Shown piece by piece: positions 1-60,552 of a stretch of 60,552 bases of DNA. Source of the stretch: a virus; IMG/VR virus record IMGVR_UViG_3300048548_000571, positions 1-60,552 of that record; one strand, 5' to 3'. The position numbers were made by a program, and so were the translations under genes. The first letter of the stretch is position 1; the number at the start of each line of letters is the position of its first letter. The notes under the pieces are model-generated. The model did not search any database. It saw only the letters and a program-made list of their open reading frames with translations, and was not told where the DNA came from.

Positions 1-890
1 CCTTCATAGTGTTGTCTCAAGAATTCTACAGCACCAAGAGATAAACCGTCGTCTGCACAGTGGGGTCCGATAACCAGATTAGGAAATTCATTTCTCAATT
101 TGGTGTTGATAATAGTATTTTGTGCAATACCACCAGAATAGTATACGACATCACTCTTTTCGCAATACTTTGTAAAGTGTTTCACATACAAATCTTCGGT
201 GATTTCGTGAGCAAAGTATATCCCTTGATTGATATCTGCATCAGTGTCCATATCAAATGTCCACAGATAATCAAGGAAATGTAAACTCATTCTCTTCTGC
301 TTGAGTTTCACTTTGCGTAGTAAATGATTAGAGGTAGATCCATATTCCTTTTTTGCCATGATCTTACCTGCACGGTCGAGCACATGACCCTCCATGCCCA
401 TCTTACCACCAAGATTTCCTAGGATCTGACCGAAACTAGGCATCTCATCTAGATTATATTGTACTAGTTTCTCACCACCATGCATGATAGTATGTGAGTT
501 CTCATTATCACCATATCCATCAAATACAAATCCATAATCATACTTGTCACCAAGCATGAAGTAACTCAATATGTGTGCATAGTGATGATCTACACGAAAC
601 ACAGGACAATCAAATCCCATGTCTTTAAACATAGGGACATCAAGAATCTCAAATAGTTTGCTACAATCAGTCTTGATGAATGGATGCTTATGTGTATCCA
701 TGACAATAGCGATAGCGTCCACCTTGGTGACACCCCATCGCTTTAATACACTAGTCCACAGATTAAGACTGTTGTGACCATGGTGTTTAGATTGTAAATC
801 ACGCTCTGACTTATAATATCTGACCTTAACACCATCTGTGTATGTGATGTTAGTGTCATGCTCACAGAGTCTTAATCCTATGAAGTTCAT
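1..890 (-). CDS. Carbamoyltransferase (NodU/CmcH type), 3' end cut by window
   Basis: Protein of the O-carbamoyltransferase family, which transfers a carbamoyl group from carbamoyl phosphate, via carbamoyl-adenylate, to a hydroxyl acceptor. The visible 296 codons hold the ASKHA-like N-terminal half: the metal-binding DHHYAH motif at residues 101-106, FDGYGDNENS at 123-132, and a YYSGGIAQN loop near residue 250 matching the family's GGxAxN motif. The C-terminal domain lies beyond position 1. The ATG overlaps the TGA of the upstream gene (ATGA), so translation is probably coupled. Carbamoyltransferases occur in several cyanophages; the acceptor (sugar, nucleobase or virion protein) cannot be told from sequence. 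Nearby dioxygenases suggest a shared modification role, which is inference. Confidence 0.85.
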   Translation of the reverse strand, partial: MNFIGLRLCEHDTNITYTDGVKVRYYKSERDLQSKHHGHNSLNLWTSVLKRWGVTKVDAIAIVMDTHKHPFIKTDCSKLFEILDVPMFKDMGFDCPVFRVDHHYAHILSYFMLGDKYDYGFVFDGYGDNENSHTIMHGGEKLVQYNLDEMPSFGQILGNLGGKMGMEGHVLDRAGKIMAKKEYGSTSNHLLRKVKLKQKRMSLHFLDYLWTFDMDTDADINQGIYFAHEITEDLYVKHFTKYCEKSDVVYYSGGIAQNTIINTKLRNEFPNLVIGPHCADDGLSLGAVEFLRQHYE

Positions 891-1108
891 TCAAACATCG
901 GTCCCCATGTACCACGATCACCAGGTTGTCTGTTCTCTAGTTTATCCATCAGACTGTCAATATCTTTAAGTGATTCAAGTTTGACAATAATCTCACTGAT
1001 AGCATTACAGACCATGGGACGTTCTTGTCGCGCAGCGAATGCTAATGCATTACGCAATGATGCACTCGCCTCGTCAATTGATTCTTCTACTGATTTTGAT
1101 AATGCCAT
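887..1108 (-). CDS. Small hypothetical protein, 73 aa
   Basis: Not recognised. The start is taken as the ATG at 1108, just after the TAA of the preceding gene; the upstream TTG alternative would overlap that gene. The product is mostly helical and acidic, with an Ala-rich stretch (ASASLRNALAFAARQE), and ends in an acidic/Gly tail. Its stop overlaps the carbamoyltransferase start by ATGA. No membrane segment or catalytic motif is visible. Confidence 0.6.
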   Translation of the reverse strand: MALSKSVEESIDEASASLRNALAFAARQERPMVCNAISEIIVKLESLKDIDSLMDKLENRQPGDRGTWGPMFE

Positions 1109-1110
1109 TG

Positions 1111-1620
1111 TTAAATCCAATTTGGTTTGCGTTCTGGTATACGTCTGTAGTTATCACGCACCCATGGTTTGGATGCTATGTACCACTTGTATGCTGTGAA
1201 TGTATCTATGCTAGTGTTATGCTTGTAGACATCAGGCATTGCTCTCACAAATGGTGTGACAGTATCAATACTGCCCTGTGGGAACATATAATATGCATGA
1301 GACAATGTATTATAGCATGAATGTTGCTTATTGAAGCGTAGTGTATACTCACCACACAAACTAATGCCCCATTGTATCAACCACCACGAGTTGTGAATAG
1401 ACTCTGCTGCCCACACTGTGCATGGATGATTACGAAAAGCACCCTTGGCAGTTTTATATGGTGTGCCATCCATCTTTGGTAGTGTACCATAACTATGATA
1501 CCAATCTGATGCAACAATAGAGAGCATTTGACAGCACTCTAGTGGCATCTTGACAATATGTTTGTCAGGTAGGCAAGTAGCACATTCAGCTGGATACTTG
1601 CTCGTTACGAAGATGTTCAT
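1111..1620 (-). CDS. Conserved phage protein with DKHxVKMxxE signature
   Basis: 169-residue protein beginning MNIFVTSKYPAECA followed by LPDKHIVKMPLECCQML (residues 17-33). This belongs to a phage family recognised by a DKHVVKM..E..QML block, a central NHPCTVWAAES segment (about 64-74) and several conserved Trp residues. The family is widespread in tailed phages, and no function is firmly known to me. The clustered His, Lys and Glu could be catalytic, but that is a guess. The gene overlaps the 3' end of the dioxygenase upstream by 35 bp, so they are co-transcribed. Confidence 0.65.
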   Translation of the reverse strand: MNIFVTSKYPAECATCLPDKHIVKMPLECCQMLSIVASDWYHSYGTLPKMDGTPYKTAKGAFRNHPCTVWAAESIHNSWWLIQWGISLCGEYTLRFNKQHSCYNTLSHAYYMFPQGSIDTVTPFVRAMPDVYKHNTSIDTFTAYKWYIASKPWVRDNYRRIPERKPNWI

Positions 1621-2266
1621 CGCCCAGGTATGCCTCCCTGTTGATACGGATGTTGAAACTGAATGTCAGTCTCATCTTGTGTCTGTTTTCAATACCCACT
1701 TTAACATGGTGATTGAGAAATGGTGGGAATAACACAATGTTTCCATCTTCTGCACCCACCATGAATGAATCTTGATAGTATCCCTTGATTTTAGAGTCCT
1801 GATGTGGCCATGGTGGTTGTGTTCTCATCCCACGTTCCATGTTTGTGAACTGTAACTGTCCACGACAGCAATTCTTTGCGAAGTAAATACCAGACCAAAA
1901 TGGATTGATGTTGTAAGGTGACAGGTGATTGTGTATCTCTTGTCCCTGCCCTTCATAGTATGCATTATACCAGAATTGTGTCAATGATATATCTGGTGGT
2001 GCATCGATTGCAACCATCATCTCTTTACAATGTGCTAGTATGTCATTGTGTACCGAAGCAAGCAACTCCATTGACATGTAAGGATCATTGACATTCTCTT
2101 CTACCTGTCCAGGGAATGATGTATTGACTGGTAGAATCCATCCTTTTGGTTTTCTATCGGTTTTAGGAATGTCAGGAAACTCGTGTGTACCGTGTTTCTT
2201 GAATCTACTGAATAATAATGGAGTTGAGAATACAGGTACATGATACACCAACTTCTCATTTATCAT
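1586..2266 (-). CDS. 2OG-Fe(II) dioxygenase family protein
   Basis: 226-residue putative 2-oxoglutarate/Fe(II)-dependent oxygenase, which would couple 2OG decarboxylation to hydroxylation of an unknown substrate. The jelly-roll core shows a first histidine block, IHNHLSPYN (His112/His114), then SGIYF. A GNIVLFPPFLNHHVKV strand carries the distal His (186/187), and Arg199 in NRHKMRLTFSFN is the likely 2OG-carboxylate ligand. No HxD is obvious: the proximal block reads HNH, so the metal triad is uncertain. The ATG overlaps the upstream TGA by ATGA. It is the first of six such proteins in the window. Confidence 0.75.
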   Translation of the reverse strand: MINEKLVYHVPVFSTPLLFSRFKKHGTHEFPDIPKTDRKPKGWILPVNTSFPGQVEENVNDPYMSMELLASVHNDILAHCKEMMVAIDAPPDISLTQFWYNAYYEGQGQEIHNHLSPYNINPFWSGIYFAKNCCRGQLQFTNMERGMRTQPPWPHQDSKIKGYYQDSFMVGAEDGNIVLFPPFLNHHVKVGIENRHKMRLTFSFNIRINREAYLGDEHLRNEQVSS

Positions 2267-2550
2267 AACTTACCACCAACAATAGCGGAACCAACTACTC
2301 TTGTATATTTCTCTAGTGTACCATCTTGTTCACACTTGAGGTGCCAATGTGTCATCGTGATCACACCATCTCTAGTCGCACCAGTGAGCATTGCACGTCC
2401 TTGTTTAGTCATCGTAGAGAACAAACCAAACCTAGTCTCCCAGATGTAGAATACATCATCGATCAGTTCTGCGTGATCAGGTAGTCCTCTCTCCTTACAT
2501 ACAGACAGATCATTCTTCTGTTGTTCAGTCAGATGCTCGCCATTGTCCAT
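2263..2550 (-). CDS. Hypothetical protein, 95 aa
   Basis: Not recognised. The ATG at 2550 is preferred over one 13 codons upstream because AAGGAGA stands about 9 nt before it and it reduces the overlap with the preceding gene. The product (MDNGEHLTEQ... to ...VVGSAIVGGKL) is a mixed alpha/beta soluble protein with a THWHLKCEQDG segment and no membrane segment. Its stop overlaps the next dioxygenase gene. Confidence 0.6.
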   Translation of the reverse strand: MDNGEHLTEQQKNDLSVCKERGLPDHAELIDDVFYIWETRFGLFSTMTKQGRAMLTGATRDGVITMTHWHLKCEQDGTLEKYTRVVGSAIVGGKL

Positions 2551-2722
2551 AACTATTTGTTCTCCTTTGTTGTTGATACTCATCAACAATATCTAAAATA
2601 TGTTGAGAGATTTGTGATGCTGCATCATCATCCCAGTCACTATCATCTAGTGTACGACCCATATTAAACACCTCATGCAGTTTGATGTTGATAGAGTCAA
2701 TTAACAAGTCATGCTTTGTCAT
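2525..2722 (-). CDS. Small hypothetical protein, 65 aa
   Basis: Not recognised. Predicted soluble, helical and acidic in the middle (SDWDDDAASQ), with a basic Gln/Arg-rich C-terminus (EYQQQRRTNSYGQWRASD). It overlaps the next gene's start region by 26 bp, as is common in this compact cluster. The 40-bp gap upstream holds an imperfect stem (AACTTTG/CAAAGTT) without a clear T-run. Confidence 0.55.
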   Translation of the reverse strand: MTKHDLLIDSINIKLHEVFNMGRTLDDSDWDDDAASQISQHILDIVDEYQQQRRTNSYGQWRASD

Positions 2723-2762
2723 AGCAAGTTCTATTAAACTTTGGTATATAGCGATTCAAAGT

Positions 2763-2921
2763 TCATTTATTGAGAGATTGATATACTGCTTCAATATGCA
2801 TGTTACCATGAATATATCCAGCGATAATAATACTAATCACAAACAAAAAACATGCCACTAGACTCAAGACTAGTGGCACTGTAGGATTTTCTATTTCAGA
2901 TTTCGGTGTTTCGTCGCTCAT
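2763..2921 (-). CDS. Small single-pass membrane protein, 52 aa
   Basis: Starts at the ATG at 2921 (MSDETPKSEIENP...) with TTAGGT about 8 nt upstream; a longer version starting eight codons earlier is less likely. One strongly hydrophobic segment, VPLVLSLVACFLFVISIIIAGYI (about residues 16-38), follows an acidic N-terminus and precedes a short polar tail. It is likely an inner or thylakoid membrane protein of unknown function. It overlaps the 3' end of the 59-aa gene upstream by 26 bp. Confidence 0.6.
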   Translation of the reverse strand: MSDETPKSEIENPTVPLVLSLVACFLFVISIIIAGYIHGNMHIEAVYQSLNK

Positions 2922-3075
2922 CGAGATACCTAATAATATCACCACGCCATTCCATCAACTCATTGTAGCATAGTTGCTCATGTGCTGCCTGTCGCAATAC
3001 ATGGTCTGGTTTTAATACAGACTCATAGAATAGATGAAATGCATCAATACGTTTTCTTTGTTTATCGTCGTTCAT
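2896..3075 (-). CDS. Small hypothetical protein, 59 aa
   Basis: A short gene in a stretch otherwise blank. The ATG at 3075 overlaps the TGA of the upstream CP12-like gene (ATGA), and the reading runs 59 codons to a TGA inside the next gene. The product (MNDDKQRKRIDAFHLFYESV...) is a charged helical protein with AHEQLCYNELMEWRGDIIRY in its second half. The tight coupling on both sides supports it as real. Function unknown. Confidence 0.6.
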   Translation of the reverse strand: MNDDKQRKRIDAFHLFYESVLKPDHVLRQAAHEQLCYNELMEWRGDIIRYLDERRNTEI

Positions 3076-3302
3076 TCGTCGAATACCTTACACATAGGGG
3101 AACCAGGGTGATCATCACAGAACTTATCTAATACTTTGTCTTGATGACGTGTTGAGGGATCAGCAATCTTACCTTCTGTCTTTGGATCCCACTCATCGGG
3201 AGAATGTGTCTCGTTACAGTGTAGATCTACCTTGTATTCATTCCACTTATCATTAGGATCATAGAGTGGATCGTTAGGATCGCGTTGGCGTGGTTGTGAC
3301 AT
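3072..3302 (-). CDS. cp12: CP12-like protein, 76 aa
   Basis: The C-terminus FCDDHPGSPMCKVFDE has the CP12 signature: two cysteines eight residues apart in a short acidic hairpin, ending in a V/Y-[F/Y]-D tail. In cyanobacteria, CP12 binds GAPDH and PRK and switches off the Calvin cycle; cyanophages carry copies thought to steer carbon toward the pentose phosphate pathway. The central AWDxVEE core and N-terminal Cys pair of host CP12 are missing here, with only one other Cys (LHCNE). The start is the third-codon ATG at 3302, since AAGGAGC is best spaced from it and the ATG overlaps the upstream TAA. The assignment rests on the C-terminal motif. Confidence 0.6.
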   Translation of the reverse strand: MSQPRQRDPNDPLYDPNDKWNEYKVDLHCNETHSPDEWDPKTEGKIADPSTRHQDKVLDKFCDDHPGSPMCKVFDE

Positions 3303-3481
3303 TAGCATTGCTCCTTATTGAATAGTTTACGACACTTTTTTACTTCTTTGAGTTCATCTTTAATCATCTGATAAGCATCTTCAGGAGTGATACGTCTTGA
3401 CATTTCCATGGCAATAGTGTATTCAACTCTTGTACCAAAGTGTTTGAGTGCTTCCTCAAATGAGTTTAGCTCTTCGTACAT
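3302..3481 (-). CDS. Small hypothetical protein, 59 aa
   Basis: Short gene found between the CP12-like gene and its upstream neighbour. The ATG at 3481 lies inside the 3' end of the upstream gene, and the stop TAA shares its last base with the ATG of the CP12-like gene (TAATG). The product MYEELNSFEEALKHFGTRVE... is amphipathic and helical, rich in Glu and Lys, with a PEDAYQMIKDELKEVKKC segment. Function unknown. Confidence 0.6.
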   Translation of the reverse strand: MYEELNSFEEALKHFGTRVEYTIAMEMSRRITPEDAYQMIKDELKEVKKCRKLFNKEQC

Positions 3482-3780
3482 GCTGCCTCCTTCTCTGCTT
3501 TTGCCTCTTCTGCTTTACGCTTGCGTGACTGCTCGATTACACTGAAGTCAAGACTACCAGGGTAGACAGCATTATAAGTGTCACAGACGTTCTTGAGAGA
3601 GTCCTCACGCTTTTTAGACTGCAAACCACGGGCACGTAGTTCCTGACGTGTTGGAATGGCACTGTGAGGTGCTTGAGCACGAAAGAAAGGAGCGAGGCAT
3701 GCAGCATCATGGATGTTGAGCGCAGAACGGTCGGGCAATGAACCTTGCATTATGTAGGTGGTGATCAACTGATTAATCAT
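3466..3780 (-). CDS. Hypothetical protein, about 104 aa
   Basis: Not recognised. The start is uncertain: the ATG at 3780 (MINQLITTYIMQGS...) is chosen, but a TTG at 3804 directly after the upstream stop would add eight residues and make the N-terminus more hydrophobic. The C-terminal third is a highly charged helix (SRKRKAEEAKAEKEAACTKS). There is no clear domain. Confidence 0.5.
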   Translation of the reverse strand: MINQLITTYIMQGSLPDRSALNIHDAACLAPFFRAQAPHSAIPTRQELRARGLQSKKREDSLKNVCDTYNAVYPGSLDFSVIEQSRKRKAEEAKAEKEAACTKS

Positions 3781-3806
3781 ACACCATGCTGCCAGTCCTG
3801 TCAACC

Positions 3807-4796
3807 CTATGTGGCAGCCGCAACGTCTGGATTCAGAACCTCGATCTCCTTGAACTCTTTATACTTGAATCTGTACACAATAATGTCATCGAGAGTACCA
3901 TCCTTGTAGATATACTCAAAGTCTAACATATACTGCCAAGGATGAAGATATCTCTGGTTGCCAAATATATCTTCACCTCTTACAAGTGGTGTAGTCTCAT
4001 CATCCATTCCTGGCAGCAATGAGTACACGTACTTTGCTTGATCTACAGTCAATAACTCTGCGCGGATCAGTGCCTCAATATGTTTGTCCGAGACCTGATC
4101 ATAACCAACGTGGATCTTCTTATCAATTCTAGTTTTGATTGTGAATGGATTAAATCTACCTCTAAATTCGCTGACCCACTCTGTATATGCACATCCAATC
4201 ACAATGTTTAGACTTTCTTCTCCAAAGAAATAATCAGGTTTAGACCAATTCTTCAATCCAAACAAGTATGATTCCATCTTAACAGCATCTCCATGTGCTG
4301 ATAGATCTAGTAATGAAGTACAATGAATACCAAGATGAGTAGGTACACCCTCAACATCGTGCTTAAATCCTACAAATGTGGGACGCAAATCAGCGGCAGA
4401 ACTACCAATACTCTCATACATCTCATTATATTGTTTGATTAGATGAGTAGATCTGGTTTGCTCTTTGAAATACTTTATGCTGCTGTTGAAATAGTTTAAC
4501 CCCAAGTCTCCTACAGGTCTTATAAACCTACTAGTGTATCCAAGATGTGTGTCACCATTGTAATCAACAGTGAGTTTCTTCAACTCATTTCTAGCAGGTT
4601 CGTGATATTCTTTCAGGAAAGGAGTAAAGTCCAGAGCAGCATTGAGTCTTTCCTTGACAGGACTAGACAATTCTGGTTCATATCTCTCTTGCACCAAACC
4701 AGTATACAACCACGGCATGGTTGCAGAAGAACAGATATGTTCTTGACGGAAGATACTATACTTCTCTACTTCAGTGTAGCGATCAGAAAATATCAT
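3807..4796 (-). CDS. Hypothetical protein, 329 aa
   Basis: A full-length, well-formed gene whose product I do not recognise. It is a soluble, aromatic-rich alpha/beta protein (MIFSDRYTEVEKYSIFRQEH...), with segments such as HLGYTSRFIRPVGDLGLNYF (about 84-103) and a C-terminal FKYKEFKEIEVLNPD. No signal peptide, membrane helix or P-loop is visible. The ATG overlaps the stop of the gene upstream (ATGA). Its place among dioxygenases next to the tail fibre region suggests an accessory or host-interaction role, which is inference only. Confidence 0.6.
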   Translation of the reverse strand: MIFSDRYTEVEKYSIFRQEHICSSATMPWLYTGLVQERYEPELSSPVKERLNAALDFTPFLKEYHEPARNELKKLTVDYNGDTHLGYTSRFIRPVGDLGLNYFNSSIKYFKEQTRSTHLIKQYNEMYESIGSSAADLRPTFVGFKHDVEGVPTHLGIHCTSLLDLSAHGDAVKMESYLFGLKNWSKPDYFFGEESLNIVIGCAYTEWVSEFRGRFNPFTIKTRIDKKIHVGYDQVSDKHIEALIRAELLTVDQAKYVYSLLPGMDDETTPLVRGEDIFGNQRYLHPWQYMLDFEYIYKDGTLDDIIVYRFKYKEFKEIEVLNPDVAAAT

Positions 4797-5143
4797 TCGT
4801 TTGATTCGATAATTTGTCCTAGCTCATTGTATAATGCATAGAAAATATATTGTGATGGTTCAGTACACGTTGCTTGAGACTCTGGGAAACTATCCTCCAA
4901 GAAGTCTACAACACCATCCAATGACTCTAACTCAATTAGATTATATTCAGACAGATCCATTTGAGTCCACAGATCCAATGGCAGAATGCCTTTGTAAATC
5001 TCTCTAGACTCATTGATCTTTGCTACATCGTCAGTATTGTTCCAACCATATGCTCTGATGTAGATCATAGGTACACCACGCAGGGCAACATGCCTACCAA
5101 TACTGGTAGAGAGATCATAAATTTGATAGTTCTGGTTAATCAT
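4793..5143 (-). CDS. Hypothetical protein, 116 aa
   Basis: Not recognised. Acidic protein with a GVPMIYIRAYGWNNTDDVAK block (residues 23-42) and an acidic C-terminal half (LDGVVDFLEDSFPESQ). It is coupled by ATGA overlaps both to the dioxygenase upstream and to the 329-aa gene downstream, so all three are one transcriptional unit. Confidence 0.55.
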   Translation of the reverse strand: MINQNYQIYDLSTSIGRHVALRGVPMIYIRAYGWNNTDDVAKINESREIYKGILPLDLWTQMDLSEYNLIELESLDGVVDFLEDSFPESQATCTEPSQYIFYALYNELGQIIESNE

Positions 5144-5658
5144 TTAGATAATTTCCATGCGATTGTGACTCTCAAACCTTTGTACGCTCTATTTACTTCT
5201 GTTGATGAGTGGTATACAGAACCAGGGAAATACACTGCTCTGTTAGGTCTTGGGAAGACAACAGTTAGCATCCCATCACCATCATAGAATTGTGTACCAC
5301 CACTCCAGTTTTCATTCCACTTCATGTTAGCATAGAATAGAAATGTTCTGCCATTCTCCTCATATGAGTCTTGATGGAGGGTTCCAGGTTGACCATATGT
5401 GGCACCATTGGCATACACACGTTCTAGTTTTAAAGAGTCATCTCCTACAGTTTGTCTTATCTTATTTAGAAGATAGTCGTAGAAGAATGGATCCTTGCTG
5501 AAGTCAATATACCAAAATGGAGTCATGTACATCCTACGAGGATCCTGATCATTAAGTGACCCAGATCCATAGTTCCAGTTGACTATCTTTGGTTGTAGGA
5601 TATCATTCTCTTCAGGAGTCAACCAGTCTTCATACTTAATCAGATCGTCCATACTCAC
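5140..5658 (-). CDS. 2OG-Fe(II) dioxygenase
   Basis: 172-residue protein with the jelly-roll oxygenase triad in order: HQD (His95, Asp97) in PGTLHQDSYEENGRTFLFY, the distal His150 in AVYFPGSVYHSSTEV, and an Arg (R163, GLRVTIAW) for 2OG binding. GGTQFYDGDG after the first metal motif resembles the GGE/TxF turn of prolyl-hydroxylase-like proteins. The substrate is unknown. The gene overlaps a second dioxygenase gene upstream by 23 bp, so the two are translated together. Its size is near the minimum for a single double-stranded beta-helix domain. Confidence 0.8.
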   Translation of the reverse strand: MSMDDLIKYEDWLTPEENDILQPKIVNWNYGSGSLNDQDPRRMYMTPFWYIDFSKDPFFYDYLLNKIRQTVGDDSLKLERVYANGATYGQPGTLHQDSYEENGRTFLFYANMKWNENWSGGTQFYDGDGMLTVVFPRPNRAVYFPGSVYHSSTEVNRAYKGLRVTIAWKLSK

Positions 5659-6316
5659 GTAACATTTGATATCTAAAATTATTCAGTCTTTTTCCAATTG
5701 CGATAAACTCTAGATCTTCCTCGTTATTATCATAAAGTGGGCACAGATCTCTCAAGATATCATTACACGTCAGAGAATAATCAATACAAAAATTGCGATG
5801 AAAACTATCTTTGATCTCTGTCTCCATCCACCCTAGCATAACTTTACGCTCACCTTTTGTGACAGGTGCAACTCTATGCTGTAAGTTGGAGTCGTAGATA
5901 ATAAACTTACCCTTCTCTGGTTTAGTAACCACCTCAACATTTCCTACCTTGATAATCAACTCACCACCTTCAAAGTCATCATTAAGATAGACAGTATAGT
6001 TTAAGTTCGGATATAACTTCCTGATAGGATAGTTATCATTGTGGTATCCATACTCATCTCCCTCTTTATACCAAGAGAATAGAGGCACAGAGTGTTTAGT
6101 GGCGAGAAATATATTGTTCAGGATTTTACTTTTCATGATATATGGTTTTACCGCAGAACAATAGTTTAACCAGATATTGTTCTCGTCCATCTGCATATTC
6201 TTTTTTATCTTTTCTGGGTTAGTATTGTTTCCACTGTGGAACCACTCTTCACTCCAATCTTTACCAATGTAATCAATGATTTCATTAGGTATAATGTCAC
6301 TCTTCTCCCAAAGCAT
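5636..6316 (-). CDS. 2OG-Fe(II) dioxygenase, PKHD/prolyl-hydroxylase-like
   Basis: 226 residues. The catalytic core has HND (His92, Asp94) in YGYHNDNYP, the strand NYTVYLNDDFEGGELII, distal His147 (SNLQHRVAPVTKGERKVMLGW) and Arg157. This matches the prolyl 4-hydroxylase/PiuC-like branch of Fe(II)/2OG oxygenases. A C-terminal helical extension of about 55 residues (FCIDYSLTCNDILRDLCPLY...) follows the core. It overlaps the tail-assembly-like gene upstream by 20 bp. The substrate cannot be inferred; virion proteins or host factors are possible. Confidence 0.85.
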   Translation of the reverse strand: MLWEKSDIIPNEIIDYIGKDWSEEWFHSGNNTNPEKIKKNMQMDENNIWLNYCSAVKPYIMKSKILNNIFLATKHSVPLFSWYKEGDEYGYHNDNYPIRKLYPNLNYTVYLNDDFEGGELIIKVGNVEVVTKPEKGKFIIYDSNLQHRVAPVTKGERKVMLGWMETEIKDSFHRNFCIDYSLTCNDILRDLCPLYDNNEEDLEFIAIGKRLNNFRYQMLREYGRSD

Positions 6317-7274
6317 CTATCTCTTCCTGTGTGTATAATGTAGTGTAATCGATACCGTTTTCAACAAACTCCTCACATCTCATCATCTGCATGATTTCTT
6401 TGGTCAGATCAGCAACAACACGTCGTGACTTATTCCATTTAGCAGATAGTTCACTGATGTTAGTGATTCTACTCAAGATCAAGTCTGTTGATGCATCAGT
6501 GTCTCTCTTCACAAAGCAATCATCTGTGTCTAGATATCCAGTCAAACTCTTATCATCGTTGACTCTATCTGGAAACTGCGTGGCGAACATCTTTGGATCC
6601 ATTGGCCACTTGATTTCATCAATACCCTTAAACCACTCAATGTCAAAGTTTTCCATACCCATTGCTTGAATAGAATCCCAAGAAAAGTATTCTTTACCAG
6701 AGTTTCTAACGTTTGCTCTCCATTTGATCCAGTTGTCTTTCTCTCCAGGATAGTTGTCAGTGACATCAGGCAATACACGCCAATCAGTTGCATTTAGCAT
6801 GTTTTGCTTTTCAGCGATTCTCTTTGATAGAGTAGAATCCCAGAAAGCATGCTCTTGAGAGATGGAAGTAATCTTATCATTAATCTGGAATTGATTAACA
6901 ATTCTTTGTGCCTCTAGGAATGCCTCAAGATTATTCTTTAGCTCGACAACATCATCTACTGTGAATGCTTTAAACACATAAGATTGGAAGTAACTCTCTT
7001 TTGTGGTGAAGTTATACTTCTGCTTTCTTCTCTGTACATTTGCTGTACCATCATTATAGAGGACGACGTACTCGATAGTGTCAGTTTCAGTATGCCACTT
7101 CTCACCAAGAACTTCCGTCTTGAATCTCTCTACCAGATCTGGTTTGAGTTTGTAAGAGGGAGCACCCACTTGTCCCGTAAGTTTGTTGGTAACATTAATA
7201 CCAGTCTCTACAACGAAGTTGGAGATGAAATCCATTTCGTAGATTGCTCTTCTTACGAATTTTTCTTCTGCCAT
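6297..7274 (-). CDS. Protein with phage tail-assembly-chaperone-like segment
   Basis: 325 residues. The block NMLNATDWRVLPD (about 158-170), followed by KDNWIKWRANVRN (179-191), matches the pattern of the Phage_tail_APC family (LLxxTDWxxLPDxP...AWxxYRQALR), often found next to tail fibre genes as a fibre assembly chaperone. The flanking regions are unfamiliar: an N-terminal alpha/beta part with a YVVLYNDGTANVQRRKQKY strand pair, and a C-terminal helical part. Its position directly after the fibre cluster fits a fibre assembly role; the domain call is by eye. Confidence 0.55.
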   Translation of the reverse strand: MAEEKFVRRAIYEMDFISNFVVETGINVTNKLTGQVGAPSYKLKPDLVERFKTEVLGEKWHTETDTIEYVVLYNDGTANVQRRKQKYNFTTKESYFQSYVFKAFTVDDVVELKNNLEAFLEAQRIVNQFQINDKITSISQEHAFWDSTLSKRIAEKQNMLNATDWRVLPDVTDNYPGEKDNWIKWRANVRNSGKEYFSWDSIQAMGMENFDIEWFKGIDEIKWPMDPKMFATQFPDRVNDDKSLTGYLDTDDCFVKRDTDASTDLILSRITNISELSAKWNKSRRVVADLTKEIMQMMRCEEFVENGIDYTTLYTQEEIDALGEE

Positions 7275-7279
7275 GGGTA

Positions 7280-7951
7280 TTAATGGGTGAGTGGCGATGG
7301 GGTTTTAATATACCATCCAGTTACAATGTATTTATTGTCTTCGCCCATAACCATGTTGCCCTTATGGACATGAGTCATGCATGCTGGGAATAATACAACT
7401 GTTCCTTGGGTTGGTCTAATTCTTCTTTTCTGGAATCTGAACTCGGTCTCTCCACCCTCTTCAATATCATTCAAGTAGATCATCCACGTAACTTCACGTT
7501 GAGAGTATTCGTGTGATGCATTTTCATAATGCCACAGGTGATAACCACCACCAGATGGTGTTCTTTGAAATTTGATATCAGTAGATACCATTGTCATTCC
7601 TTTCAACTGGTCAAACTCATCCATGTAATGCATCATACATGACTTCAGGAATTGATTGATCTGTGCTGATCTATCAGAAGCATGATAGTTCACCATAAAT
7701 GATGCATCATGTCTGTTGCCCTTGCCTTTGTACTGCGATCCACCATCGGAAACGCCATACAAACTTTGTGGAGTACCTACTGCTAATGCAGCACTATTTT
7801 CATCCAGAACATCATTTCCATACTTAATCATTTCTTCACAGAAAGGTTTGGGTACAAATCCTTCCCAGACACCAATGAAATCTTGAAAGTCAGATCTCGT
7901 CGCTGCCTTATTCCTCATCAACTCAAGAGGACGATACGGTGCTAATCCCAT
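7280..7951 (-). CDS. 2OG-Fe(II) dioxygenase, prolyl-hydroxylase-like, HxE type
   Basis: 223 residues. The C-terminal half is the oxygenase: GGGYHLWHYEN (His141, Glu143), TWMIYLNDIEEGGETEF (155-171), VVLFPACMTHVHKGN (His194/196) and KYIVTGWY. The usual HxD is HYE here. The paralogous protein at 30.9 kb has HTE at the same place, so a Glu ligand seems normal for this branch. The N-terminal 110 residues hold an all-helical capping region. It lies between the tail chaperone-like gene and the first large fibre gene, with only a 2-bp gap to the latter. Confidence 0.85.
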   Translation of the reverse strand: MGLAPYRPLELMRNKAATRSDFQDFIGVWEGFVPKPFCEEMIKYGNDVLDENSAALAVGTPQSLYGVSDGGSQYKGKGNRHDASFMVNYHASDRSAQINQFLKSCMMHYMDEFDQLKGMTMVSTDIKFQRTPSGGGYHLWHYENASHEYSQREVTWMIYLNDIEEGGETEFRFQKRRIRPTQGTVVLFPACMTHVHKGNMVMGEDNKYIVTGWYIKTPSPLTH

Positions 7952-7953
7952 AA

Positions 7954-10900
7954 TTAATATGCTTTGATAATATACTTAACTTTGTGGAAGTTTTCGACTA
8001 GTGGAACTTTTTTGTTCGGTTTGAATGTGACGTTTGGAATAGGTTTCTTAAACGATTCATTCAAAGTGAACGTACCACTATTTAGTGCTACATCTACATC
8101 TGATTGTGTGAATCCAATGTTGATAGTAGTACCAGCATTGCCCAGTCCTCTTCTAGCACTACCAACACCAGAAACGTTACCATAAGAGAAATCAGTATTG
8201 ATATCAGTAACAGCTTGTGTTGTCAAGAAGTGACTGTGAGTCTCTACAGAAGCATCAAGATCTTCTAACATAATTTGAGGGGTGTAAGATTCAACTCTGG
8301 CTTGTGATTCATCAACATCAATAACAGCACCAGCGAGAACACCACCAGCAACTGATTGACCTGGCCCTGCTCCCACTGCTGCAGCAGGAGCTGACGCGGG
8401 CGCTTGGTTAACCAAGTTATTGAACGGATAAGTAGAACCCGTCCACTCGGAGCTACCAACTAGTTGCAATCTATCCCTAACACCATTTTCTACATGGTGA
8501 GGCCACCATACAGACATACTCCAGTCTTTTGCCCATGCAGCGGATCCACTAAAAGTGTTGTTGGCAGCATCAGGGAGACTAGGTGCAATTCTTTCTAGGA
8601 ATTCTTCAAATGTTTCCCCAGTATTGCCTCGGAAGAATCTTGACATTGTTGCCGAGAATTCACCACCAGCATAATCGTCAATCTTCCCTTTCCACCTTTG
8701 AGCAAAGTCCGCTGGATCACCTCTATCTTGCCAGTATTCGTCACCTAAATCAGCATCAATCCAAGCACCTTGTCCCAGACCTAACATCTCATCATCATCG
8801 ATGCGAATTTGCCATCCCAAGATACGAGCGTTCCAAGGAATTAATGGATCTTGAGAAGGACCTGTTTGTGCAGAAACAACAAAGTGTGAGTGTGCAGGCG
8901 TATTTACTCTAGCATCCAATAGAGGACCGATGATAGCATTAACGTTACCAGTTACAGTGAAGTCAACGTCTTCTTGAATTGGTTCATTGAAGACAGTTTT
9001 AACAGTGCCAATATCAAAGAATATACTTTCATCAGATGTATCACCACTACCAATCCATTGCTGGAATGGTGTGCTTTGTTGACCAGTACCAGTTGGGTCT
9101 CCAGTAGTAACATCAACATTGTCAATGTACCACCATCCACCAATATTTCCTGGTTCAAATGTACTAGGTGATGGCAAGAACGCAGATGAACCTGCGTTAC
9201 CATCAACTCTACCAGTTCCTGCTAGTTTTCTGTTCCTATAATCAGGAACTTTGAAGTTACCAGTCGCTGTATTTGTGGTTTCATCCCAATTACCAGTACC
9301 CCCATATTGATTACCAATTACGAGAAAGAGATCGAGATAGTCTGCGACGTTATATGATTCACCATCGCAAGCCAAATACCCAGGATAACGAGAGTCACGA
9401 CCACCCGAAAGATCACCATATGTATCACTTACCCATGCTGCAGGAGAGGTATTTCTACCAGGACCGAGGGATTGTTTCAGAATAGTAAGAACTGTTCCGA
9501 TTGCCATTCCATCGTCCTTTGATTCTACCACAACATTGGCAGAATTGGAAGCATCGTAATAAACTTTTGCGTTTTTCTTGGCATACCAGGTGCCTCTCAA
9601 TTCTGGTGCTGCTGGTTCTGATGCCCAGGTGGTTGCAGACCACGCAAATGTGTTACCGCTACCAGTACCAACAGTAACATTAGTAGTTATTACATTGTTG
9701 AGAGTTGTTCCAGTGACTAAAAATACTCTGAATCCTGTATTTACATCTGGATCAAATGTCACTGGTCCCTCGACTGGTGCAGCGAAGTCAATAGAGATCT
9801 TACCATAACCAGAAGCATCAATCTGAATAGGTCTGTTGATGCCAGTGACAATAACAGTAGCACTAGCAACAGACTTACCTGTAGGTTGACCAGTCAGATT
9901 CGATGGTGTTGTATAGTTTGCATCTGTATCTGCACCCAGTTCTGTAGTGATATCCCAACTAGAAATAGTTCTAGTTCCCACCTTAATAATCATGCCTGTA
10001 GTAGCATTATTATTTGGGGATGATTGGGTATAAATCTGTAATTTGTCACCATTCTGTACATCAACAGGGAAGGTAGCCTTTGAAGTAACACTACCATCTG
10101 CTCTATGTACTCTAACACGAGATGTCAAATAGTTGCTACCAGGATTAGTAGAAACAAGTGTTGCTTGTACTGTTGTACCAGCACCAAGACCAGTAATACC
10201 ATTAACAGGTGCAATCGCAGATTCAATTTGTGTATCAACTGGTTGATTAGCTACATCAGGGAAACTAAACGCTCCTGGTGTTGTTGATGGGAAGTTACCA
10301 GTGGTGACATTCCAACTGGATAGATTAATACCCTCACCAATTGAGAGAAGATTTTCAACACTGACGTTAGCATTTGTACCAGTATTATATGCTAGTTGTA
10401 GATACTGTCCATTAGTAATGGTTACAGTTGTCGTAGTCGCATTGTTGAATGTAACTGCTGATCCATTTTCTGCCAGGACATCAAAATTATTATCATCCGT
10501 AATAAAATCATTGTTATCAGAAACACCAGCTAAAGCATTACCACTAGTGACCACAAGAGCAGGAGCATTCAGTCCAGTTACCCTCAAGATCTCACTGTAT
10601 ACCCTAGTATCAAATGGTTGATTAATAATATCAGTGAAATTAGGGAATGGTTCTGGTACGTTAGGTGGTCTAACAAACGTAGTGATATTCCATCTTTCTG
10701 TTCTCGCACCAACAGCAAGAGACAGATATGTTTGCGATCCTTCTGACTGACTAGATCTTAATCTAACTTGTAGTTTGTCAGTATTACTTACAACTATCGC
10801 ATTTGATAGTGTAGGGATAGTCCAAGCACCATAAACAGTCTCGCCCTGACTTACTCGCTGGACTCTTACTGCAAAATCATCAACACTAGAACTGTAAAAA

Positions 10901-11211
10901 CTGGAGTAGATATTAACAGAAGCTTCTGTATTTGTGGTTAGACCAGTGATGACAATCGATGCTTCACCTGCTCTAGTACCATCTGCCCAGGTGAATAAAG
11001 TATTCTTATCTACCTCTTCAAGGTCACTAAATGCAAATGGATCTGGCGCAAAATCTTCTGGTATCGTGACAATATACCAGAGTGTGGTTTGATCACCGAT
11101 CTGAACCGTAACCGTCTGCGTTGTATTCCATGCTGAAGGAGCTTTGAACCTTAATCGGATCGTTTGTCCTTCATCTACATATACTGGGTTTGATCCGAAT
11201 GAAAAGCTCAT
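7954..11211 (-). CDS. Tail fibre protein with tail-collar domain, 1085 aa
   Basis: Large virion fibre/adhesin. The N-terminal half has repeated beta-sandwich units; three copies share a linker of the form F..(V/I)xNQP.DT followed by (V/I)TGI/L (for example FTDIINQPFDTRV and FPDVANQPVDTQI). A phage tail-collar domain lies near the middle: YPGYLACDGESYNVADYLDLF, then NFKVPDYRNRKLAGTGRVDG. The C-terminus carries a HSHF motif and Asn/Gly-rich strands, as in other cyanophage fibres. It probably forms trimers at the baseplate and recognises the host surface. A late-type GATAAATA motif stands about 32 bp upstream. Confidence 0.85.
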   Translation of the reverse strand: MSFSFGSNPVYVDEGQTIRLRFKAPSAWNTTQTVTVQIGDQTTLWYIVTIPEDFAPDPFAFSDLEEVDKNTLFTWADGTRAGEASIVITGLTTNTEASVNIYSSFYSSSVDDFAVRVQRVSQGETVYGAWTIPTLSNAIVVSNTDKLQVRLRSSQSEGSQTYLSLAVGARTERWNITTFVRPPNVPEPFPNFTDIINQPFDTRVYSEILRVTGLNAPALVVTSGNALAGVSDNNDFITDDNNFDVLAENGSAVTFNNATTTTVTITNGQYLQLAYNTGTNANVSVENLLSIGEGINLSSWNVTTGNFPSTTPGAFSFPDVANQPVDTQIESAIAPVNGITGLGAGTTVQATLVSTNPGSNYLTSRVRVHRADGSVTSKATFPVDVQNGDKLQIYTQSSPNNNATTGMIIKVGTRTISSWDITTELGADTDANYTTPSNLTGQPTGKSVASATVIVTGINRPIQIDASGYGKISIDFAAPVEGPVTFDPDVNTGFRVFLVTGTTLNNVITTNVTVGTGSGNTFAWSATTWASEPAAPELRGTWYAKKNAKVYYDASNSANVVVESKDDGMAIGTVLTILKQSLGPGRNTSPAAWVSDTYGDLSGGRDSRYPGYLACDGESYNVADYLDLFLVIGNQYGGTGNWDETTNTATGNFKVPDYRNRKLAGTGRVDGNAGSSAFLPSPSTFEPGNIGGWWYIDNVDVTTGDPTGTGQQSTPFQQWIGSGDTSDESIFFDIGTVKTVFNEPIQEDVDFTVTGNVNAIIGPLLDARVNTPAHSHFVVSAQTGPSQDPLIPWNARILGWQIRIDDDEMLGLGQGAWIDADLGDEYWQDRGDPADFAQRWKGKIDDYAGGEFSATMSRFFRGNTGETFEEFLERIAPSLPDAANNTFSGSAAWAKDWSMSVWWPHHVENGVRDRLQLVGSSEWTGSTYPFNNLVNQAPASAPAAAVGAGPGQSVAGGVLAGAVIDVDESQARVESYTPQIMLEDLDASVETHSHFLTTQAVTDINTDFSYGNVSGVGSARRGLGNAGTTINIGFTQSDVDVALNSGTFTLNESFKKPIPNVTFKPNKKVPLVENFHKVKYIIKAY

Positions 11212-11242
11212 TTAGTGCCTACGACCGTCACTATTTCTGTAG

Positions 11243-11250
11243 TATTTATC
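11243..11250 (-). promoter_or_regulatory. Late promoter motif (GATAAATA)
   Basis: On the minus strand the sequence CTTGATAAATACTA lies in the 37-bp gap before the 1085-aa fibre gene. It is one base off the T4 late -10 element TATAAATA recognised by gp55-containing polymerase. It overlaps the stop of the upstream fibre gene by two bases. Confidence 0.5.
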
Positions 11251-12682
11251 AAGTTTGTCGAACGTTGTACCATACACCACCGTCGTCAATCTCAACCTGA
11301 ATAGGTGAAGAAGCTTTAACTTCTACTGGAATATCAACATCATCAATAACTATTTGTTCACTAGTAACTGTCACGTCAGGTGTGATAACAGGTTCTTCAC
11401 CAAGGAACTTATCCTCTGATGATGGAATGTCAATAGCATCTGGCATTTGGTCAATGTTGATATTAAATATCGATTCTTTCTCCACAAATTGACCACCAAG
11501 ACCATATGCTTTCATTTTTACCTTACCCTGACTATATCCCCTGTTGTTCCATCTAGGTATTGTACCAGATGTTTCATCACCAATCAATAAATTAACTGTA
11601 GTTTGTGATGGATCTGCACCAGTAAATGCAGGATGAGTGATCATGACACCATCTAGGTCTGTATATTCAACTGTCAAATCATATGAGGTGACCTCATCAA
11701 ATTCAAGTATTGCTTGAAAACTAGAGTCACCCCAATCAATCGTAGATGGGATAGTAAGAGATGCTGATGGTGGTTGAATAACAGTAAGAAGTAGTGACAC
11801 AGAATCTTGTAATCTACCACCATATCCTGGTGATGATGCATATAGAGTATATGTTGTTGTTTCTGTGGGTGATAGTGAAAGTGTCCCACTCAAATTCTGC
11901 AATCCAAGACCTGGTGAAATAGACATGGTTGTAGCATCACCAGAAGTAGACCACACAAGATTTGTACTATTGCCACGCAAAATTGTACTACCATTAGGGA
12001 ATGATGCGATAATCTCTGGTATCTCTTTTACATTAACAGGTATACTAAACGAATCATTTCTTGTTGGTGGTGCATAACTTACACTGTAAGTATATGTTGT
12101 GTTTGATGTAGGGTTAGCAACGAAAGAACCACCTCCATATTGAGAAGATGATAATGATCCTGGTGCGCCTTGACCAGAAATAGATCCAGTATACATGTAC
12201 TGTGAATCATTAGCAGACCAACTAACAGTTATAGCATCACCTTCAACAATAGTTTGAGTAGCAGTTGAACCATTAACAGTTAACTGTGGGTTTGGATTAG
12301 CATATATGCACCCAGAGTTTACATTAGCACTGCTGTTATAATTCACAGCATTGGAATCCATACAACCATAAGTTGCAGGTGGTCCAGAAAATGTACTGTT
12401 GCCAGTGAAAGTACCACCACCACTGACATATACAATCATGTCATTGTAGTCATTGTCAGCACCAGCACCTTGTCTATCATCTAAACCCAAAGTTTGACTA
12501 TTCAATCTTCTCAAGGCTGTATTTCCAGGACCACTACCGCTGCTACTTAAGTTATATGTCTGACCGAACCCAACATTAACAGATCTACTACCACTATTGG
12601 GTCCAATAGTTCCCCCTGGCATGCCGTAAATATAGTTTGAATCTCCAGCACTTCTTTGCCAGGAAATGTTGATGCTTGGCAT
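11249..12682 (-). CDS. Virion protein with Ig-like repeats and shared C-terminal domain, 477 aa
   Basis: Modular structural protein, probably a fibre tip or decoration. The N-terminal part (1-105) is Ser/Gly-rich with a DRQGAGADNDYNDMIVYVSGG strand resembling Ca-binding YNDM motifs. Next comes a Cys-bounded GCMDSNAVNYN...SGC module (about 106-125). Two or three Ig/PKD-like domains follow, with W-S-[A/T]-(N/S)xDS and PTETTTYTLYA repeats. The last 65 residues (IDIPSSEDKFLGEEPVITPD...) recur in the next two genes. It abuts the next gene upstream with a 1-bp overlap. Confidence 0.75.
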   Translation of the reverse strand: MPSINISWQRSAGDSNYIYGMPGGTIGPNSGSRSVNVGFGQTYNLSSSGSGPGNTALRRLNSQTLGLDDRQGAGADNDYNDMIVYVSGGGTFTGNSTFSGPPATYGCMDSNAVNYNSSANVNSGCIYANPNPQLTVNGSTATQTIVEGDAITVSWSANDSQYMYTGSISGQGAPGSLSSSQYGGGSFVANPTSNTTYTYSVSYAPPTRNDSFSIPVNVKEIPEIIASFPNGSTILRGNSTNLVWSTSGDATTMSISPGLGLQNLSGTLSLSPTETTTYTLYASSPGYGGRLQDSVSLLLTVIQPPSASLTIPSTIDWGDSSFQAILEFDEVTSYDLTVEYTDLDGVMITHPAFTGADPSQTTVNLLIGDETSGTIPRWNNRGYSQGKVKMKAYGLGGQFVEKESIFNINIDQMPDAIDIPSSEDKFLGEEPVITPDVTVTSEQIVIDDVDIPVEVKASSPIQVEIDDGGVWYNVRQT

Positions 12683-14826
12683 TAGATACTCCTAATATTT
12701 CTCCATGTTCCATCATCATCGATCTCAACCTGAATGGGTGTATCAGATTTGATTTCTACTGGTATATCTATGTCATCAATGTACAGTTGTTCACTAGTAA
12801 GTGTTACATCAGGTGTAATAACAGGTTCTTCATCAAGGAATTTATCTTCAGATGATGGGATAGACAATTGATCTGGCAATTCATCGATATTAATTGTTGT
12901 TGTAGCACTGTCAGTTCCCTGTAGTGAACCCATACCATAAACAGTCAATCTAAAATCTACCTGACGTGCCCCAAAATCATCATACAATTGATCAGCAGTT
13001 ACAGTGTATGTGCCACCAACGTTTCCCCCACCAAGCGTAGCAATTTGAACATATCCATTACCATCCTTCTGCATCTCTAAAGCACCACCATCAGGAGATC
13101 CGCCGTCAGCAGTGATAGTCAAGAAGAAACTTCTAACGAATGTCGCTTGTCTTTGAGAAGAATTTACACTACTAATCATGTCAAAAGCAACTTCATATTG
13201 ATTTGCTGATACTAACTTCGGATAACCAGAAGTCAATGCAATTGATCCATTAGGATCTATGAGTCCACTTGCTCTCATCTGGGTGTCTGAAATACCCACA
13301 GTCATAGTTGGGTTGCTACCACCACTAATGTCAACAATATATTTCAAAGATTCAAGAGGATGACCCTCCGTGCCACTCAAACCAGGTTGAATGTACCTCG
13401 TAATAGAGACAGATACATTACTCAAAGGTGTTGTAGTTATATTTGGACCAGAATTATCAACATTAGTTGTCTCTGTTGATGTGTTAACAGCATTCGAGTA
13501 ATCATACTGCAGAACAATGTCATTACCATAGTCTGTAGTAAATGGTCCAATCAAATCTACAGTGGGTGGTTGATTAACAGTGATAAGTAGTTCAGCTGAA
13601 GCAGTTCCAGCAAGACCACCAACAGAAAAAGTATATAATGTTGTTTCTGTAGGTACTAGAGTTATATTTCCACTTAAATTCTGTGCTCCAAGGTTAGGAG
13701 ATAACTGTGCTGTTGATGCATATCCATCTGTTGTCCAACTTAATTGTACAGACTGACCTCTAGTAATAGTATTTGCTGGTGCATTACTAGTAAAATTTAC
13801 ACTTGGTATTTCGTATATCGTTGCAGTAATAGACGAAGATACAACTCCACCACTACCAGTAACTTCTAAAGTGTATGTTTTCGTTCCTATGTTGCCACCC
13901 TGCTGGTCAGATTGAGGAGTTACTGTAAACGAATTAGATGTTGTAGACGGAGCAATATAACCAAAATCAGTAAGAGTGATACCACTCATGTTTCTACTGC
14001 CATCGACTGCCCACTCGATGTCAACATTCTCACCCTCAATTAAATTAACAGTAGTTGAGTTTGCTCCATTTTGTTTGAAGTGGAAGTATGTGATTTGTGG
14101 TGGGGGGAGAGTATATGACAATACCATCCATCCATTACCTATGTTTGCATATCCACTGTTAACAATCCATCCAATGTCTCCCTGATCCCACCAACCAGAG
14201 TTGCCACCAATACCACTAAATCCACTGTAAGTAGCAGAACCAGCAGATCCACCAAATACACCAAGTGTTGATCCACCGCCGCCACCTCCACGGTGACCAA
14301 ACGGTGCGTTGCCGCCTGTTCTCCAGGATGGTCCTCCACCTTGATTACTAGTTGCACCACCGCCAATACCAGCACCGCCAGAATAAAGTCCTTGACTAGA
14401 ATAACCAGTATCGGGGTGAAATCTACCAGCACCACCACCGCCAGCACACCATGCAACATATCTATTAACACCACTATCATAAACAGCACTGGCACCGCCA
14501 CCACCTCCACCAGAACGGTGACCGTCACCACCTGGTGCTATAGGAGAAGTACCACCAGTACCACCTGATCCATATCCAGAACCTCGGTTATTGAATCCGT
14601 CAAATCCTCTTCTTCCAAGATAAAAAGTTAGAGTGTATGCATAAGATCTTGAGTTGATAGTAAAGTTACCTGCTCTACCTGAAGCACCATTTTCAATGTA
14701 CCACTCACCACCAACAGGTTTAGATCCGCCACCACCTGCGCCTGCGAAACTAAAATTGACATTTGTTGCTCCTGCAGGGACTGTGTAACTAAACGTACCC
14801 CAGGAATTATTAGAGAATGTTGGCAT
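12682..14826 (-). CDS. Gly-rich / Ig-like virion protein with shared C-terminal domain, 714 aa
   Basis: N-terminal about 240 residues are a glycine-rich domain (YTVPAGATNVNFSFAGAGGGG, then many GGGG runs), typical of adhesin tip domains. Ig-like repeats follow (NLIEGENVDIEWAVDG; TRGQSVQLSWTTDG; LVPTETTLYTFSVGG). The last 65 residues repeat the domain seen in the flanking paralogues (LSIPSSEDKFLDEEPVITPD, ending DDDGTWRNIRSI). Like other members of this set it starts with a variable N-terminus and ends with a constant one. This suggests the constant end is the attachment or trimerisation point; that is inference. Confidence 0.75.
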   Translation of the reverse strand: MPTFSNNSWGTFSYTVPAGATNVNFSFAGAGGGGSKPVGGEWYIENGASGRAGNFTINSRSYAYTLTFYLGRRGFDGFNNRGSGYGSGGTGGTSPIAPGGDGHRSGGGGGGASAVYDSGVNRYVAWCAGGGGAGRFHPDTGYSSQGLYSGGAGIGGGATSNQGGGPSWRTGGNAPFGHRGGGGGGSTLGVFGGSAGSATYSGFSGIGGNSGWWDQGDIGWIVNSGYANIGNGWMVLSYTLPPPQITYFHFKQNGANSTTVNLIEGENVDIEWAVDGSRNMSGITLTDFGYIAPSTTSNSFTVTPQSDQQGGNIGTKTYTLEVTGSGGVVSSSITATIYEIPSVNFTSNAPANTITRGQSVQLSWTTDGYASTAQLSPNLGAQNLSGNITLVPTETTLYTFSVGGLAGTASAELLITVNQPPTVDLIGPFTTDYGNDIVLQYDYSNAVNTSTETTNVDNSGPNITTTPLSNVSVSITRYIQPGLSGTEGHPLESLKYIVDISGGSNPTMTVGISDTQMRASGLIDPNGSIALTSGYPKLVSANQYEVAFDMISSVNSSQRQATFVRSFFLTITADGGSPDGGALEMQKDGNGYVQIATLGGGNVGGTYTVTADQLYDDFGARQVDFRLTVYGMGSLQGTDSATTTINIDELPDQLSIPSSEDKFLDEEPVITPDVTLTSEQLYIDDIDIPVEIKSDTPIQVEIDDDGTWRNIRSI

Positions 14827-16346
14827 TACGTTATCTGTCTTACGTTCATCCAGTTATCACTATTATCAATTTCGACCTGAATAGGTTCGTTTGATTTAAT
14901 TTCCACTGGTATATCTATATCATTGATTACAATATTTTCAGATGTGACCTGTACATCAGGAGTAATAACAGGTTCTTCACCAAGGAACTTATCCTCTGAT
15001 GATGGAATGTCAATAGCATCAGGAGTCATATCAATAACAATATCGACATTCTTGGTTTCCTGCACAATTAGAGATCCATACCCATCAGCAGTAAATTGTA
15101 GTTCCAACGCTGTTGGTCCTACGGTATCATAAGGAAGACTAGTTCCAGGAATAGTATACATGGCACTATAAGAATTTCCTGTAGTGTTTGGTATAGCAAT
15201 GGGAGACATTGTAGAACCAGGTCCCTCATATTCATCAGTCTGTACTGTCACGAGAGTAACACCAGTTCCAGAAGGATCTGTGTTTGTACCACTAACCTCG
15301 ATTGTTATATCATCCCCATAATTTACACTGGATGGAACTACTATGTTTAACGTAGGTATTGTCAACACAGTGATAGTAGCGGTGTCACTACCACTACCAC
15401 CAGCACCAGTAACTGAAATTGTATATGTTATATCTGTAGTAGGAGAGACAGTTCTTGATCCAGTTAAATTTACAGCACCAATACCCTGGTTAATAGCAGC
15501 ATTACTAGCATCTGAAGAAGTCCAATCTAGAGATGCAGATTGACCCACAACAATGGTCGAAGGTGTCGCTGTTAATGTAGCAGTTGGTATTCGATATACA
15601 GTAAGATCAATAAAACGTTCTCTTGTATACACAGCATTATATGCAGTAATTGTGTACCTAGTGTTACTGCTAGGACCCACCACTGAAGATCCTGATGTGG
15701 CAAGGTTTTGTCCCAGTGCAGCACTACGAACCCCTTCTACATCTCCACCAGCAGACCACGAAACAGTTGCAGTTTGTCCTTCAATGATAGCAGTAGGAGA
15801 GAGTGATATACTTAATGAAGGTTGTTCATAATTCTGCTGCCAAACATATACAGCACCATGTCTACCAAATCTTCTGTAACCATTACCACCCTGTTGACCA
15901 CCGTTGCCAACACGTACATAGTATGAGTTACCAGGTACAGCGCCACTGTTGCCACGCGGACGACAACAGCGACTAGCGCCGCCTCCGCCACCACCACCAG
16001 TGAAGCTAGGTGATCTCCACTGACCAGCACCACCATATCCATATGGTCCATATCCAGAGTTAGCACGAGCATATTCACCATTAGAATAGTTGACGTAACC
16101 AGTCTGACCATAAGAATAATTTCCATAACCACCAGATCCACCAGAATTTAGATTTCCTGGGTTTCCACCATATCCTATCGTGCCAGGAGCACAACTATAT
16201 CCACCACCTTGTGCTGGTCTACCGTAACCTGCACTAGGGCGAGCGCCACCACCGCCCCCACCAACTGCCATGTAGCAGATATATTTTACATCACTGCTGA
16301 CATAATGATTGGTAGATGATGTGTAAAGTCGGCACGTCCATCCCAT
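14826..16346 (-). CDS. Gly-rich / Ig-like virion protein with shared C-terminal domain, 506 aa
   Basis: Third member of the paralogous set. The N-terminus (MGWTCRLYTSSTNHYVSSDV) leads into a Gly/Tyr-rich stretch of about 130 residues (GYGRPAQGGGYS, GYGPYGYGGAGQW), then two Ig-like domains (IEGQTATVSWSAGGD; VVGQSASLDWTSSDAS; SPTTDITYTISVTGAGG). It ends with the 65-residue constant domain (IDIPSSEDKFLGEEPVITPD...NVRQIT). A 56-bp block in this last domain is identical to the one in the 477-aa paralogue. Likely a host-recognition accessory protein on the tail or fibre. Confidence 0.75.
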   Translation of the reverse strand: MGWTCRLYTSSTNHYVSSDVKYICYMAVGGGGGGARPSAGYGRPAQGGGYSCAPGTIGYGGNPGNLNSGGSGGYGNYSYGQTGYVNYSNGEYARANSGYGPYGYGGAGQWRSPSFTGGGGGGGASRCCRPRGNSGAVPGNSYYVRVGNGGQQGGNGYRRFGRHGAVYVWQQNYEQPSLSISLSPTAIIEGQTATVSWSAGGDVEGVRSAALGQNLATSGSSVVGPSSNTRYTITAYNAVYTRERFIDLTVYRIPTATLTATPSTIVVGQSASLDWTSSDASNAAINQGIGAVNLTGSRTVSPTTDITYTISVTGAGGSGSDTATITVLTIPTLNIVVPSSVNYGDDITIEVSGTNTDPSGTGVTLVTVQTDEYEGPGSTMSPIAIPNTTGNSYSAMYTIPGTSLPYDTVGPTALELQFTADGYGSLIVQETKNVDIVIDMTPDAIDIPSSEDKFLGEEPVITPDVQVTSENIVINDIDIPVEIKSNEPIQVEIDNSDNWMNVRQIT

Positions 16347-16360
16347 TTTCTACTTCCCGA

Positions 16361-18142
16361 TTAGAACTTGATGATGTAATGAACCATAATGAATGGAGTA
16401 ACAACCTGGTTCAATACATCAACTCTTTCAATATCAACGTCAATGTATGATTGCATGTTGTCAGTAGGAATATTAAATGGGGAATAGTTATAAACAAAGT
16501 TTTGGTTGTACGCCGTTGGTCTCTGAAGTCTATGTAAGTGGTTTGGTTCTCCATTAGGAATATTGAGGGTTGTTTCATCCATGCCATTAAATCCATCAGA
16601 GTTGGCAGAAAAAGAATTCTGCTGACTTCCTGTCATACCCTGACCATCAGTGTCATAGTTTCCAGTATAATTCAATACACTGACATCAGCACGGTGAGAG
16701 TGTGCCTGAAACTCATCAATGGTCAAGATGTAACCTTCAGTCTCTCTGATCATGTTATATCTCAAGTTTCCATTGAAGCTAATGTCTGAAGATGATCCTT
16801 CCACTTCCATACCAGCTTGCAATGAAACGGCACTAGTGCCATCTACTCTGACTACGCCATCACCATTATCATCTTCGAGTGAGATATTTCCATTGTGTCC
16901 ATTTTCAATGCGCCATGGTGTATTGAAGTTCCAGGATAGTTTATCACCAGTAACATATCCTTCACCAGGGTTGATGATGGCAAGAATCTTCCACTTTGTT
17001 CTACCACCGTCATCGCCTTGCATACGAATCTTGAATACTGCACCAGCGCCAGACCCACCTTGCATCTGGAAATTTTCTTCTACATAATCATTATCATCTT
17101 CCCAATAATCATACCGACTTCCAGTATCGTCCCAAAAGTCAGAACCAGCATTATTATAGAACCACTGATCAGTAGTTCCTGTTTGAAATCCTTCAGCTCC
17201 AAGAGGTGCAGAAACTGATGTAACTTTAAAAATTCTATTACCTGTTCCTGCCAGTTCATCCCACTCGACAACTGAACACTCGTCATCTACTTTATATCCA
17301 GATCCTCTCTGACCATTGACATATGCATTAAGTCTAACTTTCGACCTATTGAATTCACCATTTGGTTTTTGGTTTGGTTCGATGGTGACATTCATGACAC
17401 AACCAACACCATCGGTTAATCGATCTGTATTACCGCTGTTGTTTCTCCTGATTCTGAAGTCTCCTGTGATATTTTCATTGGGATTATTCCACCAGTTGGG
17501 ATTGTTCCCAGGAGCATTTCTATAACCATAATCACCAAATTCAGAACCTGCCCATGTATTTACAGTTAATCCAGAACCATCCACCTGTGTTACTTGACGC
17601 ATTAAGAATCCTGTAATAGCACCACCACCACCTACAGATCCATTGTATCCACTCCAACTAACGATACCATTGTTGGTAGAAGAACCAGAAGTATAATTGA
17701 CAAAGATTCTATTCTCCTGACCTTCAAGGACTGCCTGACACTCTACACCAACCTTTGTTGTGCTGGGTTTATTTTCCATGAAGACATTAGTATAATCTCC
17801 ACTACCACCACTAGGAATAATAACTTTAGATCCTAGATCGGGCAACTGAAAACTACCAAGATCATCTATCTCTGGATTTGGGTCTCTTAAAGTAGTTTTC
17901 TCTTTCTTGAATCTACACTCTTCACCAACACCGAGAATCTGTGCTAACAAATAATAATCTTTTGCATTATGTACTGACCCATCACACTTTAAGAATCCAC
18001 CAGGCAAATCATCCTTGAATTTTGCCGTATTAGGATCATTGTTGATACCGATACCAGGGGTCGTATGAATTTGGATAGTGCCAGGAACACCACCAAACAA
18101 AGACTTATTTCTTGTATAGTTAGTAGATTTAGACCTTACCAT
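16361..18142 (-). CDS. Tail-collar fibre protein, 593 aa
   Basis: The N-terminus carries a phage tail-collar domain: GTIQIHTTPGIGINNDP, LPGGFLKCDGSVHNAKDYYLLAQ (about 50-72), then GSFQLPDLGSKVIIPSGGSGDY. The middle is Asn/Gly/Asp-rich beta structure, and a C-terminal region has HSHRADVSVLNYTGNYDTDG and HRLQRPTAYNQNF, ending FIMVHYIIKF, an ending shared in kind with the neighbouring collar proteins (IYIIRAY, VKYIIKAY). It is a short-tail-fibre-like virion protein. The downstream gene starts 14 bp away. Confidence 0.8.
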   Translation of the reverse strand: MVRSKSTNYTRNKSLFGGVPGTIQIHTTPGIGINNDPNTAKFKDDLPGGFLKCDGSVHNAKDYYLLAQILGVGEECRFKKEKTTLRDPNPEIDDLGSFQLPDLGSKVIIPSGGSGDYTNVFMENKPSTTKVGVECQAVLEGQENRIFVNYTSGSSTNNGIVSWSGYNGSVGGGGAITGFLMRQVTQVDGSGLTVNTWAGSEFGDYGYRNAPGNNPNWWNNPNENITGDFRIRRNNSGNTDRLTDGVGCVMNVTIEPNQKPNGEFNRSKVRLNAYVNGQRGSGYKVDDECSVVEWDELAGTGNRIFKVTSVSAPLGAEGFQTGTTDQWFYNNAGSDFWDDTGSRYDYWEDDNDYVEENFQMQGGSGAGAVFKIRMQGDDGGRTKWKILAIINPGEGYVTGDKLSWNFNTPWRIENGHNGNISLEDDNGDGVVRVDGTSAVSLQAGMEVEGSSSDISFNGNLRYNMIRETEGYILTIDEFQAHSHRADVSVLNYTGNYDTDGQGMTGSQQNSFSANSDGFNGMDETTLNIPNGEPNHLHRLQRPTAYNQNFVYNYSPFNIPTDNMQSYIDVDIERVDVLNQVVTPFIMVHYIIKF

Positions 18143-19572
18143 TAGTATGCTCTGATGATGTATATACAGGTGAGTTTGGGTTGTGCAGTAGTGAATTCAA
18201 TTGATAATGCTCCTTCATTCTGCGTATTGTCTGGATTTGTGCTAGGGGGCAAATTAACATTAGCAAGAATACTCGACTGGGGTTTTAATCTGGTCGAATC
18301 AAAATCAATATCAAATGTGCCATGATCATGAGGATAAATTTTATCCGTACCAGGTGCATCTGCTAGAAAGTCATATGCTGGGTGACTCAACAAAGTTCTG
18401 CCGCTAACGTCATTTTCTGGTTGAGTATCATTAAAGTAATTCCTGATTCCCACTGGAACATTAACTTCATTTCCACCAGCACCATATGGAATACTTTGTT
18501 CATTTGGTCCGCCAATAAAGTATGCATCCTCGTGTTTATCTGTATCAAGGAAAGCTGGCGTCAATGGCGTATATCTCAACTCTCTTGGTTTAAGGTTAAT
18601 TGGAGGAGATTCTGAATACGATAAACCAAAAACTTTATTAGGAACACCATCATTTCTTCCATCAGGACTCTCCTCACCATTATTTCCCTGCTCTGGCCAT
18701 CTGTAAGAAAGTAGTGCAGGATAATTTGGTGCATCGTTTACAGATTGGAAATTTCCAAACAAACCACCAATGATACCTGGTCGAATGTTTACAGGAGTTC
18801 CAACTTCACTTCTTTCTGTAGGATCACCAGTATGTCTGCCTTGGATATTATTATCAGTCCAACCAAAGAATATAAGGTCACCATCACCAACATCACCAAC
18901 ATCACCACCACTGTCGATGTCAACCGCTGACACATATAATGTATATGATATTGGAAAGTAAGGAACAACACCATCACCAGGATATCTCGGGTCGTCATTC
19001 CTAATAGTCGAGACGTTTCCAGGATGATTATGTCTAGTAATATGCTTTCTACCTAGTTTTCTAGGAGCAACATATACTGTCTTTGTTCCTTCACCAGCAA
19101 GAATAGTATTACCAGTAATTTTTCCTTGATAACCAGTTCTGTCGCTTGGACTAATTTGGAAAATAATGTCTGTCGTGATGTCAGTATAACTACCAGTAAG
19201 TGCCATTCCTTGAGTATTCTGTTTCTTACTACCAACGATAGAGCTCATAATAGATCTAGCGTCAGTATCACTATCCGCCGCTCTTCCAGTAAGAGGAAAA
19301 TAGTCATTCTCAATATCCATCAGCATTCTACCATTTAGATCTGGTAGAGTAATCAGTCCAGTATATGATGGGAATGTTCCGTTGAAATTACTACTAGTTC
19401 CCATGTTATATGAGTCACCAATAGTAGCAGCCAACAGAGGGAAATCATCCGCAGGTAATGTTCCCCCATCACAAATGACCCAACCATGGGGGATAGAACT
19501 TAATCCCCCTGTCCACGCCATAATGGTGCCGATAACGGCACCTTTTGCTTCATGTCTTTCCTGATAAAACAT
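18142..19572 (-). CDS. Tail-collar fibre protein, 476 aa
   Basis: Starts MFYQERHEAKGAVIGTIMAW and shows the tail-collar pattern early: SSIPHGWVICDGGTLPADDFPLLAATIGD (split here around residues 27-55), then LITLPDLNGRMLMDIEND. The rest is a Gly/Asn-rich fibre with HNHPGNVS and HDHGTFDIDFDSTRL histidine motifs, as in trimeric needle domains that coordinate metal between His residues. It ends with CIYIIRAY. It overlaps the next collar gene by one base. Likely part of the short tail fibre or baseplate-distal adhesin set. Confidence 0.8.
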   Translation of the reverse strand: MFYQERHEAKGAVIGTIMAWTGGLSSIPHGWVICDGGTLPADDFPLLAATIGDSYNMGTSSNFNGTFPSYTGLITLPDLNGRMLMDIENDYFPLTGRAADSDTDARSIMSSIVGSKKQNTQGMALTGSYTDITTDIIFQISPSDRTGYQGKITGNTILAGEGTKTVYVAPRKLGRKHITRHNHPGNVSTIRNDDPRYPGDGVVPYFPISYTLYVSAVDIDSGGDVGDVGDGDLIFFGWTDNNIQGRHTGDPTERSEVGTPVNIRPGIIGGLFGNFQSVNDAPNYPALLSYRWPEQGNNGEESPDGRNDGVPNKVFGLSYSESPPINLKPRELRYTPLTPAFLDTDKHEDAYFIGGPNEQSIPYGAGGNEVNVPVGIRNYFNDTQPENDVSGRTLLSHPAYDFLADAPGTDKIYPHDHGTFDIDFDSTRLKPQSSILANVNLPPSTNPDNTQNEGALSIEFTTAQPKLTCIYIIRAY

Positions 19573-19575
19573 GTA

Positions 19576-22500
19576 TCAAACCTCTGCGATATACCAACCG
19601 ACCTTACCACCAGGAACTGCTGTTTGACCAGTTGGTGTAGAAGATCCAGCAAAGATCAGCGTAAATGCTGCATATGGAGTCTGAACAATCAGTTCACCAC
19701 CATCATATCCATCACCAACCAAATTTCCAGAATTAGAAACACCACTCATTAGCGCAGTTCCAGTATTGTCAGTACCACCCTGAACATTAACGTCAGAAGG
19801 TGCTCTAACGATCATACTCATGTTATATGTAAGGAGTCCACCTATATCTATAATGCGAATCATATCGCCAATTAGACAATCACCTAGTGGTGGTAGTTTG
19901 ACAACAGTATTTTGACTTGCGTTGACAAAATAGTTAACATTTGGTTCTGTTTGAACAGTTTGTTCTGCAGTATACTCCCACTTACGACCACCAGTTCTGG
20001 TGATGTAGTTCTCAATACTAGCGATTGTCATGCCGCCTCGTTCATCAACTGCGAAGATCTCATCACCACTAGAGTTGACCGTTAGATCACCACCATTGAT
20101 GGTAATGTCTCCCGTAACAGTAATGTCGCCGCCGAATGTTGCGGTTCCATCGCCAACTGCAGATAATGTACCAGTAACTGTGAGGTCACCAGTAGAATTT
20201 TCAAACGTCAGTTTCTCGGTAGTTCCATCTTCACCGAAGACCTTAATGTCACCACCGTTGATTGTTAGATCACCAGTTGCAGTATCAACTTCCAGAGTAG
20301 TTCTTTCTGTGATACTGGTAGAACCGCCGTTGGTTAGTCTGAAGAACTCAACGCCCTCGACAGTAGCACCTCTGACCTTCAGAGTATTGTTAACAGTAAG
20401 AGTGCCAGCAATAGTTGTATTACCATTTGTACCCTCAACAACAAACTTATCAAATCCCTGTCCGACACTCAATCTTCCATTGAGTTTGGTATTACCTGTA
20501 GTAGAATCTACTCTGAATACCTCGGTTGCAGGAGTGCCACCATCAGTAACACGCAGTGACTGAATATCTGTGGAGATAAGTTCAGCGACTTTAACGATTT
20601 CAATGTTATCTAGAATCAGATAATCGTTGGTGGTTAGAGTTCCACCGAATTCTGCAACACCAATTCTGATGTCAGCAGTAGAAACACCAGCACTCGTGTT
20701 ACCTGTGTCTAGTTCACCATTGTTGTCTAGATCAAATCCAGTGATGTAAGATGCGTTAGCAGACTTATCAAGTTTAGCGATGATGCTCTCATCGGGGTGA
20801 TCTGCTCTAGTAGCAGTACCATCAACACCTCTCTTAACACCTAGTCTATAACCAAGAGTATCAGTTGGGTCGGTGACGTTGATCAGAGCAGTAACTTGGA
20901 CAATCTCCGAGTATTGCTGATCTGCTGCAACAGTAGCACCATTTGAATCAACAGAATCAACTGCTTGTGGATGTCCTCTATCGATGAGAAGAAGATCACC
21001 GATCTTAAAGTCATCAGGTGCAGGTGCTGTGATTGGTAAGTAGTAGAGTTCACCAGAAGCATTGACTTGGTTAACTCTGAAGGTTAGATCCTGACCACCA
21101 GCAGCACCACCAAGTTGATCGGAGGTGATAGTTAGAGGATCGTTATCAGAATATCCAGAACCAGGAGCGACTAGACTGATAGTTACATCACCAGAACCAT
21201 CGATCTCAACGTTAAACAGTGCTCCAGTACCGTTGCCAGTAGTGGTTGCTTGGAGGTTATCATACAGTACGTTTGCAACCCAGTCAGAGCTGTTTGTTGG
21301 ACTGATGCTATCAACAGCAGCAATCTGACCACCTGCTAGTAGGAATGTATCGCTACCCCATGGTGCAACACCACCAGTATCGATCTTCTTACCAGTCTCA
21401 TAATACTTGAGGAAGGTGATGTTAGGATCTTCCAGAGATCCAACCTGATGATCTCCAGTAGAGGTAGAGAATCTTGCTCTGTTGATCTTAATAATACCTG
21501 CATTCAAACCACCAGAAAGTGTGATAGTACCATCAGAAGTGGTGCTACCTTGTACCTTCAGGGAGTTTCTAACAGTAGTGAAACCACCCAGACCAGCGAT
21601 ATCAACTGATGCTGCGTTAGCACCAATGTTAACAGAAGTTGTTGCTGCGCCATCAAAGAGGTTAGCTTCTGCTGCTAGAGTGAAGATACGAGCAGTAGAT
21701 GAACCAGCGAAAGCAGCGATTTCTAGTGTTCCAGCAACCTTGGTTTGATATGTACCAATGTAAGTAGATGTTGCCAGGTTAGGAGCACCACCACCAATGT
21801 TGATAGAACAGTTAGATGTAATTGCGTCTTCGACAGATGCAATGTCAACAAAAGCACTCTTGGAACGCTTGTGAATCTCTAGTGTAGTAGATCCAGCGTT
21901 ACCACCAATTCTCAATGTATGAGAAGCAGTGTCTGCTACGTTCATACCAACACTGATCGACTGATCAGATTGAGTGGTGTTACCGAGCGACAGAGATTCA
22001 GCAGCACCTAGACCAATGAAGAAGTCAACATTAGTATTGAGGAACTGGAATGTTTCTGCAGTAGAGTTCAGATCTCCACCGTCGATGCTCAAGTCATCTT
22101 CGATTAGAGTATTGCCAGTGATTCTAGCATCACCATAGACTACGAAGTTTCTATCAAGTTCTCTCTCGGCAAGACCACCGATGGAAGTGTTAATACCAAA
22201 TCTACCACCAGTCTGATAAGTAGAAGTGACAGAAGCAGGATCAGAAGTCGAAATACGAACAGTTGCAATAGCATCAGGATCGTCGCTTTCACCACCAACC
22301 AAGAATGCATTGTCTACTGTAAAGTAGGTCTTTGCATTAGATGCTTCAGCAAAGTAGTTGTTTACATCTACCAGACCAGTATTGTCATATGTGACCAGAG
22401 TCTTACCACTGATGAATGCAGTACCAACAACGTCTAGGTTAGCACGAGGATCGGTGTCTACACTGACATTAGCAACATTGGTTGCTTCTTTAGCAGAACG

Positions 22501-25500
22501 TCCAATCGTGTTGATGCCAAGTCTGAAGTCACCGAATGTATCAGTGTCAGTTCTCAATGCTTCAGCACCGATTACACCAAGTTCCTTCCATCTGGATAGA
22601 GAGATCTCGATCTTCGCACCAGGACCTTCTGCCGACCAATCGTAGACGTTCTGTGCAATCTGGTTGAACAGTTGAACCTTACAAGTGGATGCAAGTGGAT
22701 CGAATGCAGAAGCTAGAACCTTCCAAGATCCATTGAAGAATGTGTTAGAGAAGTTAGAGATGCGTAGGGTTTCTCCTACTTTGACATTCAACTGCTGGTT
22801 GCTAACACCCGCACCCCACTGAATTTCAATGGTTGTTGTGTTGTCAGAAGTTAGCGAGAAGATAGAAGCATCAGGAATCTCGGTGAAGAAGTTGGTGTAA
22901 ATCCAACCCAGAGAACCACTTCTGTTTACTTCCAGACCCTTGTACAGGATATCACCAGCAGTAGGTGTGATAGAAGAACCATAGGTAACATTCTGTGCTG
23001 TGTACCATGCAGTGCCACCAGCAGCAAGTAATCCTGTGTTATTTGGAGTGATGTTGGAGGGGAATCCACCTGCAACATGAGTTCTCCAAGTATAAGATTG
23101 ACCAGGAGTCTCTACAGTACCGCGTGGGTTAAATCTGTAGACCGCAGCGTTGATGCTGTTCTTGGTGAGAACAATGTCACCATCCAATCTGTTTCTGAAA
23201 GCTGTTCTATCCTGCGTAGGATCGTCTCCAGACTGCGTTAGAGACAGGATACGAAGTGAATCACCATCCAGAGGGTCAACGTTGATCTGAACGGGATTGT
23301 TCAGGAAGGTCTCACCTTCAATCGTTACCTTATCATTGAAGGTAACTGCGTTATCGAAGGTAGTAACCAGTGCTCCGATGCTATCGCTATCGTCTCCACT
23401 GTCTTCTAGTGCTGCCTGCTCAAGGAACGTCTCTTCGCCTGTAATAGCGTTGATCTTACGGTTACCGATATAGAGGTCACCGTTGGAGTTTAGACCCGTG
23501 TAGAAGACGATACCGCCGTCTTCACGCTTCGCTTGTGCATAGAAGTCTTGCTTATCAGATAGAACGACTTCCTGACGGAGTGGGAAACCAGTTGAGTAGT
23601 TACCAGGACCGAAACCAAGGTACTCAAACGTGTGGTTACCAGATCTTGCAATCGAAGGACGACGCAGTTCTGTATAGTATCTACTCTGTAGAGGATATAC
23701 AGAGTCACCAGAGATAGGAATCTGTCTGTTCTCGGAACCTACAGATGCGTTACCTTCTTGTGCTCGAATTCTGTTATCAATTACTTTAGCATTGACATCA
23801 GCAGTTGAATTTGTAAACTGGAAGTTTGCAAATGGTCTGGTTGCAAGCATGTCTGTAACTGCTTCCTTCGTCTCACTGTACTTGTAATCGTTAAGAGTAA
23901 CAAGACCGTGGACATAGTTGTCAGCAGCAGCAACAGATGCTGGAGGATCAAGTTTCGTAAGATCTCTGTTTCCACTATCATCGATCTGGAACCACAGTGG
24001 GTCGTTCTTGTAATCCAGAGGATACAGATTAGAGATAGGTTGAGAGAACTTGTAGTAATGGAAGTTAGTTCCAACACCAGCACCCAGAGGATATGGAGAG
24101 ATGTTACCACGAACTGCTGTCAAGTAGTAAACACCTTCCTGCTGGAGAGGAATCTGCTCTTGAATAGTCTCCACATCAAAGATGTAGAAGGTATCATCAA
24201 TATCAGGTACATCCTCGACCGCAGAAATTGTGTAGGTATCACCACCAGGAGTGGTAACTTTATCACCAGGTACTACAGTGTAGACATTAGCACCTTCAAT
24301 TCTGTAGAGATAGTTCTTTCTCTCGGAGCGACTGATTTGTGTTGGCCACGCATCTTTCTGACCGTTGAGATCAAAGAACGTGCCATTGTTTTGTACAAAG
24401 GTGGTAGGATTGCTAGCGTCGAAATCTAACTTACCAGTGATGTTCTTCAGGATAATAAATGCAGTCAAGTCTGCTTGATAGTATCCATGAACAAATCCAG
24501 ATCCAGAGCAATTACCAGTCCAACTAACGTAGTTGGCGTCATCGCTATTGTAGATGCTGGTTTGAATACCTGCACCCTGTGGAGATCCAATCTCAACAAT
24601 AGTGAAGATCTCATTCTTCAGTTGCTGGTTGATGATCGTATGATCGAAAACAGTCAGTTCTAGTCTGTCTTCATCAGCGAAATTAGATCCAACTCTTGCC
24701 GACTGAATTGTAACTGCAATCTTGGATTCAAACTCGATCTGTAGAGGATTCTCGTATGGATCGTAGAAGTTTCCACTGATGTCAACACCAGCAGCGTTAA
24801 GAGTCGCCAGAGATTGACCTAGTTTCTCGGCAGGTCTTGCAGGGTTCTCAAACTGTGCAATAGTAGGTGCGCCATTACTGAATGGTTCCAGAATGAATCT
24901 CTGGGGTTTCAGTCTTCTTCTGTCATCAGTTCTTGTCTTAATGACATAACCATTGAGAGGTTCGCGAACTGTCGATAGATACTTGGGAATGACATAACGT
25001 AGACGATAGATTCTGTCCAGAGGTGTACGCTCATCCTCAATTCTCTCGAAGAATGTATCGGGAGTGAAGAGATTACCAGTGCCATCTAGGAAGTCAGCAG
25101 CATGGAATCTGGTAAGGATTGCATCAGGATCTAAACCACCTGAAGACTCATCCTTAACGTTAATGTACCATCTGTTGAACGAAACTGGATCATATCTCAA
25201 TGGCGATGTCTTCTTGTTACCGTAGACAACAAAGTCACTACCACTACCAGAAGTAAAGATTACTGCATTTGTGCCTGCTTGAGCATCTGCCTGACTAGTG
25301 TGAACACTGAACTTATTAGGCGTCTCAAATCTTGGGTAGTAGTATACGTTCGTTGGAACTGTCGATGCACCAGCAATAGTTGGTAGCTGGGAACTTGCGT
25401 CACCAGATGTTGCGAAGAAAATCTGTTGTGCAGGAACGTTAGGAATGGGTACATCGAAGATGTGAGGAACATCAGTTTCGATGTAAATTCCAGAAACATT

Positions 25501-28500
25501 ACAGACATAACGATGTAGATCATACTGATCATCGAGAACATACTGCTGAACCAGAATCTCAACTTGAGGATCTACTGCTTCTGTTTCAGAAGAATAGATG
25601 TAAATACCTGCCGAAGCATTCTCTTTGGTTGCTGCCAGCATCAATTTAGTGCCTGCAGTGTTGTCAAACTCACTGGTGCCATTGAATACACCAGGAGCTG
25701 TCAATCTGCCAGGAGCGATCACATAGTATGTTCTGTTAGTTTCAAATCCTCTTGGTAGTCTGACAAGACGCTTATCAACCTGATCATTAAGTGCTCTTGG
25801 GACTAGTCTGACAGGAGTGCCAGTTTGTAGTCCATGAGGGTCAGTTTGACCATTACCAGTATCAATAGTGAATACTGTCGCTCTACCAATAAGTTGAGCA
25901 GAATCAATGATTGGTTCAACTCTAGTTACCTGATTTCCGTTGCCATTGAGAATTAGATTGACAACATCATACAGGTTCTGAATAGCAGTGGTGATGTTAT
26001 TACACTCTGGATAATCTGTATCCTGGGTGATGTCTTCATCAACTACACGCTGCGATGAAGAATAACGGTTGACGTTTTCAAAGTAGAACCATGCAGTAGT
26101 GCTATCACCACCAGCATTAAATGGTTGGTCGGTATTAACGTCCTTAATAGTGATCGTTGTAGCATTAACAATCTGATCAATAATTACAGGAGAGTTGGAA
26201 TCTAGTAGAGTTCCAAGGCGAGTGGAACCCTCATCCAACTTACCATTGGTAAAGTCGGTTTGACTGTAGTGACTGACATTCATGCCAGGTACAAGACCAG
26301 AAGTATCACCAACAGTTACGGTTGCAGATCCATTAACAGTGGTACAATTCTTGATCAGTAGATTGAAGTTACGGATAGCACCGAACGACAATCTTCTCAA
26401 GTGATCATATGCCAGTAGTGTTTCAGTTAATTCTCCATCGACATACGATACGTTACCGCCAGAGATGTAAGATTCTGCAGCATAGATTGTATTGATGTTA
26501 CCGCCGACACGAAGGTCTTTAACAACAGCATCAATAATGAATCCCATGTCTCTTTCACACTTGGTGATAGTCAGGGAAGAATTGGTCAGCAGAGCAGGAT
26601 ACAGCGTAGTGATGTATCCATAAGTTTCTTCTGCTAGATATGATCTGTTCTTCTCGATGAGATTAGCAGCATCATATGCCATGTTAAAGTCATCGTTACC
26701 ATCACCATCTAGGTCAAAGTTGATGTTGAGACTAGGAGGTGTAAGACTAGACAGCGATGACTTATAAGTCTTGACACCAGATGGTTCTAGAGTTGCATGA
26801 TAAGTGTTCTTACCACCTGCGCCACTGCCAGGTAGTTTAACATAGAGTCTGTCATCTTGCTTGGCACCTAGTCTGTAACCACCGATGGATGCAGCAGGTC
26901 TAGAAGATGGATCTTGATTGGTATCACCTGCGAGATATAGTTTGTTGTGGTTTGCTTGATCATTAGATGCTTCAATATCAAGGGTGTAATACTGTAGAGT
27001 AGAAGTTCCTTCTGCAGCAGTGTTAACAACCTTGGGAGGAATGATAGCATCAATGTAACCACCCTTGTCCTGGTTGAATGCAAATCCTTTGAATCCAACA
27101 GAGTGAAGTGAGGTGTTACCGAAGTTAGAGTTCGAGTTGGTGATAGACATGTCACCACCACTTTCCATCAGGAAGTGATCGTGGAAACCAACAGCGAAGA
27201 CCGAGACGCACTGGATGAAGGAGTCATCAGAAGCACGAATGTGGAAGTTTCTCCACTCATCCTTCCAATATGCATCACCCTTGGCGTGGTAAGGAACAGT
27301 TGCAAATGCATCAGTTAGTGATGCTTGGTTCCAAGTGTTAGTAAATCTGTCGTAGCGGATGAATGCACGGTCGTCTTTCTGTAGCGAAACACCCGTGTAC
27401 TGTGCAACAACCATCGATTTGAATCCAGTTGCCTTGGATCCATCTGCCCACATACCACACTGACCCCAGGTGGAACGAATGGAGCAGTTAAAGACATAAG
27501 GAGATGCAGACTCAACGGAGTCAATCTCTGCCTGAATGACTGCATTGGTGCCAAGACCATTAGCAGTGGTGTAAGTGATACCAGAAACCAGTCCTAGACC
27601 AGCAGCGGTGATAGGAATGATGTAGGTGAATACCTTTGGATTGTTATCATCAATGGTATCAACCTTGAATGTTCCGTTGACTTCATCAGATAGTCCACTG
27701 TTGATAACAGCGATGTACTGACCTTTGAAGTAACCGTGTTCAATCTTGGTAGTGACAGTAAATCTAGCAGTAGAAGTGCCAGGAATGTCAACAACTTCAA
27801 TACTTTCAACCGTTCTGGTATCAGATAGAGGACCAACAATTCTGGTCTCTTGTACCAGTGCTTCTAGTTCACCATCATCAATGGTAGGTTGGAACTGTGC
27901 AAATGCTCTACCAACTTTCTCATAGAAACGATCTAGTTCTTCATTACCTGCATAGGTCATGATGCAGATCTTATGGTGAGAATACTCGGGAATCTTCAGA
28001 TCCGTAGAGTTCTTCTTGTAGTAAACCTTACCTACCTTGTCTGCTTGATCATATAGTGGGGAGTTCTCGGAGAGGTCACCATCCTTGATAGTGAACTGCC
28101 ACAGGTAACAACCACCAGTCAGTTTGAAGATACCAGTTCTCTCTTGATCGCCATCTACAGGATCGGGAACATACAGAGGTCTGACAATGGTGCGACGGAG
28201 GTCATAACCGATCAGAGAACAACCTCTGGGAACGATACAACCGCCCTCGGTAGAGTTGAACTTGTAAAGTACGTTGTCGGGGTTGCCTAGGTCAAGGATG
28301 CTGTCATCCTGCCACTCCTGAAGTGCTCTGTTGTAATCAAATACAGGAACAACACCAGTAACCTGAACCGATGCAAGAACAGAAAGACTACCAGCATTGA
28401 TAACGTCCGTCAGGATCGCTACAAGGGTCTGGATGCTCGTCTGAACGTCAATACATGCACCAGGGTTACCAGACTCGTCATACTCGATGTCAGGGGTGTT

Positions 28501-30657
28501 AGCGCCTGCAATAGCAGGACCAGGGGAGATAGTCAGATCCTTATCATATAAGGAGTTCGTGACTGCCAGTTTCATCATGTCACGCGCTTTGTTGTAAGCG
28601 GTGATGCTTTCTGCCTCTTCGCCTACAATACCATCAGCAATTGGATTTCCATCTCTATCAAAGTAAGTCTTTGCAACAGAGATGATGTTGCTGTTACCAC
28701 CATTTCTGATGTCAGCAAGTACACCATCAACAATGAATCCGATGTCACGCTTACACTTCTGCTCACCAGCAGTTTCGTGATCAGTAACAGTTTCAGCAGG
28801 AAGTTGAGAGAGATTGCCGTCAGTTAGAACAGTCTCGACAATAGCTGCAAGGTTGCCCAGCATGCTAGCAACATCAGCACATAGAGGAGTACCGTTAGGA
28901 TCAGCAGTAATTGTAGAATCTTTGGTGAATAGTTCATTTCTGAATGCCGAGATCATCAGGTCTCTTGCCTTATTGAAGGCAGCAATAGACTCCGACTGCT
29001 CACTTTCTAGAGATCCAGTAATAAACTGTGTACCTGCCTCATTGAAGTATGTCTTCAGATACTTACGGGTATATCTGTTACCACCAGCAAGTGCAACGTC
29101 AAGGGAGAGAGCATCGATGTACTCACCAAGGTCACGCTTACACTCGATTTCATTTGCACTAGCAAAGGATCCTAGAGTTTCTGCAGGTAGTTGAGATAGA
29201 TTGCCATCATTGATGACAGTCGTCAAAATTGCAGTTAGAGTTGTGATAGCAGACTGTACGTTAGCACAACCACCACCGTCAACTGTAATCGTAGAATCCT
29301 GAACCAGAAGAATATTCTGGACAGCAGAAATCATCAGATCACGCGCTTTATTGAAAGCAGTGATACTTTGTGCCTCTTCTCCTACGAGTCCGTTAGAAAT
29401 TGGGGATCCGTTAACAAAATATGTGCCAGCATGACGGCGAACGTACTCGTTACCACCACTAATGAGATCGAGCCCAAGATAGTCAACAAATAAACCCAGG
29501 TCACGTTTGCATTTTGCTTCATTTGTAAGATCAGAACCAGTTGTTTCTACGGGAATTCCCGATGGGTCAGCAGCATTAAATGCATCAGTAACGATCTGTG
29601 TAAGAGTCGTGATTGCAGACTCTACGTTAGCACATGCGTTGGGGTCAATTGTGATAGTAGAATCAGTGATCGTCAACTGATTCTTCATTGCTTGGATCAT
29701 CAGATCCCTAGCAGCATTATATGCATCGACGGTAGCAGCTGCTTCACTAATGATGTAAGAGAATACACCACCTTGGAAATATTTCAGGGTGAACTTACGG
29801 GTATACTCATTACCACCTTTTACAAGGTCAATACCAATGTAATCAACTAGAAGACCGATGTCACGCTTACACTTTGCCTCATCAGCAGGATCAGCGGCAT
29901 TAGCACCTGCTTGCATGGTTGTCCATGCAGTGTCAATGATCTCCTGTCTGTTCTGCTGAATCAGACGATATGCATCCTTAAATCTGTATACAGGATCGTC
30001 TGCAGGGTCACCAGGGAAGAAGAAATCAGGGTGTGCTACAGCGATCTCTGCTGCTGCTCTATCAACAATCTCTTGCTTGTTCTGCTGGATTAGACGATAT
30101 CCATCTTTAAATCTGTACTCTGCTTCGGATGTACCGTTGCCACCAGGATAGAAGAAGTCGGGAAACTCTACTGCAATATGTGCAGCAGATTTATCTACAA
30201 TTTCCTTACGATTCAACTGTACTAGACGATATGCGTCAGCATATCGAGACCCATCATCAGTTTGGTTGTCACCAGGATGGAAGAAATCAGGGTGTTGTAC
30301 GAAAATTTCTGCAGCAGCACGATCAACGATCAACTGCTTATTTGCTTCAATCAGGTTGCCAGAGTCAAAATATCTAGATTCTGGGTTAGCAGTGTCTACA
30401 AGACCAGGGCGGTTATCAATAAAGTGGTTACCAGGCATCAGCATAATGCTGAACTGGTCAAACCTGTCATTATCCTTACCAGGCAAGTAAGAATAACGTG
30501 CTACTTCAATAAAAGCACGTTGAATAGTTTTAAACGGACGGAGAGGTGAATTGCCTCGGTTGTCTAACTCGTCTGTCGCGTTAAAGTCATCTGGTGATAC
30601 GTATAGATACTTACCTGTTTTACTTGAGTAAAGGTTATCAAGTCTTGTAAGAGGCAT
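19576..30657 (-). CDS. Giant repetitive virion protein, 3693 aa
   Basis: The longest gene in the window, one uninterrupted frame. N-terminus MPLTRLDNLYSSKTGKYLYV; an RPFKTIQRAF segment near residue 43 resembles pectin-lyase-like beta-helix entries. Repeat family 1: at least three 45-residue tandem units (about 88-225) with (A)HPDFF(H/Y/F)PG and (Y)RLIQQNxQEIID. Repeat family 2: five units with C(K/E)RD(I/L/M)G..(I/V)D......GGN, four in about 245-700 and one near 1360. The C-terminal third is beta-helix-like (GDLTVTGTLSAVGDGTATFGGDITV). It is probably a long tail fibre or baseplate-associated fibre. A T4-type late motif TATAAATA stands 40 bp upstream. Confidence 0.85.
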   Translation of the reverse strand: MPLTRLDNLYSSKTGKYLYVSPDDFNATDELDNRGNSPLRPFKTIQRAFIEVARYSYLPGKDNDRFDQFSIMLMPGNHFIDNRPGLVDTANPESRYFDSGNLIEANKQLIVDRAAAEIFVQHPDFFHPGDNQTDDGSRYADAYRLVQLNRKEIVDKSAAHIAVEFPDFFYPGGNGTSEAEYRFKDGYRLIQQNKQEIVDRAAAEIAVAHPDFFFPGDPADDPVYRFKDAYRLIQQNRQEIIDTAWTTMQAGANAADPADEAKCKRDIGLLVDYIGIDLVKGGNEYTRKFTLKYFQGGVFSYIISEAAATVDAYNAARDLMIQAMKNQLTITDSTITIDPNACANVESAITTLTQIVTDAFNAADPSGIPVETTGSDLTNEAKCKRDLGLFVDYLGLDLISGGNEYVRRHAGTYFVNGSPISNGLVGEEAQSITAFNKARDLMISAVQNILLVQDSTITVDGGGCANVQSAITTLTAILTTVINDGNLSQLPAETLGSFASANEIECKRDLGEYIDALSLDVALAGGNRYTRKYLKTYFNEAGTQFITGSLESEQSESIAAFNKARDLMISAFRNELFTKDSTITADPNGTPLCADVASMLGNLAAIVETVLTDGNLSQLPAETVTDHETAGEQKCKRDIGFIVDGVLADIRNGGNSNIISVAKTYFDRDGNPIADGIVGEEAESITAYNKARDMMKLAVTNSLYDKDLTISPGPAIAGANTPDIEYDESGNPGACIDVQTSIQTLVAILTDVINAGSLSVLASVQVTGVVPVFDYNRALQEWQDDSILDLGNPDNVLYKFNSTEGGCIVPRGCSLIGYDLRRTIVRPLYVPDPVDGDQERTGIFKLTGGCYLWQFTIKDGDLSENSPLYDQADKVGKVYYKKNSTDLKIPEYSHHKICIMTYAGNEELDRFYEKVGRAFAQFQPTIDDGELEALVQETRIVGPLSDTRTVESIEVVDIPGTSTARFTVTTKIEHGYFKGQYIAVINSGLSDEVNGTFKVDTIDDNNPKVFTYIIPITAAGLGLVSGITYTTANGLGTNAVIQAEIDSVESASPYVFNCSIRSTWGQCGMWADGSKATGFKSMVVAQYTGVSLQKDDRAFIRYDRFTNTWNQASLTDAFATVPYHAKGDAYWKDEWRNFHIRASDDSFIQCVSVFAVGFHDHFLMESGGDMSITNSNSNFGNTSLHSVGFKGFAFNQDKGGYIDAIIPPKVVNTAAEGTSTLQYYTLDIEASNDQANHNKLYLAGDTNQDPSSRPAASIGGYRLGAKQDDRLYVKLPGSGAGGKNTYHATLEPSGVKTYKSSLSSLTPPSLNINFDLDGDGNDDFNMAYDAANLIEKNRSYLAEETYGYITTLYPALLTNSSLTITKCERDMGFIIDAVVKDLRVGGNINTIYAAESYISGGNVSYVDGELTETLLAYDHLRRLSFGAIRNFNLLIKNCTTVNGSATVTVGDTSGLVPGMNVSHYSQTDFTNGKLDEGSTRLGTLLDSNSPVIIDQIVNATTITIKDVNTDQPFNAGGDSTTAWFYFENVNRYSSSQRVVDEDITQDTDYPECNNITTAIQNLYDVVNLILNGNGNQVTRVEPIIDSAQLIGRATVFTIDTGNGQTDPHGLQTGTPVRLVPRALNDQVDKRLVRLPRGFETNRTYYVIAPGRLTAPGVFNGTSEFDNTAGTKLMLAATKENASAGIYIYSSETEAVDPQVEILVQQYVLDDQYDLHRYVCNVSGIYIETDVPHIFDVPIPNVPAQQIFFATSGDASSQLPTIAGASTVPTNVYYYPRFETPNKFSVHTSQADAQAGTNAVIFTSGSGSDFVVYGNKKTSPLRYDPVSFNRWYINVKDESSGGLDPDAILTRFHAADFLDGTGNLFTPDTFFERIEDERTPLDRIYRLRYVIPKYLSTVREPLNGYVIKTRTDDRRRLKPQRFILEPFSNGAPTIAQFENPARPAEKLGQSLATLNAAGVDISGNFYDPYENPLQIEFESKIAVTIQSARVGSNFADEDRLELTVFDHTIINQQLKNEIFTIVEIGSPQGAGIQTSIYNSDDANYVSWTGNCSGSGFVHGYYQADLTAFIILKNITGKLDFDASNPTTFVQNNGTFFDLNGQKDAWPTQISRSERKNYLYRIEGANVYTVVPGDKVTTPGGDTYTISAVEDVPDIDDTFYIFDVETIQEQIPLQQEGVYYLTAVRGNISPYPLGAGVGTNFHYYKFSQPISNLYPLDYKNDPLWFQIDDSGNRDLTKLDPPASVAAADNYVHGLVTLNDYKYSETKEAVTDMLATRPFANFQFTNSTADVNAKVIDNRIRAQEGNASVGSENRQIPISGDSVYPLQSRYYTELRRPSIARSGNHTFEYLGFGPGNYSTGFPLRQEVVLSDKQDFYAQAKREDGGIVFYTGLNSNGDLYIGNRKINAITGEETFLEQAALEDSGDDSDSIGALVTTFDNAVTFNDKVTIEGETFLNNPVQINVDPLDGDSLRILSLTQSGDDPTQDRTAFRNRLDGDIVLTKNSINAAVYRFNPRGTVETPGQSYTWRTHVAGGFPSNITPNNTGLLAAGGTAWYTAQNVTYGSSITPTAGDILYKGLEVNRSGSLGWIYTNFFTEIPDASIFSLTSDNTTTIEIQWGAGVSNQQLNVKVGETLRISNFSNTFFNGSWKVLASAFDPLASTCKVQLFNQIAQNVYDWSAEGPGAKIEISLSRWKELGVIGAEALRTDTDTFGDFRLGINTIGRSAKEATNVANVSVDTDPRANLDVVGTAFISGKTLVTYDNTGLVDVNNYFAEASNAKTYFTVDNAFLVGGESDDPDAIATVRISTSDPASVTSTYQTGGRFGINTSIGGLAERELDRNFVVYGDARITGNTLIEDDLSIDGGDLNSTAETFQFLNTNVDFFIGLGAAESLSLGNTTQSDQSISVGMNVADTASHTLRIGGNAGSTTLEIHKRSKSAFVDIASVEDAITSNCSINIGGGAPNLATSTYIGTYQTKVAGTLEIAAFAGSSTARIFTLAAEANLFDGAATTSVNIGANAASVDIAGLGGFTTVRNSLKVQGSTTSDGTITLSGGLNAGIIKINRARFSTSTGDHQVGSLEDPNITFLKYYETGKKIDTGGVAPWGSDTFLLAGGQIAAVDSISPTNSSDWVANVLYDNLQATTTGNGTGALFNVEIDGSGDVTISLVAPGSGYSDNDPLTITSDQLGGAAGGQDLTFRVNQVNASGELYYLPITAPAPDDFKIGDLLLIDRGHPQAVDSVDSNGATVAADQQYSEIVQVTALINVTDPTDTLGYRLGVKRGVDGTATRADHPDESIIAKLDKSANASYITGFDLDNNGELDTGNTSAGVSTADIRIGVAEFGGTLTTNDYLILDNIEIVKVAELISTDIQSLRVTDGGTPATEVFRVDSTTGNTKLNGRLSVGQGFDKFVVEGTNGNTTIAGTLTVNNTLKVRGATVEGVEFFRLTNGGSTSITERTTLEVDTATGDLTINGGDIKVFGEDGTTEKLTFENSTGDLTVTGTLSAVGDGTATFGGDITVTGDITINGGDLTVNSSGDEIFAVDERGGMTIASIENYITRTGGRKWEYTAEQTVQTEPNVNYFVNASQNTVVKLPPLGDCLIGDMIRIIDIGGLLTYNMSMIVRAPSDVNVQGGTDNTGTALMSGVSNSGNLVGDGYDGGELIVQTPYAAFTLIFAGSSTPTGQTAVPGGKVGWYIAEV

Positions 30658-30696
30658 AATTAACCCAATCCTGCTGGACTATAATTTCTTCTGGAT

Positions 30697-30704
30697 TATT
30701 TATA
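30697..30704 (-). promoter_or_regulatory. Late promoter (TATAAATA)
   Basis: Exact match to the T4 late consensus TATAAATA on the minus strand, 40 bp before the ATG of the 3693-aa gene and just past the hairpin that closes the tRNA transcript. It allows the giant gene to be expressed late, independently of the early cluster upstream. Confidence 0.75.
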
Positions 30705-30709
30705 CAATA

Positions 30710-30734
30710 AAACCTCCCCTTGTGAGGGAGGTTT
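30710..30734 (-). terminator. Intrinsic terminator after the tRNA cluster
   Basis: Minus strand: 9-bp perfect stem AAACCTCCC/GGGAGGTTT with a 7-nt loop, followed by TATTGTAT. The stem's own last Ts act as the short T-run. It lies 40 bp past tRNA-Asn and separates the early tRNA unit from the late fibre gene. Confidence 0.65.
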
Positions 30735-30773
30735 CAAGCACACGGAAGGGGTTTGGTTTGGCAGTATCGCCAA

Positions 30774-30847
30774 CTCCTCCACCTGGAATCGAACCAGGAA
30801 CCTATTGATTAACAGTCAACCGCTCTGCCTGATTGAGCTATAGAGGA
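30774..30847 (-). tRNA. tRNA-Asn (GTT)
   Basis: 74 nt on the minus strand. Acceptor stem TCCTCTA/TGGAGGA, D arm AGCTCAATCAGGCAGAGC, anticodon loop containing GTT in CTGTTAATC, T arm with GTTCGATTC, and discriminator G. The 3' CCA is not encoded. It decodes Asn AAC/AAU codons. Confidence 0.95.
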
Positions 30848-30898
30848 ATGGGAGGGGGCGCTGTTTCTAAAATACAGATCTTTTGTACTCCCCCAAAG

Positions 30899-30971
30899 TG
30901 GAGAATAGGAGACTCGAACTCCTGACATCCTGCTTGCAAAGCAGGCGCTCTACCAGCTGAGCTAATTCCCC
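30899..30971 (-). tRNA. tRNA-Ala (TGC)
   Basis: 73 nt on the minus strand. Acceptor GGGGAAT/ATTCTCC, D arm TAGCTCAGCTGGTAGAGC, anticodon loop TTTGCAA (anticodon TGC), T loop GTTCGAGTC, discriminator A. Its nucleotides 8-10 (TAG) are also the stop codon of the dioxygenase gene just upstream, so gene and tRNA overlap by 10 nt. Confidence 0.95.
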
Positions 30972-31561
30972 CCAGAACCGACTCGTTCAGTTTCGTCTAG
31001 ATAACTGAACCAACCAGTAATGATGTACTTATCTTCATTCGGAGCAACTTGTCCCTTATGAGTATAAGTCCAGTCTGATGGCCAGATAACTGTCTTACCT
31101 TTTTTAGGTTTGACAGTATAGTTCTGGTGCATAAAATCTGTACCACCACCCTCTTCAATATCATTAAGATATGTCATCCAGACTAGGTGTCTGTTGTTAT
31201 GAGGGTGCATTGCATTGCATCTTTCAGTATGCCACTTGTAAAAACCTTCACCAGGTTTGTACCACTGAATGTTAACAGATTCAGCAACTCCCCATGGAGA
31301 GTATACGTTACAAGTAGGATATTTGTCAATATATTTCTTCCCAACGTCGAATAAATGCTCTAGATATTCTTCGACAGGAGGAGCAAGATGCTTCTCAAAT
31401 GGATATATGGTAAGATCTGTAGACTTCTTGGCATCAGTGACACCAGTTGTAGTCTCTCCAGGATTTCTGCGATTTATTGAAAAATCCGAATTTTGAAAGA
31501 AGTCAATTAGCCTGTCGCAAACTGAAACATCTTTAATTTTCGCTTCTAAAATAAAATCCAT
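30962..31561 (-). CDS. 2OG-Fe(II) dioxygenase, prolyl-hydroxylase-like, inside tRNA cluster
   Basis: 199 residues, starting at the ATG at 31561. The longer frame to 31648 is rejected because its extra 29 residues are a translation of tRNA-Leu. Core motifs: GEGFYKWHTERCNA (His111, Glu113), LVWMTYLNDIEEGGGTDF (127-143), KGKTVIWPSDWTYTHKGQ (His168) and KYIITGWF. The first metal motif is HTE, as in the 7.3-kb paralogue's HYE. The stop codon TAG lies within tRNA-Ala. It is co-transcribed with tRNA-Leu upstream and tRNA-Ala downstream. Substrate unknown. Confidence 0.85.
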   Translation of the reverse strand: MDFILEAKIKDVSVCDRLIDFFQNSDFSINRRNPGETTTGVTDAKKSTDLTIYPFEKHLAPPVEEYLEHLFDVGKKYIDKYPTCNVYSPWGVAESVNIQWYKPGEGFYKWHTERCNAMHPHNNRHLVWMTYLNDIEEGGGTDFMHQNYTVKPKKGKTVIWPSDWTYTHKGQVAPNEDKYIITGWFSYLDETERVGSGGN

Positions 31562-31572
31562 TATATCCTGAA

Positions 31573-31654
31573 TGTCGATGAGAGGACTTGAACCTCCACG
31601 GATAAATCCACTGGAACCTAAACCCAGCGCGTCTACCAATTCCGCCACATCGAC
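31573..31654 (-). tRNA. tRNA-Leu (TAG)
   Basis: 82 nt, class II with a long variable arm. Acceptor GTCGATG/CATCGAC, D arm beginning TGGCGGAATTGGTAGAC, anticodon stem CTGGG/TCCAG around the loop TTTAGGT (anticodon TAG), variable arm TGGATTTATCC, T loop GTTCAAGTC, discriminator A. It lies 4 nt after tRNA-Thr. It reads CUA and related Leu codons. Confidence 0.95.
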
Positions 31655-31658
31655 GGAG

Positions 31659-31731
31659 AGCCTGTTGACAGACTTGAACTGACGACCTACGCTTTACAAA
31701 AGCGTTGCTCTACCAGCTGAGCTAAACAGGC
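31659..31731 (-). tRNA. tRNA-Thr (TGT)
   Basis: 73 nt on the minus strand. Acceptor GCCTGTT/AACAGGC, D arm TAGCTCAGCTGGTAGAGC, anticodon loop TTTGTAA (anticodon TGT), T loop GTTCAAGTC, discriminator T. Nucleotides 8-10 (TAG) double as the stop codon of the CpeT-like gene, which overlaps the tRNA by 10 nt. Confidence 0.95.
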
Positions 31732-32258
31732 ATGCGAGCAAATTCAAAGAAACCATAACGACTGCCCCAAATTTGCTTCTTGGTCCCCACGAGATAACCA
31801 CGATCTATTACATGATAATAGTCTTCACCAAGAATTGCTTCATTCTTGACATAAGTTTCACCATCTCTATGGGGAACAATGCAATCACAACCTTCAACAG
31901 ACCCGATATACTCGGATTTGTTTGGGTTGTATGATAGAATTGTATCACATGTACCCTTATGTGTCAAGCCCTCGTCGTATTTGATTTGATCGAGATTGAC
32001 ACATCCACGATACCGATTTTTGTCGAAATCGTAGTTTTTCATGCGAATCTTACCATTTTCTAGACATGCCTCAACAATAAACTGTCTATAGGGAGCATGC
32101 AACTGATAGTTGTATGCTTGTTCCCCATAAAACATATTGTCGGTCCCAGGCACCTTTTTGTGGTGCAAACGGACCATAGCAAACCTAGATGGATAAGAAA
32201 ATGCCTGAACTTTGTTTTCCCACGTTCCCTCAAACCATTCTATAAATTGTTCAATCAT
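31722..32258 (-). CDS. cpeT: CpeT-like phycobiliprotein chromophore lyase
   Basis: 178-residue member of the CpcT/CpeT family, which in cyanobacteria attaches or handles bilin chromophores on phycobiliproteins; cyanophage copies are known. Family features: FYGEQAYNYQLHAPYRQ (the EQAYxYxLxxPYR block), GSVEGCDCIVPHRDGETYVKNEA, DYYHVIDRGYLVGTKKQIWGS and terminal FEFAR. The start is the ATG at 32258, overlapping the upstream TGA; a longer frame to 32360 would run through that gene. The stop TAG is formed by tRNA-Thr nucleotides. Probably active early on host phycobilisomes or on light-harvesting turnover. Confidence 0.85.
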   Translation of the reverse strand: MIEQFIEWFEGTWENKVQAFSYPSRFAMVRLHHKKVPGTDNMFYGEQAYNYQLHAPYRQFIVEACLENGKIRMKNYDFDKNRYRGCVNLDQIKYDEGLTHKGTCDTILSYNPNKSEYIGSVEGCDCIVPHRDGETYVKNEAILGEDYYHVIDRGYLVGTKKQIWGSRYGFFEFARMPV

Positions 32259-32517
32259 CTTTAGGTAATAGTTCAGGATTATCAACAGTGAGTTCAAACA
32301 TACAAGGATGACATTCTTCTGCCATAAGATATGAAGACCATTTGTATAGATCTTCATCATCCCAGTCTTGACCTTCCAACGCTTCGGTTTGAATCGCTGG
32401 ATGATCTTGGACGATCAGCGGAAGTTCGTCAAAGGTATATGGTATACCTTGGATGAAATACATGCGTACAACGGTGCCCATATAAAAGACATAGGACTGT
32501 GTTAGTGAGTATTTCAT
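32251..32517 (-). CDS. Hypothetical protein, 88 aa
   Basis: Not recognised by function. Soluble acidic protein MKYSLTQSYVFYMGTVVRMY... with an EALEGQDWDDEDLYKWSSYL segment and a C-terminal CHPCMFELTVDNPELLPKDD. Its stop overlaps the start of the CpeT-like gene, implying coupling with it. It lies 33 bp after tRNA-Leu(TAA). Confidence 0.55.
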   Translation of the reverse strand: MKYSLTQSYVFYMGTVVRMYFIQGIPYTFDELPLIVQDHPAIQTEALEGQDWDDEDLYKWSSYLMAEECHPCMFELTVDNPELLPKDD

Positions 32518-32550
32518 AACATTTCCACTACATTTTATTTAGTAGTGGAA

Positions 32551-32633
32551 TAGGGCAAGCGAGACTTGAACTCGCACGAACTATGTTCTTCAGATTTTAA
32601 GTCTGATGTGTCTACCGATTCCACCACTGCCCC
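32551..32633 (-). tRNA. tRNA-Leu (TAA)
   Basis: 83 nt, class II. Acceptor GGGGCAG/TTGCCCT with G-T pairs, D arm TGGTGGAATCGGTAGAC, anticodon stem TCAGA/TCTGA around the loop CTTAAAA (anticodon TAA), long variable arm, T loop GTTCAAGTC, discriminator A. Reads UUA/UUG Leu codons, which are rarer in high-GC marine Synechococcus hosts. Confidence 0.95.
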
Positions 32634-32652
32634 TCGGGACCTCTGTATTATA

Positions 32653-32898
32653 TCACAGGAACATCCCTTTGTCACTCATATAACGAAGTGCTTCTTTCAT
32701 TCCACCAATATGTTGGTTGCCAATGGCAATTTGTGGATATGTTGCCTCTTCGCCAAATTCTCCTTTGAATGCAGATTCGTCAAAATGACGATTTAGGCGA
32801 TATTCGAGATATTCGTTAATTTCGTGTAAATCCTTGAGCAGCATGCCCATGCGTTCACACTCTTGACTGCCGTTACTGTAGATTACTGCTGTGGTCAT
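32653..32898 (-). CDS. Glutaredoxin-like protein with SxxC active site, 81 aa
   Basis: Thioredoxin-fold glutaredoxin. The C-terminal half TYPQIAIGNQHIGGMKEALRYM matches the Grx cis-Pro and GSH-binding pattern (TxPQIFIxxxHIGG). The active-site position reads YSNGSQECERM, so the N-terminal Cys of CxxC is replaced (S-Q-E-C) and only one Cys remains. It may act as a monothiol-like protein or have lost reductase function. The start is the ATG at 32898 (MTTAVIYSNG); upstream codons belong to the overlapping 45-aa gene. A second glutaredoxin with a normal CSYC lies at 57.4 kb. Confidence 0.75.
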   Translation of the reverse strand: MTTAVIYSNGSQECERMGMLLKDLHEINEYLEYRLNRHFDESAFKGEFGEEATYPQIAIGNQHIGGMKEALRYMSDKGMFL

Positions 32899-33010
32899 AT
32901 TCAATGACGATTTTTCTATGTTGAGTTTTTTTGTCGCAACAGACGATATATTGTACTTCAGCATCTAATAGTTCGCCAACCTTCTCTAGGAGATTCTTGG
33001 CGATATTCAT
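32873..33010 (-). CDS. Small hypothetical protein, 45 aa
   Basis: Starts at the ATG at 33010, one base after the TAA of the previous gene (MNIAKNLLEKVGELLDAEVQ...), and overlaps the glutaredoxin gene by 26 bp. An amphipathic helix is followed by IVCCDKKTQHRKIVIEYDH, which looks like a beta hairpin with a vicinal Cys pair. Longer frames through the previous gene are unlikely. Function unknown. Confidence 0.5.
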   Translation of the reverse strand: MNIAKNLLEKVGELLDAEVQYIVCCDKKTQHRKIVIEYDHSSNLQ

Positions 33011-33011
33011 A

Positions 33012-33326
33012 TTAGTCACGCTGACGCCAGTCGTCTGGTTTGTCTCTTCCGAACCATTCATTGATGTCATCTGCTCCGTCAAATCGTTCTTTCCAGTTAT
33101 TCGGATCAGGATCACCTAAACCCATTTTGTTCATAAAATCGTCAATACTGCCCTCTTGGATATCTTGAGCAGCTTGTCTTCGTGCCTTGTTTAACCAATC
33201 ACGAGCAGTTGTGTGCCTTTTTGCTAATTTCTCTACCCAGATCATATCATCTAGGGGCACTTGTTTTTTGTTTGCAATGCATCGACAGATGGACTCCAGT
33301 CGGAGTCGATAGGCAGTAGAAAGCAT
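33012..33326 (-). CDS. Conserved cyanophage hypothetical protein, 104 aa
   Basis: Soluble protein MLSTAYRLRLESICRCIANKK... with a helical basic N-terminal half (WLNKARRQAAQDIQEGS) and an acidic, Trp-rich C-terminus (NNWKERFDGADDINEWFGRD). It resembles proteins I recall as conserved next to the early operons of cyanomyoviruses; function unknown. It starts two bases after the stop of the 64-aa gene. Confidence 0.6.
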   Translation of the reverse strand: MLSTAYRLRLESICRCIANKKQVPLDDMIWVEKLAKRHTTARDWLNKARRQAAQDIQEGSIDDFMNKMGLGDPDPNNWKERFDGADDINEWFGRDKPDDWRQRD

Positions 33327-33328
33327 TT

Positions 33329-33523
33329 TTATTCTCGGAGTTGTTCTTCTAGATCAGACATTCTAGAATATTCTGCATGTGCGATTTGCTGTCGCTCACT
33401 GATAATATTTAGAATATCATCCATAATTATTTGTGTTTCCACATAGTTGTCAAAATACAGTTCAAGAGATTCCTTGAGATACCTGTATCGATGCCACTCT
33501 GGAGAATATGGTTTGTAGTGCAT
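33329..33523 (-). CDS. Conserved cyanophage small protein, 64 aa
   Basis: First gene of the early cluster (MHYKPYSPEWHRYRYLKESLELYFDNYVE...). The MHYKPYSPEWHR start is one I recall in several cyanomyoviruses. All-helical, probably dimeric; function unknown. The start lies about 16 nt beyond the expected transcription start of a strong sigma70-type promoter and has no clear Shine-Dalgarno sequence. Confidence 0.65.
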   Translation of the reverse strand: MHYKPYSPEWHRYRYLKESLELYFDNYVETQIIMDDILNIISERQQIAHAEYSRMSDLEEQLRE

Positions 33524-33545
33524 GATAAAGCGATTTCATACGAGG

Positions 33546-33574
33546 ATTATAGGGCATTTTTGCCGTTTTGTCAA
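33546..33574 (-). promoter_or_regulatory. Near-perfect sigma70-type early promoter
   Basis: Minus strand: TTGACA (33569-33574), 17-nt spacer, TATAAT (33546-33551), exact consensus in both hexamers and spacing. It points into the 33.5-30.7 kb cluster of small genes, glutaredoxin, CpeT-like gene, dioxygenase and five tRNAs. Host RNA polymerase should use it directly after infection. Confidence 0.85.
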
Positions 33575-33595
33575 CTCAACCTTTTTGGGGAAAAA

Positions 33596-33621
33596 TTGGT
33601 GGCGAATTTTTTTCGGAATTC
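33596..33621 (-). repeat. Copy 1 of a shared 3'-flank element
   Basis: Minus strand GAATTCCGAAAAAAATTC followed by GCCACCAA, starting about 20 bp after the stop of the spike gene. The same 18-mer and flanking CCACCAA occur after the gp54-like gene at 45.87-45.90 kb. The ends GAATT/AATTC could form a 5-bp stem. Possibly a late-transcript terminator or processing site. Confidence 0.6.
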
Positions 33622-33641
33622 TGGTATCAGAAGGTCGATTT

Positions 33642-34751
33642 TCAGTTGAGGAAGATCGACAGTGCTTTGACCGTCATCGTACCAGCAACAGTAACGTCAA
33701 GAACACCAGCAGTCTGTACTTTGCTAGCACCCTTCAGGAACTTGAGATCAAATCCCATAGCAGACTTCAGCAACCATCCCTGTCCACCTAACGTAGGTCC
33801 CAACTTAACATCCCACGTCGCAGGTGCTTTAGTCTTCACATTAGGCATAGGAACGCCTTTGATGTCATCTACTTTGAAACCAGTGATGTTATTATACATC
33901 GGTCCAAGGGTTTTGAGTGAGTATCCACCCAGTTGTGACTGCATGTTAAGGTTAGCAGATGCAACGATGTTGTAGTGTCCCTTGGTTTTGATCGTATAGT
34001 TGCCTTGAATATCGTGAACAATAGATCCTGATGTGTTGATAGTCGTGGTAGCACCTGGTTTGTTCTGTTCGGTAGTAACCTCACCTGTTCCATCAGACAC
34101 TTCACGACCATTGATATTCTTGTTCAAGAATTCAGCATCCATGGTGATATCACCAGCATACATATTGATCTTGCCACTACCGTTACCAACCTCAAGGTTA
34201 ATAACTTCACCAGCCTTCAGTGTAAGCGTCTTGACGGCGTTAATGATGATGTTGTCACCTTTGATACCACAATCGTCTCCTTGCGCCTCAAAACTCATTG
34301 CACCTTCAGCATAGACGCTGTAGGCAGGCGATTCTTTCGACTTTGGTTTAGATGCAGACTTTCCTGGTGCTGCTTCGGTATCGTTAGGTCCAGTTGCTTG
34401 AATGGAGATAGTTCCATTCGCTTTCTGAAGTTGATCACCTGTATTCATGATGAGTTTACCACCACAACCAGACTGCCCTGGCACACCTGTGGAAAACACC
34501 ATGTTACCTGTCTCGTCAAAGAACATAGCACTTTGACCGTTGGTGACAGTAAAACCACCTGGTTGACCGTCAGCACCCTCCCAACTCATGCATGTCCAAC
34601 CATCAGACACCCAATGAACTGTAGGTTTTGCAGAACAAAACTGCTCCGTAGACACCTCTTCCTTTCTGCCACTAGCAGGTTCTGCGGCAGGTTTGTCAGA
34701 ATTAATTGACGAATATAAATTACGAAAATTATTTTTAGTATCAAATGTCAT
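33642..34751 (-). CDS. Baseplate central spike beta-helix protein (gp5 C-terminal part)
   Basis: 369 residues, starting at the ATG at 34751 that overlaps the stop of the OB-fold gp5 gene (ATGA); a TTG two codons earlier is less likely. From about residue 80 the sequence is a run of short beta strands typical of gp5/VgrG needles: IIINAVKTLTLKAGEVINLEV, KINMYAGDITMDAE, SIVHDIQGNYTIKTKGHYNIV, ending in VTVAGTMTVKALSIFLN. In T4 this triple-stranded beta-helix is the C-terminal part of gp5; here it is a separate protein. It is presumably the membrane-puncturing spike at the tail tip. Confidence 0.75.
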   Translation of the reverse strand: MTFDTKNNFRNLYSSINSDKPAAEPASGRKEEVSTEQFCSAKPTVHWVSDGWTCMSWEGADGQPGGFTVTNGQSAMFFDETGNMVFSTGVPGQSGCGGKLIMNTGDQLQKANGTISIQATGPNDTEAAPGKSASKPKSKESPAYSVYAEGAMSFEAQGDDCGIKGDNIIINAVKTLTLKAGEVINLEVGNGSGKINMYAGDITMDAEFLNKNINGREVSDGTGEVTTEQNKPGATTTINTSGSIVHDIQGNYTIKTKGHYNIVASANLNMQSQLGGYSLKTLGPMYNNITGFKVDDIKGVPMPNVKTKAPATWDVKLGPTLGGQGWLLKSAMGFDLKFLKGASKVQTAGVLDVTVAGTMTVKALSIFLN

Positions 34752-37700
34752 GGGCAATCAATATAGCGACCAGTACCGATCTTAACAAGACCAACTGTGT
34801 TGATCTCTTGTGTATCTAGACATACCATACTTGGTTTAAAGATAGCACCACTACCACCACCGCCAATTATCTTGACAATGGGAGTAGAAGAGTAAGATGT
34901 CTTTCTATCTATAATCTTAACAGAGATGACATATCCTCGATCATCAATTTCAGCAATAGCACCGCCACGCAGTCCGTTGATGAACACATCAGGAGCAGAA
35001 GTATATTTAATACCAGGTGCAATCATAGTGAAGGAGTCAATGATACATCTCAAGTCAGAGTCTTCAGGTAAATTACGCTTGTAACCTAGTCCTCCTCTAG
35101 TGACTCTAATCTCACTAACAAATCCTTTGTCATCTAGTAGAGCGATACCTGTAGCACCAAAACCCTCTCCAGAGAAGATTACTCGGGGTGCCTCTGCATA
35201 TGCATCACCAGTCTCCTTGATTGGAACACTAATGATTGATCCATCATCACCAGTGATAGGATCATCAGACTCTGGTTTCTTGTGATCACCTGGATCTTTC
35301 TCGCCAGTAGGATCATCATCACCATCATCATCACGAATAAATCTTTCAGCACGTTCGATAGTAGCACTACATGAAGCAGCAGTGTCAACGATCTTGAAGT
35401 AGAACACTTCATCGTCTTCAATGATACCATCATCTTTAATACCGATGGTAACTTTAGCTGTGTCTTCCTTCAGTTTGAATGTACCTTGTAGTGTGTCGCC
35501 AATAAAATCTTCGGCAGACACATCACCATAGATGATGTATTGGAATTGTCTTCCTTCGGTGTAACCCTCACTCTCAATAGTGAATACAATATCTTCTCCC
35601 TCTTTGTAGATCTGCTTGTCCGTTCTAACACTGATACTTACATCAGTTGTCGGATCATATGGAGGATCATCGAAAGGATCAGGCAGAATAACATTGAAGT
35701 CTGCAAGGATCGTGATAGGTGCGACAGCACCAGTATCATTACCCTCCTCATCATTGAGTTGGAATATAAAGTCCTGATCCACTTCCATCTCGATGTCTGG
35801 CATCAACTTCACCTTGACTTCTGCTCTACACAGAGGAACAGCGATGTCCTGTAGTTCATCGTTCTCATCTACAAATTGATCCTCAAAAGTATCATATTGA
35901 GTGACTTTAAAGGTTCCCTTTAGTAGATCAACATCATCGATACTTCTTGACGAATCATCAATGTATTCCTCAACGATGTCACCAACTAAAGCATAACTTA
36001 AGGTAGATCCATCAGCAACATTAGTTGTGTTGATAGTGAATAGAATCTCATCACCACCACCCACTAACTGTGGTTTTCCTACGACACTATAACGTTTCGT
36101 GCCATCGTAGTCAATAGGAAGTGGGGGATCACCATCGCCATCATCATCAGGATCATCTGGGAATTCATCTGGATCGATTGGTACGTAATCTTCGTAAGCA
36201 AACCTACAAGAACCATCATCAACAGTTGCTTCAGGATTATAGTTTTCAGCTTCTGGAACTCTACATCCTAAAATTTCTGCAACTGGATCTTCTGGGAAGA
36301 ATCCTGGTGGTGTATCAGGTCCACTACCCTCATTGCCAGGTGGTTCTCTCGGATCGTCTGGATCGTTTGGATCTGGTTGATTGGAAGGAACTCCACCGAT
36401 AAAAATAACTCTAGTAGGTTTAGGATCTGGATAGTCTTGACTCTCTTCACAAGAGAATCTTTCTCCAGTGTCACCCTCTTCTAGGTCTTGGAGAAGGTTA
36501 TCCAACCAGTCGTCACTGTCTTCATCAGTACCACAGTCATTACACTTGACAGTCTCTTTAGAACAGTTGCTATCGGGTCCACTACAAGAGATACCCAGGA
36601 ATGACATGACCTTATTGAGAGCACCGCCGATCATGTCCAACGGTGCCGCTAGTATTCCTAATATACTTTGCAACGGTCCAAGGATACTACTTATCAGACC
36701 CTCGATAAGTTCTAGAATCTTATTGATAATACCATCAACTAAATTGATGACTGCACATGCTGCTGGAGAGAAAACATCCATGATAAAATTGAACAGCAAG
36801 TCTGTCAGGAAACTTACCAACTTTTCAATCAGATCTTCAATAGCACAACCAAGTGCCTTCAGAATCTGATCAAGGATTTTCTTTACAGTCTTGAGGAAGT
36901 TACCCTTCTTTCTCTCTGGTCTGTGGTCTTGCTTTGGATCTTTAGGGATCTTTCTTTCTGCTTCCTCGGGTATATTCAGTCCAAGAACTGTCAAGACAAG
37001 TTTCTCAACACCCTCTCGTAAAGTCGTAATAATTTCCGACTGAACACGACCCATAAAACTACTTACGAGTCTATTGATTCGACTGATGTGGTGTCTTGCA
37101 ATCGATACCTTATCATAGATGAATCCATTGATCTTACTGACATAGAAGCTACCAATCTGTCCACCAGATGCTTGGTTTGCTGCTAACAGATCGCCAATGA
37201 TATTGGTGATTCCTTTGTCAAGATTACTCTCGTTACCACACTTTGGGTTAGCAATAGTGATACAGTTCTGTGAACCAGTAGGGTTAGTCTCACTATGCTT
37301 TGCACGAAGCGCAGCAATGATAGCAGGAGCACCCTTCTCTAGGTTAGAACGAGCAGCGTCAGGTTGTCCACCATCTACGTTAGCACCTGTGTCAGGATCA
37401 GTACCATTTGCTCTATCTTGAGAGCGATTTTGCTGTGGGGTACTATCAGCATCTGTATGGGTAGTAAAGTTTCTAGGACCATCACTACCACCAGCAGGGT
37501 CAGTATTCTTGACGACAGTAGCACCAGCAGTGTGTCCAACCGATCCCATGATGATAGGTTTCTGCCTGTCATTGTCAAGGAAGAAACCAATGACCCAGTT
37601 ACCTGCTCGCAGTTCTGCTGTAGCACCAGTCACACCACCATCACTGAATGGTGTAGTCACAGGCATGACTACGTTTGCCCATGGCAATTCTTCAGTTGGT

Positions 37701-37864
37701 GTTGCTTGTCCTTCTCTTAAGTGGACACCAACAATACGCACACGATATCTACTAGATCCTTTAGGATCCGACTCTCTACCTGTCTCAACCTGTCCAATCC
37801 ACCAGTTGAAACCATCGGAACCAATTTGATTAGTAGCAAGCAGTGATGATAATACTGGATCCAT
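34748..37864 (-). CDS. 5: gp5-like baseplate hub OB-fold protein, 1038 aa
   Basis: The N-terminus matches T4 gp5: GFNWWIGQVETGRESDPKGS, SRYRVRIVGVHLREGQ, PTEELPWANVVMPVT and WVIGFFLDNDRQKPIIMGSV (residues 18-107), the OB domain that sits on gp27. No T4 lysozyme domain is visible. Instead there is a Ser/Asp/Gly linker, an amphipathic helical stretch (about 320-445), a Cys-rich acidic stretch, a GCRVPEAENYN...DDGSC module (about 530-550), two Calx-beta-like domains (YKEGEDIVFTIES; FKLKEDTAKVTIGIKDD), and Gly-rich repeats to the C-terminus. The needle part is the next gene downstream. Confidence 0.8.
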   Translation of the reverse strand: MDPVLSSLLATNQIGSDGFNWWIGQVETGRESDPKGSSRYRVRIVGVHLREGQATPTEELPWANVVMPVTTPFSDGGVTGATAELRAGNWVIGFFLDNDRQKPIIMGSVGHTAGATVVKNTDPAGGSDGPRNFTTHTDADSTPQQNRSQDRANGTDPDTGANVDGGQPDAARSNLEKGAPAIIAALRAKHSETNPTGSQNCITIANPKCGNESNLDKGITNIIGDLLAANQASGGQIGSFYVSKINGFIYDKVSIARHHISRINRLVSSFMGRVQSEIITTLREGVEKLVLTVLGLNIPEEAERKIPKDPKQDHRPERKKGNFLKTVKKILDQILKALGCAIEDLIEKLVSFLTDLLFNFIMDVFSPAACAVINLVDGIINKILELIEGLISSILGPLQSILGILAAPLDMIGGALNKVMSFLGISCSGPDSNCSKETVKCNDCGTDEDSDDWLDNLLQDLEEGDTGERFSCEESQDYPDPKPTRVIFIGGVPSNQPDPNDPDDPREPPGNEGSGPDTPPGFFPEDPVAEILGCRVPEAENYNPEATVDDGSCRFAYEDYVPIDPDEFPDDPDDDGDGDPPLPIDYDGTKRYSVVGKPQLVGGGDEILFTINTTNVADGSTLSYALVGDIVEEYIDDSSRSIDDVDLLKGTFKVTQYDTFEDQFVDENDELQDIAVPLCRAEVKVKLMPDIEMEVDQDFIFQLNDEEGNDTGAVAPITILADFNVILPDPFDDPPYDPTTDVSISVRTDKQIYKEGEDIVFTIESEGYTEGRQFQYIIYGDVSAEDFIGDTLQGTFKLKEDTAKVTIGIKDDGIIEDDEVFYFKIVDTAASCSATIERAERFIRDDDGDDDPTGEKDPGDHKKPESDDPITGDDGSIISVPIKETGDAYAEAPRVIFSGEGFGATGIALLDDKGFVSEIRVTRGGLGYKRNLPEDSDLRCIIDSFTMIAPGIKYTSAPDVFINGLRGGAIAEIDDRGYVISVKIIDRKTSYSSTPIVKIIGGGGSGAIFKPSMVCLDTQEINTVGLVKIGTGRYIDCP

Positions 37865-37882
37865 ACCAATGAGGTTTATTTT

Positions 37883-37889
37883 TATTTAG
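37883..37889 (-). promoter_or_regulatory. Late promoter motif (CTAAATA)
   Basis: Minus strand CCTAAATAAAAATAAACC, 19 bp before the gp5-like ATG, overlapping the stop of the gp27-like gene. CTAAATA is the common cyanophage variant of the T4 late element. Confidence 0.5.
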
Positions 37890-39268
37890 GTTGTAACTTC
37901 GGAAGTCTCGTCAGGCATACCGTAAGAGTCTCTGACTAGTGTCACATAGGTGTTACCTTTAGCACCTTTAGTATCTAGTGCGTGGTTCAACTTTGCAACG
38001 AGATATACACCACTGTGTTCTTTGTCGTGTATGTCTTCACCTTTCTTTGATTTCTCATTAGTAGGGACATAGTTAGGAACTAGAACCTCAATGGTATCAC
38101 CGATCTTTAGGTCCAATCTAACAGGTAGTTTAATCTTCAGTTGTTGATTGTTCTGTGACTCTAGTCTAGAAATGTTCTGTGCAATATAATTCTTCTGCCA
38201 GTCAGGGAACTCGGCAGTGTCTTTCTTGCCACCATCCTTGTCTTCTGGAGAGGCAACCTCCTTACCATCAAACCATGTCTCATGATCCAATAGCACCGAC
38301 ATGACTCTACTTGGACTCTTTGCAAGTTCTGATTGACCTTTAGCAAGACCAGACTGTGATCCCAAGTGCTTCATGTCATCAAAGTTATCAGCTAGATTGT
38401 ATGCATACTCTTCATAAGCACCAGTGCTAAAGTTATAGAAGCAGATGACATTAGAGTAAGCACCCGCTCTTAACTTCGCAAGGATGTCAATCTCATTTTG
38501 AAAGTCAACGTCTAGAATTTTGTTGGTAGAATTTTGCTCGTTCAATTGAGCAGGTTCTAGAGTAAATGTATCGACAGGAGGATTCTTCTCCACATCATTC
38601 AGAAGATCAATCGACCTGAAATTATATCCCTCACGGTTTTCATAGAAATAATATCCAGCAGTGCCTGATGATTTTTGTAATGAACCACCAACAGAAGAAG
38701 ATGAACCACCAACAGAGAGACCTTCATTGACTGCTTTACTTCGCAGTGAATTGATGATAGAGAAGGGAGTCTTTTTACCTGGAAGCATCCTCACTTTGAA
38801 TAGAGTAGGATCTCCTCGATATGTTTTAGTAGAAGACAGACCTTCAGTTAACAGAGTTCTAACTAATGCATCTGGTTTTCCTGCCAGGGTTAGAGGAACC
38901 TTTTCTGTTTCATTCAGCAGTGCTTCTCTAGAGATGAGTCCAAGAGAATACCTCTGAAATCTCTCCGAACTAAACCTGTTGTAAACTTTATAGACCTTGA
39001 ATGAATACTCAACAACATCATCACCGCCAGCGCCATATCTAAACTTCATGTTGACATCTTCATACCCCTGAATAGGTAGTGAAGAAATCAAGTTCACACC
39101 AGTGTCTACGATGTCTAGGGTGCCATGAATTGTAGGTAAATCGATGTCTTCAAAGTAATCAAACCTAGTAACAAGGTTACCAATAGGTTTTGATTCCCCT
39201 TCAAGATCAACGATTTCAATTTCTTCTAGTATAAGACTAGATGCATATGGTAACTCTTGTTCTGCCAT
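37886..39268 (-). CDS. gp27-like baseplate hub protein, 460 aa
   Basis: Position between the gp5-like gene and tail genes, length, and a beta-barrel-like N-terminus (EEIEIVDLEGESKPIGNLVT, FDYFEDIDLPTIHGTLDIVD) support a T4 gp27/late-control-D-like hub protein. This protein forms the trimeric hub holding gp5. Further features: PFSIINSLRSKAV (about 164-176), typical of gp27-like folds; an EQNSTNKILDVDF strand; and IKLPVRLDLKIGDTIEVLVP near the C-terminus, typical of the hub's second barrel. Sequence similarity is low, so the call relies partly on context. Confidence 0.65.
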   Translation of the reverse strand: MAEQELPYASSLILEEIEIVDLEGESKPIGNLVTRFDYFEDIDLPTIHGTLDIVDTGVNLISSLPIQGYEDVNMKFRYGAGGDDVVEYSFKVYKVYNRFSSERFQRYSLGLISREALLNETEKVPLTLAGKPDALVRTLLTEGLSSTKTYRGDPTLFKVRMLPGKKTPFSIINSLRSKAVNEGLSVGGSSSSVGGSLQKSSGTAGYYFYENREGYNFRSIDLLNDVEKNPPVDTFTLEPAQLNEQNSTNKILDVDFQNEIDILAKLRAGAYSNVICFYNFSTGAYEEYAYNLADNFDDMKHLGSQSGLAKGQSELAKSPSRVMSVLLDHETWFDGKEVASPEDKDGGKKDTAEFPDWQKNYIAQNISRLESQNNQQLKIKLPVRLDLKIGDTIEVLVPNYVPTNEKSKKGEDIHDKEHSGVYLVAKLNHALDTKGAKGNTYVTLVRDSYGMPDETSEVTT

Positions 39269-41787
39269 TAACCCACCACACTGTTGAGATTATAATATGA
39301 ATGTAAACTATGGTCACGACCCTCGTCTATGGTGCCCTCACTAGTAGGTTGAGCACCCGTAGCCGCAGTCTTTCTGGGACTCGCTGGGTTATTTATCATT
39401 GCGATTGTCTGTCCCCTCTCGGAAGCAGACGGTCCCTGTAAGGAAGCAATCTCACGACTCACTGGTTGTAATGATGATGTCTTTTCTGGTGGAGTTGGAG
39501 ATAATGTTGCCTTTGGTTTCGGTCCTGGTCCTACAGTTTCTCTTATTTTATTAGTAAATTCCTCAAAAGTAATCGGATTACCATTTGGATCAAAATATTT
39601 ATCTACTGCTCTACCAATACCATCTCTACCACTCACGAAAGTTCCGATACCAGGAACTCTAACACGTTCTCTCGTTCCTTTATTAGTTCCAATTTTATCA
39701 ATTCTTCCCAAGGAAGGTCTCAAATCATCAGCAGTAATTTTATCATCGGACGGAGTATCTGGTACAACTGGCGGATCATCTGGTTGTCTAGGTGGTTTCT
39801 TCTCCCACACCCGACCCGCAATGAAGTCAGCAACAAATTGCTTGTAATTTTCTGGATCATTACCATCAGATGCTGGTGCATATGCATTCACAATAGCAGC
39901 GAACGCTTCATTAGGATCTTCAAATGCTTCCAAGTTCATGTAACCACTATGGTTCTTGTCCCATAGTCTGACGAACTCTTTGACGGCATCCTCTCTCGTT
40001 TCAAACTGCATGAAAGTTCCGTCTGTATTCCTCATATTGAATGGATTGTTTCCACGCTCACTCTTACCCCACCCTGTCTCCATTGCAGAGATAGCAGCAG
40101 CAACTTCAGGGTGCTTTGCACCAGCAGCCTTCGCCATCTCATAGATCTCACCAGCATACTCCTGCTGCTCTTCATTTGATGCCATTGGGTTCCCAGTAGC
40201 AGGTGCATTAGAAGCAGGACCAGAGTTAGGTGATCCTGATCTAGATCTATTGCCACCACCAAACAAGTTCTTTAAAGCATTTCCAAGACTAGCAAAGACT
40301 CCTTTCTTTTCATTAGAACCATCAGCACCACCGCCACCACGTCCTTCACTAGTTACCTTTCCACCCTTCGCCTTTGTTACCAGTGTTGATGGGAGACCGA
40401 ACGCTTGAGCAAGAGGTCTAGCAACTTGAGCAATTTGAGAAGATGCTTCTGCATTATCAACAGAACCTGCTAATTGTGTAGTAGCTGCAAGTGCTGCACC
40501 ACCTGGAACCATGAAGACTAACTTCATTGCATCCTGTAGTAGTTGCACCTGGCGATCAGTCTCTCCACCACCTAGCGAAGGTAACTGCATCGGTGTAAAT
40601 CCAACCTTACCTCCAAGAGATGACTGTGGTTTTTCAGTTCCTTGTTCATACTGTGGAGTAGAAATATTGTAATTGTTGTTGACAACAGGTGATTGAGGTT
40701 GGGGTGGTGCTTCTTGAGGAACAGGTCTCACCTTACCATCCATCGCACTTGCTTCACCTTGAGTGTAGTTATTGTCAAGTGGGATGACCATCTCATCACC
40801 ATGCAACTCTGCAAGGTAACCACTGTCAGGACCAGAGATAATACCACCAGTTTCTGCGCGTGGAACATCATCTTCTTCAGGATCCTCACCGTATTGAGGA
40901 GTATCAACACTCATGTCCTCACCAAGTCCCTCAAACTGATCGTCTAAAGACTCATCCCCTTTTGTTGTGAGATCATCAGCCGAGAAAGTGTCTGATACTT
41001 TTAGTTTGTCGTCCGCACGATTAATATCAGCAGCGCCTTGCTTCTTATCAGTCTCTGATTTTGCCAGAGCAGTTTGCTCATTGATAGCATCAGCAATTTT
41101 GTTTAACTTGTCTTCAATGCTATCTGTTCTTTGACTTAACTGATTAACAACATCAGTCTTGATTGCTTGTACACCAGTAGCAACGTCTTTAGTTTCTTTT
41201 ACATTGTTGTTGATAGACTGTGCCGTCTTCTCTAGTGACGCAGCAATCTTGTTTACAGCAGAAAGAATATCCTCTCTACTAACTCTCTGCTTGGAACCTG
41301 ATGCTGCCTCTGCAGTTTCTTCACCAGTGTTGGGAACCTTTTCTTCCTGTGGTTCTACATCTTCTGGTGGTCTCTTGGCACTAACAAAATTATAGTTATC
41401 AAACTGTTCACGAAATCTCTGTGTGGCATTCTTTGTTTTTACTGCCTTGCCGTCAGCGTCTCTGTTATCTACAAAGTTCCAGAACTGTGCCTTTGGATTC
41501 TTTAGCAGTTTGACACGATCAACTGCCTGCTTAATGTCCTGCTTCTTACCAGTGATGTAAGACCCACCGAACTTACTCTTCAGTGCTGACTTAAAAAAGT
41601 ATCCTTTCTCTACACCTAACTCTTCTAGACTATCATAGCCTGCTTTCTTTGCCTTCTCTTCTGCTACTTCTCTCTCTTGTCTAGCAAATTTTCTGGCAGC
41701 AAGAACTTTAGAGATCGCAGCACCCATGTGCCCTGGACCTTTATCGTAGTCAACTGTGCTAGAGAATCCCTCTGTAAATGCTGCCAT
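39268..41787 (-). CDS. Tail hub/tape-measure-region protein with glucosaminidase-like domain, 839 aa
   Basis: The N-terminal half is helical with coiled-coil segments (DILSAVNKIAASLEKTAQSINNN). The middle has a Gly-rich GGIISGPDSGYLAELHGDEMVIPLD motif typical of tape-measure-region proteins (split around residues 313-337). A C-terminal domain (about 548-670) matches muralytic glucosaminidase/FlgJ-type folds: YAGEIYEMAKAAGAKHPEVA, AAISAMETGWGKSERGNNPF (with the likely catalytic Glu) and AYAPASDGNDPENY. It probably digests peptidoglycan during infection, replacing the lysozyme domain missing from gp5. It overlaps the gp27-like gene by one base. Confidence 0.7.
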   Translation of the reverse strand: MAAFTEGFSSTVDYDKGPGHMGAAISKVLAARKFARQEREVAEEKAKKAGYDSLEELGVEKGYFFKSALKSKFGGSYITGKKQDIKQAVDRVKLLKNPKAQFWNFVDNRDADGKAVKTKNATQRFREQFDNYNFVSAKRPPEDVEPQEEKVPNTGEETAEAASGSKQRVSREDILSAVNKIAASLEKTAQSINNNVKETKDVATGVQAIKTDVVNQLSQRTDSIEDKLNKIADAINEQTALAKSETDKKQGAADINRADDKLKVSDTFSADDLTTKGDESLDDQFEGLGEDMSVDTPQYGEDPEEDDVPRAETGGIISGPDSGYLAELHGDEMVIPLDNNYTQGEASAMDGKVRPVPQEAPPQPQSPVVNNNYNISTPQYEQGTEKPQSSLGGKVGFTPMQLPSLGGGETDRQVQLLQDAMKLVFMVPGGAALAATTQLAGSVDNAEASSQIAQVARPLAQAFGLPSTLVTKAKGGKVTSEGRGGGGADGSNEKKGVFASLGNALKNLFGGGNRSRSGSPNSGPASNAPATGNPMASNEEQQEYAGEIYEMAKAAGAKHPEVAAAISAMETGWGKSERGNNPFNMRNTDGTFMQFETREDAVKEFVRLWDKNHSGYMNLEAFEDPNEAFAAIVNAYAPASDGNDPENYKQFVADFIAGRVWEKKPPRQPDDPPVVPDTPSDDKITADDLRPSLGRIDKIGTNKGTRERVRVPGIGTFVSGRDGIGRAVDKYFDPNGNPITFEEFTNKIRETVGPGPKPKATLSPTPPEKTSSLQPVSREIASLQGPSASERGQTIAMINNPASPRKTAATGAQPTSEGTIDEGRDHSLHSYYNLNSVVG

Positions 41788-41805
41788 TAGTTACTGCCCC
41801 CCTGA

Positions 41806-41813
41806 TATTTATG
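41806..41813 (-). promoter_or_regulatory. Late promoter motif (CATAAATA)
   Basis: Minus strand CTCATAAATATCAGG, 19 bp before the ATG of the 839-aa gene and overlapping the 3' end of the tape measure gene. One base away from the T4 late consensus. Confidence 0.5.
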
Positions 41814-44800
41814 AGTACAGAGCAATGTTCTGTAGTGCCTTGCCGAAGCGAAGACCCCTGTGTGGAGAGGGAGGAGCAGTAGTGCTCCCAGACGCTGAAT
41901 GATGTAACTCTGGTTCCTTCGGTGGTGCCTGCATGATCAAGATGGTAGACATACCTTCTCCCTCCTCATCATACTCAAGAATTTCAGGAGCAAATCTTTT
42001 AGTAGCCTCAATCAAATCCTTGTTTGTATCAGAAGCATTGTATGCGTCAAGCATTTCTGACACTGGTTGGAAGGAATACACCAGGTTCTTCATAACTTTT
42101 TCAGGACCCTCTTCACCCACAACAATTTGTTCTTGTCCTTCTAGTCCAACATCTCCGCCATCTTTATATCCATCACCTTTATAACTTAAGTGGAAGATAG
42201 CAGTGTTCGTGCCCTTGATTAGCGCATTGATGCCTTCACCTTTGCCAGGAGTATTTCTTACATCATCCAACTGCACAGGAACTTTTGGAAACCCTGGCAT
42301 GTTAATGTCAACTGCATATGGTTTAGGACCAGAGTGGTTGTGTCTGTTAGCACCATGTCTAATCAATTCAGCTATCTCTTTGTCAGTCATGTCTTTGGTG
42401 AATGGTCTTGCATCGGATGTCTCTGGTTTCATACCCATAGAGACCATCTTCTTAACGACAGGTACGGTGTCTTTAATCAGACCAGACTGACTCTTATCTT
42501 GGTTCTCGAAGTGTGCATGCGACCACCCACCAACTTGCATGGCAGTAGAACCAGTCAAACCGAAGCGCAAATCATCGGTGTTACCAAATTCTAAATCAGA
42601 AAACTCACTTGGAAGTGCAGAACCATCACCATCATAATTTCCTCTACCACCAAAGAGATTGTTAATATTATTCCAGAGACCACTTATCATTCCAAGAGGT
42701 CCACCTGTTGTCGAAGGTTCTCTCTTCAAATCCTCTTGCTCTGCAACATTCAGACCCATGCCACCCAACATTGCATCCTCTTCATTAGTATCACCTACGT
42801 TGTTAATTGCATTAGCAATAGGTTCCATCGAACCTCCAATGTTTGGACGAGCTAATGATTTTGGTACATCAAATTCTTCTGTCAATTTAGAAGCAACTTG
42901 AGTGAACATAGGAGCAACTGACTGTGCCATTGGTCCCACCTCTCCCAAAAAGTTTTTGGATGCTGCAACTAATGCACCACCAATCGGAGACAATAGTTTG
43001 CTAGTATAATCATCAGGAATAATTGCTTCAGTTCCATGAAGCACAGCAGGTCCCGCTTTAGTAAGACCACCAACTTCTTTCTGCTGAACACCATCCACCA
43101 TCTTCTGATCTTCAGCGGTGAATTCTCTGCCAGCAATAGCATTGAAAATATCATACATCAATAGTCCAGTATCAGCAGCAATAGATACTGCTTCAGCAAC
43201 CGCTGGAACAACAGCACCAACACCACTAACTGCAGCAGGAGCAGTCACTGCAGTAACTACACCAGCAGTACCACCAGCAGCAGCAAGCCATGCTCCTACA
43301 GCGTCACCCCTGTTTGCTCTATCAACAGCATCAGCAGCACTGACAGCAGATCCAGCAACAGGAACCATCCTTCCACCAAACTTTGTCGTTGCTATTGCTA
43401 TTCTTTTAGCAACAGGAGAATTTTTTACAAAAGCAAGTCCTCTTTTACCATATCGTATAGCATCATCACCAAATCTCTGACCGAATCTCATCACGCCACT
43501 AGCAGCCCTCTGGACACCTTTGATAGCATCATCACCAAATTTTGTTAGGTTAGTTTTCCCCTTGTTAAGGAGATTGCCTGCTCTCTCCTTATTTCTGGAT
43601 ATGAATCCACCAACACGCTCTTTATTTCTAGCTACAACACCACCAAGGTTTTCCTTCTGCTTGTTTAAAAAGTTGCCAGCTCTATCCTTCTGACTGTTTA
43701 AGAAGTTACCTGCTCTAGCCTTCTGTCTATTTAAAAAGTTACCTGCTCTACGTTTTAGATTGCTTGGCGCAAACTTCATCCTCAAGAGACGAAGACGTGA
43801 CCTCAACCATTTAGGTGCAAACCTTTTCCACAAGAATTTAGCAAACCTCTTTAGGTAGTTGCTTAATCCACCGCCGCCACCACCTCCTCCGCCTTTGGGA
43901 GGACCATCATCTTTCTTGGTGCCAAAGGTGCTAGCTACATCTTCCTGCCCCGTCGCCATTGCTTTGTCAACAGCAGTCTGGCGTTCATCTATTTCTGCTT
44001 TCTTTGCTGCTGTCTGTGCTTCAAATGCACCAAGAATAGCATCAAACTTATCGTTCAGTCCAGAATGTGTCGTCTCAATACTATTCAGATTGCTGATGGT
44101 TGTTGCCATCGCATCAGAAATCATCAGGTTCTGTTTCTTCAGTTCATTATCAATACTATCAAGTTGTCCTTGAATTTTCTGAAGATTTTGAACAACTGTT
44201 TTTAAAATCCTGTTGTTAGTGACATTACCAGTCGCTTCTCTCTTTTTCTTCTCTGGTTTTTGATAGTCACTACCCAGAGACTTGTTCACTGCCTCTAGCA
44301 TGCCAGGTGGCAGTAGATCTACAATGTCAGATAGATCTGGTTGCTCCTGGTCTCTTTGCTGAACAACTTCTTGTACTGCTTGCTCAACTACCTCTACTGC
44401 AGGTTCTAGGTTCTCTTTTACCTCCTCTTCTGCATCCTTTACTATCTCCTCCGCCTCATCGTCTATCTTTTCTTCTACTTCATCTGCCTTTTCTTGCTTC
44501 TCTTCTACTTTAGGCAGTTTCTTCTCTTGAATTTCAGCAACTCTTGCTTTAGTTGCTTCCTCTTCAATTTTTCTGTCAACTTGTTCCCTAAATGGTTGCT
44601 CTAAATACTGATCAACCAACCAGGTTTGGAATTCTTTTAGCGCCTCATAATAATCTGTAAACCCAAGACCACTCTCATTAAATTGTGGATACCCTCGGGT
44701 ATCTTTCTGCATGTTTGCAATGACAGTATCAGCGTCAGCATCAGACAGTTTAACTGTTGATGTATAACTACCACCACCAGGTTTTGTCTTACCTGTGAGT

Positions 44801-44919
44801 TTCCAGTGTAATTCCTTCCAAGTGTTACTAGTGTGTGCTGTTCCACCAGGACGACCCTTCCCATACCACGGTTGGTCGGGGTCCATTACATGAAATGGTG
44901 GATCGATGTTAAAATTCAC
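41809..44919 (-). CDS. Tape measure protein, 1036 aa
   Basis: The long gene directly after the tail chaperone frame, as in most tailed phages, so the likely tail-length ruler. It starts with GTG at 44919, overlapping the stop of the -1 frame (TAGTG), with GGAG about 9 nt upstream. Features: acidic/basic coiled coil (about 130-200); SIDNELKKQNLMISDAM helices; a GGGGGG linker at about 350; basic 11-residue repeats RAGNFLN(R/S/K)QK (about 388-455); then a hydrophobic stretch with likely membrane-inserting helices (about 505-600). A PAVLHGTEAIIPD motif occurs near 630. The C-terminus ends ...PSPHRGLRFGKALQNIALYS. Confidence 0.75.
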   Translation of the reverse strand: MNFNIDPPFHVMDPDQPWYGKGRPGGTAHTSNTWKELHWKLTGKTKPGGGSYTSTVKLSDADADTVIANMQKDTRGYPQFNESGLGFTDYYEALKEFQTWLVDQYLEQPFREQVDRKIEEEATKARVAEIQEKKLPKVEEKQEKADEVEEKIDDEAEEIVKDAEEEVKENLEPAVEVVEQAVQEVVQQRDQEQPDLSDIVDLLPPGMLEAVNKSLGSDYQKPEKKKREATGNVTNNRILKTVVQNLQKIQGQLDSIDNELKKQNLMISDAMATTISNLNSIETTHSGLNDKFDAILGAFEAQTAAKKAEIDERQTAVDKAMATGQEDVASTFGTKKDDGPPKGGGGGGGGGLSNYLKRFAKFLWKRFAPKWLRSRLRLLRMKFAPSNLKRRAGNFLNRQKARAGNFLNSQKDRAGNFLNKQKENLGGVVARNKERVGGFISRNKERAGNLLNKGKTNLTKFGDDAIKGVQRAASGVMRFGQRFGDDAIRYGKRGLAFVKNSPVAKRIAIATTKFGGRMVPVAGSAVSAADAVDRANRGDAVGAWLAAAGGTAGVVTAVTAPAAVSGVGAVVPAVAEAVSIAADTGLLMYDIFNAIAGREFTAEDQKMVDGVQQKEVGGLTKAGPAVLHGTEAIIPDDYTSKLLSPIGGALVAASKNFLGEVGPMAQSVAPMFTQVASKLTEEFDVPKSLARPNIGGSMEPIANAINNVGDTNEEDAMLGGMGLNVAEQEDLKREPSTTGGPLGMISGLWNNINNLFGGRGNYDGDGSALPSEFSDLEFGNTDDLRFGLTGSTAMQVGGWSHAHFENQDKSQSGLIKDTVPVVKKMVSMGMKPETSDARPFTKDMTDKEIAELIRHGANRHNHSGPKPYAVDINMPGFPKVPVQLDDVRNTPGKGEGINALIKGTNTAIFHLSYKGDGYKDGGDVGLEGQEQIVVGEEGPEKVMKNLVYSFQPVSEMLDAYNASDTNKDLIEATKRFAPEILEYDEEGEGMSTILIMQAPPKEPELHHSASGSTTAPPSPHRGLRFGKALQNIALYS

Positions 44920-45110
44920 TAGTAACTACTCCGAGATGCCTCTTGTTTTTTCTTTTCCTCGTTGATGTGATTAATCAATAGGGATGTGTATACTTCACGC
45001 TCCCAAGGCATCATGTTTTCGATCTCTGTCAAGCTATATTTATGGTACTGCATGAAAGCAAAGTTAGTCTTGTAATAGCCCTCCAAACTATTATGGAAGA
45101 CCGCTATCCG
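44919..45110 (-). CDS. -1 frameshift extension of the tail assembly chaperone
   Basis: Open frame of 63 codons in -1 relative to the gp26-family gene, running from the slippery site to a TAG that overlaps the tape measure GTG. It reads RIAVFHNSLEGYYKTNFAFM..., continues SLTEIENMMPWEREVYTSLL and ends KKKQEASRSSY. There is no ATG or GTG with a ribosome binding site in its first 18 codons; the first ATG would cut into the conserved-looking part. Made by frameshifting, it would give a gp26 fusion of about 299 residues. This is the G/GT arrangement of tail chaperones upstream of tape measures. Confidence 0.75.
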   Translation of the reverse strand, partial: RIAVFHNSLEGYYKTNFAFMQYHKYSLTEIENMMPWEREVYTSLLINHINEEKKKQEASRSSY

Positions 45111-45130
45111 AAAAAACTTTGTAATCCCTC
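45078..45130 (-). promoter_or_regulatory. Programmed -1 frameshift signal
   Basis: Minus strand, in order: SD-like GAGGGA (45125-45130), 8 nt, slippery T_TTT_TTC in the zero frame (45110-45116), 8 nt, then a stem-loop GTCTTCC (45095-45101) / GGAGGGC (45078-45084) with a 10-nt loop. The 7-bp stem includes two G-U pairs. The zero frame ends two codons past the heptamer (GGA TAG). The layout matches dnaX-type bacterial -1 signals. Confidence 0.75.
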
Positions 45131-45817
45131 AATCGTATACTCACATTCGTTACCTGTATTGGGATTAGTAACAGTAAATGTATGAGTAAGACGAGGCATT
45201 GACTCATAAAACTCTTGGATAGATTCAAACTGTTTGGTAGTCAGTGACTCAACGAACTCACGAAACTCTTTCTTGGTTGTCGTAGAAGAATCATACACCT
45301 CCTCACCATCAAACAGTTGATCGACATGATCAGCAATAAAGTTAAAGATCTCGTCAGTTTCAATACCTTTCTCTAAAAACTGCGACTGAATAAACCTATC
45401 CATACTAGGATAGTTCATGATAATACCAGTGGTATCCGTCAACATAATTTTGTTAGTGTGTCCCTCTGGTCTGAACACCTCAACATCATCGATGTTAATG
45501 TTTGCAGTTACAGGTGTGGTATTGTCATCATTACACGTAACTTTCATCTCAATCATCTCACCGACAGCAGCGGCACGGATCTTGAGAAATAGATACTCCA
45601 GATCAAAAGAAGGTAGTTGATCTACCTTAATCCTACTGATCACACATGCTTTAAGAACATTCTTGACAGCATTGATGATCTGTTTTTCATCTTCAGACTC
45701 TAATGCTACTAGTAATACTTTCTCTTCCTTTACTAGAAATGGTCTGTATTTAATAGTCTTTCCACTAGAAGGTAACTTCAGTTCATACTGTGGTACACCA
45801 AGTTTTGGTAATGCCAT
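45104..45817 (-). CDS. 26: gp26-family baseplate/tail assembly protein, 237 aa
   Basis: Matches the T4 baseplate protein gp26 family: N-terminal LPKLGVPQYELKLPSSGKTI, then YRPFLVKEEKVLLVALES (residues 25-42), LEYLFLKIRAAAVGEMIE (about 75-92), and a helical C-terminal half. T4 gp26 is listed as a baseplate hub subunit. Here the gene lies immediately before the tape measure and ends at a frameshift signal, which argues for a tail assembly chaperone. A CTAAATAAATA late motif stands about 27 bp upstream; no strong Shine-Dalgarno sequence is seen. Confidence 0.8.
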   Translation of the reverse strand: MALPKLGVPQYELKLPSSGKTIKYRPFLVKEEKVLLVALESEDEKQIINAVKNVLKACVISRIKVDQLPSFDLEYLFLKIRAAAVGEMIEMKVTCNDDNTTPVTANINIDDVEVFRPEGHTNKIMLTDTTGIIMNYPSMDRFIQSQFLEKGIETDEIFNFIADHVDQLFDGEEVYDSSTTTKKEFREFVESLTTKQFESIQEFYESMPRLTHTFTVTNPNTGNECEYTIEGLQSFFG

Positions 45818-45843
45818 GAATATTTGAGTTCAAATCGTATATT

Positions 45844-45850
45844 TATTTAG
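45844..45850 (-). promoter_or_regulatory. Late promoter motif (CTAAATA)
   Basis: Minus strand GCGCTAAATAAATATACG, 27 bp before the gp26-family ATG. It likely drives the chaperone, tape measure and hub genes late in infection. Confidence 0.6.
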
Positions 45851-45872
45851 CGCGACTTTTTGAGTCAATTTT

Positions 45873-45897
45873 TGGTGGGGAATTTTTTTCGGAATTC
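45873..45897 (-). repeat. Copy 2 of a shared 3'-flank element
   Basis: Minus strand GAATTCCGAAAAAAATTC followed by CCCACCAA, about 20 bp after the gp54-like stop. It is near-identical to the element after the spike gene at 33.6 kb, and the preceding TGACCTT-like context is similar too. In both places it separates a late gene from the next promoter. Confidence 0.6.
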
Positions 45898-45917
45898 AGG
45901 TAACCGAAAGGTCAATT

Positions 45918-46676
45918 TCAGTTCAACCCTAATGCATCACGAGCAGATTGTGCTGCCTGATCAATTGCTTTCCTGACACCAGAGTCAGATCCACCAATGT
46001 ATCCCTTCAGGTTGTTGTGTACAATAGTATGCTTGGCATAGTAGAAGTTGACAGTCACCTTTGTGATCTGCGAGGTGCCATAGGATAGAGGAACAGAATC
46101 AATAGAGTATGGATAGCAGTCCTCTAGAATATACATCATCGATGCTCTTTCATTCGGAGCACTAGGACCCTTTTCAGTCTTGGTAATCTTCAGTTGTGCC
46201 ATGTATTTGGATGGGAATTGCATCCTCACTTCACGTTCTCTTGCCAATGGGGATTCTTTCTTGAGATCTTTTAGTCTGACACCTTTCTTCTCTACAATTA
46301 CTTCCTTGCCAGAACCATTAAAGATATAGTTGGTCCAAGCATTAAAAAATTTGAGTGGAGTCATGTTAGCATCACACATCCATGTCAGTGACAAGTCACT
46401 AAAAAATCTAGCGTATGGATAGTGAACTTGATTCTCTCCCAAGTATCTGCCCTGCAACTGTCCAGTTGCTGCCTGTAAGTTTGGCAGTTGTGCCTCTTCA
46501 CACATGATGTGCAGAATTCCCTCATCTTTTTCATACTCTGGGAAGACAACAGCAAGTGCTGATTTCAAATCCGATGCTGACTCGGGGAAGGCAAAGTCTA
46601 CATCATAACCATTAGTCATAGACATGCCGCCGTAAGCAGACATCTCTACCAAAAAATTATGCAAGGATTTAGTCAT
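45918..46676 (-). CDS. gp54-like tail tube initiator / tube-fold protein, 252 aa
   Basis: Resembles tail-tube-fold proteins of T4-like phages: YPYARFFSDLSLTWMCDANM, FFNAWTNYIFNG (about 108-119), ASMMYILEDCYPYSIDSVPL and ITKVTVNFYYAKHTIV near the C-terminus. In T4, gp54 starts tail tube polymerisation on the baseplate, next to gp48. Here gp48 lies close by on the other strand, which supports gp54, though gp19-like tube proteins share the fold. The start may instead be the ATG at 46643, since the first ATG overlaps the divergent promoter. Confidence 0.6.
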   Translation of the reverse strand: MTKSLHNFLVEMSAYGGMSMTNGYDVDFAFPESASDLKSALAVVFPEYEKDEGILHIMCEEAQLPNLQAATGQLQGRYLGENQVHYPYARFFSDLSLTWMCDANMTPLKFFNAWTNYIFNGSGKEVIVEKKGVRLKDLKKESPLAREREVRMQFPSKYMAQLKITKTEKGPSAPNERASMMYILEDCYPYSIDSVPLSYGTSQITKVTVNFYYAKHTIVHNNLKGYIGGSDSGVRKAIDQAAQSARDALGLN

Positions 46677-46683
46677 CTAAATA
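46677..46683 (+). promoter_or_regulatory. Late promoter motif for the plus-strand block (CTAAATA)
   Basis: Plus strand ATCTAAATAGAT, a CTAAATA late element inside a 12-bp palindrome, 26 bp before the gp4 ATG. It sits directly against the ATG of the divergent gp54-like gene. Confidence 0.55.
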
Positions 46684-46708
46684 GATACGGAAGGTGTGCG
46701 GAAACATT

Positions 46709-47170
46709 ATGCCTTACTCTGGAAAATATAAACCAGCCTACCCACGAAAGTACAAGGGCAATCCCACTAACATTATTTATCGCAGTTTGTGGGAGCGTAA
46801 GTTCATGGACTTCTGTGATCATAATGGAAACATCATTGAGTGGGGTAGCGAGGAAGTAATTATTCCTTATCGTTGTCCTACTGATGGCAGAGTACACAGA
46901 TACTATCCAGACTTTTATATCAAAGTCAGGGGTCGTGGTAATATAATTGCAAAGTATCTGGTCGAAGTGAAACCAAAGAAACAAACACAAAAACCGAATG
47001 AGAAACCAAAACGAAAGACAGCTGCTTGGAAGAGAGAAGTTCTAACTTACCTAAAGAATCGCGCCAAATGGGAAGCGGCGGAGGACTTCTGTGAGGACAG
47101 GCAGATGAAATTTATTATCCTCACCGAAGATCACCTAGGGATAAAACAAAATGGTAAGAAAAAAGGCTAA
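46709..47170 (+). CDS. 4: gp4 head completion protein
   Basis: 153-residue homologue of T4 gp4 (also called gp50/gp65), a head completion protein with a nuclease-like fold. The start MPYSGKYKPAYPRKYKGNPT followed by NIIYRSLWERKFMDFCD is the family signature. GRVHRYYPDFYIKV and KYLVEVKPKKQ give a D...E.K pattern like PD-(D/E)XK enzymes. The ATG at 46709 is used rather than the GTG at 46694. First gene of the plus-strand block; it overlaps the next by 20 bp. Confidence 0.85.
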   Translation: MPYSGKYKPAYPRKYKGNPTNIIYRSLWERKFMDFCDHNGNIIEWGSEEVIIPYRCPTDGRVHRYYPDFYIKVRGRGNIIAKYLVEVKPKKQTQKPNEKPKRKTAAWKREVLTYLKNRAKWEAAEDFCEDRQMKFIILTEDHLGIKQNGKKKG

Positions 47171-47816
47171 AGGATTCGGAACCAATAACTATACTACTAT
47201 CTTTGAGAAAGTTAGTGATGCTACAGGTGGAGACAAGAAGTCTCTTGGTTGGTACAAGGGTAAAGTAAAACAACTAGCCGCAACATACGAGGCAACACCA
47301 ACCAAACTAATACGACAAGAGAAAAGAGATGAGCGTGACCAGGTGCAGGATGAAAATCTACTGCGCTTGAAAGTAAGAGAGGGTCACCTATACTTCTTTG
47401 AATACAAAGCAAAGTCAAAGTGGTTGCCATACTATGATAAGTTTCCACTCGTCTATGTTATCAAGCAAGACCAGGAGGGATTCTATGGTGCCAACCTTCA
47501 CTACATCAAACCAAAGAGAAGAGTAAAGATCGTACAGAAACTAGAGAAAGGTTTGATTGACATGCCCATCACATTGGTGCATAAATATCTTTATAATCAC
47601 TGCGAAAGTAAGTTCCTAGATCTTGCCATAGATGAGTGGGAGACTTCTATCTTCCTACCTGTCGAAGACTTTATCATGACTAGAGGTACAGGCAAACTAC
47701 CATACGATAGAGAACTTGTGTGGGAAGAGACTGAATCCAAGTACAATGATCGTATCAAAGCACAACGAATCATCAAAGGTTATGGTAAACAATCAGACAA
47801 GGAGATGGTGACGTAA
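47151..47816 (+). CDS. Conserved T4-like cyanophage protein, 221 aa
   Basis: A basic protein lying between gp4 and gp48. SLGWYKGKVKQLAATYEATP (about 24-43), LYFFEYKAKSKWLPYYDKFP (about 76-95) and YGANLHYIKPKRRV are conserved-looking blocks I associate with a T4-like virion or head-linked family. I cannot name its function with certainty; a DNA-end or head-tail junction role is possible from its place in the T4 2-4-53 gene order. Its TAA overlaps the gp48 ATG. Confidence 0.55.
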   Translation: MVRKKAKGFGTNNYTTIFEKVSDATGGDKKSLGWYKGKVKQLAATYEATPTKLIRQEKRDERDQVQDENLLRLKVREGHLYFFEYKAKSKWLPYYDKFPLVYVIKQDQEGFYGANLHYIKPKRRVKIVQKLEKGLIDMPITLVHKYLYNHCESKFLDLAIDEWETSIFLPVEDFIMTRGTGKLPYDRELVWEETESKYNDRIKAQRIIKGYGKQSDKEMVT

Positions 47817-48919
47817 TGCCAAACTTCCGAGAGAATGCCGAGGAGCAGGCAGCACTGAATAAGAAACACGCAAAGACAAAACAAGGGAAACTTGAACAAG
47901 CTGCAGAAGACGCAAGGCAAGCAGGACTAGGAAAGGTAACTACTATAGGACCAGGAACCGCTGGTCCCTCAATTACTACATCCAGTCCTAATATACTGCA
48001 GTATCCATCCTATTCTCCGATGACAAAGGAGACTGATTATGTTTCATTCTCTTTCTTTGATTACACACCAGCGTTCAAAGGAGTGTCGAACAATAAAGGT
48101 GACTCCACATCCGAAGCGGCATCTCTAGGTGCTAGATACAAACAGTATTCTGGATCTATCACAGACATGACCAAGGCGAAAGGATACTCACCAATCGTCA
48201 TGTACATGCCACAAGATATTCAAGGACAGTATGGTGCCAACTGGGGTGGCGCTGGGTTCGGAGCGTTCTTCTCAACCATCGCGAGTGCAATGACAAATGT
48301 TGGTTCAGATGGAGATTTTGGTGCATCTCTCAAGACTGCTGGAGAAGACTTCAAAGGATTTATGAAGATAGCAGGGTACAAGGCTGCTGTTGCAGCAATG
48401 AACAAAGGACTGGGAACTAACGTTAGTGTAACCCAATTGATGCAAGGTGTTAGTGGCACAATCATAAACCCTAACATTGAACTGATGTATGAAGCTCCAG
48501 AAATGAGAGGGTTTCAATTAAGATTCAAGATGATGGCACGATCAGAAGATGAAGGTAATACTATTCGCTCCATCTACAATACATTTAAGAGAGCAATGCT
48601 TCCTACTTTTGGTGGTAGTGTTGGCAAATCTTCAGATGGAAAAGGCGGTGGACTGATAGGAGATCTAGGAAAAGCTGGGTCACTAATGACTGTACCTAAA
48701 ATTGTACAGGTTCAGTTCATGACTGGAGCTAACATGAATACATATGTACCCCAGTACAAACCATGTGCTATCACACAGGTTGATCTCACCCACACTGCAG
48801 ATGGTTCTTGGGCTGCATACACAGGTGGCATGCCAGTTGCTGTAGAGATGGCAGTAACATTTAAAGAAACCAAACTCATCTTCGCAGACGAAATCAAAGA
48901 CGGGGAGGCTACCTTCTAA
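47816..48919 (+). CDS. 48: gp48 baseplate tail tube cap
   Basis: 367 residues, T4 gp48 family: caps the baseplate hub and primes the tail tube. Features: ETDYVSFSFFDYTPAFKG (about 73-90), SPIVMYMPQDIQGQYGANWG, and the distal GTIINPNIELMYEAPEMRGF / QLRFKMMARSEDEGNTIRSI block (about 220-260), which is strongly typical, followed by FKRAMLP. The N-terminal 40 residues are a charged helix. ATG overlaps the previous TAA, and TAA overlaps the gp53 ATG. Confidence 0.85.
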   Translation: MPNFRENAEEQAALNKKHAKTKQGKLEQAAEDARQAGLGKVTTIGPGTAGPSITTSSPNILQYPSYSPMTKETDYVSFSFFDYTPAFKGVSNNKGDSTSEAASLGARYKQYSGSITDMTKAKGYSPIVMYMPQDIQGQYGANWGGAGFGAFFSTIASAMTNVGSDGDFGASLKTAGEDFKGFMKIAGYKAAVAAMNKGLGTNVSVTQLMQGVSGTIINPNIELMYEAPEMRGFQLRFKMMARSEDEGNTIRSIYNTFKRAMLPTFGGSVGKSSDGKGGGLIGDLGKAGSLMTVPKIVQVQFMTGANMNTYVPQYKPCAITQVDLTHTADGSWAAYTGGMPVAVEMAVTFKETKLIFADEIKDGEATF

Positions 48920-49602
48920 TGCTATTCAACATGATCCCAGACATCAGATACGATGTCAAACCAGTAAAGTATCCTTTCTCGGAATCAGATTTTGTAACTG
49001 CAAAGAACTTCTTCAGAAGATACAAACTAAACGATGATGTTTTTGATTATGCATTGTACTACAATAAGTATGCAATCATAGAGGGAGAACGCCTCGACAA
49101 TGTTGCTGAAAAATTCTATGACAATCCAAACTTTGATTGGATCATTGCAATCACAAACAACCTAGTCAATCCTCTGTTTGATTGGCCAATGGATGAGTAT
49201 ACTGTGAGGAAGTATGCTGAAAAGAAATATGATGATCCTTACTCCGAGATTTTATACTACGAGACCAGGGAAGTAAAGACTGATCAGACAATGATCTCTG
49301 ATGAAAGTTATCAAAGGAAAAAAGTTGTTGCTCTAGAGGGTGGTCTAAAAGTATCGAAGAAGTTCTACGACAGTTCTTTCACATACTTTGATGGGTCTAC
49401 CAATGTAACGGTGCCAGGTAGTTCTGTATCATATGCAGTGACTGCACTAGAGCATGAGATAAAAGAGAACGAAAAGAAAAGAGAAATTTATATCCTGAAG
49501 GGTGATTTGATTCCAGGATTTATCAACGAGTTTAAGTCTAAAAACAAGTACATCAAATCTTCAGACTACATTTCAGTTAAGCTTAAAAAAACGGGGGTGT
49601 GA
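48919..49602 (+). CDS. 53: gp53 baseplate wedge protein
   Basis: 227 residues matching T4 gp53: FRRYKLNDDVFDYALYYNKY (about 33-52), IEGERLDNVAEKFYDNPNFD, WIIAITNNLVNPLFDWPMDE. Gp53 joins wedges around the hub. The C-terminal helix ends KLKKTGV, with its last codons and stop lying inside a bidirectional hairpin shared with gp32 on the other strand. Confidence 0.85.
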   Translation: MLFNMIPDIRYDVKPVKYPFSESDFVTAKNFFRRYKLNDDVFDYALYYNKYAIIEGERLDNVAEKFYDNPNFDWIIAITNNLVNPLFDWPMDEYTVRKYAEKKYDDPYSEILYYETREVKTDQTMISDESYQRKKVVALEGGLKVSKKFYDSSFTYFDGSTNVTVPGSSVSYAVTALEHEIKENEKKREIYILKGDLIPGFINEFKSKNKYIKSSDYISVKLKKTGV

Positions 49603-49612
49603 CCCCCCGTTA
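49584..49612 (-). terminator. Intrinsic terminator between convergent gp32 and gp53
   Basis: Hairpin AACGGGGG/CCCCCGTT with a short loop. On the minus strand it is followed by TTTTT and ends gp32 transcription. On the plus strand the loop contains the gp53 TGA stop, and there is no T-run. The gp32 terminator T-run is the AAA AAA codons of gp53. Confidence 0.8.
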
Positions 49613-49618
49613 ATCTTA

Positions 49619-50521
49619 TCATTCTTCAGCGAGTCGCTGGAAGTATGAGAGTGCATCGTCATCGTCTGACTCACCAGTGGAGACAGTAGGTGCTGGTGCT
49701 TTGGGGGTGATATCAGGAGCGTTAAACCCACCAGTGGTAGGGATAGGATCCTCATCCTCCTCGTACTGTGCCTGTTGGACAGGACGTGAGACACCGAGCA
49801 CAGTATTCATACGGCTCTCGATCTCATCATATGCTTTGAATTGATCGGCAGTAGTGAATGCTTCCAGACTGTATGCTTGCTTCCAGAGTTGTTCCATCTC
49901 GTCATCATCAGCACTCAATGCAGAAGGTGCTGCGAACTCGGAAGCATCGTAGTTCCAATAACCACCAATGGTACGGATCTTCAGTTTGAAGTTAGCACCT
50001 TCCCACAGGTCAAAAGGATTGACAGGGGTTTCATCATCGAACTCGGGTTGCATTGCGGCAAGAACCTTGTCGTGGATCTTCTTGCCATACTTGTAGAGGA
50101 ACACCTTGCCTTCGTTGTCAGGATTAGCAGAATCCTTGACGACATAGATGTTGCTGTAGTAGGAGAGTTTACGCTTGCGATTGCGAGCGATCTCCTTGTC
50201 GCTCTCAACTCCACTGTTCCAGAGTTTGTTGTTGGCGGCACAGACAGGGCACTGCTCACCTTTAGTGGTGGGGCAGTTGTCGATCAACCAACCACCAGGA
50301 CCTTGGAAGGCGTGGTTGTAGAGCTTTGCCCAGGGGAGGGATTCACCCTCGGGTGCTGGCAGGAAACGGACGACGGCGTAACCATTACCAGTAGCGTCAA
50401 GTGCGGGCTTCCAGAGTCTCTCGTCGCCGCTGCTGTTTGCATTGGTGGACTTCTGAAGTTCCTTCTGGAGGAAATCAAAGTTGCTCTGGGACTTGCGCTT
50501 AAGTTCTGCGAAATTAGACAT
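49619..50521 (-). CDS. 32: gp32 single-stranded DNA-binding protein
   Basis: 300 residues. The N-terminal basic domain (ELKRKSQSNFDFLQKELQKS) mediates cooperativity. The OB-fold core has the T4-type zinc site His70, Cys83, Cys91, Cys94 (NHAF...NC...CPVC), one His and three Cys as in T4 gp32. The acidic C-terminus (GESDDDDALSYFQRLAEE) would bind replication partners. It coats ssDNA in replication and recombination. A dedicated host-type promoter and an unusual leader suggest strong, self-regulated expression. Confidence 0.9.
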   Translation of the reverse strand: MSNFAELKRKSQSNFDFLQKELQKSTNANSSGDERLWKPALDATGNGYAVVRFLPAPEGESLPWAKLYNHAFQGPGGWLIDNCPTTKGEQCPVCAANNKLWNSGVESDKEIARNRKRKLSYYSNIYVVKDSANPDNEGKVFLYKYGKKIHDKVLAAMQPEFDDETPVNPFDLWEGANFKLKIRTIGGYWNYDASEFAAPSALSADDDEMEQLWKQAYSLEAFTTADQFKAYDEIESRMNTVLGVSRPVQQAQYEEDEDPIPTTGGFNAPDITPKAPAPTVSTGESDDDDALSYFQRLAEE

Positions 50522-50565
50522 GGATGTTTTGGATGTTAGGATGTGGCTTATGTGACCCCCGTCAC
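50522..50565 (-). promoter_or_regulatory. gp32 mRNA leader: 5' hairpin and three ACATCC repeats
   Basis: From the promoter, transcription should begin near 50564. The transcript would start with GTGACGGGGGTCAC (50552-50565), a 5-bp stem at its very 5' end. Then come three ACATCC copies (50539-50544, 50531-50536, 50522-50527), the last directly touching the ATG. No Shine-Dalgarno sequence is present. This resembles in plan the T4 gp32 autogenous operator (5' structure plus unstructured repeats). Confidence 0.55.
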
Positions 50566-50571
50566 GATCGT

Positions 50572-50600
50572 ATTATAACACAGGCAGAAGTCGGGGTCAA
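50572..50600 (-). promoter_or_regulatory. sigma70-type promoter of gp32
   Basis: Minus strand TTGACC (50595-50600), 17-nt spacer, TATAAT (50572-50577). The -35 overlaps the stop of the DUF1825-like gene. It gives gp32 its own promoter in addition to readthrough from upstream. Confidence 0.8.
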
Positions 50601-50938
50601 TACCCTTCTGCCTTGAGTGTGTCTCTCATGACCTCGATCTTTTCGACCAGCTCATCAAAGACAACGTTAGCGTCCTCGTCTTCGGACGCCCCAAACATGA
50701 CAGCAGCTTGTTTAATGCTGTCTGCCATGTCAATTGCCTCGGGATCATCAGACAACTTCAGTCTAGTATAGAAGACCTTCTGCTTGACGATCATCTCTTG
50801 TAACACATCGAAATATTCTAGTTTTCTTTCGGGAGATAACGCAGGAAATGTCATCGCTGCTCTCATACAATACTCTTGCATGGTTGCAAGTTCTTGTAGG
50901 TCACCTTTGACCATCTCCGACTTAAAGAAATCAGTCAT
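50597..50938 (-). CDS. DUF1825-like cyanophage protein, 113 aa
   Basis: Helical protein (MTDFFKSEMVKGDLQELATM...) with the pattern of the cyanobacterial DUF1825 family: short N-terminal FF.S..V, a central EYFDVLQEMIVKQKVFYTRLKLSDDPEA stretch (split about 61-88) and a helical C-terminus. It lies between gp33 and gp32, as I recall for cyanomyoviruses. Function unknown. Its ATG overlaps the gp33 stop (ATGA). Confidence 0.65.
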   Translation of the reverse strand: MTDFFKSEMVKGDLQELATMQEYCMRAAMTFPALSPERKLEYFDVLQEMIVKQKVFYTRLKLSDDPEAIDMADSIKQAAVMFGASEDEDANVVFDELVEKIEVMRDTLKAEGY

Positions 50939-51153
50939 ACCAACAATAGTTTAGCTCTACTAGTTTTCTTAATGTAATTTAGTTTCTGTGCGTCGTACTT
51001 AAGTTTTTCCTTAAGTGGTTTGCTAATGAGTTTAGGAACTGATTCGATCTCAATGTCATGAGTCTCGCAGTAAAACACGATTGCATCAATGTAGTTCATT
51101 GCATTATCAAATGCAATTTTCTCTATGTCTTGAGAGAATTTTGCAGTAGTCAT
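50935..51153 (-). CDS. 33: gp33-like late transcription coactivator, 72 aa
   Basis: Short acidic/helical protein resembling T4 gp33, the coactivator that links gp55-containing RNA polymerase to the sliding clamp. MNYIDAIVFYCETHDIEIES and KLISKPLKEKLKYDAQKLNY parallel T4 gp33's YLEATTAFLEEN...FIPSGIIEKIQSEA region. The C-terminus AKLLLV is hydrophobic, like the clamp-binding tail of T4 gp33 (LDFLL). The start is the ATG at 51153, preceded by GGAGG at 8 nt. Confidence 0.7.
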   Translation of the reverse strand: MTTAKFSQDIEKIAFDNAMNYIDAIVFYCETHDIEIESVPKLISKPLKEKLKYDAQKLNYIKKTSRAKLLLV

Positions 51154-51157
51154 AAAT

Positions 51158-51850
51158 TTATCCTCCAGTTTGTCTAGCATATTTTCCCTGGTATTCTTGG
51201 ATGTACTCTTGTAATTTGAAAAGATATTCTTTCTTGGGCGGCATAACTTTCACTTGAGTGTCACCATTTTCACAAGCAACAATAGTAACCAACTTCTTTA
51301 CTGACAAACCATATACTTCTTGCAGCATACATGCGTAGCCACATTCTTGTACAAAATAGTCGTAAAGGTATTGCTCCTTCTTCGGTGCTTCCGCTGTCTT
51401 GAAATCAATGATGGCAAGTTCCCCCTCATACTCTGCAATGCAGTCAACTCTTCCTGCAATTTGTAAATAATCAGAGTATAGTGCCGCCTCTTGTAGATAT
51501 ACCCTATTTATACGATCAAGAACTTCACGAGATGAATGAAACATGCACCAGGGAAGAGGCATGTCCTTGTACTTTGTGGTATCAAGTTCATTGTTGATGT
51601 AGTCTTCAACCAGTTTATGGTAGCGTGTACCTCTACCAGAAGCACGAGTAGATTTGGCTGTCGCTGCCTTGTCACCTACCCGTCTCCTCCATTTAGCTAG
51701 ACCTGCTTGTTTCTTTGAATTATTACCAATCACAGTGGTGATCGATGGATACTTACCACCAGTAGGGGTGACATAGTATCGCTTACCATCGATGGTTTCA
51801 GTTACCATCTCAACTGGTGTTAGATCACCAACATGATTAAAGATATTCAT
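51158..51850 (-). CDS. PD-(D/E)XK exonuclease (MGME1/RecB-like)
   Basis: 230 residues. GRGTRYHKLVEDYI (His/Glu of motif I), AGRVDCIAEYEGELAIIDFK (D...E-x-K catalytic core, about 132-151) and QECGYACMLQEVYG (motif IV) mark a PD-(D/E)XK nuclease of the RecB/MGME1 group, often seen in cyanophages next to phoH and gp33. Likely degrades or trims DNA ends in replication, recombination or host DNA recycling. The ATG overlaps the PhoH stop. Confidence 0.8.
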   Translation of the reverse strand: MNIFNHVGDLTPVEMVTETIDGKRYYVTPTGGKYPSITTVIGNNSKKQAGLAKWRRRVGDKAATAKSTRASGRGTRYHKLVEDYINNELDTTKYKDMPLPWCMFHSSREVLDRINRVYLQEAALYSDYLQIAGRVDCIAEYEGELAIIDFKTAEAPKKEQYLYDYFVQECGYACMLQEVYGLSVKKLVTIVACENGDTQVKVMPPKKEYLFKLQEYIQEYQGKYARQTGG

Positions 51851-52602
51851 TAAAGACCCAAGTTAATTTTACTAATGAGATAGGATTTGACTAGACCAGA
51901 ACGAACGATGTCTTCAATGTCATACTCGACTAGAGAAAACTCATCCATGTCCTGAAGAATACGTTGGAAGTCAATGATACCTGACTTCTCATTTGCTTTT
52001 TGCAAGTCAGACTGACGAGCATCACCACAGAACATGATCTTTGTGTCTTGACCACAGCGAGTCATGATTGAATCAAGTTCGTGGAAGTTTAAGTTCTGAC
52101 ATTCATCGATGATAACAATGGAGTTATCCAGTGTAGTACCACGGAGGAATGAGGTGGACCAGAATGATACAGTTTCTTGTGCCTTCAGATTTTCATACAG
52201 CATTTCAAAGCTGTTGTCATCAGGCATCTCGAACATGTATTTTACCATGTTCTTGTAAGGAATCTGATACAAAGATGCTTTATCTTCATGGGTTCCTGGT
52301 AGGAAACCGATCTCCCTCGTAGCGACCAAGGATCTAACGATATAAACTTTATCATATGGGGTGTCCTCATCTAATACATCACGGAGAGCAAGGTACAACG
52401 CAACAAATGTTTTACCTGTACCAGCACACCCATAAGCATAGATATTTTGCCCCTTACCATACTCATCAAACATCAATCTTTGATTGTCTGTGAGTGGTTC
52501 AATTGGTAGGAGATAGGAAGAATTGACAGGTTTCTTCCTTTTCATTTGCTTTGTAGACATACCATTAATGTCAGGTTGATTACGCTTTCTTGCTCTAGGC
52601 AT
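51850..52602 (-). CDS. phoH: PhoH-like ATPase
   Basis: 250 residues. Walker A GCAGTGKT (58-65), Walker B IVIIDECQNL (about 161-170) and a C-terminal FCGDARQSDL sensor block define a PhoH-family P-loop ATPase. The gene is common in marine phages; the role is unsettled (phosphate stress, RNA or translation-linked ATPase). The basic N-terminus (MPRARKRNQPD) may bind nucleic acid. It lies in an operon with the nuclease, thyX and small genes. Confidence 0.9.
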   Translation of the reverse strand: MPRARKRNQPDINGMSTKQMKRKKPVNSSYLLPIEPLTDNQRLMFDEYGKGQNIYAYGCAGTGKTFVALYLALRDVLDEDTPYDKVYIVRSLVATREIGFLPGTHEDKASLYQIPYKNMVKYMFEMPDDNSFEMLYENLKAQETVSFWSTSFLRGTTLDNSIVIIDECQNLNFHELDSIMTRCGQDTKIMFCGDARQSDLQKANEKSGIIDFQRILQDMDEFSLVEYDIEDIVRSGLVKSYLISKINLGL

Positions 52603-52605
52603 GGG

Positions 52606-52845
52606 TCACCACTCAATAGTTGAATTTCTGATTTTGGATGCACGAGTCATGATATCGTTCCATCCTGGATGAGTTTTACTCATCTTGTGTTTCCACTCAC
52701 CGACTTCACCAACACCAGCAACACCTGCTTGCCAGTCTTTATCCCAGTCAGGATTGGTCAGTCTCCATTGATCGTATTCTCTTACAGACATGTGGAGTTC
52801 TTTAGTCTCCCCAGTCTGGGTGTTCTTAACTGGATACGTCGGCAT
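52606..52845 (-). CDS. Conserved cyanophage protein, 79 aa
   Basis: Starts at the ATG at 52845 with AGGAGG about 7 nt upstream; a longer frame is a shadow of the gene upstream. MPTYPVKNTQTGETKELHMS followed by VREYDQWRLTNPDWDKDW and HPGWNDIMTRASKI is a pattern I recall from small conserved T4-like cyanophage proteins. Function unknown. It overlaps the upstream gene by 20 bp. Confidence 0.65.
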   Translation of the reverse strand: MPTYPVKNTQTGETKELHMSVREYDQWRLTNPDWDKDWQAGVAGVGEVGEWKHKMSKTHPGWNDIMTRASKIRNSTIEW

Positions 52846-53068
52846 CTTCTTCCTCCTCTTGTGGTTTCTTGTTGAATCCAAATGGTCCAACCTTTTCTTT
52901 AACTCGTTCCTTCATCACACAACCAGTCAGTGCCTCCATTACTTTCAGCACGTCTTCTGCTTTTGTGGGTCCTGGTCCAAGTCGTTCTACAACGTAGTTA
53001 TACTTCGCGAAGAACTCATCACTTACATTTTTGTAATCATCAACTGTGATTGGTTCAGTCATTGCCAT
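52826..53068 (-). CDS. Conserved cyanophage hypothetical protein, 80 aa
   Basis: The start is either the ATG at 53068 or the one two codons later at 53062 that overlaps the thyX stop (ATGA). Helical protein with VDDYKNVSDEFFAKYNYVVE, EDVLKVMEALTGCVMKERV and an acidic C-terminus (QEEEEDADVSS). No known domain. Coupled with thyX. Confidence 0.6.
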   Translation of the reverse strand: MAMTEPITVDDYKNVSDEFFAKYNYVVERLGPGPTKAEDVLKVMEALTGCVMKERVKEKVGPFGFNKKPQEEEEDADVSS

Positions 53069-53694
53069 TCTAAAGCCTCGGATACTGTAGGGAATTGTTC
53101 AATAAAGATTTTGCGAGCACCTTCTGCAATGTCCATGTGTTCTTTCTGTGTACCATGTGCCGAGCGAAGATCGATATAATGGATCCATGATCTGCATGAG
53201 CCTGTCATGTAGATTTTTGTTGGCACGGCGAGGGGTAGTACAAAACGAGCACACTCCTTTGCAATTGATGCGTCAAGCATTTGCTTGTAGAGTTTCATTC
53301 CTGCATCAAAGTGCTGTTGCATTTTGATCTGGAACTCTTGACGGACAAAGGGATCGATATCATCAATAGAGTTCTGTCGATTCTTTGTGTCCTGTCGTCG
53401 CAAGTCAGGTAGTGGGATCTCGCCTAGCAGAGATGAGTCTGCATAGCGTTGGGAAAACTCTTGAAATGTGAACGAACGGTGACGCAGCACTTGAGCTGCT
53501 ACACCGCGTGTTGTATTTATCTCAAGCGTCATGTATGCCTGTTCAAAGACAGACCAGTGCTGATGTTGTACGCAATACTTAAGGAGTCCCGCTACCTTCG
53601 GGTTCTCCTGGTTCGCTGGATTGCTCACCCTCGCTACGTACCCCATCGTCTGCTCCGCCTCGGGAGTCACGCTTACGAGATTCACTGATGTCAT
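53059..53694 (-). CDS. thyX: Flavin-dependent thymidylate synthase ThyX
   Basis: 211 residues. The ThyX motif RHRSFTFQEFSQRY (71-84, matching RHRxxSxxxxSxR with Thr at one Ser) and the catalytic C-terminal SCRSWIHYIDLRSAHGTQKE (about 162-181) identify the enzyme, which methylates dUMP to dTMP using FAD and methylene-THF. It supplies dTTP for phage replication. The start is the ATG at 53694 (SD AAGGA 7 nt before); the TTG two codons earlier is not needed. The upstream small gene overlaps its 5' end by about 115 bp. Confidence 0.95.
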   Translation of the reverse strand: MTSVNLVSVTPEAEQTMGYVARVSNPANQENPKVAGLLKYCVQHQHWSVFEQAYMTLEINTTRGVAAQVLRHRSFTFQEFSQRYADSSLLGEIPLPDLRRQDTKNRQNSIDDIDPFVRQEFQIKMQQHFDAGMKLYKQMLDASIAKECARFVLPLAVPTKIYMTGSCRSWIHYIDLRSAHGTQKEHMDIAEGARKIFIEQFPTVSEALEWQ

Positions 53695-53851
53695 ACCCAA
53701 ATCCTTTTCGTTTCTGTTCGTTTTTGATTAGTGCTCGTTCAAGCATTGCATCATAAAGATCACTCACCCCTGTCTGAATTTCTTCAGAAGTCATGGTGTT
53801 GATGTTTTTCATTGCTTTCTTCAGTCGCCTGACCTTTGATAGCTTCTTCAT
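53579..53851 (-). CDS. Hypothetical protein, up to 90 aa
   Basis: MKKLSKVRRLKKAMKNINTM then MTSEEIQTGVSDLYDAMLER: a basic helical N-terminus and a helix-rich core I recall from small cyanophage genes beside thyX. The C-terminal 36 codons run inside thyX in another frame and are low-complexity (RGGADDGVRSEGEQSSEPGE), so the true gene may once have ended earlier. A TATAAT box lies at the first ATG, so the start could be the ATG at 53809. Confidence 0.5.
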   Translation of the reverse strand: MKKLSKVRRLKKAMKNINTMTSEEIQTGVSDLYDAMLERALIKNEQKRKGFGYDISESRKRDSRGGADDGVRSEGEQSSEPGEPEGSGTP

Positions 53852-53868
53852 ATTATATCATAGATTGG

Positions 53869-54036
53869 TTAGTCTGCATAGCCATCATCGTCTCCATCGT
53901 ATCTAGCATAAGCAGCTGACACATCATGGCGATCCGATTTGATGTATGCATTGGGGTCGGAATAGATCTCTGCTTCTAAAGCATTGAGCAAAGACTTAAG
54001 ATTCTTGTGGATTAATTTTAATCTCTCTCTGTCCAT
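53869..54036 (-). CDS. Conserved cyanophage small protein, 55 aa
   Basis: Short gene with GGGAG 6 nt before its ATG. MDRERLKLIHKNLKSLLNAL, EAEIYSDPNAYIKSD, then an acidic ending DGDDDGYAD; this form is familiar from many cyanomyoviruses. Function unknown. It follows a terminator and a TATAAT box. Confidence 0.65.
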   Translation of the reverse strand: MDRERLKLIHKNLKSLLNALEAEIYSDPNAYIKSDRHDVSAAYARYDGDDDGYAD

Positions 54037-54065
54037 GTGTACTCCCTTTAATTATATAGTAGCAT

Positions 54066-54090
54066 AAAAAAAGAGGGGTTGCAACCCCTC
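54066..54090 (-). terminator. Intrinsic terminator (perfect 18-bp dyad)
   Basis: Minus strand GAGGGGTTGCAACCCCTC followed by seven Ts, directly after the 57-aa gene. The stem is a perfect palindrome. Confidence 0.85.
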
Positions 54091-54098
54091 CGAAAGTA

Positions 54099-54272
54099 TT
54101 ACATTAAGATTCTTCTGCAGATTCTCTTACATTGTGTCTGGTTTAGCGCGTCACATTCAATTAGACATTCATAGTAGTCATCTAGTTTTTGATTTTCTGT
54201 TTGTAGATTGTCAAGTGTGTCTTCTAGATGTCTCCATTCGTCAAGTTGATTTCGTGACAGTAGTGTGTGCAT
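54099..54272 (-). CDS. Small hypothetical protein, 57 aa
   Basis: Starts at the ATG at 54272 with GGAGG 5 nt upstream. A helical, acidic protein with DTLDNLQTENQKLDDYYECL and a Cys/Arg-rich tail (QTQCKRICRRILM). Possibly a coiled-coil dimer. Ended by the perfect-dyad terminator. Function unknown. Confidence 0.55.
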   Translation of the reverse strand: MHTLLSRNQLDEWRHLEDTLDNLQTENQKLDDYYECLIECDALNQTQCKRICRRILM

Positions 54273-54324
54273 ATCCACCTCCAATTCGACTGATCAAATA
54301 ATATAGAGAGGGGGTTTGGTTCAT
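54241..54324 (-). CDS. Possible 27-aa leader peptide
   Basis: ATG at 54324 with GGAGG 5 nt upstream, about 15 nt beyond the expected start from the TATAAT box at 54346-54351. It reads MNQTPSLYYLISRIGGGYAH... and ends inside the 57-aa gene, overlapping its ribosome binding site. It could couple or attenuate translation of that gene, or be chance. Only the good ribosome site supports it. Confidence 0.3.
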   Translation of the reverse strand: MNQTPSLYYLISRIGGGYAHTTVTKST

Positions 54325-54396
54325 GACTACCTCCGATAATGCTATATTATATAGGACTATTGTAGTAGATATTACAGTTGTTTGATGTGTTACCAC

Positions 54397-54425
54397 AAAA
54401 AAAGAGAGGTAACGATACCTCTCTT
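54397..54425 (-). terminator. Intrinsic terminator
   Basis: Minus strand AAGAGAGGTA-TCGT-TACCTCTCTT followed by seven Ts, 20 bp past the stop of the 52-aa gene. Confidence 0.85.
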
Positions 54426-54444
54426 AACGAAAACGTATTAAGTT

Positions 54445-54603
54445 TTATTGATTCACTTTCCAGCTGGACGTGCCTCGTGATTTTAGATAAACCATTTTGG
54501 CATATGTTATACCACGATAAGTCAAGAGTCTAAAGACTTTATCTGGATCGTGTTTAGCAGAATCATAGACTGGAAGATCATATTCAAATCTGATCTTCAG
54601 CAT
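54445..54603 (-). CDS. Small protein with one YRG motif (DUF4278-like), 52 aa
   Basis: ATG at 54603 preceded by GGGGGA. MLKIRFEYDLPVYDSAKHDP leads to RLLTYRGITYAKM, which fits the L-x-YRG-x-x-Y motif of the cyanobacterial/cyanophage DUF4278 domain. The end is basic (SRGTSSWKVNQ). Function unknown. A small hairpin (CCTACA/TGTAGG) lies just before its ribosome site and could modulate it. Confidence 0.6.
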   Translation of the reverse strand: MLKIRFEYDLPVYDSAKHDPDKVFRLLTYRGITYAKMVYLKSRGTSSWKVNQ

Positions 54604-54611
54604 CTTTCCCC

Positions 54612-54707
54612 CTACATCTTTTGTAGGAGGAGGATCTCACCGTAAAGTAATGCGATGAATGCTGCACAACCTAGGGATGTTACTCCAACTAATTGTAGTG
54701 CTTGCAT
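54612..54707 (-). CDS. Tiny single-pass membrane protein, 31 aa
   Basis: MQALQLVGVTSLGCAAFIAL followed by LYGEILLLQKM: almost all hydrophobic, one transmembrane helix, in size like small photosystem or cytochrome b6f subunits but not matching any I know. The start is 6 bp after the stop of the double-YRG gene, and the stop lies before the next ATG. No strong Shine-Dalgarno sequence, so it may be coupled to the gene upstream. Confidence 0.5.
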   Translation of the reverse strand: MQALQLVGVTSLGCAAFIALLYGEILLLQKM

Positions 54708-54712
54708 GTCGA

Positions 54713-54880
54713 TCACTTAACGTAGGTGCGACCGCGATAGCAGAATGTGCCATGAGCTTCCTTGCTTTCTACACAACGCTGATCGTACCCAACACCACGG
54801 TAAGAGGTGTGAGTGATTTGTGCGTCGTGAAGTGCCGCTGCCTTCTGGATCTGCTTCTTGATGAGAGTTAAGGTGTTCAT
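54713..54880 (-). CDS. Small protein with two YRG motifs (DUF4278-like), 55 aa
   Basis: ATG at 54880 with GAGG 8 nt upstream. After a helical start (MNTLTLIKKQIQKAAALHDA) it has two repeats, THTSYRGVGYD and GTFCYRGRTYVK, the DUF4278 YRG pattern often found in duplicate in cyanophage proteins. Cys residues precede both repeat ends. Function unknown. Confidence 0.65.
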   Translation of the reverse strand: MNTLTLIKKQIQKAAALHDAQITHTSYRGVGYDQRCVESKEAHGTFCYRGRTYVK

Positions 54881-54950
54881 GAGTATGTCCTCTGAAGTTA
54901 GGGTGGTTTAATCCCCGTTCCTTCAGTCGTTTGCGTCCCAATCCAACCAC

Positions 54951-55121
54951 CTATTCGTGATCAGACCAATACCAATCACATTCTGGGTTTGATTCCTTTA
55001 CGGTATCAACCAACTCGATCTTCAATACATCGTCGATGTATTTGTTTGCCCGAATCCTCAACATGATAGCATCGGTTTGCTGGCATGATAGAGTTGTATA
55101 CAGAAGTAATTCTGGTATCAT
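54951..55121 (-). CDS. Small exported-like protein, 56 aa
   Basis: MIPELLLYTTLSCQQTDAIM: a short hydrophobic N-terminus ending at Cys, then a helical region RIRANKYIDDVLKIELVDTV and a Cys near the end (NPECDW). Together with its neighbour at 55.16 kb it fits a cyanophage family of tiny proteins with hydrophobic N-terminus and an SC...C pair. Ends in WYWSDHE. Export or membrane anchoring is inferred only. GGAGC lies about 10 nt upstream. Confidence 0.6.
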   Translation of the reverse strand: MIPELLLYTTLSCQQTDAIMLRIRANKYIDDVLKIELVDTVKESNPECDWYWSDHE

Positions 55122-55156
55122 GGGATGAACGCTCCGTTCCGCGACTTACTTGCGTC

Positions 55157-55357
55157 TTATGTATAAGATCCTTCGCACTGACCTTCCACTTTTGTCTTGA
55201 GATATCCAATTAAAGCCCACTTCGACCGTTGGTCTAGGTTGGGATCCATCTGAATTTCCACACGACGTTGGAGGAACCTTTCACATGACATGTGCCACCC
55301 GTAGGGGGAACCGTCTTGATGATGGGCAAGGGTCAATGCCAGTAGGATACTGATCAT
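55157..55357 (-). CDS. Small exported-like protein, 66 aa
   Basis: MISILLALTLAHHQDGSPYG begins with a hydrophobic signal-like segment, followed by WHMSCERFLQRRVEIQMDPN and SKWALIGYLKTKVEGQCEG, with two Cys framing a helical core as in the 56-aa neighbour. This pattern is common in marine cyanomyoviruses. First gene after the promoter at 55.38-55.40 kb, with a very short leader and no clear Shine-Dalgarno sequence. Confidence 0.65.
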   Translation of the reverse strand: MISILLALTLAHHQDGSPYGWHMSCERFLQRRVEIQMDPNLDQRSKWALIGYLKTKVEGQCEGSYT

Positions 55358-55375
55358 AAGATGAACGATTGCTAT

Positions 55376-55405
55376 AGTATAGCACTACTATATAGCATTT
55401 GTCAA
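55376..55405 (-). promoter_or_regulatory. sigma70-type promoter
   Basis: Minus strand TTGACA (55400-55405), 18-nt spacer, TATACT (55376-55381). It drives the block of tiny genes at 55.4-54.4 kb. Confidence 0.7.
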
Positions 55406-55427
55406 ATGTATCGACTGTTACATTTAA

Positions 55428-55694
55428 CTATTTTTTATTCTTTGGTGGTTCGTTAGGGTCCACCCAAAGTTTGGGGTTGGCTCTCCCCTCTGTCTGTGTC
55501 ATGGTAACAAAGTCTTTACCATACATGTCCCAGTAGTGATCAAAGATATCCACACGTCCAGGAGCAGTTACGATATCAAACTTGGTGATACCATCTTGAG
55601 AATACTCTACCATGTAAGCAGAGTATGGAAGACTGCGATCCTGGCAAAGGGTAGGATCACATTCCTGATGCAGCATCTTGATTCCTTTTCCCAT
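55428..55694 (-). CDS. Conserved cyanophage hypothetical protein, 88 aa
   Basis: The start ATG at 55694 overlaps the TGA of the DUF6433-like gene (TGATG), with GGGGGA upstream; longer frames are shadows. MGKGIKMLHQECDPTLCQDR, YMVEYSQDGITKFDIVTAPG, VDIFDHYWDMYGKDF and GRANPKLWVDPNEPP form a pattern I recall in cyanomyoviruses. The CxxxxxxC near the N-terminus may be a metal or redox site. Function unknown. Confidence 0.65.
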   Translation of the reverse strand: MGKGIKMLHQECDPTLCQDRSLPYSAYMVEYSQDGITKFDIVTAPGRVDIFDHYWDMYGKDFVTMTQTEGRANPKLWVDPNEPPKNKK

Positions 55695-56128
55695 CAGCCG
55701 CGATTCCCCCATTGAATGTGAGGGAATGCCTCGGACACCACTGCTTTGGTGATCTTCCAACGCTTACCCAGTTTCTTATCCTTGACCAGAGTCAGAACCT
55801 CTGCTTCACCAGCAGTCAGACCCTCTAGCATCTGGATGAACAGTTCCTCACGTCGGGACTGTTTAAGGGTGCTGCTACCGCCCTTGAAGAAGAGATACAG
55901 CTTTCGGTACTCTTTCTCCAGGACCGAGTGTTCCGTCCCTTCAGGGGCATCGTTGACGGTGTAGGGGACCTCTCCTGGTGGCAGCATGCTGACGATGCTC
56001 TCGTCAAAGTTTGCAATCAAGAGAGCACGAAGGGCATTAGTATTGTATTGCAATAGCAACTTCTTCTTCTCTGCCTTGGTCTTCGCATTGCTCACTTTCT
56101 GGAGCACTTCATTAATAAGCAAATTCAT
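55694..56128 (-). CDS. DUF6433-like phage protein, 144 aa
   Basis: MNLLINEVLQKVSNAKTKAE, ALRALLIANFDESIVSMLPP, a KLYLFFKGG segment, RREELFIQMLEGLTAGEAEV and TKAVVSEAFPHI follow the order of the T4-like DUF6433 family. These are helical proteins usually lying next to the RNase H and late replication genes; function unknown. Stop and start overlaps with both neighbours place it in the rnh operon. Confidence 0.7.
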   Translation of the reverse strand: MNLLINEVLQKVSNAKTKAEKKKLLLQYNTNALRALLIANFDESIVSMLPPGEVPYTVNDAPEGTEHSVLEKEYRKLYLFFKGGSSTLKQSRREELFIQMLEGLTAGEAEVLTLVKDKKLGKRWKITKAVVSEAFPHIQWGNRG

Positions 56129-56988
56129 TTTGTAAATGGTGATGAACTACGAAAAAAGAATTCCTGCAACAGATCATTCAGTTGATGTTCCTTGAAGTAT
56201 TCCAAAGGAACTTTCTTTCCACTGATATTTATCGAGTTATATTCATCGAGAATTTTCTGCTCGATCTCTTCAGGAACACAATCAAAATCAATCAGGTTAC
56301 GGTTGCGATGATAGTTCGCAAGTTGCTGTGTGTTGTCACAGAACTGTGATGGTTCTTGTGTGACCCACTTCGCTACCTTCTTTTGACTGATAGGTTTCTG
56401 CCTGACTCCTGCAACAAATGTGTCATCATCTGACAGGAAGTTAGGGATACCATCTGACTTGTCACCACGCATCACATGCTCCTTGATATATTGCCAAGGA
56501 TCATCGTGTGCTACAGGTCTTTTCGTGATTGGATTGTACTGTGTAATGCCTGGGTATTTCTGCAATTGAATGAAATCCTTATCCCCAGATAGAATAAGAA
56601 TCTTGTCCAGTGGTTCTTTGTTCTTACAGAGTGTAGAGATTACATCATCTGCTTCAGCACCATGGACTTCTACTACTTTGTAAGGAAAGTATTCTCTGAT
56701 CTCATCTCTGATCTTGTTTAGGACTTCAAAGATTGCTGTCCAGTTGTGAGATGATTCTGCTCTTGCTTTCTTTCTACTTGCTTTGTAGAAAGGAAAGATG
56801 TCCTTACGCCAGTAGTGTCTGCTATCGTATGCGAGAACAACTTCACCATATTCTTCGGTGTATTGTCTCTCATAAGAACGAAGACTGGTAAGGACCATAT
56901 GCCTCACCAGTTTTTCGTTCAGTTCACTTTGTTTGATCTGTGCCATCAGGTTACTAATCATAACCTGATTCATATCAATAATAACCAT
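56125..56988 (-). CDS. rnh: T4-type RNase H (5'-3' flap exonuclease)
   Basis: 287 residues. FEN-1/T4 RNase H pattern: IDMNQVMISNL (first Asp), VLAYDSRHYWRKDIFPFYKA with SRKKAR (helical arch), EVHGAEADDVISTLCK (acidic cluster), ILSGDKDFIQLQKY and MRGDKSDGIPNFLSDDDTF (helix-hairpin-helix). It removes RNA primers and flaps on lagging strands. The C-terminus ends FFRSSSPF, a place where clamp- or gp32-contacting residues may lie. It overlaps the small membrane gene upstream by 14 bp. Confidence 0.9.
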   Translation of the reverse strand: MVIIDMNQVMISNLMAQIKQSELNEKLVRHMVLTSLRSYERQYTEEYGEVVLAYDSRHYWRKDIFPFYKASRKKARAESSHNWTAIFEVLNKIRDEIREYFPYKVVEVHGAEADDVISTLCKNKEPLDKILILSGDKDFIQLQKYPGITQYNPITKRPVAHDDPWQYIKEHVMRGDKSDGIPNFLSDDDTFVAGVRQKPISQKKVAKWVTQEPSQFCDNTQQLANYHRNRNLIDFDCVPEEIEQKILDEYNSINISGKKVPLEYFKEHQLNDLLQEFFFRSSSPFTK

Positions 56989-57208
56989 CCTCTTCAGGGT
57001 CCTCCTCGTCTACGAAACGTACAGATAAAAGTTCTTCGTTAACAACCATACCATCTTCGTCATACATTTCTGGGTGCTGTGGTAAATTACTTCTTGTGTT
57101 CATGTATGCATAGAGAAAATCGTTTGCTGTCCATCCAATCAGTGTACCAACAATCATGAATAACACCATCAAGATTGATGAAAATGTGAGGATAACTGCA
57201 GTAGTCAT
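56975..57208 (-). CDS. Conserved cyanophage membrane protein, 77 aa
   Basis: ATG at 57208 with AGGAGA upstream. Single TM segment VILTFSSILMVLFMIVGTLI (about 5-24) then WTANDFLYAY, and a soluble tail HPEMYDEDGMVVNEELLSVR ending in an acidic run (EEDPEEDGYY). The HPEMYDExG..v..eLL..RF tail is a feature I recall in cyanomyoviruses. Function unknown. Confidence 0.7.
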   Translation of the reverse strand: MTTAVILTFSSILMVLFMIVGTLIGWTANDFLYAYMNTRSNLPQHPEMYDEDGMVVNEELLSVRFVDEEDPEEDGYY

Positions 57209-57221
57209 GGTCTTTCTCCTA

Positions 57222-57383
57222 TTAGGTAGATGTCTCCTCCTTCCAGGTAAATTCAAATCTTAATTGAAATACTTTGCCGAGGAGCGATAAAGTGTGTTTG
57301 ATCCTGATCCCCTTACCTGGGGGTTCCTTCGTCCTCCTCCGAAGCATTAACTCCACACCTTTATTTATCTCGGGTTCAGTCAT
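57222..57383 (-). CDS. Small conserved basic protein, 53 aa
   Basis: Short gene between the glutaredoxin and the membrane gene. Its ATG overlaps the glutaredoxin TGA (ATGA). MTEPEINKGVELMLRRRTKE, PPGKGIRIKHTLSLLGKVFQ, LRFEFTWK: a basic segment then beta strands, similar to small proteins I recall in cyanophage genomes. An internal Met (MLRRRTKE) is a possible alternative start. Function unknown. Confidence 0.6.
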   Translation of the reverse strand: MTEPEINKGVELMLRRRTKEPPGKGIRIKHTLSLLGKVFQLRFEFTWKEETST

Positions 57384-57631
57384 TTTCTCTTTGAGCTTAC
57401 GAGTCCTTTGTCGATCAAAAACTTTGCTGTCTGGTGGAGTCCTCCGATTGCTTCACCATCTATAATAACATACGGATACCCTTTTGCCAAGGGGTATTTC
57501 GTGACCATTGTCTCCCTGCTGATGTCCTGTCCAACCACGTAGGAATTGTACTCTAGGTTGGCACGTTTCATTAGGACTTTCACCTTGTCACAGTAACTAC
57601 AACCAGGGATAGTGAAAATTTGAATCTTCAT
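57380..57631 (-). CDS. Glutaredoxin
   Basis: 83 residues with a complete active site GCSYCDKVK (Cys11, Cys14), cis-Pro region KGYPYVIIDGEAIGGLHQTA. Likely supplies electrons to ribonucleotide reductase or protein disulfides. Tightly coupled to the dioxygenase upstream and the small basic gene downstream by ATGA-type overlaps. Confidence 0.9.
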   Translation of the reverse strand: MKIQIFTIPGCSYCDKVKVLMKRANLEYNSYVVGQDISRETMVTKYPLAKGYPYVIIDGEAIGGLHQTAKFLIDKGLVSSKRK

Positions 57632-58218
57632 GGGATGTCAATTGAAAGGTTGAATGACAGAGAGATTCTTTCATCCTCTGTTGTGTTGCTGTTCACATTG
57701 TGTTGCAGGTTAGATGGGAACAACACCACTCTACCCTCTTCAGGTGGGATGCCCCAGACATTGTGGTGCAGTCCATAAAGTGCATGTCCCTGGGGAGAAT
57801 GCAACACCAGTTCACCTGATCCTTCTGATGCCTTGACCCAAAGGACACCAGAAAAGAAGGCGTGTGGATGGGTGTGTGGCATGTTCCAAGCACCGTTTGG
57901 GTTGGAGTTGAACCAGAGATTGTGAAGACCAAACTTGGTGCCTTGGAATCCACGTTCTGCAAATGCATCTGACATTAAGTCACATCCTGGTAAGAGTACA
58001 GTCTCCCAAATCCTATCACAAATAGAACGAAAGTCGGGGTCTTGGTGAATATCAGATGACGACTGATACCCACCCACGTTACTCACCTGTACAGTTTCAT
58101 ACTTACTCTTGTACTGCTTGGTGTAGTCAATGATGTCATTCCTATACTCATCAAAGTCAGGAATCATCGCGGTGTATACAGGAGTTGGAAACAACTCCAT
58201 CTTTCCATAATCAATCAC
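57628..58218 (-). CDS. 2OG-Fe(II) dioxygenase (TIGR02466-like)
   Basis: 196 residues. Starts MIDYGKMELFPTPVYTAMIP, the FPTPV pattern of this family. NMPHTHPHAFFSGVLWVKAS holds the first metal ligands (His115/His117), GRVVLFPSNLQHNVNSNT the distal His173, and DERISLSFN an Arg for 2OG. No HxD: the first motif is HTH. Widespread in cyanophages and cyanobacteria, substrate unknown. It overlaps the 75-aa gene upstream by 4 bp (ATGA). Confidence 0.85.
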   Translation of the reverse strand: MIDYGKMELFPTPVYTAMIPDFDEYRNDIIDYTKQYKSKYETVQVSNVGGYQSSSDIHQDPDFRSICDRIWETVLLPGCDLMSDAFAERGFQGTKFGLHNLWFNSNPNGAWNMPHTHPHAFFSGVLWVKASEGSGELVLHSPQGHALYGLHHNVWGIPPEEGRVVLFPSNLQHNVNSNTTEDERISLSFNLSIDIP

Positions 58219-58442
58219 GCAAAACCTCCTTTGCTTTTCTTTTTCTTGGGATCAACCACATCCATATGCGATAGGAACTGACTAGGACACTGGAACCACC
58301 GTGCGTGTGCTACCTGCCAGTCCTCATACAGTTCTGACTGACCATTGGTGAACACAATCCTGTAGTGATGCCTGTCGTATGGTTTGTCACAGGTCTGCTT
58401 GAAGTACCTAGGATCGTTTGGTTTGATCAGATCGTAAGACAT
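58215..58442 (-). CDS. Conserved cyanophage hypothetical protein, 75 aa
   Basis: MSYDLIKPNDPRYFKQTCDK, YRIVFTNGQSELYEDWQVAH, ARWFQCPSQFLSHMDVVDPK, and a Lys/Gly tail. Soluble, beta-rich core. The ATG follows directly on the T-run of the psbD terminator and lacks a Shine-Dalgarno sequence, so translation may rely on readthrough mRNA. Function unknown. Confidence 0.6.
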   Translation of the reverse strand: MSYDLIKPNDPRYFKQTCDKPYDRHHYRIVFTNGQSELYEDWQVAHARWFQCPSQFLSHMDVVDPKKKKSKGGFA

Positions 58443-58443
58443 T

Positions 58444-58466
58444 AAAAAAGGGGTCCGAAGACCCCT
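58444..58466 (-). terminator. psbD terminator, UUCG tetraloop
   Basis: Minus strand GGGGTC-TTCG-GACCCC followed by TTTTTT, 7 bp after the psbD stop. Its loop and base composition match the psbA terminator. Confidence 0.9.
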
Positions 58467-58472
58467 AGTATA

Positions 58473-59528
58473 TCACAGAGCGTTGCCTCTTGGCAATACC
58501 TCTTCAGGAAATACAAAGTTTTCATGCGGTTGATCGACTGGTGCCAACCATGCACGTAGACCTTCATTCAATAGGATGTTCTTTGTGTAGAACGTCTCGA
58601 ACTCTGGATCTTCTGCTGCTCTGATCTCTTGGGATACAAAGTCATAAGCACGAAGGTTGAGAGCAAGACCAATAATACCGATGGAACTTGTCCACAGACC
58701 CATAACAGGAACAAAGAGCATAAAGAAATGCAACCACCTCTTATTACTAAATGCAATGCCAAAGATTTGAGACCAGAAACGGTTTGCTGTAACCATTGAA
58801 TAAGTCTCTTCCTCTTGTGTGGAATCGAATGCTTTGAAAGTGTTTGCTTGATCACCATCTTCATACAGAGTGTTCTCCACAGTGACACCGTGGATTGCTG
58901 ACAGCAGTGCTCCTCCCAGGATACCTGCAACACCCATCATATGGAATGGGTTGAGCGTCCAGTTATGGAAGCCCTGTAGGAAGAGTAGGAATCTAAATAT
59001 CGCTGCAACACCAAACGAGGGCGCAAAGAACCAACTGGACTGTCCGAGAGGATAGATGAGAAACACACTGACAAAAACAGCGATAGGCCCAGAGAACGCA
59101 ATAGCATTGTACGGACGAATTCCAATTAACCTAGCCAACTCGAATTGACGAAGCATGAAACCAATGAGGGCAAATGCACCGTGGAGAGCCACAAAAGCCC
59201 AGAGTCCCCCAAGTTGGACCCACCTGACGAAATCTCCTTGAGCTTCAGGACCCCAAAGTAGAAGAAGAGAATGACCCATAGAGTCAGCAGGCGTTGACAC
59301 AGCAGCTGTAAGGAAATTAGCACCTTCAAGGTAACTAGACGCAAGCCCGTGGGTATACCAGGAAGTAGCAAACGTCGTGCCAGTAAGCCAGCCCCCAATT
59401 GCGAGATAAGCAGTGGGAAAAAGAAGTAGTCCAGACCAACCCACAAAGACAAAGCGATCTCGTTTAATCCAGTCATCCAGGATGTCAAACCAGTCCCTCC
59501 TTGATTGTTTTAGCGTTGAAGCAACCAT
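58473..59528 (-). CDS. psbD: Photosystem II D2 protein
   Basis: 351 residues, full-length D2. [20 protein letters not shown] start, [60 protein letters not shown] (His ligands to P680/Fe region), [20 protein letters not shown], and C-terminal [20 protein letters not shown]. Cyanophage copies keep photosynthesis running in infected cells by replacing damaged D2. It forms the PSII core with D1 (psbA nearby). Placed after petF and ended by a UUCG terminator. Confidence 0.98.
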
Positions 59529-59541
59529 AGTTATTTAACCA

Positions 59542-59835
59542 TTAGTAGAGTGATTCTTCTTGTTCTGTCAGGACTACCACATCCGAAGTTGGGTATGCCA
59601 CGCAGGTCAGAACAAAACCTGCTTCTAGTTGATCGTCATCCAGAAAGGATTGATCTTCTTGATCTACAGTACCCGATTCAATCTTACCAGCACAAGTAGA
59701 ACACGCACCAGCACGACAGGAATAAGGCAGATCAACACCTGCTTCATCAGCAGCGTCTAGAATATATTGATCATCCTCACAGGTGATATCATGATCACCT
59801 TCGGATGTCTTGAGTGTTACGTTAAAAGTTGTCAT
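59542..59835 (-). CDS. petF: [2Fe-2S] ferredoxin
   Basis: 97 residues from the ATG at 59835; an upstream extension would run through the psbA terminator. Plant-type cluster motif [15 protein letters not shown] (Cys40, Cys45, Cys48) plus Cys78 (FVLTCVAY). It accepts electrons from photosystem I or other donors and can feed reductases, including phage bilin reductases. It lies between psbA and psbD on the same strand, which suggests co-expression with photosynthesis genes. The acidic composition is normal for ferredoxins. Confidence 0.97.
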
Positions 59836-59848
59836 GTTTCCAGAAAAT

Positions 59849-59870
59849 AAAAAAGGACCCCGAAGGGTCC
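59849..59870 (-). terminator. psbA terminator, UUCG tetraloop
   Basis: Minus strand GGACCC-TTCG-GGGTCC followed by TTTTTTATTTT, 22 bp after psbA. Near-twin of the psbD terminator. Confidence 0.9.
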
Positions 59871-59892
59871 TCATATTATACCACGTTTTCGA

Positions 59893-60552
<660 letters not shown>

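Follow-up and report, generated by a model that had tools for sequence, protein, structure and literature searches.

Comparative sequence analysis gives us high confidence that the locus described here would produce a tail assembly chaperone (TAC) in two lengths by -1 ribosomal slippage on the heptamer T_TTT_TTC. The gp26-like protein is very probably the short form, TAC-N, and the gp26-gp51 frameshift product is very probably the long form, TAC-NC. The locus lies in a 60,552-nucleotide stretch of DNA from a virus of marine cyanobacteria, hereafter the window, and its features are listed in Table 1. The original prediction of a -1 frameshift signal at this place was supported by the conservation of the site, by coding in the -1 frame and by putative stimulatory elements. 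The window is very near the Synechococcus phage S-CAM1, in whose records both proteins were found with 100% identity; in the RefSeq record of this phage (NC_020837.1, 88153-88336; L083:3017-3200) the 184 nt from gp26 to the next gene are unannotated, yet they code for the gp51-like domain.

Table 1. Features of the gp26-like locus and its neighbours in the window (E, E-value).
Feature	Position	Strand	Remarks
Putative TAC-N: gp26-like gene, 237 aa, zero frame	45104..45817	-	PF12322 E 2.6e-70; PHROG 150 E 5.2e-79
Internal Shine-Dalgarno (SD)-like GAGGGA	45125..45130	-	8 nt ahead of the heptamer
Slippery heptamer T_TTT_TTC	45110..45116	-	in phase
Zero-frame stop TAG	45104..45106	-
Predicted downstream hairpin, 5' arm	45094..45102	-
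Predicted downstream hairpin, 3' arm	45077..45085	-
Putative TAC-C: -1 frame after the slip, gp51-like (FF + 63 codons + TAG)	44919..45116	-	PHROG 634 E 3.7e-28; PHROG 150 C-terminus E 2.9e-6
1036-aa ORF, GTG start, candidate tape measure gene (position and length only)	41809..44919	-	PHROG 4200 E 0.0037, weak
Tail tube protein gene, directly upstream of the gp26-like gene	45918..46676	-	PF23849 E 1.3e-49

The 3' end of the gp26-like open reading frame (ORF) reads CAA AGT TTT TTC GGA TAG, and the slip site claimed for the end of this gene was present and in phase, on the minus strand, which the prediction had left unsaid. The claimed GAGGGA was found at the expected distance, and the claimed 7-bp stem-loop turned out to be the core of a 9-bp hairpin with three G-U pairs, which begins 7 nt after the heptamer in the 9-bp form and 8 nt after it in the 7-bp form. 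The predicted RNA fold of this hairpin had an energy of -12.8 kcal/mol and a z of -3.39 against 200 shuffles, and the minimum free energy and centroid structures differed in the outer pairs. Both putative stimulators, the SD-like element and the downstream structure, are thus found in the window at the level of sequence and predicted fold. The -1 frame was open for the anticipated 63 codons after the slip, and its TAG (44919-44921) overlapped the GTG of the next ORF (44917-44919) by a single shared base. The claim that this frame lacks a credible start also held: the first ATG is codon 21 counted from the slip, within the conserved domain, and the TTG at codon 10 (45084-45086) has no clear SD sequence ahead of it, as judged by eye. 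The window shows no enrichment of TTTTTTC, with 7 occurrences on both strands vs 11.7 expected, and among the 90 stop-to-stop ORFs of at least 100 codons, T_TTT_TT in phase and no more than 30 nt from the stop was observed once, in the gp26-like ORF.

Next, we searched for the slip site in related loci. By tblastn, the protein of the -1 frame was found in 561 and the gp26-like protein in 886 of 50,697 phage records. A first set comprised the best 80 of 598 relatives, which are therefore close relatives, and made 81 loci with the window; a second set held 80 loci related to the methylophage Melnitz, and a wider set 21 phage records hand-picked for diversity. In agreement with the original prediction, a scan of the window and the best 80 of 598 relatives showed that heptamer and -1 frame were kept in 81/81: all of them have an X_XXY_YYZ heptamer in zero-frame phase that overlaps an open -1 frame, and all carry the gp51-like domain in that frame. 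The in-phase T_TTT_TTC started 10 nt before the stop in 79 of these loci and 13 nt before it in the other 2, and a second in-phase copy was found in none of the 81 gp26 genes. The codon before the two Phe codons always ended in T (AGT 35, TCT 28, AAT 11, GCT 3, GAT 3, GGT 1); given the codon usage of gp26, the nominal log10 P for this pattern was -59.5 in 65 representatives, a value that is overstated, as the loci are related. GAGGG occupied the SD position in 65 of the same 81 loci (window plus the best 80 of 598 relatives).

The Melnitz-related set gave a similar picture, with T_TTT_TTN in 79 of 80 loci and gp26 running off the contig in the remaining one. The last base was A in 28, C in 28, T in 22 and G in 1, so that Phe-Leu stands in place of Phe-Phe with the six U unchanged; the -1 frame of 78/80 scored as TAC-C, and one more was too short for scoring. 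Both KVP40-like loci that the scan yielded had T_TTT_TTC. Within the 21 diverse records, T_TTT_TTC was found in 11, T_TTT_TTT in 4 and T_TTT_TTG in 1, and no heptamer was detected in 5 (Cygsa01, UPM2146, VP-1, K483 and SFP10). The heptamer was likewise absent from all 15 SFP10-like loci, where a TAC-C-like domain was still found in the -1 frame of 15/15 (E about 1e-5 to 2e-4). These SFP10-like loci (L188-L202, L094) carry TAATT where VP-1, K483 and Cygsa01 carry TAATG, which suggests an ATT start or a link of unknown kind. S-SCSM1 (L103:2950-3060) keeps the heptamer; behind its stop there seems to be an insertion, after which TAC-C lies in the +1 frame, and this is either a real variant or a sequence error. 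Since the heptamer was present in 81/81 and 79/80 loci, and the gp26-like ORF was the sole in-phase case among the 90 ORFs of the window, a chance run of T was ruled out.

The RNA downstream was then folded and set against shuffles that were synonymous in the -1 frame. It folded better than these over 39 nt, with a mean z of -2.53 and p<0.05 in 47 of 64 loci (64 of the 65 representatives were tested), and control windows in the same test gave z of -0.23, -0.54 and 0.15. The register of the structure varied by clade, and it was weak or absent in several loci (L016, L018, L031, L037, L059 and others). Downstream structure is therefore common but not universal, and a single universal hairpin was rejected. 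The 9-bp helix of the S-CAM1 type was counted on the window and its 24 closest loci, where 84.9% of the cells could pair, vs 38.7-62.2% when the helix was slid. Pairs with changes on both sides numbered 2/9, not above shuffles (392/500 reached this value); the double-change cells, 9 vs a shuffled mean of 3.6, and the covariation score did exceed them (0/500).

Database records annotate gp51 as a gene of its own, as in S-RSM4 and P-SSM2, and the -1 frame could accordingly be a separate small gene that is translated, once ribosomes reach the end of gp26, through coupling or reinitiation, a reading that we consider very unlikely for this locus. Among the window and the best 80 of 598 relatives, 46/81 have an in-frame ATG 5 codons past the slip; in VP-1, K483 and Cygsa01, which lack the heptamer, the stop is part of TAATG, and T_TTT_TTC occurs together with such a TAATG in three Vibrio phages (TCU-VP03-AIR1, Va3 and D480). 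However, 26 of these 81 loci (the window among them; best 80 of 598 relatives) have no ATG ahead of -1 codon 20, and 9 of the 26 lack GTG and TTG as well. When these 26 loci were compared over a stretch beginning after the zero-frame stop, the differences fell 25/24/51% on -1 codon positions 1/2/3, and this bias towards position 3 indicates that -1 coding begins right behind the stop, ahead of any ATG. Moreover, the start annotated for gp51 in S-RSM4 is codon 21, inside the conserved domain, and the run of T is kept even in loci that have an ATG. Because the coding pattern precedes any ATG, a separate gp51 gene was rejected as the main reading for the window. Judging by sequence, a separate short product may still be made in loci with an ATG at codon 5 or with both heptamer and TAATG. 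A 'joined' flag on gp26 or gp51 features was found in 0 of 22 non-T4 records.

The same two proteins could also arise from a mixed mRNA if RNA polymerase added one U or dropped two at the T6 run during transcription, which a run of six T could permit, and the run of T would be common to both mechanisms; six T is a short run for transcriptional slippage, and this process would need no in-phase heptamer, SD-like element at a fixed distance or structure, unlike ribosomal slippage, and we give it almost no credence.

To characterize the proteins, both were compared with profile libraries. PF12322 covered residues 9-236 of the gp26-like protein, which also matched PHROG 150 (T4 gp26, baseplate hub), and PHROG 634 (gp51, baseplate hub assembly catalyst) covered residues 2-63 of the -1 frame with profile positions 55-116 of 121; NCBIfam gave no match for gp26 or the -1 frame. 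An AlphaFold2 model of gp26, built from the window protein and 55 viral-locus sequences, reached a pLDDT of 89.6. When 948 Foldseek-ranked chains were aligned to it with VIA-align, the HK97 tail assembly chaperone 2OB9 came out on top with a Z of 6.8, below the caution line of 8, over 79 residues with an rmsd of 3.8; the next rows were 3KLU (6.5) and 3FGX (6.2), which we take to be TAC relatives too, followed by 5IR0 (4.4), and the first unrelated row scored 3.1. Foldseek itself, run with the gp26 model against the PDB, returned nothing at E<=0.001 and placed 2OB9 fifth (E 2.2), and the best E in a profile search of PDB sequences was 0.097. The viral structure library returned mostly gp26-family and unnamed phage proteins, and added little beyond sequence. 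The match of the predicted model to the HK97 chaperone is thus of moderate strength. Collectively, the protein family, the -1 extension, the tail tube gene upstream and the predicted fold, with the HK97 chaperone as best VIA-align match, support the earlier proposal that gp26 is a tail assembly chaperone.

The 1036-aa ORF that follows had been called the tape measure gene. Its position fits this claim, and its identity was not confirmed by sequence: besides the weak PHROG match, T4 gp29 gave an E of 0.47 (BLASTP) and 2.6 (phmmer) against this protein, and a best E of 0.084 against 73 downstream ORFs of related loci. We therefore treat this ORF as a tape measure candidate on account of its position and length. 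It is poorly conserved among relatives: only 7/73 of these ORFs matched the 1036-aa ORF at E<=1e-3, whereas gp26 and the -1 domain were kept in all of these loci. Elsewhere in the window, the ORF of 839 aa that follows the tape measure candidate (39268-41787, minus strand) gave a weak match to an endolysin family (PHROG 12490, E 2.6e-7, residues 27-80), and five clustered tRNA genes (Asn, Ala, Leu, Thr, Leu) were observed at 30773-32633, also on the minus strand.

Profiles of TAC-N and TAC-C were run on 35 sequences, a set made up of four gp26/gp51 proteins together with open frames of at least 80 codons from two loci. Among these, T4 gp26 was matched by TAC-N (1e-13) and not by TAC-C (2.5), and TAC-C recognized the gp51 proteins of T4 (6e-7) and phiAS4 (5e-12). 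Matches of TAC-N to gp51 were weak (T4 0.024, phiAS4 7e-5), and phiAS4 gp26 barely matched TAC-N (E 0.067). PHROG 150 spanned residues 3-248 of T4 gp51 with TAC-C at the end of the protein, so that both parts lie in one frame. T4 gp26, like that of the cyanophage, belongs to the TAC-N family, and T4 gp51 to the same family with a TAC-C end; unlike the probable single frameshifted gene of the cyanophage, T4 gp26 and gp51 are two genes that lie on opposite strands. In T4 these two genes serve for what, in the cyanophage, a single gene seems to provide. According to PMC3004832, T4 gp51 is required yet absent from the particle, and some genetic studies put gp26 in the hub.

Under ribosomal slippage, most ribosomes would read gp26 to its stop and yield TAC-N. 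A fraction would pause as GAGGGA pairs with 16S rRNA and the downstream hairpin is met, and would slip back one base on T_TTT_TTC, with both tRNAs re-pairing to UUU; continuing in the -1 frame, these ribosomes would make TAC-NC, a predicted 299 aa with a C-domain that resembles gp51. By analogy with lambda G/GT, TAC-N in many copies and TAC-NC in few may coat the tape measure protein, and TAC-C may recruit tail tube subunits. The signal resembles that of dnaX, where an SD-like element, the heptamer A_AAA_AAG and a hairpin follow in the same order; here, by contrast, the heptamer is T_TTT_TTC and the hairpin is not universal. The slip sequence of lambda, GGGAAAG, is likewise different. PMC5009743 describes gpG and gpGT of lambda, where a tail gene is extended by a -1 frameshift, as very probably happens at this locus, and the product binds the tape measure protein, as the present one may do.

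It is possible, although we rate it at somewhat less than even, that this family makes one chaperone ratio in at least three ways: by -1 slippage on T_TTT_TTN, where each of the four bases occurs in last place, in cyanophages and in several relatives; by a coupled stand-alone C-domain gene without a slip site in VP-1, K483 and Cygsa01, and with a possible ATT start in the SFP10-like phages; and by gene duplication with fusion in T4 and phiAS4.

A 2022 study by Vladimirov and colleagues reportedly names gp26 and gp51, and its abstract reportedly deals with frameshift signals in chaperone genes of the T4-like group. For the TAC genes of this group, PMC10885494 and PMC12846349 both cite the paper by Vladimirov, Gautam and Davidson (Virology 2022). 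PMC12846349 attributes to it -1 frameshift signals of the poly-T kind in T4-like TAC-N genes, and PMC10885494 attributes to it a solution with two genes in some phages of the group. The novelty implied for gp26 frameshifting and its chaperone role in T4-like phages did not seem to stand, since both are, by these accounts, already in print, and the main claim is mostly already known. A literature search of titles and abstract openings found no report of the cyanophage heptamer. Four points are added here, which may overlap with the 2022 study: how widely the heptamer occurs, that its last base varies, how the downstream RNA folds relative to shuffles, and that SFP10-like phages have no slip site.

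The frameshift reading has consequences for how these phages are described. Cyanophage gp51 has been given as about 20% of the usual length, without the first ~200 residues, in Sullivan 2010 (PMC3037559), and frameshifting would explain this short gp51, as the missing part of ~200 residues would be supplied by gp26. The annotation would be correctable in many of the 561 records with the gp51-like domain, because no joined product was flagged in the non-T4 records and the -1 frame of S-CAM1 is blank. The lambda-type G-T frameshift is stated in PMC5009743 to be conserved in long-tailed phages 'except T4', and this reported lack would not extend to the cyanophage relatives of T4. If the three-way reading is true, the family would be a natural record of frameshifting gained, lost and replaced.
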